IMG/VR virus record: IMGVR_UViG_3300021962_000272
Span: 1-37,879 of that record
Direction: 5' to 3' (one strand)
Length of the DNA stretch: 37,879 nt
From: a virus
Of this stretch, positions 1 to 37,879 are shown in pieces. The notes beneath the pieces are model-generated. The model was not told the DNA's origin, did no database searches, and saw only the letters and a list, made by a program, of their open reading frames with translations. Both the position numbers and the translations under genes were made by a program. The first letter of the stretch is position 1; the number at the start of each line of letters is the position of its first letter.

Positions 1-357
1 GTCCACATAGTATGTCGTCACGATCGTAGTCAGTCGATGAGTATGAAGCGGCGCTTCCTCGTCTTTACCACGGAAGTTGATCGAACCTTGCGTATGGAAA
101 AAGTGATCTGCAGTGTATTCTACGTTGAAACACTTGGACGCATACTTGGCTGCGCATTCCAGCTTCCATCTATGCAGTTCCTTCATAGCAGGAATTTCGT
201 CAACGAGATCCCATGCGTTCTTCTTGCTCATGTAGTTCATGCCACGCAACTTCTGGACCTGCTCGGTTGACATGAGTTCCGCGTTGATGGCTTCAGCGTC
301 TGGATGATTGAAGATAGCAATAGGCGTAGCCCACAGCTTCATATACTTTTCAGTCAT
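1..357 (-). CDS. 2OG-Fe(II) oxygenase-like protein (3' truncated by window)
   Basis: Open from an ATG at 357 to the window edge, 119 codons, so the C-terminus is missing. The start follows an AGGAG Shine-Dalgarno sequence 6 nt upstream. The opening (LWATPIAIF) and the stretch APLHTHRLTTIVTTYYVD near residues 102-119 resemble the phage 2OG-Fe(II) oxygenase family whose members open with F/LxTPI and carry an H-x-H/D ligand before a 'gvYYl' strand. That family hydroxylates unidentified substrates in T4-like phages. The distal His and the 2OG-binding Arg lie outside the window, so activity cannot be judged. It sits 9 nt downstream of the SDR gene and in the same frame. Family assignment is inference from short motifs. 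Confidence 0.55.
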   Translation of the reverse strand, partial: MTEKYMKLWATPIAIFNHPDAEAINAELMSTEQVQKLRGMNYMSKKNAWDLVDEIPAMKELHRWKLECAAKYASKCFNVEYTADHFFHTQGSINFRGKDEEAPLHTHRLTTIVTTYYVD

Positions 358-366
358 TTGATTCTC

Positions 367-1029
367 CTAGTGTAATGCGCAGCCGCCGGAAATATCAAGA
401 CAAGATCCAGTGACATGCGATGCTTCGTCTGATAACAAAAATCCAACAGCTTTGCCAACATCTTCTGGATAGGTGATACGACCTAATGGCGATGGATTAG
501 TATGAGAAGGATTTGACTTTGAGTTTCGCTTGTTTTTGGTGTAGCCAGGAAGGATCGTGTTTGCACGAATGTTCCACCGACCATACTCTTGCGCGATTAC
601 CTTCATGAATACATTCGTTGCAGCCTTAGCACTGCAGTATGCGCTCTTTTGTGGGAATCCAGTGTAAGCGCCTTTTGATACGATAGATACGATATTGCCT
701 TCGTATGATTCCATGAAGTGAGGAAGAACAGCGCGAGTCGTGTTCACTACTCCACGAAAATTAACACCAAGAATTTTATCGAACTCTTCTGGCGTAGTTT
801 CATGAAACAGCTTGTTCAAAGATTTTCCAGCGATGTTCACTACTGCATGGATTTGACCATAATGCTTGATCATTCTATCGAAGTATTCATTGACAGCGTC
901 AGGATTATCAACGTCCATTTCTTCGTGCGAACAAAGAACCGTGATCCAACCCTGTTCTGTCAGCTTGTAATGCGTAGCAAGCGCCATCCAGCTAGTTGCG
1001 CCTGTGATGATCGCGACTTTCTTATTCAC
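367..1029 (-). CDS. SDR-family oxidoreductase
   Basis: 220 aa short-chain dehydrogenase/reductase, the usual length for a classical SDR. Visible are the N-terminal Rossmann strand (VAIITGATS, residues 5-13), NIAG at 65-68 in place of NNAG, N90, S118, the catalytic Y131-x3-K135, and the LDISGG end typical of the family. The cofactor loop is odd: the usual TGxxxGIG reads TGATSWMA, so the second and third glycines are gone and NAD(P) binding may be altered. The start is a GTG at 1029, 8 nt inside the upstream gene and after AAGGAAG. The stop is TAG, part of TAGGAG, the ribosome binding site of the next gene. Substrate unknown. Confidence 0.85.
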   Translation of the reverse strand: MNKKVAIITGATSWMALATHYKLTEQGWITVLCSHEEMDVDNPDAVNEYFDRMIKHYGQIHAVVNIAGKSLNKLFHETTPEEFDKILGVNFRGVVNTTRAVLPHFMESYEGNIVSIVSKGAYTGFPQKSAYCSAKAATNVFMKVIAQEYGRWNIRANTILPGYTKNKRNSKSNPSHTNPSPLGRITYPEDVGKAVGFLLSDEASHVTGSCLDISGGCALH

Positions 1030-1387
1030 TTACAACTTCTTCCTTGTCCTGTTTGAATTCCAAACGCAGGTTGACCAGTTTTAGCAGATGACGATAGGTC
1101 ATGATTTCGATCTCTTCCATCTTTTCAGCTTGTCCGATGAACTTATCGTTGTTCGTGAACCAAGCATAGTAAAGACCATGCTCTTGCGAAACCTTGACTG
1201 GAATGTATGGCATGTCTGACTTATCAATAGCAAGAACATCGTCAGTCGTCACACCACCGCCTACCATTTCGGGACCATCAGGGTTGACGCCAAAGTATTT
1301 GCGCAAAACGAAACGCGCAATCATAATACCGACGAACCAGCTCGATGCTGCAACCACAATGTTGATACCGTATGACATCCAATCCAT
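1022..1387 (-). CDS. small single-pass membrane protein
   Basis: 121 aa. Residues 6-29 form one hydrophobic segment (YGINIVVAASSWFVGIMIAR), followed by a soluble, acidic C-terminal part ending in a charged, probably helical tail. The ATG at 1387 follows AAGGAAAG. It overlaps the SDR start by 8 nt, suggesting translational coupling. I do not recognise the family. Confidence 0.7.
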   Translation of the reverse strand: MDWMSYGINIVVAASSWFVGIMIARFVLRKYFGVNPDGPEMVGGGVTTDDVLAIDKSDMPYIPVKVSQEHGLYYAWFTNNDKFIGQAEKMEEIEIMTYRHLLKLVNLRLEFKQDKEEVVSE

Positions 1388-1400
1388 TTACTTTCCTTTC

Positions 1401-1931
1401 TTAGATCTGCTTAGTGATATGATCAACAATCAAGGTTGTATCTTCTGGAGTCATGTGATCAAACTTTTCTGTAAGAAACATGAGAACCATATTTGTCATG
1501 ATGTTGTTGACCTTGCTTTCGCGCCCAGCAAGCCATGTTTCATTCTGGTTGCTGCCCCTCTTAGCATATCTTATATTACGCTCATTCTTCGTCGTTCGCA
1601 AGTAAATAATGCTCAGGTCATACTTTTCGTTGCAGTGTTCTAGGAAAGATGAGGTGAACAGTCTGTCGCCTTCGTAAATTACGATGGCATCATTAGGCAA
1701 TGTAGCCAAGAACTTGATAGCCTCTGGCTGAACAGACATACTCATACGATCTGTGCCAGCAAACGTTTCACCTTCTTCATATTTGCCTAGAACATAAACG
1801 TTGTCTTTCTGATGATAAGGAACCAGCTTGAACTCATTGAACTTAGCTTCTGGTTTCAGCTTCTCGATTAGCTTCCACATAAGAGTAGTCTTACCAGATC
1901 CTGGCTCACCACCGATAGCAATCACTTTCAT
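1401..1931 (-). CDS. P-loop nucleotide kinase, candidate modified-base kinase
   Basis: 176 aa with a clear Walker A (GGEPGSGKTT, residues 7-16) at the extreme N-terminus and an IVYEGDRLF strand near 85-93 that can serve as Walker B. The size fits a small P-loop kinase. It overlaps the upstream helical-protein gene by the ATGA tetranucleotide and ends a block with a TET/JBP oxygenase and a methyltransferase-like gene. P-loop kinases that phosphorylate 5-hydroxymethyl pyrimidines within DNA are known from phages with hypermodified thymine, which makes that role attractive here. This is inference from context; a deoxynucleotide or other small-molecule kinase is the alternative. Confidence 0.7.
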   Translation of the reverse strand: MKVIAIGGEPGSGKTTLMWKLIEKLKPEAKFNEFKLVPYHQKDNVYVLGKYEEGETFAGTDRMSMSVQPEAIKFLATLPNDAIVIYEGDRLFTSSFLEHCNEKYDLSIIYLRTTKNERNIRYAKRGSNQNETWLAGRESKVNNIMTNMVLMFLTEKFDHMTPEDTTLIVDHITKQI

Positions 1932-3070
1932 AGGAATCCTCTCAGTCCATAATTATTGAAACCGTTCTTGAAGCAGCTCCACTCGTTATCCATCATGATA
2001 ACTTCACCTGTTAGTCTATAGTGATTCTGTTTCACTTTAGATAAACCAGGATCGTCTGGATTATGCTCTAGTCGTAGATGTTCAGGTAGACACTCTTTTC
2101 TCATGTCCCAGAACAGCTGGAACTGATTACCCCATTCTGATTCTGCATATTTGATTCTGTTATAGAACATATCCATATAGACGTTTGGATATCTACGATC
2201 TGGTCTATGCCAAGACTTGTAGCAGCAGAGGGTTGATTCTAGTGTGAAGTAGCTCACGTCTGGGTGATCAATGCGAGCAGCTGCTTCTGCTAGAAGAATT
2301 CTACCTTCTTCCTTCAACCACTCTAAGATGTCTGGAGAATACTTTACGTCATCCTTCCACCAGTCTAGATCATCACGCCCAAGAACTTTACATAGACCGT
2401 TCCTGTGCGAGCGCGAACCACTGATATCATCTAGGAAGAGATTGTCGCAGTCGATATTGACGCCCTGTATTCTCAGATACTCTAGATATGAGAAAGCTGA
2501 TAAGCGACCAAACGACATGAAGTTGTTGCGAACGAATGACCATGCGTTGCGGAAGTTCTGATATTTATCAGTCGTATTACAGATAGAATCATACAATGCT
2601 TTCTGTGAGCCGTATGTATCTACGACTTTCTTATAGGATGCAACGCATTGAGGAAAACCAGTCTTGCCTATCTTGAAATACTTACGATCAGTATCCCAAC
2701 CAGAACCTGCTTTGAACTTCTGGTGATTATCATTCCACCAAGAATCTAGCTCATCTACATTGAGATCTTTGACCGATGGGAACTTCTTGAATATGAAATA
2801 GCTCGTGACGATATTCTGCGAGCAACCATTGATGAAAGCAATCCAGAGCTTATCTTCTTCGTTCATGTTCATGTGATTCGATAACCACGGGAACGCAAAG
2901 TAAACAGCACCAGGATGCGAACGATACTTCAAATGGTATTCATAGAAACGAAGGAAAACTTCTCTTCGGTATATTGGGCTTCTGAAATCAAAACCAGCTT
3001 GCAGATCACTGACTTCAGGTTGATTGGTTAGGTCTGACCAGCGACCTATTTTATCAGGTGAATGCGTCAA
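1928..3070 (-). CDS. helical protein resembling DNA-hypermodification transferase/kinase-helical family
   Basis: 380 aa, rich in Trp, Tyr and Phe, apparently all-helical, with conserved-looking blocks YRSHPGAVYFAF (50-61), EEDKLWIAFINGCSQN (71-86) and the Asp/Trp-rich LGRDDLDWWKDDVKY. The organisation recalls helical proteins found with TET/JBP oxygenases and P-loop kinases in phage hypermodification clusters (amino acid:DNA transferase, alpha-glutamyl/putrescinyl thymine pyrophosphorylase, or the helical partner domain of 5-hmdU DNA kinase). I cannot tell these apart by eye. The only plausible start is TTG at 3070 after an AAGGA; it overlaps the upstream gene by 17 nt and the kinase by 4 nt, so the block is translationally coupled. 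Confidence 0.5.
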   Translation of the reverse strand: MTHSPDKIGRWSDLTNQPEVSDLQAGFDFRSPIYRREVFLRFYEYHLKYRSHPGAVYFAFPWLSNHMNMNEEDKLWIAFINGCSQNIVTSYFIFKKFPSVKDLNVDELDSWWNDNHQKFKAGSGWDTDRKYFKIGKTGFPQCVASYKKVVDTYGSQKALYDSICNTTDKYQNFRNAWSFVRNNFMSFGRLSAFSYLEYLRIQGVNIDCDNLFLDDISGSRSHRNGLCKVLGRDDLDWWKDDVKYSPDILEWLKEEGRILLAEAAARIDHPDVSYFTLESTLCCYKSWHRPDRRYPNVYMDMFYNRIKYAESEWGNQFQLFWDMRKECLPEHLRLEHNPDDPGLSKVKQNHYRLTGEVIMMDNEWSCFKNGFNNYGLRGFL

Positions 3071-3821
3071 GAGGACCAGTATCCTTTTCTAAGAAATAGA
3101 AACCATTAGCTGTAGTTGCTAGATCAAAATGCTTGAACTCAGTTTCATGTAGCCCAGGAACGGCTACGAAATAGACTGCGTTCTTAGCTCTAAATGCAGC
3201 TTTGATTATACTATATCTATGATTAGAATACAACCACTTTGAGTAAGCCTTCACATAATCATACTTGTCTGTGAGTTGCTCACCGAAGATCTTGGAATAC
3301 TTTTCGCCATGAACAGCGATAGGATAAGTGACGGATGTGTCAGTCCACGCGACTAGTTTTGGCTTTGATTGAAACGCTTTGTTGAAACAATCGTTCCATT
3401 TCGTAGTGATCTGTAGAACGCTGGAGTTAGGAAGGTCTAAGAACTTCATGTCACTATTGTCGTCAAGCAGCATAGCTTCCTTTGCGTCTTCGAGTCTAGA
3501 TTCAAGACCCATAGAAGAAAGCTGCTTGACGCAATCTTGATCAATTTCACTAGCTACATGGCGATCAACATTGTATAGACCACGAATGATCGTGCTCATG
3601 ATCCCAACGCCAGCGAAATACTCACGAACATTATAACGTTCGCTGGCGTCGAGAACTCCTTCCAACATCCACTTAGTTGCCCAGCACTTAGCAGCAACTA
3701 GAGGTAGATGTTGAGAAACATAATGAATGTATGATCTAGAATGTAAGTCTGAGTCACTTTCGTTTTTGAGTTCGATATTGAACGGAAGTTTCCACTGCTC
3801 ACACAAGAGTGCTGTTTTCAT
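3054..3821 (-). CDS. Rossmann methyltransferase-like protein, possibly a base-modifying enzyme
   Basis: 255 aa from the ATG at 3821 (MKTALLCEQW); an ATG at 3860 would add 13 residues but increases the overlap with the TET/JBP gene from 23 to 62 nt. The core shows a C5-methyltransferase-like motif I (REYFAGVGIMST, near 66-77 of this start) and an acidic motif II (ASEIDQDCV). The Pro-Cys catalytic dipeptide of DNA cytosine-C5 methyltransferases is not visible where expected; there the sequence reads LVAWTDTSVTYP. It may be a diverged C5 methylase that prepares substrate for the neighbouring oxygenase, or a catalytically different relative. Coupled by overlap to genes on both sides. Confidence 0.55.
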   Translation of the reverse strand: MKTALLCEQWKLPFNIELKNESDSDLHSRSYIHYVSQHLPLVAAKCWATKWMLEGVLDASERYNVREYFAGVGIMSTIIRGLYNVDRHVASEIDQDCVKQLSSMGLESRLEDAKEAMLLDDNSDMKFLDLPNSSVLQITTKWNDCFNKAFQSKPKLVAWTDTSVTYPIAVHGEKYSKIFGEQLTDKYDYVKAYSKWLYSNHRYSIIKAAFRAKNAVYFVAVPGLHETEFKHFDLATTANGFYFLEKDTGPLDAFT

Positions 3822-5205
3822 TGCCAAGACCCAGCTTACCCAAAACTTCTTCAGCTTCATCAAGCAAGCCGTTGTTACCTAGATAACGACCCCACTCTTC
3901 ACCGTCCCACATTCCTGGAGAGACGCCATTCCAACCTTCATGCCATAGCTCATGCTCTTTGTTGTTTCTGCGCATGTAAACGAAGTTCTTACGAGCTTCT
4001 TCATACTTCTTAGAGCCGCATTCAAGCATAGACTCACGGAAATACATCACGACTGACATACGCTCGAAACCTTCTTCGTAGTTGAAGGCAGGAGAGTTGC
4101 TATGGATACGATGAGCATTCATCATGATCATATCCCCTGCACGAATATCAGCTGCTACGCGGAACTCAGGGAAGCACAGATAGAAACCATCATAGTCTTT
4201 GCCGTTATCCAAAACGAGAAGATTGCTGAAACCTCTAGGATTTTCATGCGTTTCCCATGACTCACAGAGGTCACCAACGTCACGATGCGCTGCTGTGCGG
4301 AAGTCGCGATTGATAGTCAGTGTTGTGTAAGGAGTCTTACCAATCTGCCAATCAGGACCAAGTTTGTTCATAGCTTCCATCTGACCAGCGAAACGAACTG
4401 GCAAGTTTTCTTCATAGACTTTAGCAGCTGCTTCGAACAGAGGAATAGCACCCTCATAGAGCTGATGATTGCTAGCAGTCCAACCAGTTTCGCGACAGAA
4501 CGGAATACGCGGATAACGATCCATGAATCCACCGACACCAGAACGAACACCGTTGGCATAAGTTGTATCTGATACTAGATCGTTGAACACATGTTCAGCA
4601 GCCATCTTACGTTCTTGAGGATTCTTATCCTTGACGGATTCATACCAGTCTTCGAAGTTGAAGTTCTTAGTCTTTTCTACGATCCAGATGGCACCACTCT
4701 TGATACGCTCTTTGATATGCCAAACGTCTTTACCAGTGCCTCTATTCTTGAGCGGAACGTTTGGATTAGAATCGTAGATATACTGCAACTGATCCTCTCC
4801 AGTGATAACGTCTGGAGGAGAAAGAGCCATCATATATTCAAGAACTGCTTTCTGACGTTCTGTAACCCAACGACGAGAACCAAGACCATCAGGAAGCTGT
4901 TGGAATTCAGTTTCACGATCCATGCCTGCTGCAATACCACGATTGTCAGACATAACAGCGCCAGAGCGCAGAGCAGTATAAGCTGCGTCTGTCATTTCTT
5001 TCGAGAACACGCCTTTGCGGAACTTACACAGAATGTTCTTTTCAGAATGCTCTTCACCCATCATAATCTGAAGAGGAGTGAGCGGTTCATAAACGTCTGC
5101 GTCTTCAGTAAGAACCAGATCATAGCAGTCATGATCGAGGAACTTACCCAAAACGTGGTCAATCTTGTTGCGATTAGAATGTTCTAGATAGATCTTTTTT
5201 ACCAT
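3799..5205 (-). CDS. TET/JBP-type 2OG-Fe(II) DNA dioxygenase
   Basis: 468 aa. The C-terminal half carries the TET/JBP signature: TLTINRDFRTAAHRDVGDL (residues 296-314, with R303, H307 and D309), a LVLDNGKDYDGFYLCFPE strand pair, VAADIRAGDMIMMNAHRIHSN (third metal ligand probably H368), and R382 for 2-oxoglutarate. In trypanosome JBP this fold hydroxylates thymine in DNA, in TET 5-methylcytosine; phage members hydroxylate pyrimidines as the first step of hypermodification. The N-terminal 180 residues are unassigned. The start has a strong AGGAGGG site. It leads the kinase/helical/methyltransferase block, and a sigma70-type promoter lies about 670 nt upstream inside another gene. Which base it oxidises cannot be read from sequence. 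Confidence 0.85.
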   Translation of the reverse strand: MVKKIYLEHSNRNKIDHVLGKFLDHDCYDLVLTEDADVYEPLTPLQIMMGEEHSEKNILCKFRKGVFSKEMTDAAYTALRSGAVMSDNRGIAAGMDRETEFQQLPDGLGSRRWVTERQKAVLEYMMALSPPDVITGEDQLQYIYDSNPNVPLKNRGTGKDVWHIKERIKSGAIWIVEKTKNFNFEDWYESVKDKNPQERKMAAEHVFNDLVSDTTYANGVRSGVGGFMDRYPRIPFCRETGWTASNHQLYEGAIPLFEAAAKVYEENLPVRFAGQMEAMNKLGPDWQIGKTPYTTLTINRDFRTAAHRDVGDLCESWETHENPRGFSNLLVLDNGKDYDGFYLCFPEFRVAADIRAGDMIMMNAHRIHSNSPAFNYEEGFERMSVVMYFRESMLECGSKKYEEARKNFVYMRRNNKEHELWHEGWNGVSPGMWDGEEWGRYLGNNGLLDEAEEVLGKLGLGNENSTLV

Positions 5206-5231
5206 AATACCCTCCTATGAAAACCTCGTCT

Positions 5232-5810
5232 CTATGTATGCTTTTGGAGATTTTCATAAGTGTTATAAAACACATTTTCCCCATAAATCTTAGTCACATT
5301 TTCGATACTAGGGAAAATAAAAATGAAGTCAACTTCTGGATTCTTACGAACCAACCATTGCAGATAGTTCACACGACCAGGATTGTCAGCTGCGCTCGCA
5401 CGTGTGGAAGGACCGTAGTTTGGAGTTCCGTCATACACGTTAGAAAGAAGCTGCTTGTCGTCCTGAATCAGAAAGTCAAAACCAAGACAGATCAGCTGAT
5501 TGTATTCCATCTTGATAGCTTCGCGCATGGCATTGATACCAGCGTTGCTACGAGGACGTCCAATGTTACACTCAGCTGGTTCCCAACGTTCGTCCATAGG
5601 CGGAACGATGAAACGCTTAGAGGGGAAGTCGCTTCCTTCTATTTCTGTAATAATACCGTCATCAATAGCAACGAGGAAGTCAGGAATAGAGTTATCAAAG
5701 TAATCACGATAAAGCGCATTACATCCATAGATTGTTCCATATGGTTTGAGTTTAGTCAATTCAAAGCCTTTACGGCTTGTTCCGTTGCCAATGATAAACG
5801 CAGTGTTCAT
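5232..5810 (-). CDS. GNGTSR-type Rossmann-like protein (DUF115/MptE-like?)
   Basis: 192 aa. The N-terminus AFIIGNGTSRKGFEL (4-18) followed by GTIYGCNALYRDY and PDFLVAIDDGI is a recurrent signature of phage proteins related to DUF115/6-hydroxymethylpterin diphosphokinase-like and some glycosyltransferase-like folds. Nucleotide or sugar-nucleotide binding is plausible but unproven. The start overlaps the upstream gene by ATGA. The stop is TAG, rare here; amber readthrough would add only about ten residues. It lies 26 nt upstream of the TET/JBP gene and probably shares its transcript. Confidence 0.6.
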   Translation of the reverse strand: MNTAFIIGNGTSRKGFELTKLKPYGTIYGCNALYRDYFDNSIPDFLVAIDDGIITEIEGSDFPSKRFIVPPMDERWEPAECNIGRPRSNAGINAMREAIKMEYNQLICLGFDFLIQDDKQLLSNVYDGTPNYGPSTRASAADNPGRVNYLQWLVRKNPEVDFIFIFPSIENVTKIYGENVFYNTYENLQKHT

Positions 5811-6388
5811 GCTACAGCCTTCTTCGTAGAACCTTTCGGGCGACCCCTGCCACGCTTGACAGGAACTTGAGTTTCATTATACTCGAGAAAGGTTGAGTTG
5901 TCAACATCAACCTCCTGCACGATTGGAGCTGGCGGAGTGATTGGAGTTGCTACTTGTCGACCCCATGCTTCCCATAGATTAGGGAATGCTTCCGCGATTG
6001 CTTCTGGCATAATTTTGATCTGACGGTTCTTCATGCGAAGAAGCAGTTTGGCGTCACGAGGATCAACAGATTCAAGAACCTGAATGAACAGCTGTTCGCG
6101 CTTGAGCGGATTTACTTCACGCCCTTCAGGGCTATCTACAAAGTAGATCAGCTTCTTGCATTCAACGTAGAAACGACCTTCTTGATCAGCTGCGTCGAAC
6201 AGAGGACGATATGGTGGATCACCAGCAGGAAGCAACCACTTCACGCCTGGATCCATACCATAACCAAGGACCGCCTTCAGCGCATAAGAGCTATACAGCT
6301 TCAGGAAGTCAACTTGACGTTCCTTGGTTGTCTGTGCTTCAATCTTGGCAATCAGGTTTGCCATACATTTACTAGTATCAAGCGCCAT
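5807..6388 (-). CDS. conserved phage protein with AT-hook-like tail (DUF6433-like)
   Basis: 193 aa from the ATG at 6388 (10 nt after AGGAG); a GTG two codons earlier is too close to the SD. The body resembles the conserved T4-like/cyanophage family DUF6433 (LYSSYALKAVLGYGMDPGVKWLLP). The C-terminal KRGRGRPKGSTKK is a textbook AT-hook (RGRP core), which would bind the minor groove of AT-rich DNA. An essentially perfect sigma70-type promoter lies within the coding region at 5876-5904. Overlaps the upstream gene by 11 nt. Function unknown; DNA binding inferred from the tail. Confidence 0.65.
   Translation of the reverse strand: MALDTSKCMANLIAKIEAQTTKERQVDFLKLYSSYALKAVLGYGMDPGVKWLLPAGDPPYRPLFDAADQEGRFYVECKKLIYFVDSPEGREVNPLKREQLFIQVLESVDPRDAKLLLRMKNRQIKIMPEAIAEAFPNLWEAWGRQVATPITPPAPIVQEVDVDNSTFLEYNETQVPVKRGRGRPKGSTKKAVA
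5876..5904 (-). promoter_or_regulatory. sigma70-type promoter inside a coding gene
   Basis: Minus strand TTGACA, 17 bp, TATAAT, in the DUF6433-like gene. The first downstream genes are the GNGTSR protein and the TET/JBP block. Confidence 0.75.
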
Positions 6389-6689
6389 CGTCACTCATCT
6401 CCTTAGGTTCGTAGTAGTCAATAACATTTATAAACGATTTTTTCTGCTCTTCAGTCCAACTAGCGAGATAATCATTATCCTGATCAAACATCTTCAGATA
6501 CTCTTCTTCTGAAATCTCGCGATAGTCGATGATACCAGTAGGATCAATGTGCTTCTGACTGAACTCTTTGAACGTCGTATCAGTTTCGCGCATTACAACT
6601 TCGTCGAGCGCGTCTTCTGCGTTCTTTGCTCGCACGACATAACGCATACGAAACGACGAAAGAACATCGACTACTACGAGCTTGGACAT
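6378..6689 (-). CDS. conserved small phage protein
   Basis: 103 aa acidic protein. The N-terminus (VVVDVLSSFRMRYVVRAKNAEDALDEVV) is a beta-strand followed by an 'AEDALD' helix, seen in conserved uncharacterised proteins of T4-like phages. It ends MSDDGA, overlapping the next gene, and its ATG overlaps the last base of the MazG-like stop codon. No catalytic motif seen. Confidence 0.65.
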   Translation of the reverse strand: MSKLVVVDVLSSFRMRYVVRAKNAEDALDEVVMRETDTTFKEFSQKHIDPTGIIDYREISEEEYLKMFDQDNDYLASWTEEQKKSFINVIDYYEPKEMSDDGA

Positions 6690-7138
6690 TAGATATCGCC
6701 TTCTTTACGATTGTTGGAATAGAACGGATCAAACGTTCCGCCAGGATAACGAGCTTCGAGCTTTGCTACATTCGCAGCAATCACTTCGTTCGGATCAAGA
6801 TCAAGAGCGTTACATGCGTTGATCCAATACCAAATCACATCGCCAAGTTCTTTCTTGAGATGCTCTTCCGTTTCAGGAGTGAATGGCTTACCTTGGAACA
6901 AACACTTCTTGACGATTTCCTGAGCTTCACCAGCTTCGCTTGTCAGACCGATCATAGCAGTCAGAAGGAGCGGAGCGTTCGCGCGCATGTGAACGTCCAT
7001 CAGACTATCGTAGAACTTCTCAACATTCTTGCTCTGCTCGCTGGTAACAGCGCGAACGAACGTGGCATACTTTTCTAGATCAATCATAATTCTGTCATAC
7101 TCCCTGTTGTGATAGTCTAAGTCTGGAACGATAATCAC
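6689..7138 (-). CDS. MazG-like nucleoside triphosphate pyrophosphohydrolase
   Basis: 149 aa from a GTG at 7138 in a GTGA overlap with the upstream stop; an ATG 45 nt further in (MIDLEKYATF) is an alternative. The all-alpha NTP-PPase motif is plain: LTSEAGEAQEIVKK followed about 30 residues later by KKELGDVIWYW, giving the ExxE...ExxD metal-binding set. Such enzymes cleave (d)NTPs to (d)NMP and PPi and, in phages, adjust nucleotide pools or remove ppGpp-type signals. In a phage with a likely modified base it could also remove unwanted dNTPs; that last point is inference. Confidence 0.85.
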   Translation of the reverse strand: MIIVPDLDYHNREYDRIMIDLEKYATFVRAVTSEQSKNVEKFYDSLMDVHMRANAPLLLTAMIGLTSEAGEAQEIVKKCLFQGKPFTPETEEHLKKELGDVIWYWINACNALDLDPNEVIAANVAKLEARYPGGTFDPFYSNNRKEGDI

Positions 7139-7560
7139 GTTCCTACCTTCTTCATCCACTCTTGAACTCTGCCTAAAGCTGATTCAGCATATTGCGCTTG
7201 CTTGCGTTTAGCCTTACGTTCAAAATACATTCGCATCTTAGCTGATTCCGACAAAGACTTCATGTTACGAATATCTGGATCGATCGTTTCTATACGATGT
7301 GAAGTATATCCATCCATATACTCTCTCCATTCGCGCGAAACAAAATCTGCAATCCATGCTTCTGGATCTAACGTAATGGCTTCATAATCTTTTTTTGCTT
7401 CCGCCAGCGCCTCGACAGGATTCCATTGAACCAGTTCGGCTTTATCAGCAAAGTTATAACCGCCAGTCGAAGGCACAGCATCAGCAGCATATTGTTTCAC
7501 GAGAGAAGGACCAGCAGCTGCGCCGATACCAAGCATACCAAGAACACCACGACGGTTCAT
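7135..7560 (-). CDS. hypothetical protein with Tat-like N-terminal signal
   Basis: 141 aa from the ATG at 7560, preceded by GGAGGT at 5 nt spacing; longer reading frames upstream lack a ribosome site. The N-terminus MNRRGVLGMLGIGAAAGPSL has twin arginines and a short hydrophobic stretch, similar to a Tat signal or to the short hydrophobic leader common in small phage proteins. The rest is charged and helical (ESAKMRMYFERKAKRKQAQ). The ATGA overlap couples it to the gene upstream. No family recognised. Confidence 0.65.
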   Translation of the reverse strand: MNRRGVLGMLGIGAAAGPSLVKQYAADAVPSTGGYNFADKAELVQWNPVEALAEAKKDYEAITLDPEAWIADFVSREWREYMDGYTSHRIETIDPDIRNMKSLSESAKMRMYFERKAKRKQAQYAESALGRVQEWMKKVGT

Positions 7561-7757
7561 CGACGACCTCCATTGTAAACAATGGCGTAGCACTCATACT
7601 CTTTCTTACCATCATCCAAGCATTGCTTGTAATGAAATGTCGCACGTTCTGATTGTGATGCAACAATCATATAACCCAATAGCATGATTACACCAATTAT
7701 GGCAATCATCGTCTTACCAAAGTGAAGATCAATCCATGATTCGCGGTAATGAGTCAT
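7557..7757 (-). CDS. small single-pass membrane protein
   Basis: 66 aa from the ATG at 7757, which shares one base with the TAA of the preceding gene. Residues 14-33 (TMIAIIGVIMLLGYMIVAS) form one membrane helix; the C-terminal part contains two Cys (QCLDDGKKEYEC). With its membrane neighbour this could be a holin/antiholin-like pair, but nothing beyond size and hydrophobicity supports that. Confidence 0.6.
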   Translation of the reverse strand: MTHYRESWIDLHFGKTMIAIIGVIMLLGYMIVASQSERATFHYKQCLDDGKKEYECYAIVYNGGRR

Positions 7758-7948
7758 TAGACGCTCCAGATCAAAAGGATCATGACAACAGGAAGCGCAA
7801 TAGCATGAAACGCCAGAAGCGAACGACCAGCCCACATAAGCCATTTGTTAGTCGCAATCTCACTTCGAAACACAATACCGAAAACAGCAGTGCAAACGCC
7901 AGTCACGACCAAGGTTAGGATAAGTTGCAAGCATTGAATTGGTGTCAT
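7757..7948 (-). CDS. small two-helix membrane protein
   Basis: 63 aa with two hydrophobic helices (about residues 5-26 and 37-62) separated by a short charged loop (RSEIATNK). The topology is like a class II holin, but no lysin gene lies nearby, so function is open. It starts 2 nt downstream of the RNase H stop codon and is joined to the next gene by a TAATG junction. Confidence 0.6.
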   Translation of the reverse strand: MTPIQCLQLILTLVVTGVCTAVFGIVFRSEIATNKWLMWAGRSLLAFHAIALPVVMILLIWSV

Positions 7949-7949
7949 A

Positions 7950-8810
7950 TCAAAACTCCGAGATAGCTTCCGTCAGCTGACGCAGACGATGTTCGATGAA
8001 ATAGTTGAAGATCTTGCTGCGGGGATTACGATTATATGTAGCATAAGTTTCAACGATCTGTTTCTGAAGGTCATCAGGAATGCAGTCAAGATCAACCATC
8101 ATCTTGTTACGATGATAGTTGCGTAGCATTTCACCCTGACAGTAGTCTTCGGGTTGCATGAGCGTCCACTCTTCCAGCTTCTTCTTAGGAAGCGGCTTCT
8201 GTCGACCGCCAGAAACGAATGTGTCGTCAGCAGACAAGAAGTTAGGAACGCCGTCACCGCTGTCGCCTTGCAAAATGTGATACTGCTTGAAACGCTCTGG
8301 ATTCACATCAGGCGTGATGAACTTCTTAGCGATAGGTGAGAACTGATTAACATTATCATACTTCTGCAGCTGGGCGAAGTCTTTGTCTCCAGACACAATA
8401 AGAATCTTCTGAGTAACTACGCCATGCTGACCGTGAGCATGACACAACGCACCGATGATATCATCAGCTTCTGCGCCTTCAAAGCGCAAAACAGGATACG
8501 GCATATTATCAACAATCTCTTCACGAATCTTGTGAAGTGAATCAAAAATCAATGACCAGTCATGACCCGACTTATCGCGTGACTTCTTACGACCAGCTTT
8601 GTAATGAGGAAAGACCTGACGACGCCAGTATGACGGTCCGTCAGCACAGATAACCAGCTCACCATACTCAGCGCCGAACTTGCGTTTGTATAGACGCAAA
8701 CTCGACAGAACCATGTGGCGAACCATATCTTCGTCGAGCTTGCTTTCATTGTTAGCCAATTGCATCATGATGTTTGAGATCATAACTTGGCTGAAATCCA
8801 CGAGAATCAT
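7950..8810 (-). CDS. rnh: T4-type RNase H (5'-3' exonuclease/flap nuclease)
   Basis: 286 aa FEN-superfamily nuclease that removes RNA primers from lagging-strand fragments. It follows T4 RNase H along its length: ILVDFSQVMIS at the N-terminus, YWRRQVFPHYKAGRKKSR, the acidic EGAEADDIIGAL, VSGDKDFAQLQKY, NVNQFSPIAKK, the GDSGDGVPN helix-hairpin-helix region, the CIPDDLQ...Y block and the ISEF end (T4 ends INEF). I take the ATG at 8810 because GGAG lies 6 nt upstream; an ATG at 8822 lies in front of that SD. A TTGACA-17-TATGAT promoter (8834-8862) stands directly upstream. Confidence 0.93.
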   Translation of the reverse strand: MILVDFSQVMISNIMMQLANNESKLDEDMVRHMVLSSLRLYKRKFGAEYGELVICADGPSYWRRQVFPHYKAGRKKSRDKSGHDWSLIFDSLHKIREEIVDNMPYPVLRFEGAEADDIIGALCHAHGQHGVVTQKILIVSGDKDFAQLQKYDNVNQFSPIAKKFITPDVNPERFKQYHILQGDSGDGVPNFLSADDTFVSGGRQKPLPKKKLEEWTLMQPEDYCQGEMLRNYHRNKMMVDLDCIPDDLQKQIVETYATYNRNPRSKIFNYFIEHRLRQLTEAISEF

Positions 8811-8833
8811 AACGAACTCCATTGCATGATGAT

Positions 8834-8862
8834 ATCATATATCATTCATGCGTAATTGTCAA
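8834..8862 (-). promoter_or_regulatory. sigma70-type promoter of rnh
   Basis: Minus strand TTGACA, 17 bp, TATGAT, ending about 24 nt before the rnh ATG at 8810. Confidence 0.85.
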
Positions 8863-9215
8863 GCAGGATCGAACTCATCGTCGTCGTTATCAGCTTCCGC
8901 CAATGTCTTGACAGTATGCTCTACGACTTCTTGGAACGGATGATTCAAGCCCATAGTCATGAGCAACGTTGAGCGCAAGGCTTCTACTGTAAAGCCATAG
9001 TGCTTATCGAACTGTTTATTGAATACGTCAAAGCCTTGCTGCGCCAACTTGTTGGCAATATGTGCAGCGTAGGCTTCGACGACTTCATCGACGTATGCGC
9101 GCTTTGTGGCTTCACGAGCAACTTCATCATCTTCTGATAAGATGAGTCTAGAGTTCTTTTTAGGGAACATCACGACGTTGTTATTTGATTGCCCTGAGGA
9201 TGACGGTGAACTCAT
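8859..9215 (-). CDS. conserved phage protein, start uncertain
   Basis: About 118 aa from the ATG at 9215 (MSSPSSSGQSNNN), overlapping the upstream gene by 35 nt; ATGs at 9227 and 9170 are alternatives and none has a convincing Shine-Dalgarno sequence. The N-terminus is low-complexity, followed by VVMFPKKNSR, a helical middle (VVEAYAAHIANKLAQQGFDV) and an acidic tail (EADNDDDEFDPA). The 'FPK' entry is seen in small conserved T4-like phage proteins of unknown function. Its stop codon lies inside the -35 region of the rnh promoter. Confidence 0.6.
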   Translation of the reverse strand: MSSPSSSGQSNNNVVMFPKKNSRLILSEDDEVAREATKRAYVDEVVEAYAAHIANKLAQQGFDVFNKQFDKHYGFTVEALRSTLLMTMGLNHPFQEVVEHTVKTLAEADNDDDEFDPA

Positions 9216-10320
9216 TGATGCGTCCATTAGGTTGAGCTTCTTTGGTCTTGAGACCGTTGAATGCACGTTCTGCAGCTTTAGATGTGCTTCCCGTGATGCT
9301 AGGAAGAATGTCTGCTGGCTTACGCAGCTTCTTCTGCTTTGAACTCTCTGCTACGTTTTGCAGAGTCGTTCCTTTTACACTAAGCCCTTCGTCGGAAACA
9401 TAGTGAGTGAGGATATTGTATTTAGTGTTGAACACCCAGAGTTCTTTTGAGCCAACGATCTTGCTGGGATCAATAGAAACGATCTTGAGATTCGTATCTT
9501 CCTTCTGGAACTTGATCTTCGATACGATCTTATCAGCAGACTTAGGTTTCGTCTTACGAGGCTTGCGCACAACCGACTTACGATTGTTAGACACAAGAGC
9601 TTCGCAGTCACTGATGATACCAGAGAACAGAGCGATACGTTCCTTGAGCTGCTTCTTGTTCAGATGACGGAACGCATACTTGAGGTCAGCGTCCTTGGTC
9701 TTTTCTACTTCCTGAAGCTCTTCCAACCAAGGACGATAGTATTCTGCAATCGCCTTAGCCTGTGCTGGCTTGACTTGCTTCGTGTCCTTGAGATACGAAT
9801 AGAACCCTTCGAATGATTCTTCGTTGTCGATCATGTGCTCAATGTCAGCAATGATATCGCCAGCAGGATTCTTGTCGAATGTCGGAATGTTGAGCTTCGC
9901 TGCAAGTGCAGCCTTTTCTGCTTTCTCGACCTCAACGCCTTGCTCGACAGTCTTGACGAGATATGCTTCAAGTTTGTTCTGGAGCTTTTCGTGCTGCAGA
10001 CCCATAGAGAGCATGCGCGCAACATTACACATCGTTTGATTGAGCTTGACGTCAGTGATACGACCAATCATAGAGACCGCAGCTTTGGACATACCCTGCT
10101 CGGTCATGTATTCTGTCAGATATCGACGACCATCCTTCGACTCAAAGAAGTAATTATACCAGTTCAGCGCCTTACCGACGCGAGACTCTATCTCATCTTC
10201 ATTCAGGAACTCTTGATCGTCCCATGAAGGCTCTTCGCCAAAATGCTTGGCGTCGAGCCCACGAGGAGTGATGACTCGACGCTTCTTCGGTGGAGCAGCC
10301 TTCAGCAGATTCTTAGCCAT
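9181..10320 (-). CDS. large conserved phage protein, function unknown
   Basis: 379 aa, basic (KKRRVITPRG near the N-terminus, RKPRKTKPKSADK near 255-267), helical in the first two thirds, with a mixed alpha/beta C-terminal part holding ELWVFNTKYNILTHYVS and the end RINEFTVILRAIK. These blocks recur in uncharacterised proteins of T4-like marine phages. The Lys/Arg-rich stretches suggest nucleic-acid contact. Driven by its own sigma70-type promoter (10345-10373), about 25 nt upstream of the start. Confidence 0.65.
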   Translation of the reverse strand: MAKNLLKAAPPKKRRVITPRGLDAKHFGEEPSWDDQEFLNEDEIESRVGKALNWYNYFFESKDGRRYLTEYMTEQGMSKAAVSMIGRITDVKLNQTMCNVARMLSMGLQHEKLQNKLEAYLVKTVEQGVEVEKAEKAALAAKLNIPTFDKNPAGDIIADIEHMIDNEESFEGFYSYLKDTKQVKPAQAKAIAEYYRPWLEELQEVEKTKDADLKYAFRHLNKKQLKERIALFSGIISDCEALVSNNRKSVVRKPRKTKPKSADKIVSKIKFQKEDTNLKIVSIDPSKIVGSKELWVFNTKYNILTHYVSDEGLSVKGTTLQNVAESSKQKKLRKPADILPSITGSTSKAAERAFNGLKTKEAQPNGRINEFTVILRAIK

Positions 10321-10344
10321 GAGTTGTTCCTTTCACTATGACTA

Positions 10345-10373
10345 ATCATACCACAGTCGGTCGTGGTTGTCAA
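10345..10373 (-). promoter_or_regulatory. sigma70-type promoter
   Basis: Minus strand TTGACA, 17 bp, TATGAT, in the gap between the GT4 gene and the 379-aa gene. Confidence 0.82.
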
Positions 10374-11368
10374 GGCCTTCTAGCCATAGAACCGAGGAAA
10401 TCTTTCCATTGATTGGCTCTCACGTCCCAGCTATAGAAGTTGTCGAAATACATTTTCTGATAGCCAAGGCGTTCTTGATTGAAGTCCGCCCAATAGTCTT
10501 TGATGACCATAGCCAAGACGCCAGCAAACATATTGGCATGCTTGTTATTGTTTTCGTTCCATGGATACATGATGCCAAAGTTCGCACATGTTTCGGGAAG
10601 AGCAGCCAAAGTCGGGCAAACAACATTGCAGCCAGCGCTCATAGCCTCGATGACTGAAATGCCAGACGTTTCAGGCCAGATGCTAGGATACGCATACACG
10701 TGCGCCTTCTTAAGAGCTTCACGGATCACAGAGTTTGGCTGGAATCCATGATACGTCATGTGCCCATGGCGCTTGATTCGTTCGAACAATTCTAAATATG
10801 GCTGATCACGCTGCTCCCAGCCATAGATCTTGAACGACGAATAGACGTCAAGATGAAAATCAAAACCGTGATTGGCTAGCGCCTCTACGACAGGAACCAA
10901 AAGCTCTAGACCACGATGAGGCGTTGTATGATAGATTAGATTGATACGCCCTTTAGGCTTCTCATGCTTTTCGATAGGAACGATTGCATTCTGTAGAACG
11001 ATGCCCTTATCGTATGGGACGTTAAGACCTAGATTGTAAGTCGATTGCTGATAGTGAGATACAAATACGAGCTTCTCGAATCGTTCTAAGCTCTTAGGAT
11101 CTTTCAGATGTTGTGATTCAGGATCATCCCAAGTGTCATGAAGCCACAAAATGTTCTTCTTGTTTGGATCAATACTCTCATCACGCACGCGCGAACAGAT
11201 AATGTTGAAATCACTCAATAGGCTCGCAGGAATACGCTGACGAAGACCTGCTACCATTTGTTCGGTCCCGCCTTGAGAACCGATGTGTTCATATGTGCCG
11301 TTGTTGGCTGGACCAGGCGCCATCTGTTCAGAAGATGCCTTGAGTCCTGTGATGTTCAATTTAGTCAT
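10370..11368 (-). CDS. GT-B glycosyltransferase, family 4-like
   Basis: 332 aa. The C-terminal half carries the GT4 retaining signature WPETSGISVIEAMSAGC (about 235-251), where the first Glu contacts the nucleotide-sugar, followed by VVCPTLAALPE; the N-terminal half has a SQGGTEQMVAGL donor-side loop and ILWLHDTWD. GT4 enzymes move sugars from NDP-sugars to lipids, polysaccharides or, in some phages, hydroxymethylated DNA bases. With a TET/JBP oxygenase in the same phage, glucosylation of hydroxymethyl-pyrimidine is one possible job; cell-surface or structural-protein glycosylation is the other. The ATG at 11368 overlaps the upstream gene by 8 nt after AAAGG. Confidence 0.8.
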   Translation of the reverse strand: MTKLNITGLKASSEQMAPGPANNGTYEHIGSQGGTEQMVAGLRQRIPASLLSDFNIICSRVRDESIDPNKKNILWLHDTWDDPESQHLKDPKSLERFEKLVFVSHYQQSTYNLGLNVPYDKGIVLQNAIVPIEKHEKPKGRINLIYHTTPHRGLELLVPVVEALANHGFDFHLDVYSSFKIYGWEQRDQPYLELFERIKRHGHMTYHGFQPNSVIREALKKAHVYAYPSIWPETSGISVIEAMSAGCNVVCPTLAALPETCANFGIMYPWNENNNKHANMFAGVLAMVIKDYWADFNQERLGYQKMYFDNFYSWDVRANQWKDFLGSMARRP

Positions 11369-11612
11369 TGACTACCTTTACAGAAATGATTGAATCCAAG
11401 CGGAAGGAACGCCATCCGTTATTATCTATATCCCAAACACAAAGCACGTCTGGATTATCCTTCGTAACTGTTTCAGCGTCTTCCATCATCGGAGGCAGAT
11501 ATCTTTCCTCAAGCGAGCAGTTCATTACACGCCCAGTCCCATCCTTCTTGATGAAAGACACTTCCAACTTGCCATTGCGAAGCAGTTCACTCAGATCATT
11601 CTTAGTCCACAT
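11361..11612 (-). CDS. SH3-barrel DUF2693/WYL_2-like protein
   Basis: 83 aa from the ATG at 11612 (MWTKNDLSELL), with GAGGAAAG upstream. The pattern LEVSFIKKDGTGRVMNCSLE...VLCVWDIDNNGWRSFRLDSI matches the small Sm/SH3-like beta-barrel family DUF2693 (WYL_2) of T4-like phages, of unknown function. Overlaps the preceding gene by 11 nt and the glycosyltransferase by 8 nt. Confidence 0.75.
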   Translation of the reverse strand: MWTKNDLSELLRNGKLEVSFIKKDGTGRVMNCSLEERYLPPMMEDAETVTKDNPDVLCVWDIDNNGWRSFRLDSIISVKVVND

Positions 11613-11877
11613 CTTTGCTTTCCTCATTTTCAAGATATTCATAGTATGCGTTGTCTAGATTTTCCAGAAACCCATCGAAGGCGTTTTCTGTTTCCCAATC
11701 AAGCTCATCTCCAAGCTCGTCGAGAGTCTTAGCAAGATACTTTTCTACTGATTCGTAGAACTGTCCAAAGTTATCGCTGCGTTTCAGCATCGTATGTATT
11801 TCTGAGAACTTACAGTCCATAAGAAAACTGCCACTGTAATTGTCAATGGCGTTTATCATGTAAGGCTTCCACGACAT
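11602..11877 (-). CDS. hypothetical acidic protein
   Basis: 91 aa, strongly acidic in the C-terminal half (LDELGDELDWETENAFDGFLENLDNA), probably helical. Its first codon overlaps the stop of the preceding gene and it runs into the DUF2693 gene. No family recognised. Confidence 0.6.
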   Translation of the reverse strand: MSWKPYMINAIDNYSGSFLMDCKFSEIHTMLKRSDNFGQFYESVEKYLAKTLDELGDELDWETENAFDGFLENLDNAYYEYLENEESKDVD

Positions 11878-12269
11878 CAGATCTTCCTTCCGATATACTT
11901 AGCATCAGTTTGGTCGGTGATATATTGAACAGCTCCCTTATTATACGCAGGAGCGACACGCATAGCCTTCTCTTCAATAGCACGAACTGTCTCAGGCTTT
12001 TCCTGACAGTCACGTTTCCACTTGTGCTCAGTGCGGATATCACGCTTTGCAGCTACACCGCCAGGAATGGTATTAGACAGCGGAGCAGCATTAGAGTCTA
12101 CAGTGAGTGAGTATGAGAACTTCTTAGTAGTCTTGGATGGCTTACGATAACCAACCTTAGCAAGAAGCTCTTGAGTAAGGCGCTGAGACTCAATCATAGA
12201 CTGAGTTGGCTTACGAGCCTTGCGCTTACGAGTGTTGTTCATAGTGTAGTAGGCGGGAAGAATAGCCAT
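11877..12269 (-). CDS. conserved basic phage protein
   Basis: 130 aa, basic N-terminus (NNTRKRKARKPTQSMIESQRL), central VGYRKPSKTTKKFSYSL, C-terminal RTEHKWKRDCQEKPETV and an IGRKI end. The pattern is familiar from uncharacterised T4-like phage proteins. The ATG at 12269 follows GAGGGG. It is the first gene after a strong promoter (12294-12322) and probably leads the transcript into the DUF2693 and glycosyltransferase genes. Confidence 0.65.
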   Translation of the reverse strand: MAILPAYYTMNNTRKRKARKPTQSMIESQRLTQELLAKVGYRKPSKTTKKFSYSLTVDSNAAPLSNTIPGGVAAKRDIRTEHKWKRDCQEKPETVRAIEEKAMRVAPAYNKGAVQYITDQTDAKYIGRKI

Positions 12270-12293
12270 AGTTGACCCCTCATAACAATATTC

Positions 12294-12322
12294 ATTATAT
12301 GGCCAAATTACACGATTGTCAA
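12294..12322 (-). promoter_or_regulatory. sigma70-type promoter
   Basis: Minus strand TTGACA, 17 bp, TATAAT, consensus at both boxes, about 25 nt before the ATG at 12269. Confidence 0.85.
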
Positions 12323-13768
12323 GACTTTTCTTCTATATTCTTCAATCTTTTGCCTAGTTTTTTCGAAATGGGCGTAATCCCAATGTTTCGTTCCATTTCT
12401 TGCCATGAATACAATTTTTTCTGGGCTGAATCCAAGATTGCCGATCATAGCCATGTTATGGGCTGTGATGTAAGTTTTTTGATTGGCATAATCATTGAAC
12501 TCATTGGCTAAGTTTCTCGCACGAACAGAATCAGTCCAAGGGCTTTGCCAAGTAATGTCGTTCTGAATCTTGTAATCTTTGAACGGATGATTCCTGCTCT
12601 TGTTGATATCGTTTTTGTTATCGTTATCTAACATGATGGCAAGTAGGGTGTATTTGAACGTATCTACGAGATGTCGTCCCTCTTTCGAAATGAAAAACTC
12701 AAACGTCTCGCGAGCTTGTTCGTCTGTTTCTGTCGGTAGTCCAGTGATCATCATTGCTGAAACGACAGCAGATTCTCCCCACGATCCCCTACACATTCTG
12801 AGCGTATCTTTGAGCCGTTCACCGTCTGTCATCTTACCGATGTATCGACCAACGCTAGGCGTAAACGATTCAACACCCATGATAGCACCAATCATACCAG
12901 AGTCGCGAATGAGATCCGCTTGTTCTTTGCTCTTGATAGTATCGAGACGAACGTATCCAGCCCATTTGAAGTCGATGCCAGTTTCATCTTTGATACGAAC
13001 AAGCATACGCATCTTTTCCATATAATCGTTAGAGATGTTATCCGTCAGATTATACATTCGAGTTCCGAAGTTCTCATAGTTCGACACGATTTCACGTTTC
13101 AGTGAATCGTAGTCGCGCATATACTCATGCTTCTTTTTACCCAGAGATCCGAAGTTGCAGAAGTGACAGCTGAACACACAACCAGACGCGATCTCGAAAT
13201 AGAGAGTTTCGTTTGGATTGATTACATCTTCTTTCGTAGGATTCGTCGATATATCGCTGTAGTCTTCGATAGGATCACTCTGAGCAATCTTATCTATTGT
13301 TTCACCATTCAGAACTTTCTTAATAGTGTTTGCGCCGCTACCAATAATGAAGTGATCGACGAATGGCATGAGTGTGGGGAATCCCCATTCCTTGTTCAGG
13401 AACTTTCGTGGCTCCACTTCCCACCCACCAATCATCACTTTGAGATTATGCTTCTTCTTAGCACAAAGGACGACATAGAGAATCTTCTTGAAGATATCGA
13501 CTCCGTCTTTCGTTTTCCCCCAGCCTGGTGGCTTGATATAGTTTTCGTTATCGTCTCGCGCGAGGAAAGACGTGCTAATGCAAACGACTTTGCCCTGTTT
13601 AGAAGCAAAGTCGTCTATGATCTGTTCTAGTTCTTCGTCGGTGAAATGAATGAAGTGATGGATCTGTCTGATCACAAATCCATCTTTTCTCAATTCATTG
13701 GCTAGTCGCAGTGAAGATGCGTTCTTGATAAATCCATCAAAGAAGTCTGAGAAGATAAGAACATCCAT
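12308..13768 (-). CDS. B12-binding-type radical SAM protein
   Basis: 486 aa from the ATG at 13768, which shares its A with the upstream TGA. The N-terminal 170 residues resemble a cobalamin-binding Rossmann domain (DVLIFSDFF, VVCISTSFLA, VMIGGWEVE, FIIGSG). The radical SAM core has the [4Fe-4S] motif ASGCVFSCHFCNFG (Cys 197, 201, 204) followed by LTDNISNDY and GVESFTPSVGRYIGK. B12-dependent radical SAM enzymes methylate inert carbons or build tailored metabolites; the substrate here is unknown. The upstream gene is an RNase H-like protein. Phages seldom carry this class. Confidence 0.85.
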   Translation of the reverse strand: MDVLIFSDFFDGFIKNASSLRLANELRKDGFVIRQIHHFIHFTDEELEQIIDDFASKQGKVVCISTSFLARDDNENYIKPPGWGKTKDGVDIFKKILYVVLCAKKKHNLKVMIGGWEVEPRKFLNKEWGFPTLMPFVDHFIIGSGANTIKKVLNGETIDKIAQSDPIEDYSDISTNPTKEDVINPNETLYFEIASGCVFSCHFCNFGSLGKKKHEYMRDYDSLKREIVSNYENFGTRMYNLTDNISNDYMEKMRMLVRIKDETGIDFKWAGYVRLDTIKSKEQADLIRDSGMIGAIMGVESFTPSVGRYIGKMTDGERLKDTLRMCRGSWGESAVVSAMMITGLPTETDEQARETFEFFISKEGRHLVDTFKYTLLAIMLDNDNKNDINKSRNHPFKDYKIQNDITWQSPWTDSVRARNLANEFNDYANQKTYITAHNMAMIGNLGFSPEKIVFMARNGTKHWDYAHFEKTRQKIEEYRRKVLTIV

Positions 13769-14244
13769 CAAGCTACAAGAATTTCTTTTAGCCTATCAGC
13801 AGCATAACTAGCAGCAAAAGCATCAGGTTTAACCCTAGGCACCACATTGCATGTCCCACGAATGTAGCCGACCGCTTGCTGAACCACACAACTGCTACCG
13901 TGAATGATATCAGGATTAATATCCAGATGAACTTCGCAATGACGATCACCAATGGATTCGATGAGATCCATGTAAAGCTGGGCAACTTTATACACCTCGT
14001 TCATTAGGCGATAAGCAGGACGATCCATGCGCTGATCGTAGTCGCGCTCTGTTTCGCAGCGACCAAAAACTTTACAGCCTTTCGATCCTTCGTAGTGGAT
14101 CACGACTGCGAGAGTGTAGTCAGCATACCACAGATTATCTTTGCCACAATATCTTTCACTGTCGGCTCCGATATAGATACAGGTGTTATCCGAAGTATTA
14201 CGAATGAATTCGCGCACTTCATCAAGAATCATGTTTTTCATCAT
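13768..14244 (-). CDS. RNase H-like DUF458 (YkuK-like) protein
   Basis: 158 aa. The order IYIGADSERY (strand with the first Asp), ADYTLAVVIHY, then EVHLDINPD and a C-terminal KPDAFAASYAADRL match the DUF458/YkuK RNase H-like family, in which acidic residues line an RNase H-type site. The first start is ATG at 14244; ATGs at 14241 and 14229 are also possible and no strong SD is visible. It diverges from the plus-strand gene with about 14 bp between starts. Confidence 0.75.
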   Translation of the reverse strand: MMKNMILDEVREFIRNTSDNTCIYIGADSERYCGKDNLWYADYTLAVVIHYEGSKGCKVFGRCETERDYDQRMDRPAYRLMNEVYKVAQLYMDLIESIGDRHCEVHLDINPDIIHGSSCVVQQAVGYIRGTCNVVPRVKPDAFAASYAADRLKEILVA

Positions 14245-14258
14245 TGCTATATAGTTCT

Positions 14259-15251
14259 ATGTTACATCACGGTGACTTTTTCGGAACGAAACATCCAATC
14301 GTTTGCTTGGCGATGAATGGCGTGTCCGATGCGAATTTAGCAATTGCTGTCAGTAAAGCTGGAGCAATGCCTAGTTTATCATTACCCAATTATATGAGAA
14401 ATAGAGGCAAAACGTTTCTAAAAGTTGATCTAGTGAAAGACGTTTCACGAATTTCATATTCTTCTGGATCAAACAATCTTCTGATCAGCTTAACAGAACG
14501 TCAGTTGTTCGATCACTATAATTTTCTGTATGCTTTATTCAAAAGCTATAATGTTACGCATATAGAAATGATCATTATGAGTAGATTAGATTCTCATTAT
14601 AACAGAAATGAAGATCAGGATTATATAAAGAAAATAAAAGATATTCAGAGTTTAGGTTTGAAGATCATAGTGAAGAGCATTTCGTTTCCGAACGACTCTC
14701 TGCATAGATTCAAAATAACAGAACCTATCATGGATGGTTTCCTGATAAAAGGATCAGAAGGAGCAGGAAAGGTAAGCAACATAACGTATGGTGACTCAGT
14801 CTCATTGATGGGTTTATCTGCGCTTGCTGTAAGTAGATATCCAAATAAAGCTATCATTCCTTCTGGTGGCATATCCACAGCAGAAGAAGTTAGGAACTAT
14901 TTGACTTTAGGATGCACAGCGGTAGGAATAGGGACGCTGTTTGCTCTTTCTGAAGAAAGTAAGGTCGCAAAAAACTCTAAACTGCAGATTATAGCCGACA
15001 ACAAAAGAAAACTAGAAAAGCTAGAATGCGAGGGGATAGTTCAAAATGCGTTCGTGTTCAAGAAGTTTGAAGGTGAAGACAACTCTAATCATTCTAATAG
15101 CTTGAAGTTAGGAACAGAAGGACTTGGTGGTCATCTGTTCGTCGGTAAAGGAATTTCTGAAGTAAACGAGATCCTACCTGTTGCTGAGATTGTTGATCGA
15201 CTTACCAAGTTCGATGTATCCTTGTCCAGTAGGGTGGATTCCGTCGTATGA
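14259..15251 (+). CDS. nitronate monooxygenase-like FMN TIM-barrel protein
   Basis: 330 aa from the ATG at 14259, the only protein gene on the plus strand. PIVCLAMNGVSDANLAIAVS at the N-terminus, the central DGFLIKGSEGAGK and the phosphate-binding IIPSGGISTAEEV...GCTAVGIGTLF fit the nitronate monooxygenase/2-nitropropane dioxygenase family (FMN, (beta/alpha)8), which oxidises alkyl nitronates; related barrels act as enoyl reductases. No ribosome site or sigma70 promoter is evident; the leader is at most a few bases from the divergent gene. The gene looks more AT-rich than its neighbours. Its last 78 nt overlap the SGNH hydrolase gene antisense. Orientation and composition suggest a recent insertion. 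Confidence 0.7.
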   Translation: MLHHGDFFGTKHPIVCLAMNGVSDANLAIAVSKAGAMPSLSLPNYMRNRGKTFLKVDLVKDVSRISYSSGSNNLLISLTERQLFDHYNFLYALFKSYNVTHIEMIIMSRLDSHYNRNEDQDYIKKIKDIQSLGLKIIVKSISFPNDSLHRFKITEPIMDGFLIKGSEGAGKVSNITYGDSVSLMGLSALAVSRYPNKAIIPSGGISTAEEVRNYLTLGCTAVGIGTLFALSEESKVAKNSKLQIIADNKRKLEKLECEGIVQNAFVFKKFEGEDNSNHSNSLKLGTEGLGGHLFVGKGISEVNEILPVAEIVDRLTKFDVSLSSRVDSVV

Positions 15252-15596
15252 CATCTTATTGATTTCTAATATCTTGTCTCTAAATTCATTAGCGATTTCT
15301 TTGATTATCACACGCTGAACTGGTTTCAAAGCTCGACTCGGCATCACCCACACAACCATATCTGCTTTGATCTTACTGCGAATGTCGTATAGACTTTCTG
15401 CAGTCGTATTTCTATGATCGTTGGAACCTAAACTGATCGCAACGACTTTATATGGTTTGTTAAATGTAGGATGACTCTGGTAGGATTTCAACCAATTCTG
15501 ACTTGTAATACCAACCTTAGCAATAACTGCGCAGTCGGGACGATATGTTCCAATCCCGACTGCGATACTATCACCAAGAATTAAACATTCTAGCAT
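15174..15596 (-). CDS. SGNH/GDSL-type hydrolase
   Basis: 140 aa, short for the family but with the key blocks: LILGDSIAVG (block I, nucleophile Ser 10), VAISLGSNDHR (block III, Asn) and SYDGIHPTGQGY (block V Asp-x-x-His). Such enzymes hydrolyse acyl esters of lipids, sugars or proteins. No signal peptide, so it probably acts in the cytoplasm or as a tail component. The stop is TAG; suppression would extend it by about 20 residues. The 3' end lies inside the oppositely oriented oxygenase gene. Confidence 0.82.
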   Translation of the reverse strand: MLECLILGDSIAVGIGTYRPDCAVIAKVGITSQNWLKSYQSHPTFNKPYKVVAISLGSNDHRNTTAESLYDIRSKIKADMVVWVMPSRALKPVQRVIIKEIANEFRDKILEINKMSYDGIHPTGQGYIELGKSINNLSNR

Positions 15597-15609
15597 GATA
15601 CACCTATAA

Positions 15610-15683
15610 TGGCACCAGTGGTAGGAGTCGAACCCACGCTCTCGGTTTTGGAGACCGATGTGCTACCGTAACACTTCACTGAT
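15610..15683 (-). tRNA. tRNA-Trp (CCA)
   Basis: 74 nt cloverleaf with encoded CCA: acceptor ATCAGTG/CACTGGT, anticodon loop CTCCAAA on stem TCGGT/ACCGA, 4-nt variable loop GAGC, T arm GTGGG/CCTAC. G73 fits Trp. Position 8 is A rather than the usual U. A sigma70-type promoter lies about 45 nt upstream (15726-15754), inside the neighbouring gene. Confidence 0.93.
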
Positions 15684-15686
15684 ATA

Positions 15687-17534
15687 TTAGAAAGTCCACT
15701 TCAAGCCTATTAGACCATACACATTATTATACTTCTGTTCTATACCTTTGTCAAATCCTAATGTAGCGGTCACAGACACGCCTTCTACGATCTCTTCAGC
15801 CACAGTGACCTTATTACTTATAATCGTCTTCTGTTCTGTGTTTGTTATGATCTTAGTTTCGATTGCTGTCTTTTTGCCTACTTCATAACGAGCGCCAACG
15901 TATGGACTCGCCTTTGACTTACTACCATTCGCGGGCGCGCTCGCGAGCAGAGGTGAACCTGTTTCACTTCCGTTGATGCTCCATGTGTTGAACAGAACGC
16001 CAGCCAGTGGACGGAATCCACTGAACGTCACGGGTGAATATACGCCCACGTCACCATAGACATTGTTCTGACGAACTTTAGAGTTGCTCATCAAATTGAA
16101 CTCAGGAATCGCAACGTTTGTCTGATGATTGCTTGAGCTATATCCTACGCTCGCCTTGAACCAAGCATATGGTTGACGGCTTAGGATATAAGCATTACCA
16201 GCTGTTGTGTCTGAGTTTGTCTTAGATCCTAGATCCTTCGACGATCCTTCAGTATAGCTAAACGCGAAACCATATGTGTTTCCGTCAACTGTATTCTGAT
16301 ATCCCATCGCTCCACCGCCAGACGAGAACTTCCCGCCTTTGCTTCCGATTGGAGCACCCCACACACCATCGTTGTGTGCGAGTGGATCTGTCAGGAACAG
16401 ATTCATATTTGTATATTTGATTGCGTTCTGTGCGCCTACTGACGAAGCAGATTTCGTATCAGAAGTTGAAGCACCAGTCTGATATGCTGTTCCTGTCTGA
16501 GTAGTTGTAGTCGCAGAGTTATTTGGATCAGCAATCGTTGTTGTCGTATTGTCGCTCCATGTCTGAATCACTTGTGGCGTAGTTACTGTTGTGATCGTAT
16601 ATGGCGTTCCAATGATATGAGTTGTTGTCTTTGTTACATTGAACAGTGATCCAGTATTCGTGCTTGCTACAAGAACAAGATTAGAATTTACTGGAGCTCC
16701 ATATGCTGTGCTCGAAGAAACTGTCGGATCTGTTGGAGCTGTGCTTACAACTGTTGGACCAGCAGGAGGAGTAACAGATGGAGACGACGGCATGTTAGGA
16801 TCGTTAGGAGCAACAGCGCCGAATGCAGTTCCATTCTTTGTTATGGTTCCGATTCCATCGTTCACATACAGAACAGGTGATAGTGCTGTGTCACCCTGAT
16901 TGAATGAAGCGAAACCTAGCTTATACGTTCCTGCACTCACAGCTTCATAGTTGACGATCTGCCAACCAGTCGAACCATACGATCCTGTTGAATAGTTACC
17001 TGTTCCTGGATTCGTAGCACCAAGAAGAATGTATTGCTTCAACAGACCGTTGATCTTACCGAGAGTTGCAGCGTCGCCAGTGTTTACGAATGTCGTAATC
17101 GAACCATCGTTAAATGGAACATAGTCAACAGATGTATAGACCCAATACATCGAGAATGTAGTGGGAGCCGCGAACGTGAAGTCTTTGCTAATCCAAGCGC
17201 CGTTGGTAATAGATCCACCGCCTGATGGATTCTGAGCAGCAATTTCAGCAGCAAGCGCAGAAGATGACGCCGCGCTCATACCAAGCGCAGACGTCATTGC
17301 ATTGAAATTGGCTGCGTTATCTGTCGGAACAAGACCAACCATTGTAGAACCCGTGTATGGGCTAATCGCCCAGTTGATTCCACCAGCGTTGATAGTCTGT
17401 GTTCCAGTGTATGTTGCTGTGCCTGCGGGACCATTCGTCCAACCGCTGGCGCTCAGTGAGTAATCTGTGGATTGCGCTTTCGCTACGCCGACAAACGCAA
17501 ATAGAGCCGCCGCAGCAGCTAGAAACTTGTTCAT
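15687..17534 (-). CDS. outer-membrane autotransporter-like beta-barrel protein
   Basis: 615 aa. Signal peptide MNKFLAAAAALFAFVGVAKA (1-20), then a Thr/Ser/Gly-rich passenger of about 350 residues with tandem threonines (around 300-340) and a Pro-rich hinge (SPSVTPPAGPTV), then a C-terminal region of alternating strands that ends in YGLIGLKWTF, i.e. with the terminal aromatic residue used for outer-membrane barrel insertion. This architecture matches autotransporter-type outer-membrane proteins. The start follows GGGAGG. A T4-late-type TATAAATA box (17606-17613) lies about 75 nt upstream. A phage-made outer-membrane protein could block superinfection, change adsorption or aid release; the role is unknown. 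Confidence 0.75.
   Translation of the reverse strand: MNKFLAAAAALFAFVGVAKAQSTDYSLSASGWTNGPAGTATYTGTQTINAGGINWAISPYTGSTMVGLVPTDNAANFNAMTSALGMSAASSSALAAEIAAQNPSGGGSITNGAWISKDFTFAAPTTFSMYWVYTSVDYVPFNDGSITTFVNTGDAATLGKINGLLKQYILLGATNPGTGNYSTGSYGSTGWQIVNYEAVSAGTYKLGFASFNQGDTALSPVLYVNDGIGTITKNGTAFGAVAPNDPNMPSSPSVTPPAGPTVVSTAPTDPTVSSSTAYGAPVNSNLVLVASTNTGSLFNVTKTTTHIIGTPYTITTVTTPQVIQTWSDNTTTTIADPNNSATTTTQTGTAYQTGASTSDTKSASSVGAQNAIKYTNMNLFLTDPLAHNDGVWGAPIGSKGGKFSSGGGAMGYQNTVDGNTYGFAFSYTEGSSKDLGSKTNSDTTAGNAYILSRQPYAWFKASVGYSSSNHQTNVAIPEFNLMSNSKVRQNNVYGDVGVYSPVTFSGFRPLAGVLFNTWSINGSETGSPLLASAPANGSKSKASPYVGARYEVGKKTAIETKIITNTEQKTIISNKVTVAEEIVEGVSVTATLGFDKGIEQKYNNVYGLIGLKWTF
15726..15754 (-). promoter_or_regulatory. 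sigma70-type promoter in the end of the autotransporter gene
   Basis: Minus strand TTGACA, 17 bp, TATAAT. Would feed tRNA-Trp and the SGNH hydrolase. Confidence 0.78.
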
Positions 17535-17605
17535 TTGACCTCCCTATGTGTGGACGATTTTATGTCATCAACATCATAGCGAAGTCAATCAGATCATGCG
17601 TAGTC

Positions 17606-17613
17606 TATTTATA
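17606..17613 (-). promoter_or_regulatory. T4-late-type promoter box (TATAAATA)
   Basis: Exact TATAAATA on the minus strand between tRNA-Ser and the autotransporter-like gene, placing a start site about 65 nt before its ATG. T4-like phages use this octamer with the gp55 sigma factor and the sliding clamp. Confidence 0.55.
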
Positions 17614-17615
17614 AG

Positions 17616-17703
17616 TGGCGGAGGGTATAGGATTCGAACCTATGCTACCTTTCGGTAGGACGATTTAGCAAACCGCTGCTTTCGACCACTCAGCCAACCC
17701 TCC
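17616..17703 (-). tRNA. tRNA-Ser (GCT)
   Basis: 88 nt class II tRNA, anticodon loop TTGCTAA, variable arm with CTACC/GGTAG hairpin, acceptor GGAGGGT/ACCCTCC, encoded CCA. Reads AGY codons. Confidence 0.94.
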
Positions 17704-17707
17704 AATA

Positions 17708-17783
17708 TGGTGCTTCGGAATGGGATCGAACCACTGACACCAAGATCTTCAATCTCGTGCTCTACCAACTGAGCTACCGAAGC
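17708..17783 (-). tRNA. tRNA-Phe (GAA)
   Basis: 76 nt, acceptor GCTTCGG/CCGAAGC, loop TTGAAGA, T loop TTCGATC, encoded CCA. Confidence 0.95.
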
Positions 17784-17787
17784 AATC

Positions 17788-17878
17788 TGGTAGGTGGGGA
17801 GGGATTCGAACCCCCAGTGTTACCATTAAGGAACGGATTTACAGTCCGTCGCAGAACCACCGTCTCTGCAGCCCACCT
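17788..17878 (-). tRNA. tRNA-Tyr (GTA)
   Basis: 91 nt class II-type tRNA, acceptor AGGTGGG/CCCACCT, anticodon loop CTGTAAA on ACGGA/TCCGT, long variable region containing CCTTAATGG, encoded CCA. Confidence 0.93.
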
Positions 17879-17885
17879 GAACCAG

Positions 17886-18359
17886 TTATTCTTTATTCAA
17901 CCAAGCAAGGATATCTTCCTCAGCTTTCTTTTCCGCAGTCTTTACGACTATGGATCTGTGACCGTTCTCGTCTAATTCGCGATCTGGTCTGTAGTATGTT
18001 TTACCATACTTCATGATCATACGAATCAAGCTATCCATAACGGGAGACCATAACTTTCCGTCACTATTTGGTTCAACGGCTTTGTATGGCATACCTTTGA
18101 GATAAGCACGAGCAAGATATGTTGCACGAGCTTCGTTACGAACATTCCACTTGCGATGGGAAATCAAACTACCACGTTTCAGATAGAGATTATAGAGATC
18201 AGGATGTTGCTTAGACATCGAGAATGTATCATAATCAACAGTCATCTGATGATATGATTTGTAGTGAGTAATCTGCTTACTGAGTTTCTGCTCTTCCTTG
18301 CGGATGATAGCAGGTTCAAGAGCGAGATGCTTTGACTTGATTTTGAGTTCTACTGACAT
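17886..18359 (-). CDS. hypothetical basic protein
   Basis: 157 aa, Lys/Arg-rich with a helical N-terminus (EPAIIRKEEQKLSKQITHYK) and KRGSLISHRKWNVRNEARAT in the middle. ATG at 18359 after AAGGAAA. It lies inside the tRNA array, 7 nt before tRNA-Tyr. Its KMPYKAVEP-like and RPDRELDENG stretches do not bring a known family to mind; nucleic-acid binding is possible from composition only. Confidence 0.6.
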   Translation of the reverse strand: MSVELKIKSKHLALEPAIIRKEEQKLSKQITHYKSYHQMTVDYDTFSMSKQHPDLYNLYLKRGSLISHRKWNVRNEARATYLARAYLKGMPYKAVEPNSDGKLWSPVMDSLIRMIMKYGKTYYRPDRELDENGHRSIVVKTAEKKAEEDILAWLNKE

Positions 18360-18469
18360 TTGAATTTCCTTATGATAATGTTGAAGATAGAGTTCGCAGA
18401 TAAGGAAACTTTATGGAGGATGGAAAACCTAGAGGAAGTATGCTTTCATTGTATGACCTCATTCAGTAT

Positions 18470-18543
18470 TGGTGACCCTAGTGGGACTTGAACCCACATT
18501 CAGCGTTTTAGAGACGCCTGCATAGCCATCATGCTCTAGGATC
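18470..18543 (-). tRNA. amber suppressor tRNA, anticodon CTA
   Basis: 74 nt cloverleaf with encoded CCA: acceptor GATCCTA/TAGGGTC, D stem GCAT/ATGC, anticodon stem GGCGT/ACGCT around loop CTCTAAA, so the anticodon is CUA and pairs with UAG. 4-nt variable loop, T arm GTGGG TTCAAGT CCCAC, A73. It shares the CTCNAAA loop, 4-nt variable loop and GTGGG T stem with the phage tRNA-Trp, and like it lacks U8, so a Trp-tRNA origin by one anticodon change (CCA to CTA) is plausible. The charged amino acid cannot be told. A late-type TATAAATA box lies just upstream. Confidence 0.88.
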
Positions 18544-18550
18544 GTAAAGT

Positions 18551-18558
18551 TATTTATA
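18551..18558 (-). promoter_or_regulatory. T4-late-type promoter box in front of the suppressor tRNA
   Basis: Exact TATAAATA on the minus strand fills the gap between tRNA-His and the suppressor tRNA; the expected start, about 6 nt on, is within a few bases of the suppressor 5' end. Only two such boxes were found in the window. Confidence 0.5.
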
Positions 18559-18634
18559 TGGCACTGCCTTCAGGACTCGAACCTGAACTCCGAGCTCCAC
18601 AAACTCGGGTGCTTACCAATTACACTAAGACAGC
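18559..18634 (-). tRNA. tRNA-His (GTG)
   Basis: 76 nt, anticodon loop TTGTGGA on CGAGT/GCTCG, T loop TTCGAGT, encoded CCA. The acceptor is GCTGTCT/AGGCAGT with a G1:U72 wobble and no G-1:C73 pair, as in the divergent tRNA-His of alphaproteobacteria; the discriminator is G73. Confidence 0.92.
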
Positions 18635-18635
18635 A

Positions 18636-18711
18636 TGGTGTCGGAAGCAAGGATCGAACTTGCGACGCGCGGCGTATGAGACCACTGCTCTACCAACTGA
18701 GCTATTCCGAC
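18636..18711 (-). tRNA. tRNA with CAT anticodon, elongator Met (or Ile2)
   Basis: 76 nt, acceptor GTCGGAA/TTCCGAC, anticodon loop CTCATAC on GTGGT/GCCGC, normal D loop with GG, encoded CCA. Lacks initiator features. Elongator Met is the default; lysidine-modified Ile2 cannot be excluded. Confidence 0.88.
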
Positions 18712-18716
18712 GAAAC

Positions 18717-18793
18717 TGGTGCCCTATGTAAGATTCGAACTTACAACCTTCGGTTTCTAAGACCGACACCTCTACCAGTTGGGCTAATAGGGC
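18717..18793 (-). tRNA. tRNA-Leu (TAG) with short variable loop
   Basis: 77 nt, acceptor GCCCTAT/ATAGGGC, anticodon loop CTTAGAA on TCGGT/ACCGA, A73, encoded CCA. The D arm is of Leu type (GCC/GGT stem, loop CAACTGGTAGA with the extra 20a/20b bases), but the variable loop is only AGGTT, 5 nt, instead of the long class II arm. Confidence 0.85.
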
Positions 18794-18797
18794 AAAT

Positions 18798-18871
18798 TGG
18801 AGCGGGGATCGGGAATCGAACCCGAACGATCTCGTTGGCAACGAGAGAGGCTACCACTACATCACCCCCGC
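18798..18871 (-). tRNA. tRNA-Gly (GCC)
   Basis: 74 nt, acceptor GCGGGGG/TCCCCGC, anticodon loop TTGCCAA on TCTCG/CGAGA, T loop TTCGATT, U73, encoded CCA. Confidence 0.94.
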
Positions 18872-18875
18872 GAGT

Positions 18876-18945
18876 GCTGCTGCTCCGATTCGAACGGCGT
18901 CCTAGTCTTGTCGATCTGTGTTTCCCACCAACACCGACAGCAGCG
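18876..18945 (-). other. tRNA-like element, degenerate
   Basis: Closed by a perfect 7-bp GCTGCTG/CAGCAGC helix with a GTTCGAATC T-loop-like segment in the right place and a GTGTT...AACAC hairpin, but no 7-nt loop with U33 and no paired anticodon stem can be drawn, and the CCA is replaced by CTC. Either a decayed tRNA or a different structured RNA. Confidence 0.45.
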
Positions 18946-18962
18946 AAACTTGACTGTTTTAT

Positions 18963-19031
18963 CTTCCACAGGATTACAGTAAACCTGTTGTGCAGTAGCA
19001 GACAGCGTATAAGGCTGCTAGCCCTTGGAAG
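18963..19031 (-). other. structured intergenic element
   Basis: A CTTCCA/TGGAAG closing helix encloses an ACAGG/CCTGT hairpin and a GC-rich stretch. No T loop or anticodon arm, so not a tRNA. About 100 nt between two tRNA units hold only this. Confidence 0.3.
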
Positions 19032-19037
19032 GCACGA

Positions 19038-19114
19038 TGGAGGTCAGTGAAGGAGTCAAACCTTCGACCTTCGCGTTCGTAGCGCGATGCTCTATTCAGC
19101 TGAGCTAACTGACC
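19038..19114 (-). tRNA. tRNA-Arg (ACG)
   Basis: 77 nt, acceptor GGTCAGT/ACTGACC, anticodon loop CTACGAA on TCGCG/CGCGA, encoded CCA. The D loop reads GA where the invariant GG is expected, and the T loop is TTTGACT. Would need A34-to-inosine editing to read CGU/CGC/CGA. Confidence 0.92.
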
Positions 19115-19120
19115 AAATGT

Positions 19121-19195
19121 TGGAGGTGCCTCCCAGAGTCGAACTGGGTTCTCAAGGATTTGCAGTCCCGCGCATTACCGTCTTGCTCAGGCACC
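19121..19195 (-). tRNA. tRNA-Cys (GCA)
   Basis: 75 nt, acceptor GGTGCCT/AGGCACC, anticodon loop CTGCAAA, T arm CCCAG TTCGACT CTGGG, U73 as required for Cys, encoded CCA. Overlapped at its 5' part by the 3' end of a small reading frame. Confidence 0.93.
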
Positions 19196-19325
19196 TTAGA
19201 ATTTCTTTGTCGATTTCTTTGCGAATTTCTAAAGCAAGACGATCAACCAATTCATTCTTGAGTCTATCAAAATATTTAGACTTTCGTTTTTTCCATGACG
19301 GTCTACGTCTTGCTTTGTGTGACAT
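19152..19325 (-). CDS. small basic protein whose 3' end runs into tRNA-Cys
   Basis: 57 aa from the ATG at 19325 (MSHKARRRPSWKKRKSK), preceded by GAGG at proper spacing. The N-terminal third is extremely basic; the rest is an amphipathic helix (DRLKNELVDRLALEIRKEID). The frame continues 44 nt into tRNA-Cys before its TGA, so the last ~14 residues come from tRNA sequence. Probably nucleic-acid binding by composition; no family recognised. Confidence 0.5.
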   Translation of the reverse strand: MSHKARRRPSWKKRKSKYFDRLKNELVDRLALEIRKEIDKEILRCLSKTVMRGTANP

Positions 19326-19339
19326 AACAAACCTCAAAT

Positions 19340-19414
19340 TGGCTGGGGATCAAGGACTCGAACCTCGGACATCCAGATTCAGAGTCTGGCGTTCTACCAA
19401 CTGAACTAATCCCC
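19340..19414 (-). tRNA. tRNA-Gln (CTG)
   Basis: 75 nt, acceptor GGGGATT/GATCCCC, anticodon loop CTCTGAA on CCAGA/TCTGG, encoded CCA. Reads CAG. Not similar to the suppressor tRNA. Confidence 0.93.
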
Positions 19415-19416
19415 AA

Positions 19417-19493
19417 TGGCGACTCGTAGGGAACTCGAATCCCTGACCTCTAGCGTGACAGGCTAGCGTTCTAACCAACTGAACTAACGAGCC
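19417..19493 (-). tRNA. tRNA-Asp (GTC)
   Basis: 77 nt, acceptor GGCTCGT/ACGAGTC, anticodon loop CTGTCAC on CTAGC/GCTAG, G73, encoded CCA. Confidence 0.95.
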
Positions 19494-19500
19494 AATGACC

Positions 19501-19572
19501 ATTCAGAGATACACCACATGCGACTTCCCGTAGGCTGCAATCCTGTGAACAAGACCGAGTGTATCCGTGAAT
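19501..19572 (-). ncRNA. structured element with two-part closing helix
   Basis: ATTCA and GATACAC on the left pair perfectly with GTGTATC and TGAAT on the right (12 bp with a symmetric 2x2 internal loop), enclosing about 44 nt. No T loop or anticodon arm of tRNA type. Strand assumed from the surrounding tRNA transcription. Could be a small RNA or a decayed tRNA. Confidence 0.35.
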
Positions 19573-19739
19573 AATCATTGCTGGTTACTGCCATCCAGCG
19601 TCACCTTTTCGCGTGACAGGTTCAAACGGGATAAGACGGCTGCTCATCTAGACTTCAGTGGCTAGTCACTATATCCAATCATGGCCGCAGCGAGCTGTTA
19701 ACATGATCGGCGATATCGCAAGATCCCAACCTTGCGAAT
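19573..19739 (-). other. gap with hairpins, no gene seen
   Basis: No reading frame or tRNA. Holds a GTCAC/GTGAC hairpin near 19600-19617 and a perfect 7-bp TCGCAAG/CTTGCGA hairpin just downstream of tRNA-fMet (about 19717-19738). Confidence 0.3.
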
Positions 19740-19814
19740 TGGTTGCGGGGGAAGGAATCGCACCTCCGACCTCTTGGTTATGAGCCAAGCGAGCTACTAC
19801 TGCTCCACCCCGAC
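19740..19814 (-). tRNA. initiator-like tRNA-fMet (CAT), diverged
   Basis: 75 nt, anticodon loop CTCATAA on CTTGG/CCAAG, encoded ACCA. Initiator hallmarks: position 1 and A72 unpaired (G1, A72; position 2 also mismatched), A11:U24 in the D stem GAGC/GCTC, body GGGGTGGAGCAG...CCCCGCAACCA as in bacterial fMet tRNA. Diverged points: only two of the three anticodon-stem G:C pairs, D loop AGTAGTA without the GG pair, T loop TGCGATT. May be a functional initiator or decaying. Confidence 0.8.
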
Positions 19815-19818
19815 ACTA

Positions 19819-19894
<76 letters not shown>

Positions 19895-19904
19895 GAAACT
19901 GAAT

Positions 19905-19944
19905 GAGGAGCTGACCGTGACTCCTCGCGGGTCTATTTACCGCG
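19905..19944 (-). other. two tandem hairpins between tRNAs
   Basis: GAGGAG/CTCCTC (19905-19926) directly followed by CGCGG/CCGCG (19926-19944). Likely an RNA processing or stability element between tRNA-Ala and tRNA-Thr; no U tract for termination. Confidence 0.35.
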
Positions 19945-19955
19945 ACCAACCGTTC

Positions 19956-20031
19956 TGGTGGAGGTAGACGGGATCGAACCGCCGACATTCTGCTTGCAAA
20001 GCAGACGCTCTCCCAACTGAGCTATACCCCC
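19956..20031 (-). tRNA. tRNA-Ala (TGC)
   Basis: 76 nt, acceptor GGGGGTA/TACCTCC with a central G:U pair (G3:C, G:U region near the end as usual for Ala), anticodon loop TTTGCAA on TCTGC/GCAGA, encoded CCA. Confidence 0.94.
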
Positions 20032-20035
20032 GAAT

Positions 20036-20111
20036 TGGCTCCCCGACGTGGGCTCGAACCACGGACATTCTGATTAACAGTCAGACGCTCTACCAACTGA
20101 GCTATCGGGAA
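20036..20111 (-). tRNA. tRNA-Asn (GTT)
   Basis: 76 nt, acceptor TTCCCGA/TCGGGGA, anticodon loop CTGTTAA on TCTGA/TCAGA, G73, encoded CCA. Confidence 0.95.
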
Positions 20112-20119
20112 ATAAACTA

Positions 20120-20195
20120 TGGTAGACTGTGAGGGATTCGAACCCCCGACCAAGTGATTAAGAGTCACCTGCTCTACCAACTGAGCTAACAGTCC
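20120..20195 (-). tRNA. tRNA-Lys (CTT)
   Basis: 76 nt, acceptor GGACTGT/ACAGTCT, anticodon loop CTCTTAA, T loop TTCGAAT, A73, encoded CCA. Reads AAG. Confidence 0.94.
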
Positions 20196-20369
20196 AAATT
20201 CCTCCGCGTTTTTATAGAGGTGTCGGGATCCTCTACTGGTAAGCACACCATCAGATCTAGAAACCGATGGATAGTAGTCCAGCAACCAAATTCTGTGAGA
20301 AGTTCTCAGCCCGTATTGGTTAGACTGAAGGTCTCTCTGACCTCTGATGGGCTTTCTACAGCGCCAAAC
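20196..20369 (-). other. tRNA-array gap with several hairpins
   Basis: No supported gene. Contains GGTGT/ACACC (20219 to about 20249), CCATC/GATGG, GAGAA/TTCTC and, near 20308-20353, AGCCC/GGGCT enclosing AGGTC/GACCT. The dense pairing suggests structured RNA or decayed tRNAs. Confidence 0.3.
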
Positions 20370-20445
20370 TGGTGCGGGATGAGAGGGTCGAACTCCCGAC
20401 ATTCTGCGTGTAAAGCAGACGCTACTACCACTGAGCTAATCCCGC
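20370..20445 (-). tRNA. tRNA-Val (TAC)
   Basis: 76 nt, acceptor GCGGGAT/ATCCCGC, anticodon loop TTTACAC on TCTGC/GCAGA, encoded CCA. The anticodon stem is the same as in tRNA-Ala and tRNA-Pro of this array. Confidence 0.94.
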
Positions 20446-20450
20446 ATATA

Positions 20451-20540
20451 TGGAGGAAGGAGTGGGATTCGAACCCACGGAACGCTTTCACGCTCGCTAG
20501 TTTTCAAGACTAGAACCTTAAACCGCTCGGTCACCCTTCC
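20451..20540 (-). tRNA. tRNA-Ser (TGA)
   Basis: 90 nt class II tRNA, anticodon loop CTTGAAA on CTAGT/ACTAG, variable arm GAGCG..CGTTC, acceptor GGAAGGG/TCCTTCC, encoded CCA. Reads UCN, mainly UCA. Confidence 0.94.
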
Positions 20541-20858
20541 GTATAGATCTCCAACCCTGAAGCTGGAGGTGCTAATCGACGTATCGAATTAGCGTTGATA
20601 AATTGGGGTGCGTGGATCACACGCTCTCCTGCTGTCCCCATACAGCGCCCTCTCCACACGCTCTTCGCTGGTTAGTGCGAAGATGAGAGGCGTAGGTGGC
20701 TCGGAACTTGCTGAAACCACTCAGCAAGTTTTATCCGACTACCTGACAGTTAACTGTCATTCCTACGGTCCATTAGATTAGGAGAAGATACGTCCGTCGA
20801 TCTTCTTTTCAACTATGCTCTATGTATCTCTTTCAATACCTACGCCATAGTTCCTAAA
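20541..20858 (-). other. 318-bp gap rich in inverted repeats, no gene seen
   Basis: No credible reading frame or tRNA. Perfect or near-perfect helices: CCAC-ACGC-TCTTCGC with GCGAAGA-GCGT-GTGG (20654-20699, one bulge); AACTTGCTGA/TCAGCAAGTT (10 bp, 20705-20730); palindrome TGACAGTTAACTGTCA (20744-20759); AGAAGAT/ATCTTCT (20783-20806); AACTATG/CATAGTT (20811-20852). It lies downstream of a promoter at 21342 and would be transcribed with tRNA-Pro. Confidence 0.45.
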
Positions 20859-20935
20859 TGGTCGGAGATGCAGGATTCGAACCTACGACCCTCTGCTCCC
20901 AAAGCAGATGCGCTACCAGACTGCGCTAATCTCCG
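20859..20935 (-). tRNA. tRNA-Pro (TGG)
   Basis: 77 nt, acceptor CGGAGAT/ATCTCCG, anticodon loop TTTGGGA on TCTGC/GCAGA, A73, encoded CCA. Confidence 0.95.
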
Positions 20936-21189
20936 TATGTGTTATAAAACGGCTAACATTAGCAAATGCTCATAGTCATTTTATAACGTAGAAAAACTTG
21001 TTTGGAGTGATGTTATGTTATGGATACGAATAAACCGCCGTATCGTTTGCTTTACTCTGTAGTCTTATTTCAGGTCATGACTCCTATTTCAACTACAACT
21101 CAGCTTAGTCCGTGCCTGCAGGACAGAGGGATCTATAGGCTGTGCACTTACCCAGGAACACTGAGATTTTCCATAACACCACACCGAAC
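20936..21189 (-). other. non-coding stretch with a 9-bp closed hairpin
   Basis: GTTATAAAA (20941-20949) pairs perfectly with TTTTATAAC (20989-20997) around a GCTA/TAGC hairpin; a GATACG/CGTATC hairpin and a CCTGCAGG palindrome follow. A plus-strand frame here has no ribosome site and I do not call it. Confidence 0.35.
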
Positions 21190-21290
21190 AAGTTGTTTCT
21201 ACAAAGACACACCAAACCATAGTGCGAACCACACGGATCAAGGTGCAGGTGGGACTCTCACCCACTGGTGTGTCTATGAAGAAACAACTT
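21190..21290 (-). ncRNA. strongly structured RNA element
   Basis: Three nested helices without mismatch: AAGTTGTTTCT/AGAAACAACTT (11 bp, 21190-21200 with 21280-21290), a 5x5 internal loop, GACACACCA/TGGTGTGTC (9 bp, 21206-21214 with 21266-21274), then a GTGGG/CCCAC hairpin with a 7-nt loop stacked directly on the inner helix (21249-21265). The remaining interior is about 34 nt. The stacked hairpin is tRNA/tmRNA-like in shape but has no TTCRA loop. It starts about 45 nt downstream of a good promoter (21342-21370) reading in the minus direction. Confidence 0.5.
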
Positions 21291-21341
21291 TCGTTGTTCC
21301 TACCAGATTAGATTGTCAAACAGCGAATCACCATATTTAGT

Positions 21342-21370
21342 ATCATACTTCATTGTTTCTTAGTTGTCAA
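21342..21370 (-). promoter_or_regulatory. sigma70-type promoter
   Basis: Minus strand TTGACA, 17 bp, TATGAT. Lies between tRNA-Glu and the structured element; would transcribe the non-coding region and tRNA-Pro and beyond. Confidence 0.75.
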
Positions 21371-21380
21371 GTTCTTTTTT

Positions 21381-21456
21381 TGGTAGAGCGTAGGGGAATC
21401 GAACCCCTCTCTCCAGCGTGAAAGGCTAGTGTCCTAAACCGATAGACGAACGCTCC
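21381..21456 (-). tRNA. tRNA-Glu (TTC)
   Basis: 76 nt, acceptor GGAGCGT/ACGCTCT, anticodon loop CTTTCAC on CTAGC/GCTGG, encoded CCA. Confidence 0.95.
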
Positions 21457-21461
21457 ATGAA

Positions 21462-21536
21462 TGGTCCTCCGACGAGGTAACGATCCTCGGTCTGACGGTT
21501 ATCAACCGCCTGCTCTACCTTTGAGCTATCGGAGGG
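21462..21536 (-). tRNA. tRNA-Ile (GAT)
   Basis: 75 nt, acceptor CCCTCCG/CGGAGGA, anticodon loop TTGATAA on GGCGG/CCGTC, encoded CCA. The T loop is ATCGTTA, lacking U54, so T-loop folding may be atypical. Confidence 0.9.
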
Positions 21537-21539
21537 AAT

Positions 21540-21616
21540 TGGTGAACTCTCTGAGATTCGAACTCAGGACCTTCGAGTTAAAAGCTCGCTGCTCTAACCA
21601 ACTGAGCTAAGAGTCC
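21540..21616 (-). tRNA. tRNA-Lys (TTT)
   Basis: 77 nt, acceptor GGACTCT/AGAGTTC, anticodon loop CTTTTAA, T loop TTCGAAT, A73, encoded CCA. Its first base directly follows the stop codon of the lipoprotein gene. Confidence 0.94.
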
Positions 21617-21892
21617 TTAGCGGCAGACTCGTTCTCGACGAATGCCATACGGCGTATGACGTTCTACGATCGCACAACGATGCGCAGGCGCACGATACAC
21701 ATACGGATTGTATGCGGGTCGTGGAGCATAGTAGGGACGCGACTCGTAGTATGGTCGCGGAGCAACATAGACTGGAGCAGGAGTCTGGAGATCGATCACG
21801 GGATACGGACGACGATAACCAGTATCATACACAGTCGCGTTGCAGCCTGCGAGACCAAGCGCGAGAACTGAGACTGCCATAATTCGTTTCAT
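21617..21892 (-). CDS. small lipoprotein
   Basis: 91 aa from the ATG at 21892, preceded by GGAG and in an ATGA overlap with the upstream stop. Signal peptide MKRIMAVSVLALGLAGC with lipobox LAGC (Cys 17), so it should be lipidated and attached to a membrane. The mature part is a Pro/Tyr-rich repeat-like region (PRPYYESRPYYAPRPAYN) followed by a basic tail. Tyr/Pro-rich lipoproteins occur on bacterial and phage-modified envelopes; function unknown. Confidence 0.7.
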   Translation of the reverse strand: MKRIMAVSVLALGLAGCNATVYDTGYRRPYPVIDLQTPAPVYVAPRPYYESRPYYAPRPAYNPYVYRAPAHRCAIVERHTPYGIRRERVCR

Positions 21893-22224
21893 GCTACACT
21901 CCAATCATATTCGTCGAAGGTGCAGACGGATTCATTTCCGTCATATTCTTCGATACGATATTTAGTCCCGTCAGGAAGATCTCTGATGCGTAAATCAGAA
22001 AATCTTGTGTTTGCTTCTTCACCGAGTTCTTCTACAACTTGCACAAGGAAAGGATCATCACGACGAATGTCATCGTCAGAAAATCTCTTGCCAGTTTCGT
22101 CAAGAACATAGTGATATCCATGCTCTGAAGCAATGGTATAGCCCTTGAGTTCTGCATAGCGTCTCATCGCTGCAGCAGAAAGCCCAAAGCCACCGAAGCA
22201 TGCGCTGTAAACAACCTTAGTCAT
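21889..22224 (-). CDS. conserved phage protein
   Basis: 111 aa from the ATG at 22224. The N-terminal KVVYSACFGGFGLSAAAMRRY is a motif widespread in small phage proteins of unknown function; the centre holds RRDDPFLVQVVEELGEEAN and the end is acidic. Its ATG overlaps the last base of the preceding 49-codon gene. Confidence 0.7.
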   Translation of the reverse strand: MTKVVYSACFGGFGLSAAAMRRYAELKGYTIASEHGYHYVLDETGKRFSDDDIRRDDPFLVQVVEELGEEANTRFSDLRIRDLPDGTKYRIEEYDGNESVCTFDEYDWSVA

Positions 22225-22373
22225 CACTGTAACTCCGCTTCATGAACATCAAAGCCCCAATCGGAGCGTCCAACATAAGCCACGCCAGCAGCTTCAGCTG
22301 CTTCACGAGTGTGATATACGCCTACGAACTCCCATGAGTCCCGCCAGAAGGCGATCACTGTATATACTACCAT
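22224..22373 (-). CDS. tiny conserved-looking protein, start uncertain
   Basis: 49 aa (MVVYTVIAFWRDSWEFVGVY...), joined to the next gene by TGATG. A GGAG lies 7 nt before the ATG at 22373. However, the promoter at 22364-22392 has its -10 box downstream of this ATG, so a transcript from it would only allow a GTG at 22358 or would not express this frame; readthrough from upstream would allow the ATG. No family recognised. Confidence 0.5.
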   Translation of the reverse strand: MVVYTVIAFWRDSWEFVGVYHTREAAEAAGVAYVGRSDWGFDVHEAELQ

Positions 22374-22392
22374 GATTCGGCTCCATTGTCAA
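22364..22392 (-). promoter_or_regulatory. sigma70-type promoter
   Basis: Minus strand TTGACA, 17 bp, TAGTAT, immediately downstream of tRNA-Arg. Probably drives the small genes and the lipoprotein toward tRNA-Lys. Confidence 0.65.
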
Positions 22393-22393
22393 G

Positions 22394-22470
22394 TGGCGAT
22401 CGCGGATGGATTCGAACCATCGACCCTCAGATTAGAAGTCTGATGCTCTATCCAGCTGAGCTACGCGACC
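22394..22470 (-). tRNA. tRNA-Arg (TCT)
   Basis: 77 nt, acceptor GGTCGCG/CGCGATC, anticodon loop CTTCTAA on TCAGA/TCTGA, encoded CCA. Reads AGA/AGG, rare codons in many alphaproteobacteria. Confidence 0.95.
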
Positions 22471-22546
22471 TTTCCGCTTATATAGCTTGCGCGAACGAAC
22501 TACACGCAAACGAAACTTAGATTGGCGCACTTCACGCGCCATTGGA

Positions 22547-22735
22547 TTACGTTTTGACGCGGATAAGTTTACCGCAGAGTTCCCAGTCATAAGTCTTCTC
22601 CTTGGTCTTTCGATCCCTGACGAAATCCATCTTGTATCCAGTGAAGTCTTCGAGATACTTCACCGCCAGCTTGATGTCGTCGAACTCTTTCATTCCAGTG
22701 TTCTTATTCAGATATGGTTTGGCGATATACTTCAT
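22547..22735 (-). CDS. small hypothetical protein
   Basis: 62 aa (KYLEDFTGYKMDFVRDRK in the middle), ATG in an ATGA overlap with the stop of the GP88-like gene. Alpha/beta, charged; no family recognised. Confidence 0.6.
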   Translation of the reverse strand: MKYIAKPYLNKNTGMKEFDDIKLAVKYLEDFTGYKMDFVRDRKTKEKTYDWELCGKLIRVKT

Positions 22736-23373
22736 GCTGCGAGTTCCTTCACCAGTTTACCCATACGACGACCGTGCGCAGGATACGCAACGACCGCAAC
22801 TTCCTTGCTCCAGCACGCACGGCAGTCACCGCACTTGCCAGAACGCTCATACGCATCACAGACCTTGCTCGCCTTCGTTTCCGAGTCAGCGAACGGGATC
22901 ACAGTCGAACCGTGATCATTGTCGAACTCACCGACCATAGAATCGGAAGAGTAACGAACAGCAACGTTCGGGAGCGACTTCATACGCTCGAGAACCGCAC
23001 GGATGCGCGCGATCTTGTAGGACTTCGTCGGCAACCAGTGACGAACATGCGGAGTCTTCTGCATGACCAGAAAGATCTTGAACGCAAGAGCGGGATGATA
23101 TACGTCACCCGAATCGAACCAGCGGAAGAACTTCTGGCGCTTCAACTCAGCAACCATATCATCGACCCACTCAGCCCGCTTCCAGTCCTCACGATTGTGC
23201 TCACGGACTTTGATCGCGTCAGGCATCATGTAGAAACCCTCAGCTGCGTAGCAACCAGCGCAGACGTCCACGGGGAGCTTTGTCGCAGGATCAATAGACC
23301 CAGGACACGTCTTGCGAGCTTGCAACGACCACGACTTAGCAGGCATTTTAGAAGCCTTGGACAACTTGATCAT
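22732..23373 (-). CDS. GP88-like phage protein
   Basis: 213 aa from the ATG at 23373, preceded by AAGGAAG. The sequence follows the phage GP88 domain family: KMPAKSWSLQARKTCPGS, the Cys pair VDVCAGCYAAEGFY, RREDWKR-type helix, FFRWFDSGDVY, HWLPTKS and PNVAVRYSSDS, with a further C-x2-C-x2-C-like group near the end (SGKCGDCRACW). The Cys clusters suggest metal or Fe-S binding. Function unknown. Served by its own promoter at 23400-23428. Confidence 0.75.
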   Translation of the reverse strand: MIKLSKASKMPAKSWSLQARKTCPGSIDPATKLPVDVCAGCYAAEGFYMMPDAIKVREHNREDWKRAEWVDDMVAELKRQKFFRWFDSGDVYHPALAFKIFLVMQKTPHVRHWLPTKSYKIARIRAVLERMKSLPNVAVRYSSDSMVGEFDNDHGSTVIPFADSETKASKVCDAYERSGKCGDCRACWSKEVAVVAYPAHGRRMGKLVKELAA

Positions 23374-23399
23374 CACGAACTTCCTTTCATCTTGGCTTA

Positions 23400-23428
23400 A
23401 TGATAACACAGGGAGCGGGGATTGACAA
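23400..23428 (-). promoter_or_regulatory. sigma70-type promoter inside a hairpin
   Basis: Minus strand TTGTCA, 17 bp, TATCAT. The -35 lies in the loop of an 8-bp ACACAGGG/CCCTGTGT inverted repeat (23406-23439), next to the stop of the upstream gene. Confidence 0.65.
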
Positions 23429-23457
23429 GCCCCCTGTGTCACTGTTAAACCAAGCTC

Positions 23458-24033
23458 TTACTCAGAATAAGACTCTTTGAACAGATACGCAGGTGCGTTC
23501 GCGCGAAGAGCAGCGCGTTCCTCACGACGAGCTTCCTCAAGCTCTGCTTCACGTTCCATTCGCTCAAACTCAGCGCGAACAGACTTCTGCTCGTCGGTCA
23601 GCTTGCGCTTGGTGACGGGATGAACGTCCTGATTCACCTTCGCGTGAACAGCTTTCATCGTAGCGAGATTCTTCGCTTTGACTTCCGCATCAGTCTTCTT
23701 CGACGGTGCTTTGTTCTTAGCAACGATCGCAGCAACTTCCTTCGAGATCGTCTTCGCGGTCACGGTCTTAGTGCGAGCGCGAGATGCTTTGCGGGGAGCA
23801 GCGACCGCAACGTCGGGGAGAGAACCCTGAAGTTGATACGCAGTCACAGCTTTACCACCATCGCGAATCGGTTCGAGAACGATACCAGCTTTGCGAGCGA
23901 CGAACAACGCACGACGAGTGCGACGAGCGAGAGCAGCGTCACCCGCATCAGCGCGGATGATATCGGTCAGCTGAGAAACAGTGAACTTGTTCTTACCAGC
24001 TTTGAGAGCAGAGATAACATACTGAACTTTCAT
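23458..24033 (-). CDS. basic DNA-binding-like protein
   Basis: 191 aa from the ATG at 24033 (AAAGGAAG upstream). Residues 1-75 look like a winged-helix fold (KVQYVISALKAGKNKFTVS, LARRTRRALFVARKAGI, AVTAYQL); then an Ala/Lys-rich linker (RKASRARTKTVTAKTISK) similar to histone-like tails and a charged coiled-coil C-terminus (EREAELEEARREERAA). Probably binds DNA; no named family. Own promoter at 24059-24087. Confidence 0.65.
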   Translation of the reverse strand: MKVQYVISALKAGKNKFTVSQLTDIIRADAGDAALARRTRRALFVARKAGIVLEPIRDGGKAVTAYQLQGSLPDVAVAAPRKASRARTKTVTAKTISKEVAAIVAKNKAPSKKTDAEVKAKNLATMKAVHAKVNQDVHPVTKRKLTDEQKSVRAEFERMEREAELEEARREERAALRANAPAYLFKESYSE

Positions 24034-24058
24034 GTGACTTCCTTTCACTTACATAATC

Positions 24059-24087
24059 ATCATAGCTGACGAGCAGCTGATTGTCAA
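24059..24087 (-). promoter_or_regulatory. sigma70-type promoter
   Basis: Minus strand TTGACA, 17 bp, TATGAT, ending about 25 nt before the ATG at 24033. Its -35 overlaps the stop of the tiny membrane gene. Confidence 0.75.
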
Positions 24088-24188
24088 GCCCGATTGTCAA
24101 GATAGTGGACGACACCGAACCCGATGAGCATAACGACCCAGAGAACCGCGAGAGGTGAGAGGGTGAGAGCGATATCGAGACTGGACAC
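24084..24188 (-). CDS. tiny membrane protein (34 aa)
   Basis: GTG start at 24188 with AAGGAG 9 nt upstream, 34 codons, TGA stop. SPLAVLWVVMLIGFGVVHYL (residues 11-30) is one membrane helix ending in a charged LDNRA. It has its own promoter (24223-24251), which supports it being real. Confidence 0.55.
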   Translation of the reverse strand: MSSLDIALTLSPLAVLWVVMLIGFGVVHYLDNRA

Positions 24189-24222
24189 GGTGACGAACTC
24201 CTTGAACCGAACTTATATTATC

Positions 24223-24251
24223 ATTCTATCACGATAGGGGGCTATTTACAA
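24223..24251 (-). promoter_or_regulatory. sigma70-like promoter inside a hairpin
   Basis: Minus strand TTGTAA, 17 bp, TAGAAT; -35 lies in the loop and spacer in the arm of the GGGGGCT/AGCCCCC hairpin. Confidence 0.55.
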
Positions 24252-24257
24252 GCCCCC
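24237..24257 (-). terminator. GC-rich hairpin overlapping a promoter
   Basis: Perfect 7-bp GGGGGCT/AGCCCCC stem with a 7-nt loop, 32 nt after the stop of the 48-aa gene. No U tract follows on the minus strand, so termination would be weak; on the plus side a T7 run lies about 8 nt beyond. Confidence 0.4.
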
Positions 24258-24288
24258 TAAAGCACTTTTTTTGAACTTTTTTGTAACT

Positions 24289-24435
24289 TTATTGGTTACG
24301 TTCCCAAGCGCGAATGAGCGCTTCGTAATTGATATCGTAGGGAAGCCCCAGAGTTTCGAGGGATTTAAGGAACGTAACTTTTTCCGTTACGGTTTCGAGG
24401 GCTTGAAAATCGCGATAAATGGAGGCCAAGTCCAT
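24289..24435 (-). CDS. small hypothetical protein (48 aa)
   Basis: MDLASIYRDFQALETVTEKV... with TAA stop, ATG at 24435 after AAGG. Acidic, two amphipathic helices (SLETLGLPYDINYEALIRAW). It has its own promoter and a leader with strong hairpins; no family recognised. Confidence 0.6.
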   Translation of the reverse strand: MDLASIYRDFQALETVTEKVTFLKSLETLGLPYDINYEALIRAWERNQ

Positions 24436-24459
24436 GAGCTTTACCTTATAGCAGAGGGG

Positions 24460-24481
24460 CCCCTAGCCGGGTGGCTAGGGG
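24460..24481 (-). promoter_or_regulatory. leader hairpin
   Basis: Perfect 9-bp CCCCTAGCC/GGCTAGGGG stem with a 4-nt loop in the 5' leader of the 48-aa gene, between its promoter and its ribosome site, next to an AGGGGCCCCT palindrome. Probably stabilises the mRNA or regulates translation. Confidence 0.4.
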
Positions 24482-24502
24482 AGGGGAGAACCCCATAGTC
24501 TC

Positions 24503-24531
24503 ATAATAAAGGGGAGGGGGATGATTTACAA
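24503..24531 (-). promoter_or_regulatory. sigma70-like promoter inside a terminator hairpin
   Basis: Minus strand TTGTAA (in the hairpin loop), 17 bp, TATTAT (in the U tract). Would drive the 48-aa gene. Confidence 0.55.
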
Positions 24532-24542
24532 GCCCCCTCCCC
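24511..24542 (-). terminator. rho-independent terminator of the radical SAM operon
   Basis: Perfect 10-bp GGGGAGGGGG/CCCCCTCCCC stem with a 12-nt loop, followed on the minus strand by TTTATT, 22 nt after the stop of the radical SAM gene. Confidence 0.7.
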
Positions 24543-24564
24543 GATAAAAACGGCTCCGTAATGA

Positions 24565-25962
24565 TTAGTAGGCTAACTTTAGCAAATCGACGATTTCAGG
24601 GAAGGTCGCTTTCCAGTCGGTTCCGCGAATCTTATCCAGTCCTTCCATGTATCGAACAAATGAGTTCATATGCTGCTTCGCTTGCTCGTCGTCCACCAGA
24701 TCAAAATTGTTCTTCAAATAACCAGCGACGTGCGTCTTATGGAAATGTGGAAGGAAGTTAGACCCATCGTAATCGTTGATCACCTTCTCTTTGATCTTGC
24801 GAGGCAGATATGCCATATCGACAGCTTTAGGTGAACGAAGAATGCGAATGAAATATCTATCGTATCCCATCGGCGCGAACGTTTCATACATTCTCATCGG
24901 AGCATACATCGAGTAGATACCGATGCAAGTCGTGATCGTGTCGATCTTCTTATCCAGACCATAGTCCTTCAGCAAACTCATATTCTTGAGTAGAGTGTCG
25001 AACTTCAGCGGATGACGGATAAGCTCATACTGCGGACCAACGTCATCAGTCGAGATACGCAAAATGATATCCTTGAACTTCGACAGACGCTCAAGAATCT
25101 TTTTATTCATGACGCTGAGATTCGTATCGTATTCGAGAACGATATTCTTAGCGTATCCACCGTCGATCAACTTATCCAAGAACACATCGTGCTGCGGCTG
25201 AAGGAATGGTTCACCACCTGTGATATAGATGTGCTGGAGATGGGGCGCGAGCTCGTCAAGCTGTTTCCACCAACGTGGATCATCGCGCCACTCAGGCATA
25301 TCGGATGAGAACGTATGACCGCCTGTAACCTTAGGCGTTTTGATGATGTTATACTTTTTCAGTCCGCTGTTGAAATATGGAGTGCCGAATACTCTTTCAT
25401 GATCTTCATACCACAGAGTTGAGTAGAGTGGTTCACACATAATGCACTTTGCATTGCATAGATTGCTGAATCGAATATCCAGCGAGATAGGCATAATATC
25501 TTTCATGGATCCAGTGTTTGGATCAATCAACCATTCTGTCGCGTTTTCTGGAATTGCAGAACCAATCATCGGTTGACCACCAACTCGATTGCGCTCTGGA
25601 TTATAGCGATCAGCACCTTCGACGTTTTGATCGAACGTGCGAATCACACGCAATGAAGTAGAACGAACACCCTGACGCTTTGCTGCGTCATCACGATCCC
25701 AGCATACTTTACAAGCGATATGGCGCTCGCCTTTAGCTTGTGCTGCGCGGATCTCTTTATGGAACACTGAGTTCATGGCATCCTTGATAGAATGCGTGAG
25801 AACGTTCATCGTATTACCTTCTTCGTCGAACGCAATACCGTGTGAGTCACCGCCACTAGGGAGCGTATGACCAGTGAAGCAACAGATCTTGAAGTCGCCT
25901 GATGGAAGAATCAGGATCGACGACCAAGGCATAGTGCAGAATGTATCTTTAGTGAAGTTCAT
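24565..25962 (-). CDS. twitch/SPASM-type radical SAM protein
   Basis: 465 aa. The N-terminus has a SPASM/twitch-like motif before the core (FCTMPWSSILILPSGDFKIC with Cys 9, 27, 28, then HIACKVCWDRD with Cys 84 and 87), and the radical SAM core has SNLCNAKCIMCEP (Cys 169, 173, 176) and YITGGEPFLQ. Proteins of this order occur in T4-like marine phages and are related to enzymes that modify peptides or assemble cofactors. It ends an operon with a DUF2061 membrane protein and a PP-loop ATPase, which suggests one pathway. Start overlaps the DUF2061 gene by 14 nt. Substrate unknown. Confidence 0.85.
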   Translation of the reverse strand: MNFTKDTFCTMPWSSILILPSGDFKICCFTGHTLPSGGDSHGIAFDEEGNTMNVLTHSIKDAMNSVFHKEIRAAQAKGERHIACKVCWDRDDAAKRQGVRSTSLRVIRTFDQNVEGADRYNPERNRVGGQPMIGSAIPENATEWLIDPNTGSMKDIMPISLDIRFSNLCNAKCIMCEPLYSTLWYEDHERVFGTPYFNSGLKKYNIIKTPKVTGGHTFSSDMPEWRDDPRWWKQLDELAPHLQHIYITGGEPFLQPQHDVFLDKLIDGGYAKNIVLEYDTNLSVMNKKILERLSKFKDIILRISTDDVGPQYELIRHPLKFDTLLKNMSLLKDYGLDKKIDTITTCIGIYSMYAPMRMYETFAPMGYDRYFIRILRSPKAVDMAYLPRKIKEKVINDYDGSNFLPHFHKTHVAGYLKNNFDLVDDEQAKQHMNSFVRYMEGLDKIRGTDWKATFPEIVDLLKLAY

Positions 25963-26386
25963 GTTTACCCCATTTGATTAGATTCCATGCGCGCTCGTGA
26001 AGGTAATATACTGCGATGTTCAAGAACGTTGCTACAGTTAGAAACGCAAGAGCAGCTTTCCATGATCCAGTCGTCAGGAACGGAATCATGAAGTTATTGA
26101 AAGTGATGATTGCACGCCAAGTAACGGACTTAGAAATAGTGCGAGGATGACCGTCAACAAAGAACAGATTATCTTTCGGTTTACGATTCCACTGAAACCA
26201 GTTCCATATGCGCTCATGTCCCCAGAAAAGAAACATGTTGATCAGCACCGCGAAACTCGCGATAGTGACGCCAGTCATCCATGATCCAGTCACAATGAAT
26301 CCATTCAGGATATGGCTCAGCGTAAAGCAAACGCGAACCGTTAGAGTTTTAGCAACTGACCTTGCATGTGATTCAGAATACATCAT
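25949..26386 (-). CDS. membrane protein with two DUF2061-like repeats
   Basis: 145 aa with a visible internal duplication: residues 10-64 (VAKTLTVRVCFTLSHILNGF...ERIWNWFQW) and 82-140 (ISKSVTWRAIITFNNFMIPF...ERAWNLIKW). Each copy has two hydrophobic segments and ends in the E-R-x-W motif of DUF2061, so four membrane helices in total. DUF2061 proteins are small membrane proteins of unknown function, mainly in alphaproteobacteria. Coupled by overlap to the genes on both sides. Confidence 0.78.
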   Translation of the reverse strand: MMYSESHARSVAKTLTVRVCFTLSHILNGFIVTGSWMTGVTIASFAVLINMFLFWGHERIWNWFQWNRKPKDNLFFVDGHPRTISKSVTWRAIITFNNFMIPFLTTGSWKAALAFLTVATFLNIAVYYLHERAWNLIKWGKHELH

Positions 26387-27510
26387 TCAATCCAATAGTT
26401 CGGGCTATAGTGAGGAGTAATGTTCCTACGGCTAGTAGAGTTTGTTGGATCTACTTTAGCAAAGTAGGCGTTCGTAATATCTATATATCGTTTCGTATCG
26501 TCCAGATTGCTCGTAAGGAACCATTTATCGCGTGCGCTGTATGTAAACGAAGCAGTCTTACCATTACAGAAAATATCGTTAGACCACTTTGGATACAGAA
26601 TGCTCTTGACATATGGATCACGCAAGTGCATATTGAAACGATTAGAGATACCGTTCGGTTGATATCCTCCATCTACGATTGGTTCAAATAAACGAGAATC
26701 GTCACAATGCTTAATGAAGTTATTGAGGACGTGTGCTTGCTTTACTGGTAGTAGAGGAAAGTCTGGAGTCCAATAGAACAGTTCGTCATACCATCCACGA
26801 TAGTAGTTTCGCTGAACATGAGGACCGACACAGTTATCAATGTTATCAGTGAACCTGAAGTAGTGTTTGCCGTTGAAGTTGATAAGCGAAGGTTTCTCTT
26901 TACCCCAAACGAAACACAGCTTCTTTCCTGACGCGATTATGTTCTTATAATCTTCGATCTTTTCGCGGAACAAATTTCTAGCAGGGTTGTTAGGTGAAAA
27001 GTGAAAGTTGACGTTGTATTCGAAGTCTAGCTTCCATGTGTCGAAAAGATCAATGCAGTGCTGACTGATATCAATGATACGAAACTTGAACTCATGTCCA
27101 GCGTCTTGTAGCTTCTTTATATCTGGAAGAACAACGTTCGTGATTTCAGCGTTGTAATGATTCTGATAGTCGCCTGTGGATTCATAGTTCCAAGTTGTGG
27201 CTATTTCATCAATCTTGAGACCAGCGTCAATCCAGGCAAGAAGTAGATTGTGACTATCAGAACCGCCAGAATACCATAATACGACATAATCATACGCATC
27301 GCGGATCTGTCTTGCTCGTTGCTTATACATTTCCCAGAGGTCTGTCTCTGGTTCTTTCTTCCAGTCAATTTTACTGAAGACGTCATTATTGAAATCCCAT
27401 TGAACGGGAATGTTCGTAGCACTAGACCACTCTACTGCTTCAAACTTGCTGTAAGTAGTTCTTTCGCCTACTCTATAGAAACCGAACTTATCAGGACTAA
27501 ACGTGATCAT
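26383..27510 (-). CDS. PP-loop ATP pyrophosphatase-like protein
   Basis: 375 aa. YVVLWYSGGSDSHNLLLAW (76-94) holds the N-type PP-loop SGGSDS, used by asparagine synthetase, QueC and tRNA-thiolation enzymes to adenylate a substrate. A 75-residue N-terminal extension and a 280-residue C-terminal region rich in aromatic residues do not match those families well, so the substrate is open. Together with the radical SAM and membrane genes downstream it looks like part of a small biosynthetic or modification system. Confidence 0.75.
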   Translation of the reverse strand: MITFSPDKFGFYRVGERTTYSKFEAVEWSSATNIPVQWDFNNDVFSKIDWKKEPETDLWEMYKQRARQIRDAYDYVVLWYSGGSDSHNLLLAWIDAGLKIDEIATTWNYESTGDYQNHYNAEITNVVLPDIKKLQDAGHEFKFRIIDISQHCIDLFDTWKLDFEYNVNFHFSPNNPARNLFREKIEDYKNIIASGKKLCFVWGKEKPSLINFNGKHYFRFTDNIDNCVGPHVQRNYYRGWYDELFYWTPDFPLLPVKQAHVLNNFIKHCDDSRLFEPIVDGGYQPNGISNRFNMHLRDPYVKSILYPKWSNDIFCNGKTASFTYSARDKWFLTSNLDDTKRYIDITNAYFAKVDPTNSTSRRNITPHYSPNYWIE

Positions 27511-27516
27511 AGATTA

Positions 27517-27593
27517 TGGTGCCCACAGTCAGATTCGAACTGACACTTTGGAGATTTTAAGTCTCATGCCTCTGCCTGTTGGGCTATGTGGGC
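27517..27593 (-). tRNA. tRNA-Leu (TAA) with short variable loop
   Basis: 77 nt, acceptor GCCCACA/TGTGGGC, anticodon loop CTTAAAA, Leu-type D arm (GCC/GGC with loop CAACAGGCAGA), A73, encoded CCA, but only a 5-nt variable loop AAAGT. Related to the other Leu tRNA at 18717. Confidence 0.86.
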
Positions 27594-27712
27594 TAACAAA
27601 TGAAACTCATTGTTATATAGTTCAAAAAAATAGCTGGACCGAATGCCCACCAGAGCAACAGTCCAGCTATTAGATAAAGTAGAGCCGCAATTATGTATGC
27701 GGCTCTGATCAT
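27593..27712 (-). CDS. tiny membrane protein downstream of the porin
   Basis: 39 aa (MIRAAYIIAALLYLIAGLLL at the N-terminus), almost wholly hydrophobic, one or two membrane segments. Its ATG shares the A of the porin stop (TGATG), so it would be translated by coupling. The stop is TAG, whose last base is the first base of tRNA-Leu. The region also forms two hairpins that look like a terminator, so expression may be limited. Confidence 0.5.
   Translation of the reverse strand: MIRAAYIIAALLYLIAGLLLWWAFGPAIFLNYITMSFIC
27624..27670 (-). terminator. rho-independent terminator after the porin
   Basis: Perfect 10-bp ATAGCTGGAC/GTCCAGCTAT stem with a T run on the minus strand. A second 9-bp hairpin AGAGCCGCA/TGCGGCTCT (27681-27706) lies just before it. 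Confidence 0.65.
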
Positions 27713-29082
27713 CAGAAGCGACGTTCTGCGCGGAGACGCATCGTCCAGTTGTTATCTGTTTCGCTCTTAACAATGTTTGTTGAAGAAGCGAGAGTATAAC
27801 GAACGTCCTGCTTTACGCTTGAGTAGATACCTTCAACACCAAGCTCGAAGTTTGGTGTAGGAATCCAGGCGAAGTTTGAACCAACTGACCAAACAGTCGA
27901 ATCACCAAAGCCCTTCTTACCATCCCACACCAGAGCCTTAGCTGATTCTGGAGCAGTTGTCTGACCGTATGAACCAAATGCATTGATACGATACTTGTCA
28001 GTCAACCAGTGCTGATAAAGAGCAGCAGCGTTCCATGACGTTACTGTTTCAAGACCAGTTGAGTAAGCAACGATTGAAGGATTGTTCATAACCCAACCGT
28101 TGACTTCACGACGCCAGTTAGCCATCTTGTTAGATGTATAAGCTGTAGTGTATTCAGTCATACCGTCAGCATAAGCACCTGTCAACCAAAGAGCATTGCT
28201 CTTATGACCAGTGAATGGTGTATTGATCTTTACACCAGCGCCAGCTGCCCAAACGTTCGTCGACTCGTTATAAGCTGCACCAGTTGCATCAACAACCTGT
28301 GCTTGACGACCAGCACCCATAACCTGAACCTGACCCCAAGGCTGATCCCAACGGATATTACCTACGAGATTGATGTTCTTTTCATTCTGGGGAGCATAAT
28401 AAGCAGCAGAAGCATTGACTGCATCAACTGGAGCAATGGCTGTATCAGTAGCATCCTGAATAGCAACCGTTGCGCTCAGACCACCACCGAGGATAGCTGT
28501 ATAAGCAAGCTGCTTAGGATTGATAATGAATGACGACCAATGTTGAGCCGCATAGATTGCGGAAGGCATGAACGAGAAGTTATCACGAGCAGCACCAGCT
28601 GTTACGCCAGCGAAGCGAATGAAAGCATACTCGATAACAGGCGTTGTATCAGTTCCTGACTGAGTAGCGCCAGTTGGTTGTGCTACGTCAGCAAGAGCGC
28701 CTGAACGACGACCGAAACGAATACCCATAGCACTTTGAACAGTGCCGTAATCTGTTGGTGTGCGAGCATCGAGTTCGATACGAGCACGTGTTTCCCAACC
28801 GACTGTATTCTGACCAGCAGCTGCCTTATCAACAGCGCGAGCACCAGCAGTTACCTTATAGGAATCACCGGCAGGAACGAACGCTACGTCTTGACGCAGC
28901 ATACCACCTACCTTCAGGCAGGAATCTGTTCCTGGAATATAAAAGAAACCGCGACCATAAGCATCACAAACCTTTACATAGTTTGCTGGTGCTTGCGGCT
29001 GCGCCTTTCCTGAAGGCAGATCGACGGCACCAGCGAGACTGGTAGTCGCCAGAAGTGCCAACGCAGAGAGTGTATATTTCAT
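27712..29082 (-). CDS. Rhizobiales-type outer-membrane porin (Porin_2)
   Basis: 456 aa. Signal peptide MKYTLSALALLATTSLAGA followed by VDLPSGKAQ, then VKVCDAYGRGFFYIPGTDSC, which is the N-terminal hallmark of alphaproteobacterial Porin_2 (Brucella Omp2-like) proteins with its conserved Cys pair, and a barrel ending in MRLRAERRF with the terminal Phe needed for outer-membrane assembly. Length is in the family range. Strong AAGGAG before the ATG. Such porins are host genes; a complete, well-preserved copy in a phage suggests selection, for example receptor masking, envelope permeability or nutrient uptake. Preceded by tRNA-Gly and a strong promoter at 29282. Confidence 0.9.
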   Translation of the reverse strand: MKYTLSALALLATTSLAGAVDLPSGKAQPQAPANYVKVCDAYGRGFFYIPGTDSCLKVGGMLRQDVAFVPAGDSYKVTAGARAVDKAAAGQNTVGWETRARIELDARTPTDYGTVQSAMGIRFGRRSGALADVAQPTGATQSGTDTTPVIEYAFIRFAGVTAGAARDNFSFMPSAIYAAQHWSSFIINPKQLAYTAILGGGLSATVAIQDATDTAIAPVDAVNASAAYYAPQNEKNINLVGNIRWDQPWGQVQVMGAGRQAQVVDATGAAYNESTNVWAAGAGVKINTPFTGHKSNALWLTGAYADGMTEYTTAYTSNKMANWRREVNGWVMNNPSIVAYSTGLETVTSWNAAALYQHWLTDKYRINAFGSYGQTTAPESAKALVWDGKKGFGDSTVWSVGSNFAWIPTPNFELGVEGIYSSVKQDVRYTLASSTNIVKSETDNNWTMRLRAERRF

Positions 29083-29091
29083 TTTTACTCC

Positions 29092-29190
29092 TTATTGAAA
29101 GATAACATGATATACTAACAGGACGATTCCTGCAACAAGTGCTATCCAATTGCAGATAGCGATCGCGACAGCTATTTCTAGCCAGTCACG
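29092..29190 (-). other. hydrophobic reading frame without a start
   Basis: An in-frame stretch of about 32 residues (LEIAVAIAICNWIALVAGIV in its middle) with a clear membrane-helix profile ends in TAA just upstream of the porin SD. Upstream the frame runs through tRNA-Gly, and its only ATG lies at the -10 box. Probably a small membrane gene whose 5' end was displaced by the tRNA, or chance. Confidence 0.3.
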
Positions 29191-29195
29191 AAATT

Positions 29196-29270
29196 TGGAG
29201 CGGGCAACAGGATTCGAACCTGCGACGAACAGCTTGGAAGGCTGACACTCTACCCCTGAGTTATACCCGC
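29196..29270 (-). tRNA. tRNA-Gly (TCC)
   Basis: 75 nt, acceptor GCGGGTA/TGCCCGC, anticodon loop CTTCCAA, T loop TTCGAAT, encoded CCA. About 12 nt downstream of the promoter at 29282. Confidence 0.94.
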
Positions 29271-29281
29271 AATCTTTTTTC

Positions 29282-29310
29282 ATTATACTCTTACTTAGCT
29301 TGGCTGTCAA
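29282..29310 (-). promoter_or_regulatory. sigma70-type promoter in the end of the peroxiredoxin gene
   Basis: Minus strand TTGACA, 17 bp, TATAAT (consensus at both boxes). Drives tRNA-Gly and probably the porin. Confidence 0.85.
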
Positions 29311-29908
29311 GCCAGTTCATGATGTTTTCTGGAGAAGTCTCACCGTATGGATCTTCCTCGCAGTTGTTCATGAATCCTGGTTCTTCAAACCATGCTTCGA
29401 TAGTGCCGTTGTTGACGATCATTGCATAGCGCCAGCTACGATCACCGAAACCAAGATTACTCTTATCAACGCTCATACGCATCTTAGATGTGAATTCGTT
29501 ATTACCGTCAGGAATAACCTTCACGTTCTTGATATTCTGTTGCTTAGACCAACAGTTCATAGCAAACGAATCATTCACTGAGATACAATAGACCTCGTCG
29601 ATACCGTGCTTCTGTTTGAACTCATCATACATCGACTCAAAGCCAGGAAGCTGCATTGTTGAGCAGGTTGGTGTAAACGCGCCTGGAAGTGAAAACACAA
29701 TCACGCGCTTGCCACCAAAGTATTCGTAGCTGTTCACGTCCTGCCAGCGAAATGGATTCGGTCCTTCAATAGAATCATCGCGCACACGAGTTTTGAACAC
29801 TACTGCGGGAACGATAGAACCGATGCGCTTCTTGCTGATACGCGCATGCTGCTTTACTTCCCAGTTGTCATAGTCGTCATCAATATCAATCATTCTTATA
29901 ATCCTCAT
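29291..29908 (-). CDS. peroxiredoxin (AhpC/TSA, Prx5-like)
   Basis: 205 aa; an ATG at 29893 with GAGG at 9 nt is an alternative start. VIVFSLPGAFTPTCSTMQLPGF holds the peroxidatic Cys (C82) in the Prx5-type PGAFTPTC context; C119 (NCWSK) may resolve it. It reduces peroxides, probably protecting the infected cell or phage iron enzymes. Overlaps the SpeD-like gene by ATGA. Confidence 0.85.
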   Translation of the reverse strand: MRIIRMIDIDDDYDNWEVKQHARISKKRIGSIVPAVVFKTRVRDDSIEGPNPFRWQDVNSYEYFGGKRVIVFSLPGAFTPTCSTMQLPGFESMYDEFKQKHGIDEVYCISVNDSFAMNCWSKQQNIKNVKVIPDGNNEFTSKMRMSVDKSNLGFGDRSWRYAMIVNNGTIEAWFEEPGFMNNCEEDPYGETSPENIMNWLDSQAK

Positions 29909-30270
29909 GCTTGTCTTGTTAGATAATTTGGTCGAACATACTTCGCACCAAAGTATTCCTTGACCAGATTGATAACAACCTGATCGTCATATTCCTTGCA
30001 AGAGAAAACGTCGAGATACATTGCATTACCGCCCATGCCATCATCAGGAACAAAGTGTGCGCAGATGTTTGACGTTTCAATCAACTGGACGAGAGTATAT
30101 CCAGCCTTATTACCAGATCCAAAGTTTACGATCTGGGGTTCACCATAGGCTACCATGTCGATATCTTTGACAAGGCGCTTCGTGAAATTGTAGATAGTAT
30201 CATAGCTGGTAATTGCTGCGTTGTCAAGTTCTGCGCAGTCGAGAACTAAGTGATAACCCCAATATGCCAT
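29905..30270 (-). CDS. SpeD-like pyruvoyl-dependent decarboxylase
   Basis: 121 aa, the length of a class 1b AdoMet decarboxylase. HLVLDC at the start, then YTLVQLIETSNICAHFVPDD and AMYLDVFSCKEYD match the SpeD core: the processing Ser is S67, His 72 and Cys 91 are kept. The residue before the Ser is Thr instead of the usual Glu, and the following His is Asn, so substrate may have changed; some phage and bacterial SpeD homologues are known to decarboxylate ornithine or arginine. Either way it points to polyamine synthesis. It starts 9 nt after the TAG of the preceding gene, in the same frame. Confidence 0.75.
   Translation of the reverse strand: MAYWGYHLVLDCAELDNAAITSYDTIYNFTKRLVKDIDMVAYGEPQIVNFGSGNKAGYTLVQLIETSNICAHFVPDDGMGGNAMYLDVFSCKEYDDQVVINLVKEYFGAKYVRPNYLTRQA
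30199..30227 (-). promoter_or_regulatory. sigma70-type promoter inside the SpeD-like gene
   Basis: Minus strand TTGACA, 17 bp, TATGAT. Would feed the peroxiredoxin gene. Confidence 0.65.
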
Positions 30271-30279
30271 GTTAGTCTC

Positions 30280-31236
30280 CTAAAGTCGTTCGAAAGATTT
30301 ACTGCTTCGTGTATCGTAAGTCCACTCATACCATGTTTCAAAGAATGCGCGAACAGCTTTCTCGTCGAACTTAGGATCCCTTAGGATATCGACGATGTTA
30401 TCAGTCGTAGCTCTATTACTCACACAATCATACTCACATCTACCAAATGTAACAATCGGCGTTTTATGTAACATCGTTTCCATGCCCGTGCCAGAGTTGA
30501 CTACAATAACTGCTTTTGCTTGGGGAATTAGGTCGTGAATTGATACGTTGTCGACCCAGAAAACGTGTTTGAATTGACTAGCCGCTTGATAAAGATTAGC
30601 CATGCTGCCAGGATTGACAGGGTGCCCCTTTACGATTAGTGGTATATTTAGTCTTTCGGTGGCTCTACAAGTCGCAACCAGAGCGTCTAATACAGAAACA
30701 TCCGAATGATACTTAATCGTTTCATCGTGAGGAATCTGACACGGGAAGAAGAAATACTCCTCAGGTAGATTTAGCTTTTGCGAAGGAGGCTGCTCAAACT
30801 TGCTTCCACCCATCGCAGCTCTAACTTGCATCTCAGAATAGAAGCTGTTTGCTGGAACGTTTCGGTCTTTGTCAATCAAGAACGGATAGCAAGAAGATCC
30901 ACCAGCGAATCCCTTGGAGTCGATATAAAACTGCCAAGGAAAAACCGATTGCATATAGTAGCGAACGATCTTATCGCGAACAGGGAATGTCTCTACAGAC
31001 TTATGTGGAATGTAAACGATATCAGCGTCTAGCGACTCAACGAACTCTGGAGTAAACTGCCAGAGCGGCTTTTCAATGAACTGGACCTGATCACCTTTCG
31101 TGCGATGGCGATGAAGGAGTCGATCCCCCATCGTTTGCCACGGAATACGAATCGGCGGGATTTCACCTCGCGTTTCAGGAACTGGACCTTCCTTGAACAT
31201 GACGTCAAGACGAGGAAATAGAATTGCTACTTTCAT
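30280..31236 (-). CDS. capsule polysaccharide (KpsS/KpsC-like) family protein
   Basis: 318 aa. IVKGHPVNPGS (about 202-212) and SIHDLIPQAKAVIVVNSGTGMETM followed by PIVTFGRCEYD match the C-terminal half of capsule synthesis/export proteins of the KpsC/KpsS type, which are Kdo or related transferases. A role in altering host-surface or phage sugar is likely but not shown. Stop is TAG inside TAGGAG, and the downstream SpeD-like gene is in frame. Overlaps the upstream glycosyltransferase gene by ATGA. Confidence 0.7.
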   Translation of the reverse strand: MKVAILFPRLDVMFKEGPVPETRGEIPPIRIPWQTMGDRLLHRHRTKGDQVQFIEKPLWQFTPEFVESLDADIVYIPHKSVETFPVRDKIVRYYMQSVFPWQFYIDSKGFAGGSSCYPFLIDKDRNVPANSFYSEMQVRAAMGGSKFEQPPSQKLNLPEEYFFFPCQIPHDETIKYHSDVSVLDALVATCRATERLNIPLIVKGHPVNPGSMANLYQAASQFKHVFWVDNVSIHDLIPQAKAVIVVNSGTGMETMLHKTPIVTFGRCEYDCVSNRATTDNIVDILRDPKFDEKAVRAFFETWYEWTYDTRSSKSFERL

Positions 31237-31958
31237 CGCATCATCCTATCAAAATGTTGCTTCTTAGCAACGTATGTTGGATTATCATACTTGCGTGGGC
31301 CTTTACCAGTCCAGATTGTAGTTCCTTCCTTGAACTCCCAATCCATGAAGTTCGCATCGAAATACTGATAGTTGTAACGATCCTTCATGTTTTCATAGGT
31401 TTCGCTGATAGCAACTTGATCTAAGAACCAAGCGATAGGACCCTGACGAATACGATTCGCAACAGCTTGAGCAAAGTCGATCGCGCGAGACGAATAGTAA
31501 ACTGCACCAGCTGCACAACGAGTTCCCTGAGCTTCCCATCCAACAGTTCCTGGCAGTGGATCGCGCAAGAACAAACCAACGTCACCATGCAAGCTGCTTT
31601 CGCTGATAGGCTTCATGATGAGACAGTCTGTATCAATAATAAGATACTGATCAGGACGAGCAATCATCTGTGTCATAACAGAAAGAAAACGATCCGTCGC
31701 ATACAGAGTTCGAATAGTATCTTGACGAATGGCGGGATTCTGAATCCACATAGGAGCTGTCGAATGTGTGAAGTCGCTCTGTGGCCATCCTGCAATGCTA
31801 TGATATCTAGACGAAAGATGATCTAGGAATTGATGATCTTCTTCTTTCGGATCAATAACGTGAAGATGAATCGAGGTTTCGGCACACGCAGCACTTGCAA
31901 CCAGAGCAGGCGCGTGCGCGCGAAGATATCCAGAATCGCATGATGCAAAGAGTTTCAT
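31233..31958 (-). CDS. GT-A type glycosyltransferase-like protein
   Basis: 241 aa. Starts KLFASCDSGYL and has the metal-binding DxD in YLIIDTDCLIM (about 104-114), then AAGAVYYSS, consistent with a nucleotide-diphospho-sugar GT-A fold. It follows the next GT gene with TAA and ATG touching. Acceptor unknown. Confidence 0.72.
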   Translation of the reverse strand: MKLFASCDSGYLRAHAPALVASAACAETSIHLHVIDPKEEDHQFLDHLSSRYHSIAGWPQSDFTHSTAPMWIQNPAIRQDTIRTLYATDRFLSVMTQMIARPDQYLIIDTDCLIMKPISESSLHGDVGLFLRDPLPGTVGWEAQGTRCAAGAVYYSSRAIDFAQAVANRIRQGPIAWFLDQVAISETYENMKDRYNYQYFDANFMDWEFKEGTTIWTGKGPRKYDNPTYVAKKQHFDRMMR

Positions 31959-32687
31959 TTATCGTCCAATGATGCTATAGGAACCGAACGTATCATTATG
32001 TAGATTAGGAGTCCATCCATTCAACACAGCTTCAGCTCTCGTATCATGCCAGAGCTTCACCAAATCCTGACGCGGATGCTCGCGACCTTCACCAGTGAAC
32101 CAAGCAGGCTTCCACGGTTGTGTAGCCATTTCAGTATAGTGCAGATGCCAGATATCGTCAATGGTGCGACCATCACCGTCATGACAGTTCCAGCGCGGAT
32201 CAAGATCGAGGACATGATCGCTTCCGCTAAACATATTGATGTATCTGTGATGCGCGTCTGGATTAGGTTTCATTCTTGAAACAGGTGAAAGTAGATTACC
32301 CATCAGTTCGCAGTCAAAGAGGATAACACAAAACTCATGACCTCCAAAACGAGCGCCACGGCGAGCAGCAAGAGGCTTACCTTGCATATCAATGCAATAC
32401 AGCTCAGCAATATCCTTGAGATTGAGTTGGTCCACATCCATGTAAATGGCGCGACCATGAAATCCACACGCCTCTGGAATCGCCCAACGGAATCCGCTAA
32501 AAGGCGTCGACCAGCGTTGAGTCTGCCAACCACCCCATATACTAGACTCATCCCGTGACTGACGCATCCAAGTGATATCGAGTGGAAGAGTTGTATTCTT
32601 GCGGAGCGTATATTCGAGCACCATTTCTGCTTCAGCGTCTTCATTGTTCGCAGAAGTTCCTACAAAGATGCGGATAGGCTCAATCAT
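31959..32687 (-). CDS. GT8-like glycosyltransferase
   Basis: 242 aa. IRIFVGTSANNEDAE at the start and IYMDVDQLNLKDIAELY (about 79-95, DxD motif) followed by ARRGARFGGHEFCVILFDC match family-8-like transferases. Conserved histidines late in the sequence (IWHLHYTEM) are in the usual place. Overlaps the Bax-inhibitor gene by 8 nt; an internal promoter lies upstream at 32945. Confidence 0.75.
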   Translation of the reverse strand: MIEPIRIFVGTSANNEDAEAEMVLEYTLRKNTTLPLDITWMRQSRDESSIWGGWQTQRWSTPFSGFRWAIPEACGFHGRAIYMDVDQLNLKDIAELYCIDMQGKPLAARRGARFGGHEFCVILFDCELMGNLLSPVSRMKPNPDAHHRYINMFSGSDHVLDLDPRWNCHDGDGRTIDDIWHLHYTEMATQPWKPAWFTGEGREHPRQDLVKLWHDTRAEAVLNGWTPNLHNDTFGSYSIIGR

Positions 32688-33396
32688 TTTTTCTATCTCC
32701 GATTAGTTGGAGCAAGCTCACAAAGATATTGATGAAGTCGAGATAAAGCTGAAGAGCACCATAGATACCTGCTTTCTCACGTTCATCTTCTGTCGTGAAG
32801 TCATAAGTTGTTTTGAGTTGCTGAGTATCATAAGCTGTTAGACCAGTAAAGATAAGAACAGAGATACAGCTAATGACAAAGGCTAAAATCGAACTCTGAA
32901 GAAACAGATTTACGAGCCCAGCGATAACAAGACCAATGACTCCCATTATAAGGAATGAACCGAAGGTTGTCAAGTCTTTTTTTGTAGTATAGCCATAGAG
33001 CGAAGCAGCGCCAAATGTGGCTGCGGTAATGAAGAATACCTGAGCAATACTACCGAGCTTGAAAATCATAAAGATAGAACTTAGGCTAAGTCCCATCGCT
33101 GCGGCAAACACACCCATCGCAATCTGAGCCTGTCTAACTGTTATCTTATCAAAGACAAAAGGAATACCGAAAGACAAAACAACAGGAAGGAAAATTGCAA
33201 CCCACTTGAACGGTGTTCCCCAGATACTAGCCATAAGTTCTGGGCTCATCGAGATACCAAGCGAAACGAGACCGCTGATAGCTAATGCTAATGTCATATG
33301 ATTATAGACACCAAGCATAAACTGACGCAGACCTTCGTCATAAGCGATTTGATCTGCGCGTGTGATTACTACATTATCACTAGGAATGTAACCCAT
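32680..33396 (-). CDS. Bax inhibitor-1/YccA-family membrane protein
   Basis: 238 aa with about seven membrane helices and the family signatures: YNHMTLALAISGLVSLGIS at the N-terminus, ASLYGYTTKKDLTTFGSFL, and the C-terminal FTGLTAYDTQQLK...GALQLYLDFINIFVSLLQL with the Asp residues used for Ca2+ leak. BI-1 proteins act as membrane channels and, in bacteria, interact with membrane proteases. As a phage gene it may protect the membrane or regulate lysis. SD AGGAG, TAATG overlap with the methyltransferase gene. Confidence 0.9.
   Translation of the reverse strand: MGYIPSDNVVITRADQIAYDEGLRQFMLGVYNHMTLALAISGLVSLGISMSPELMASIWGTPFKWVAIFLPVVLSFGIPFVFDKITVRQAQIAMGVFAAAMGLSLSSIFMIFKLGSIAQVFFITAATFGAASLYGYTTKKDLTTFGSFLIMGVIGLVIAGLVNLFLQSSILAFVISCISVLIFTGLTAYDTQQLKTTYDFTTEDEREKAGIYGALQLYLDFINIFVSLLQLIGDRKND
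32945..32973 (-). promoter_or_regulatory. sigma70-type promoter inside the Bax-inhibitor gene
   Basis: Minus strand TTGACA, 17 bp, TATAAT, both consensus. Would drive the glycosyltransferase genes downstream. Confidence 0.75.
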
Positions 33397-34013
33397 TATC
33401 GTCTCCTAAAGAACATACCAGTTGTTTGCATGAATGGCTTTTGCATAGTTGACTTTTGTGTTCGAATAAGCTGCGTTACATCATTATCGTAATCGAAACC
33501 ATACTTATCAAATACATCACGCCAATATGTTAGCGGCTGACAATTCACATGATGATGTCCAGGATAGCCTGGAGGCGCAGCAGTTGCTACGACATATTTA
33601 CAACGAGCGAATGCTTGCATATAGTTGTCTTGATACTTTTCTTCGACGTGTTCAAGAAACTCTACTGACCAACCAAGATCAAACTCAGCTTTCGTGGTGA
33701 AGCAAGGACCATTGGTGAAGTCGTGAATGAGAATCAGCGCATCCTTTTCTTTTTCTACTTCCCAGTCACCGTCGATACCAAGTGCTTCCAGACCGCGCAT
33801 CTGAGCGAGCGCGACCATACCGCCAGGACCACAACCAATATCAAGGAACGACTTGATACCGAATTCGCTAATCAAAAACGAAAGTGTTCCGCGATCATTG
33901 TGTGTCTTGTTGAGATGTCCGCCCAGATGCGAGGGTAGAGAATCTTGATTTACTTCTGATGTGTTCTGGGCTTCTGTGCCACTTGCCATTGATGTTGTCA
34001 TTGATGTAATCAT
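33396..34013 (-). CDS. class I SAM-dependent methyltransferase
   Basis: 205 aa. Motif I FLDIGCGPGGMVALA (about 56-70), motif II ALGIDGDW, and EFDLGWSVEFLEHVEE in the motif IV region. Substrate not evident; later blocks PPGYPGHHHVNCQPLTYWRDVF resemble phage and marine small-molecule or sugar methyltransferases. The start is unsettled: the ATG at 34013 overlaps the GIY-YIG gene by 119 nt and later ATGs still overlap by up to 95 nt. Confidence 0.78.
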   Translation of the reverse strand: MITSMTTSMASGTEAQNTSEVNQDSLPSHLGGHLNKTHNDRGTLSFLISEFGIKSFLDIGCGPGGMVALAQMRGLEALGIDGDWEVEKEKDALILIHDFTNGPCFTTKAEFDLGWSVEFLEHVEEKYQDNYMQAFARCKYVVATAAPPGYPGHHHVNCQPLTYWRDVFDKYGFDYDNDVTQLIRTQKSTMQKPFMQTTGMFFRRR

Positions 34014-34359
34014 CCCGTTCTAATACTTCATGCGCAAACTGTTCGCGCACTTCTTCATAGTTCACACGACCTTTAGTGCTATGTAATGAAATTATTTCTC
34101 GCTTGAAGAGGGACTTGTCAGAATCTTTGATCTTAGCTTTGAGTAGCTCACTGGATCCATAGTATGTTTTCCAGTCGGATTCGGATCGCTGGCGGCGACT
34201 CTTTCCACGGGCTTTACGGATAGACCAGAAGTATTTTCTTCCGATATACTTCTGGCCTTCCGGCGTTGTAATAAGATACACAAACCCGTAGGAGTTCCCG
34301 ATATCTTCACTTGTAAACTCTTTTCCGTCGAATGTCCATGGATTATCATAATCTGCCAT
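33895..34359 (-). CDS. GIY-YIG nuclease-like phage protein
   Basis: 154 aa. YGFVYLITTPEGQKYIGRKY (24-43) aligns with the GIY-YIG motif (Y-x-Y...Y-I-G), followed by basic residues, DWKTYYGSS, KREIIS (Glu of the active site) and VNYEE. Such proteins act as small endonucleases in T4-like phages, either homing or for genome competition. The 3' end overlaps the methyltransferase gene in another frame. Confidence 0.75.
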   Translation of the reverse strand: MADYDNPWTFDGKEFTSEDIGNSYGFVYLITTPEGQKYIGRKYFWSIRKARGKSRRQRSESDWKTYYGSSELLKAKIKDSDKSLFKREIISLHSTKGRVNYEEVREQFAHEVLERDDYINDNINGKWHRSPEHIRSKSRFSTLASGRTSQQDTQ

Positions 34360-34363
34360 GAAC

Positions 34364-34570
34364 TTATATAGTGTAACTAGAAAGCTCCTCTGGATACTGC
34401 TCTTCCAGTCGTTTCAGATTAGCTTCTAGTTTTTCTAGTTCAGTCATCGCTGCTTCTAGTTCTTCTGCAGCGATGAGATGAAAGTTAGCACGAATGCTAT
34501 CAATCTTATCTATGATGTAGTTATATTTTTCATTCACAGTTATGAGGCTGTCATTCATCTTCGTCATCAT
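34364..34570 (-). CDS. small coiled-coil protein
   Basis: 68 aa, mostly one helix with heptad-like leucines (AAEELEAAMTELEKLEANL). Several in-frame ATGs; the first at 34570 overlaps the zinc-ribbon gene by 20 nt. Function unknown. Confidence 0.55.
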   Translation of the reverse strand: MMTKMNDSLITVNEKYNYIIDKIDSIRANFHLIAAEELEAAMTELEKLEANLKRLEEQYPEELSSYTI

Positions 34571-34709
34571 CCTCTAGTTCTAGACCTTCAGCAGCACCGT
34601 CGGCTCCGCAGAATGGACAGAACGACGGATCTTCTTTTTTACCGCGACGCTCGTAACATACAACGTAATCATATTCTCCACAGGGGCAAGTGAGTTCTTT
34701 GTCTGGCAT
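34551..34709 (-). CDS. small zinc-ribbon protein
   Basis: 52 aa: LTCPCGEYDYVVC ... SFCPFCGAD, two Cys pairs of zinc-ribbon type, then an acidic tail (ELEDDDEDE). ATG at 34709, TGA at 34551. Probably a DNA- or RNA-binding or adaptor zinc ribbon; placed directly after ribonucleotide reductase, as small redox or zinc proteins often are. Too short to be listed by standard length cut-offs. Confidence 0.7.
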   Translation of the reverse strand: MPDKELTCPCGEYDYVVCYERRGKKEDPSFCPFCGADGAAEGLELEDDDEDE

Positions 34710-34712
34710 CGG

Positions 34713-36620
34713 TTAGATCTCGCATCCACCAGCCACACAAGCAAGCTCTTGCGCTCCCGTTGTAGTATCAGTTTTCTCATAATCCTTGAGTCTATTCCAG
34801 TCAATACTCTTGGGCATCTTAGTAGCGAACGCTTCGTATTCTTCCTTCGAGCAATCCTGATAAGGAGCTTGCTTATAGACATGCTCGGAGAACGGAAGGA
34901 ACGAAACACCAGACATCTTGTCAAAGTGATTATAGACCCAAGCACCAACATCAAGCCACTCATGTTCCTTCACGGAGATAGTGACAGATGGTTTGTGCTC
35001 ACACCAGTGATCCTGATAAGTGACCCACAGTTCCAGCTGTTCAATAGCAGACATATCCTGACGGAACACAGCATTCTCTGGAGCCTTCATTGGGAACGAG
35101 AACACATAGACGTTGTTTGGACGCATCACGCAATCTTCAACTGGAACACCAGCGTCGATCATTAGTGCCGCAAGAGGGTCTTTCTTATCCGCACGAACAG
35201 TTCTAATATAGTATGGATTGTGGCGTGCATGAATACCAGAAGCAGCATCAGTAAGCTGGCTAACAGTGCCAGAGGGCTTAACACAAGTGACAGCAGCAGA
35301 TTGGGGGACGCCAATATCCTTAGCGAATTTTTTGTTTGTCTCGACAGCGATTCTTCTGAGTGTTTCAAGACGCTCTGCGAGTCCTGGTTCTTTTCCGTTT
35401 GTGAGGTCATTGTCCATAATACCTGTCATTGAAACGCCGAGTAGACGTTCTTCTTCGCAGTTTTTCTTCCATGATGAAGATAGATAACGGAAGTTAGTCA
35501 GAGTTGACTGCCACGTTCCTAGGATAGTTGCCCAGTAGACCTTCTCCTTCAGAGTTTCCATCGTGTCAGTTTCACGAATAACAACTTCTGACAGATTACA
35601 GAATTCCTTGTCACGGAGAATGATCTCAGAGCAAGGATTCGTTCCGAAGTCGTAGTTAGGATCGCGACGACCATGCTTTGCTACAGTAGCCTTAGCAGAT
35701 GCTCTGTTGAAGATACCACGCTCACCAGACTTTGATTCATAGAGCGACTTCCACTCTTCCATGAAAATACCCATATCAGGCTTTTCTTTGTAGATAGCGG
35801 AGTTGTTAGCAAGCGCACGTTGTGATTCGTCAAGCCACCACTGACCAGACTTAGCTGTGCGCATACGGTCGTCATTCAGATCTGAAAGAGAAATAAGAGC
35901 AGAACGACGAACGCCACCCACAACAACAATATCAGCAATTTTACATACAATGTCATGGCATTCCAATGTGTTTAGACGACGACCAGAAGCCTTCTTGAAT
36001 ACGTCAACACAAAACTTGAATAGAGCGTCGAGTGGTTCTGGACCAGATGCACGACCACCGAAAGTCTTGAGCGGTGTTCCTGCTGGGCGAATCTTGGATA
36101 GATCCCAACGAGGAATCTGACCAGAGTAGAGAAGATGAATGAGTTCCTTGAGAGCTTTAGCCCAACCGAGCTTTGAGTCTGCAACCATAATGGTTGTGTC
36201 TGACGGATGGAAGTCTTCTGCGATAACTGGAAGCTGCTCTACGTCCTTTGACTCGACAGAGAAACCGACGCCAGTTCCGTTCATCAGGATGTATAGAATC
36301 TCGTCAAACGAACGTGGACTATTGACAGCAACATACGAGCAGTTATAAGCAGCAACGTTTTCGCGCTTCAATGCCTCACCAGCAGTCATGACGCAACGCA
36401 TCGAAGGCATGACCTTCTGCGACAGAACAGCTTGCTCAAGTTCCTTACGATAGTCCTTGATATCGTAGTTGTGCTGTTCTTTCAGATGTGATTCGAAGAA
36501 GTCAAAGAAACGTCCGATTGTTTCTTCCCAACTTTCTCTGCGACCCTGATCCCACAAAAATCTTGAATAACGTGAAAGATGAATGAACTGCTGATAGAGG
36601 GTCGGTAGAGAATTAGACAT
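34713..36620 (-). CDS. nrdJ: class II (adenosylcobalamin) ribonucleotide reductase
   Basis: 635 aa monomeric class II enzyme that reduces ribonucleotides using cobalamin. Seen: NCSYVAVN (Cys 94), the GTGVGFSVE loop, TNPCSEIIL...FCNLSEVV, CVKPSGTVSQLTDAASGIHAR, and the C-terminal redox pair in LACVAGGCEI. It replaces the class I enzyme of T4. The phage therefore depends on host vitamin B12, as does its B12-type radical SAM enzyme. Supplies dNTPs for replication; next to primase. Stands 3 nt upstream of the zinc-ribbon gene. Confidence 0.92.
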   Translation of the reverse strand: MSNSLPTLYQQFIHLSRYSRFLWDQGRRESWEETIGRFFDFFESHLKEQHNYDIKDYRKELEQAVLSQKVMPSMRCVMTAGEALKRENVAAYNCSYVAVNSPRSFDEILYILMNGTGVGFSVESKDVEQLPVIAEDFHPSDTTIMVADSKLGWAKALKELIHLLYSGQIPRWDLSKIRPAGTPLKTFGGRASGPEPLDALFKFCVDVFKKASGRRLNTLECHDIVCKIADIVVVGGVRRSALISLSDLNDDRMRTAKSGQWWLDESQRALANNSAIYKEKPDMGIFMEEWKSLYESKSGERGIFNRASAKATVAKHGRRDPNYDFGTNPCSEIILRDKEFCNLSEVVIRETDTMETLKEKVYWATILGTWQSTLTNFRYLSSSWKKNCEEERLLGVSMTGIMDNDLTNGKEPGLAERLETLRRIAVETNKKFAKDIGVPQSAAVTCVKPSGTVSQLTDAASGIHARHNPYYIRTVRADKKDPLAALMIDAGVPVEDCVMRPNNVYVFSFPMKAPENAVFRQDMSAIEQLELWVTYQDHWCEHKPSVTISVKEHEWLDVGAWVYNHFDKMSGVSFLPFSEHVYKQAPYQDCSKEEYEAFATKMPKSIDWNRLKDYEKTDTTTGAQELACVAGGCEI

Positions 36621-36661
36621 GAATAACTCCGTTTCTTTTTATTAGACAATAATTTTCCGTT

Positions 36662-36680
36662 CGCAAACGTTGCGTTTGCG
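36662..36680 (-). terminator. hairpin directly after the primase stop
   Basis: Perfect 8-bp CGCAAACG/CGTTTGCG stem with a 3-nt loop, touching the primase TGA. The minus-strand continuation is A/T-rich without a pure U tract, so it may be a weak terminator or a stabilising 3' end. Confidence 0.45.
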
Positions 36681-37688
36681 TCAACACTTTTTCCAGTCTC
36701 GGATTGCCAGTTTGAGGGCTAAGCCCTTGAACGTGGATTTATTTAGTAGATGCTCGATCTGCGAACCACTAAGTCCTGACAAAACAGCATCATTGATATC
36801 TTTATAAGTCCAGCTTGTGTTCCACACTACCATCGTATATCCACGTTGAACAAATGACTCAACACGCTTCACAACTTGTTTGTTGCGCGGCTGATTGTCG
36901 AACACAAGGACGACGTTCTCACCGTTCAAGCTATATAGCGCACGCTGAAAGTCCGTCCCACCAGCTGCAATAGAATTATCAAGAAACATACTGTCGATCG
37001 GACCTTCCACAACGTATATAGTTTTGCCACGTTTTACGCGATCAAGACCGTAGATCAACGGGTCGTCAGTGATTCTTATGGTAACATAGCGCAAGGATGA
37101 GTTACCCATGGCGCGTCCAGTAACGCCGGTGAGTAACCCATCCTCGCGTCGAAACGGAATAACCAAACGTTCGTCGGAAGTCAAACGACCATCGTAGGCT
37201 GTATTCAACGTTTCGAGTTCTTTGAAATCACGCGCATAGTAGAGATCCTTCCAACGATCTTTTGGGATCTGTCGGGCTTTGACGTATTCTACTGCGCGGT
37301 GATGTGAAGGGAGTTGATCGAGACGCGAAAGCATCTCGTCAAGAATAATCGGAGGACGTTCAACTTCCGTCTTTGGAATGATGAACGTATCCAATTCTGT
37401 ATTTGCTGCTACACGATCTTTGTAGGATTCTAGTCTGTATGACTTGGCCAGACTAGGATCAACGAGATCAATAAGTTTACCAAGATTAGTGCCAACATCG
37501 CAATTATGACATTTGTAAATGAGCCCACCAGACTTTTCGAACAGGTAGCCTCTAGCCTTCAATTTGTTCTTCTGTGAGTCGCCACAGAAAGGACAGCGGA
37601 AATTGTAAACTCGCTCAGACTTCCGCTTGAACAGCAGAAGCTTGTGCGAGATCATCTGTGCATATTTGTGATCAGTGATAATAGACAT
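36681..37688 (-). CDS. 61: DNA primase, T4 gp61-type
   Basis: 335 aa, close to T4 gp61 (342 aa). N-terminal zinc finger FRCPFCGDS...YKCHNC (Cys 32, 35, 60, 63), TOPRIM domain with VVEGPIDSMF (Glu 228, Asp 232) and VLVFDNQ (Asp 264). It makes RNA primers with the phage helicase on the lagging strand. Served by the strong promoter at 37695-37723, about 10 nt before its ATG. Confidence 0.92.
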   Translation of the reverse strand: MSIITDHKYAQMISHKLLLFKRKSERVYNFRCPFCGDSQKNKLKARGYLFEKSGGLIYKCHNCDVGTNLGKLIDLVDPSLAKSYRLESYKDRVAANTELDTFIIPKTEVERPPIILDEMLSRLDQLPSHHRAVEYVKARQIPKDRWKDLYYARDFKELETLNTAYDGRLTSDERLVIPFRREDGLLTGVTGRAMGNSSLRYVTIRITDDPLIYGLDRVKRGKTIYVVEGPIDSMFLDNSIAAGGTDFQRALYSLNGENVVLVFDNQPRNKQVVKRVESFVQRGYTMVVWNTSWTYKDINDAVLSGLSGSQIEHLLNKSTFKGLALKLAIRDWKKC

Positions 37689-37694
37689 AGATTC

Positions 37695-37723
37695 ATTATA
37701 ATAAGCTCAAGGAAGATTGTCAA
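37695..37723 (-). promoter_or_regulatory. sigma70-type promoter of the primase gene
   Basis: Minus strand TTGACA, 17 bp, TATAAT; full consensus. The start site lies within a few bases of the primase ATG, so the leader is very short. Confidence 0.85.
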
Positions 37724-37728
37724 GACTT

Positions 37729-37879
37729 TTATTGACTTTCTGGGTTAGGCTGCTGGTTTTTGTAGTATTCTTTATAGGCTGCGATCACTGAGTTCTGTTG
37801 TTCGATATATTTACGAAGTTCAGCCACGTTCATGCTCAGTGTTTGATAGCCCTGAGATGTGAGCGCAAAGAATACAACG
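37729..37879 (-). CDS. C-terminus of an unidentified protein (partial)
   Basis: About 50 codons reading in from the window edge to TAA at 37729. A predicted helix MNVAELRKYIEQQNSVIA is followed by a Gln/Pro-rich tail (QQPNPESQ). Its N-terminus lies outside the window, so no family can be given. Confidence 0.6.
   Translation of the reverse strand, partial: VVFFALTSQGYQTLSMNVAELRKYIEQQNSVIAAYKEYYKNQQPNPESQ

Follow-up and report, generated by a model that had tools for sequence, protein, structure and literature searches.

The window analysed here is a 37,879-base IMG/VR fragment, part of a larger phage genome, which carries on its minus strand four consecutive genes in the order TET, MTL, ADDT and kinase. 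The first is predicted to encode a TET/JBP 2-oxoglutarate/Fe(II) dioxygenase of 468 aa (TET, 3799..5205) and is followed by genes for a 255-aa protein with a predicted class I SAM-methyltransferase fold (MTL, 3054..3821), a putative 380-aa amino acid:DNA transferase of aGPT-PPlase clade 2 (ADDT, 1928..3070), and a 176-aa P-loop kinase (1401..1931). They form a single overlapping operon under strong purifying selection: each neighbouring pair overlaps by 4-23 nt, and dN/dS against L010 and L012 is 0.02-0.12 for all four genes (0.023 for TET against L010). The start of MTL, an ATG at position 3821, agrees with the starts of its relatives. A possible accessory gene of 192 aa (5232..5810, minus strand), restricted to the window's own lineage, lies directly upstream of TET; it adjoins TET in L051-L059 regardless of the cassette found downstream, and the AlphaFold2 model of its product is unusable (pLDDT 43.8).

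The arrangement recurs widely among viral contigs. MTL was found in 46 of them, a count that rests on exact peptide seeds taken from MTL and therefore misses remote members. Wherever the contig leaves room, ADDT directly follows MTL (42/42) and the kinase directly follows ADDT (40/40), while TET lies upstream of MTL in 42 of the 44 contigs with room, the two exceptions, L079 and L080, being a single lineage. Together, the 46 recurrent loci and the low dN/dS values rule out chance as an explanation of the block. An earlier note, made from the sequence alone, had claimed four overlapping genes at this locus, and all four are indeed present, on the minus strand, recurrent and selected. The cassette looks as if it had been exchanged downstream of TET, because ADDT (72-73% identity), the kinase (61-65%) and MTL (52-53%) are close to their counterparts in “freshwater” phages of the L014-L030 type (a term that is a reading from a separate lineage and not a description of samples), whereas TET is distant (37-40%).

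The TET protein exceeds the Pfam cut-off for PF12851 (53.7 bits against 34.9; 6.3e-17 in a second, independent search) and matches phrog_24024 at 8.9e-101. An alignment of 22 homologues shows no variation at the iron ligands, namely the HxD motif (H307, D309) and H368, or at R382, which binds 2OG; the predicted activity of the enzyme is hydroxylation of a DNA pyrimidine at its 5-methyl group. The residue three positions after the HxD aspartate (D312 in the window) was considered as a guide to base choice and rejected, as D, N and S vary there independently of the downstream cassette. ADDT is likewise over the cut-off of its family (PF18724, E 1.9e-20, 74 bits against 26.2), matches phrog_3271 at 1.2e-70, is ~40% identical to mycobacteriophage homologues over 91% of the query, and is predicted to load an amino acid onto a hydroxymethyl base of DNA once that base carries a phosphate. 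The kinase, recognised by its position after ADDT, by PF18751 (Ploopntkinase3; 3.8e-12, 46.6 bits against 27) and by the Walker A motif GEPGSGKT, would phosphorylate such a hydroxymethyl base; PF18748 and PF18723, the models named HMUDK, were not among the best 25, the ones listed, of 34 Pfam families. The dioxygenase with all metal and 2OG ligands and the P-loop kinase of the earlier note are both borne out, and its helical protein, likened to those of alpha-glutamyl/putrescinyl-thymine pathways, can be placed more sharply as a PF18724 amino acid:DNA transferase.

Natural fusions of a PLP enzyme with ADDT (L034, 6835-9003) and of ADDT with the kinase (L041, 7986-9485) support a single pathway. 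Public phage records use quite different names for these proteins: TET homologues appear as SNF2 DNA repair protein or queuine tRNA-ribosyltransferase, ADDT as DNA glycosylase, and the kinase as terminase small subunit or adenylate kinase.

MTL belongs to no Pfam family, has only a chance-level match in PHROG, and its profiles retrieved nothing but chance kinase matches in a sequence search of the PDB. Its AlphaFold2 model (pLDDT 89.1, pTM 0.87) has class I methyltransferase topology, and Foldseek returned 824 PDB matches at E <= 1e-3, the 50 listed being nearly all methyltransferases. TM values normalised by the query of ~0.38-0.52 among the PDB matches listed suggest that MTL is without a close structural relative in that database; the best matches among viral structure models are two phage methyltransferase-like proteins (TM 0.80 and 0.72). 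An alignment of 20 members revealed more than 40 invariant residues, many near the predicted SAM site, among them the GxG of motif I, D129-x-P131-x-S133-S134 and W159-T-D-T-S163, and an acidic residue follows strand 2. By fold and SAM-binding motifs MTL is a predicted class I SAM-methyltransferase. The earlier description of a methyltransferase-like protein lacking the Pro-Cys of C5-methyltransferases was confirmed, since D-x-P-x-S-S occupies the motif IV position in 20/20 members; none of the 20 matches PF00145.

Nine of the 20 members have a weak match (best E 3e-4) to PF00398, the RrnaAD family of KsgA/Dim1 adenine N6-dimethylases, which is a hint of N-methylation by MTL and nothing more. 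MTL has in common with these enzymes the class I fold and an [ND]-x-P-like motif IV, motif IV of KsgA being [ND]-x-P, but its similarity lies below any membership level and no aromatic residue follows the motif IV proline. Outside the viral contigs, MTL was absent among 53 pattern matches in ~85,000 bacterial and archaeal genomes, a pattern-seeded search in which remote copies may be missed, and from cultured phages (50,697 phage records, one chance-level match). As far as found, MTL appears to be a phage-only family without described relatives; we found no report of it in the literature, with an earlier mention possible in the primary hypermodification papers (Iyer 2013, Lee 2018/2022, Burke 2021).

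The genomic context of MTL offers some indication of its role. On its upstream side ADDT has MTL as neighbour at 54 loci, a PLP fold-type enzyme at eight, and TET itself at six, counts in which some contigs were entered twice and in which L034, one of the six, has its PLP domain fused to ADDT. A protein query, used instead of PF00291, which gave no match even in contigs with the PLP enzyme, detected the PLP protein in G006, G009 and phage Montesquieu (W02), and not in the MTL contigs G000, G001, G002, G005 and G008. MTL and the PLP enzyme are mutually exclusive in this slot, and we read them as alternative tailoring enzymes. Since L023 and L031 carry neither, tailoring seems optional and MTL not essential to the pathway. 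In L080, one of the two TET-less contigs, MTL is found together with HMUDK_hel (PF18723, 2.1e-43), ADDT (4.2e-16), kinases and a thymidylate-synthase-like protein, a block that is by its gene families a predicted uracil-based 5hmdU pathway. Because MTL occurs in these TET-less contigs, which represent one lineage, it appears to follow ADDT and the amino-acid branch and not to make the substrate of TET, and so it probably tailors the attached group.

We propose, at a probability of about 0.62, that the operon hypermodifies a pyrimidine, most likely thymine, through TET, the kinase, ADDT and MTL. The four genes very likely serve to attach a bulky amino-acid group to a base in DNA, and the oxidise-phosphorylate-attach type of DNA-base hypermodification block suggested in the earlier note is well supported by the family assignments, the ligands and the conserved gene order. 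As we infer the chemistry, the phage's own DNA would be modified at a pyrimidine after replication. TET would hydroxylate the base, most likely thymine, at its 5-methyl group to give 5-hydroxymethyluracil, the P-loop kinase would phosphorylate the hydroxyl in DNA and thereby create a leaving group, and ADDT would exchange the phosphate for an amino acid, presumably linked through its amine. In known phages a 5hmdU DNA kinase first phosphorylates the 5hmdU of the DNA, and alkylamine transferases then act on it (PMC6449724; PMC7653180). In a fourth step, MTL, with its SAM-dependent methyltransferase fold and its place in the slot of the PLP enzyme, would alter the attached amino acid; our first guess is N-methylation, the second O-methylation of the carboxylate. 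The bulky product may shield phage DNA from host nucleases.

As to the base, thymine is the rather likely choice, favoured because MTL and ADDT occur in the uracil-type context of L080 and because no C5-methyltransferase was found in G002 (a 173-kb contig with TET, MTL, ADDT and kinase) or in the complete phages Prince and Cr30. None is present among the annotated ORFs of the window, itself a fragment, and the same is true of a thymidylate-synthase-like hydroxymethylase; the thymidylate-synthase-like family PF00303 is absent from G002 and Prince and present in the MTL relative G001.

The alternative that survives best, possible but on balance unlikely, places the modification on cytosine: a C5-methyltransferase encoded elsewhere in the phage would produce 5mC, TET would convert it to 5hmC, and the kinase and ADDT would attach the amino acid. 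The base could be 5mC because near-sister TETs accompany a C5-methyltransferase. The TETs of G003 and G015 share 80% and 73% identity, respectively, with the window TET, and both sister phages have an intact canonical C5-methyltransferase and no ADDT. The Melnitz kinase keeps similar company, as this phage has a C5-methyltransferase, TET and a PF18751-type kinase in one block. Furthermore, in the sister contigs L051 and L057 the corresponding slot behind TET is taken by sugar genes, GalE-like and TAGT, and the window covers just part of its genome. Against this, ADDT was found in 0/13 contigs with that C5-methyltransferase (in a search run without its own positive control), the C5-methyltransferase occurs without detectable TET in G017 (155 kb), it is missing from the MTL-ADDT contig G002 and the ADDT phages Prince and Cr30, and a uracil-type pathway likewise contains both ADDT and MTL. 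Were cytosine the base, the product might be one not previously described: TET would turn 5mC into 5hmC, the kinase and ADDT would furnish this cytosine with an amino acid, and MTL would methylate the group so attached. We regard this outcome as rather improbable. In the cultured marine phage Melnitz-3 (L157, 1451-5531), the C5-methyltransferase, TET, a 427-aa protein and the kinase are adjacent, and the methylase is the only one of the four block genes named in its record.

It is doubtful that MTL is a catalytically dead relative of C5-methyltransferases, serving only to flip bases or to target TET to DNA sites. Its motif I region does resemble these enzymes (FAGxG, ExD) while the Pro-Cys is missing, and hhalign, with which MTL was compared to C5 enzymes, to KsgA and to two phage methyltransferases, gave no decisive match to any of them and a weak local one to the C5 enzymes, confined to motifs I-III. 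The match to KsgA, however, is about equally weak, and PF00398 is hit by nine of the 20 members and PF00145 by none. The occurrence of MTL without TET in L079 and L080 also speaks against this reading, and the concentration of invariant residues at the predicted SAM site looks enzyme-like.

A SpeD-like gene (PF02675) lies ~5 kb, and a GT4-type gene (PF13692/PF00534) ~25 kb, from the block. The SpeD-like gene could suggest that MTL transfers a larger group from SAM or a SAM derivative, such as decarboxylated SAM, a reading we hold to be very unlikely: SpeD is present in G000, G002 and G003, the last of which has no ADDT, and is absent from G001, which is TET-less and has both MTL and ADDT. The earlier proposal that SpeD supplies a substrate is not supported, as its presence does not track with the cassette, and SpeD and radical SAM genes were rejected as pathway members because neither tracks with MTL. 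Least probable of all is an operon acting on small molecules, RNA or protein, since DNA is the substrate by which the ADDT, HMUDK and TET families are defined and the same genes turn up together in unrelated phages, even if each of the folds of TET, the kinase and MTL also has relatives that do not work on DNA and activity on DNA is a prediction.

Several other genes of the window may be recorded here. Positions 24565-27510 hold a radical SAM/SPASM protein with two neighbours, a small membrane protein and a protein of 375 aa that has a PP-loop-like SGGSDS motif and belongs to no Pfam family. Among 26 tRNA genes, one predicted by ARAGORN at 18470-18543 has the anticodon CUA, of the amber suppressor type. 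An outer-membrane porin of the Porin_2 family (27712-29082, 1.6e-45) suggests an alphaproteobacterial host, and a membrane protein of the Bax1-I family is encoded at 32680-33396 (7.2e-56).

MTL, a phage-only family with a SAM-methyltransferase fold, would be a candidate new class among the sculptors of amino acids on phage DNA. Should it methylate the attached amino acid, at N or at O, DNA would contain a base that bears a methylated amino acid, a chemistry useful for labelling and for understanding escape from restriction. Prince and Cr30 are in culture and carry the core module, so that the base and the amino acid are testable in them.

The proposed pathway has counterparts in several known systems. 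Burke et al. (2021, cited in PMC10273834) are said to have described a cytosine hypermodification system of phage TET, C5-methyltransferase and TAGT. The phage TET is a shared element and the sister contig L051 has a TAGT (PF20691) after TET, but the window itself shows neither C5-methyltransferase nor TAGT, with MTL, ADDT and kinase in their stead. A close likeness is to the module of Rhodococcus phage Tonitrus, in which a block of parB-like, tet-like, aGPT-PPlase2 and 5-hmU DNA kinase genes was proposed as a thymidine-hypermodification system (PMC11955845). As in the window, a TET-like dioxygenase, aGPT-PPlase2/ADDT and a P-loop kinase share one block in Tonitrus and in the cultured mycobacteriophage Prince, and TET, ADDT and kinase are also found in Caulobacter phage Cr30. 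The combination, put forward in the earlier note as possibly unreported, had thus already been predicted: the TET, ADDT and kinase core is of a known predicted kind, and MTL is the new part of the cassette. Prince, whose TET matches PF12851 below the cut-off (26.1 bits), has no MTL and begins its block with a ParB gene, whereas the window has MTL and no ParB beside TET. In Microbacterium phage Margaery (L159, 1-2161), ParB, TET and kinase genes are present with no ADDT in between.

The scheme predicted for the window is also that of phages ViI, M6 and phiW-14, in which a hydroxymethyl base is phosphorylated in DNA before transfer of an amine or amino acid and tailoring. The tailoring enzymes of these phages are not known to include a methyltransferase. 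Their thymidylate-synthase-like enzyme produces 5hmdU at the nucleotide level, ahead of incorporation, whereas in the window TET would make it in DNA; hydroxymethyl bases made by TET and by a synthase could in this way feed one and the same amino-acid branch.
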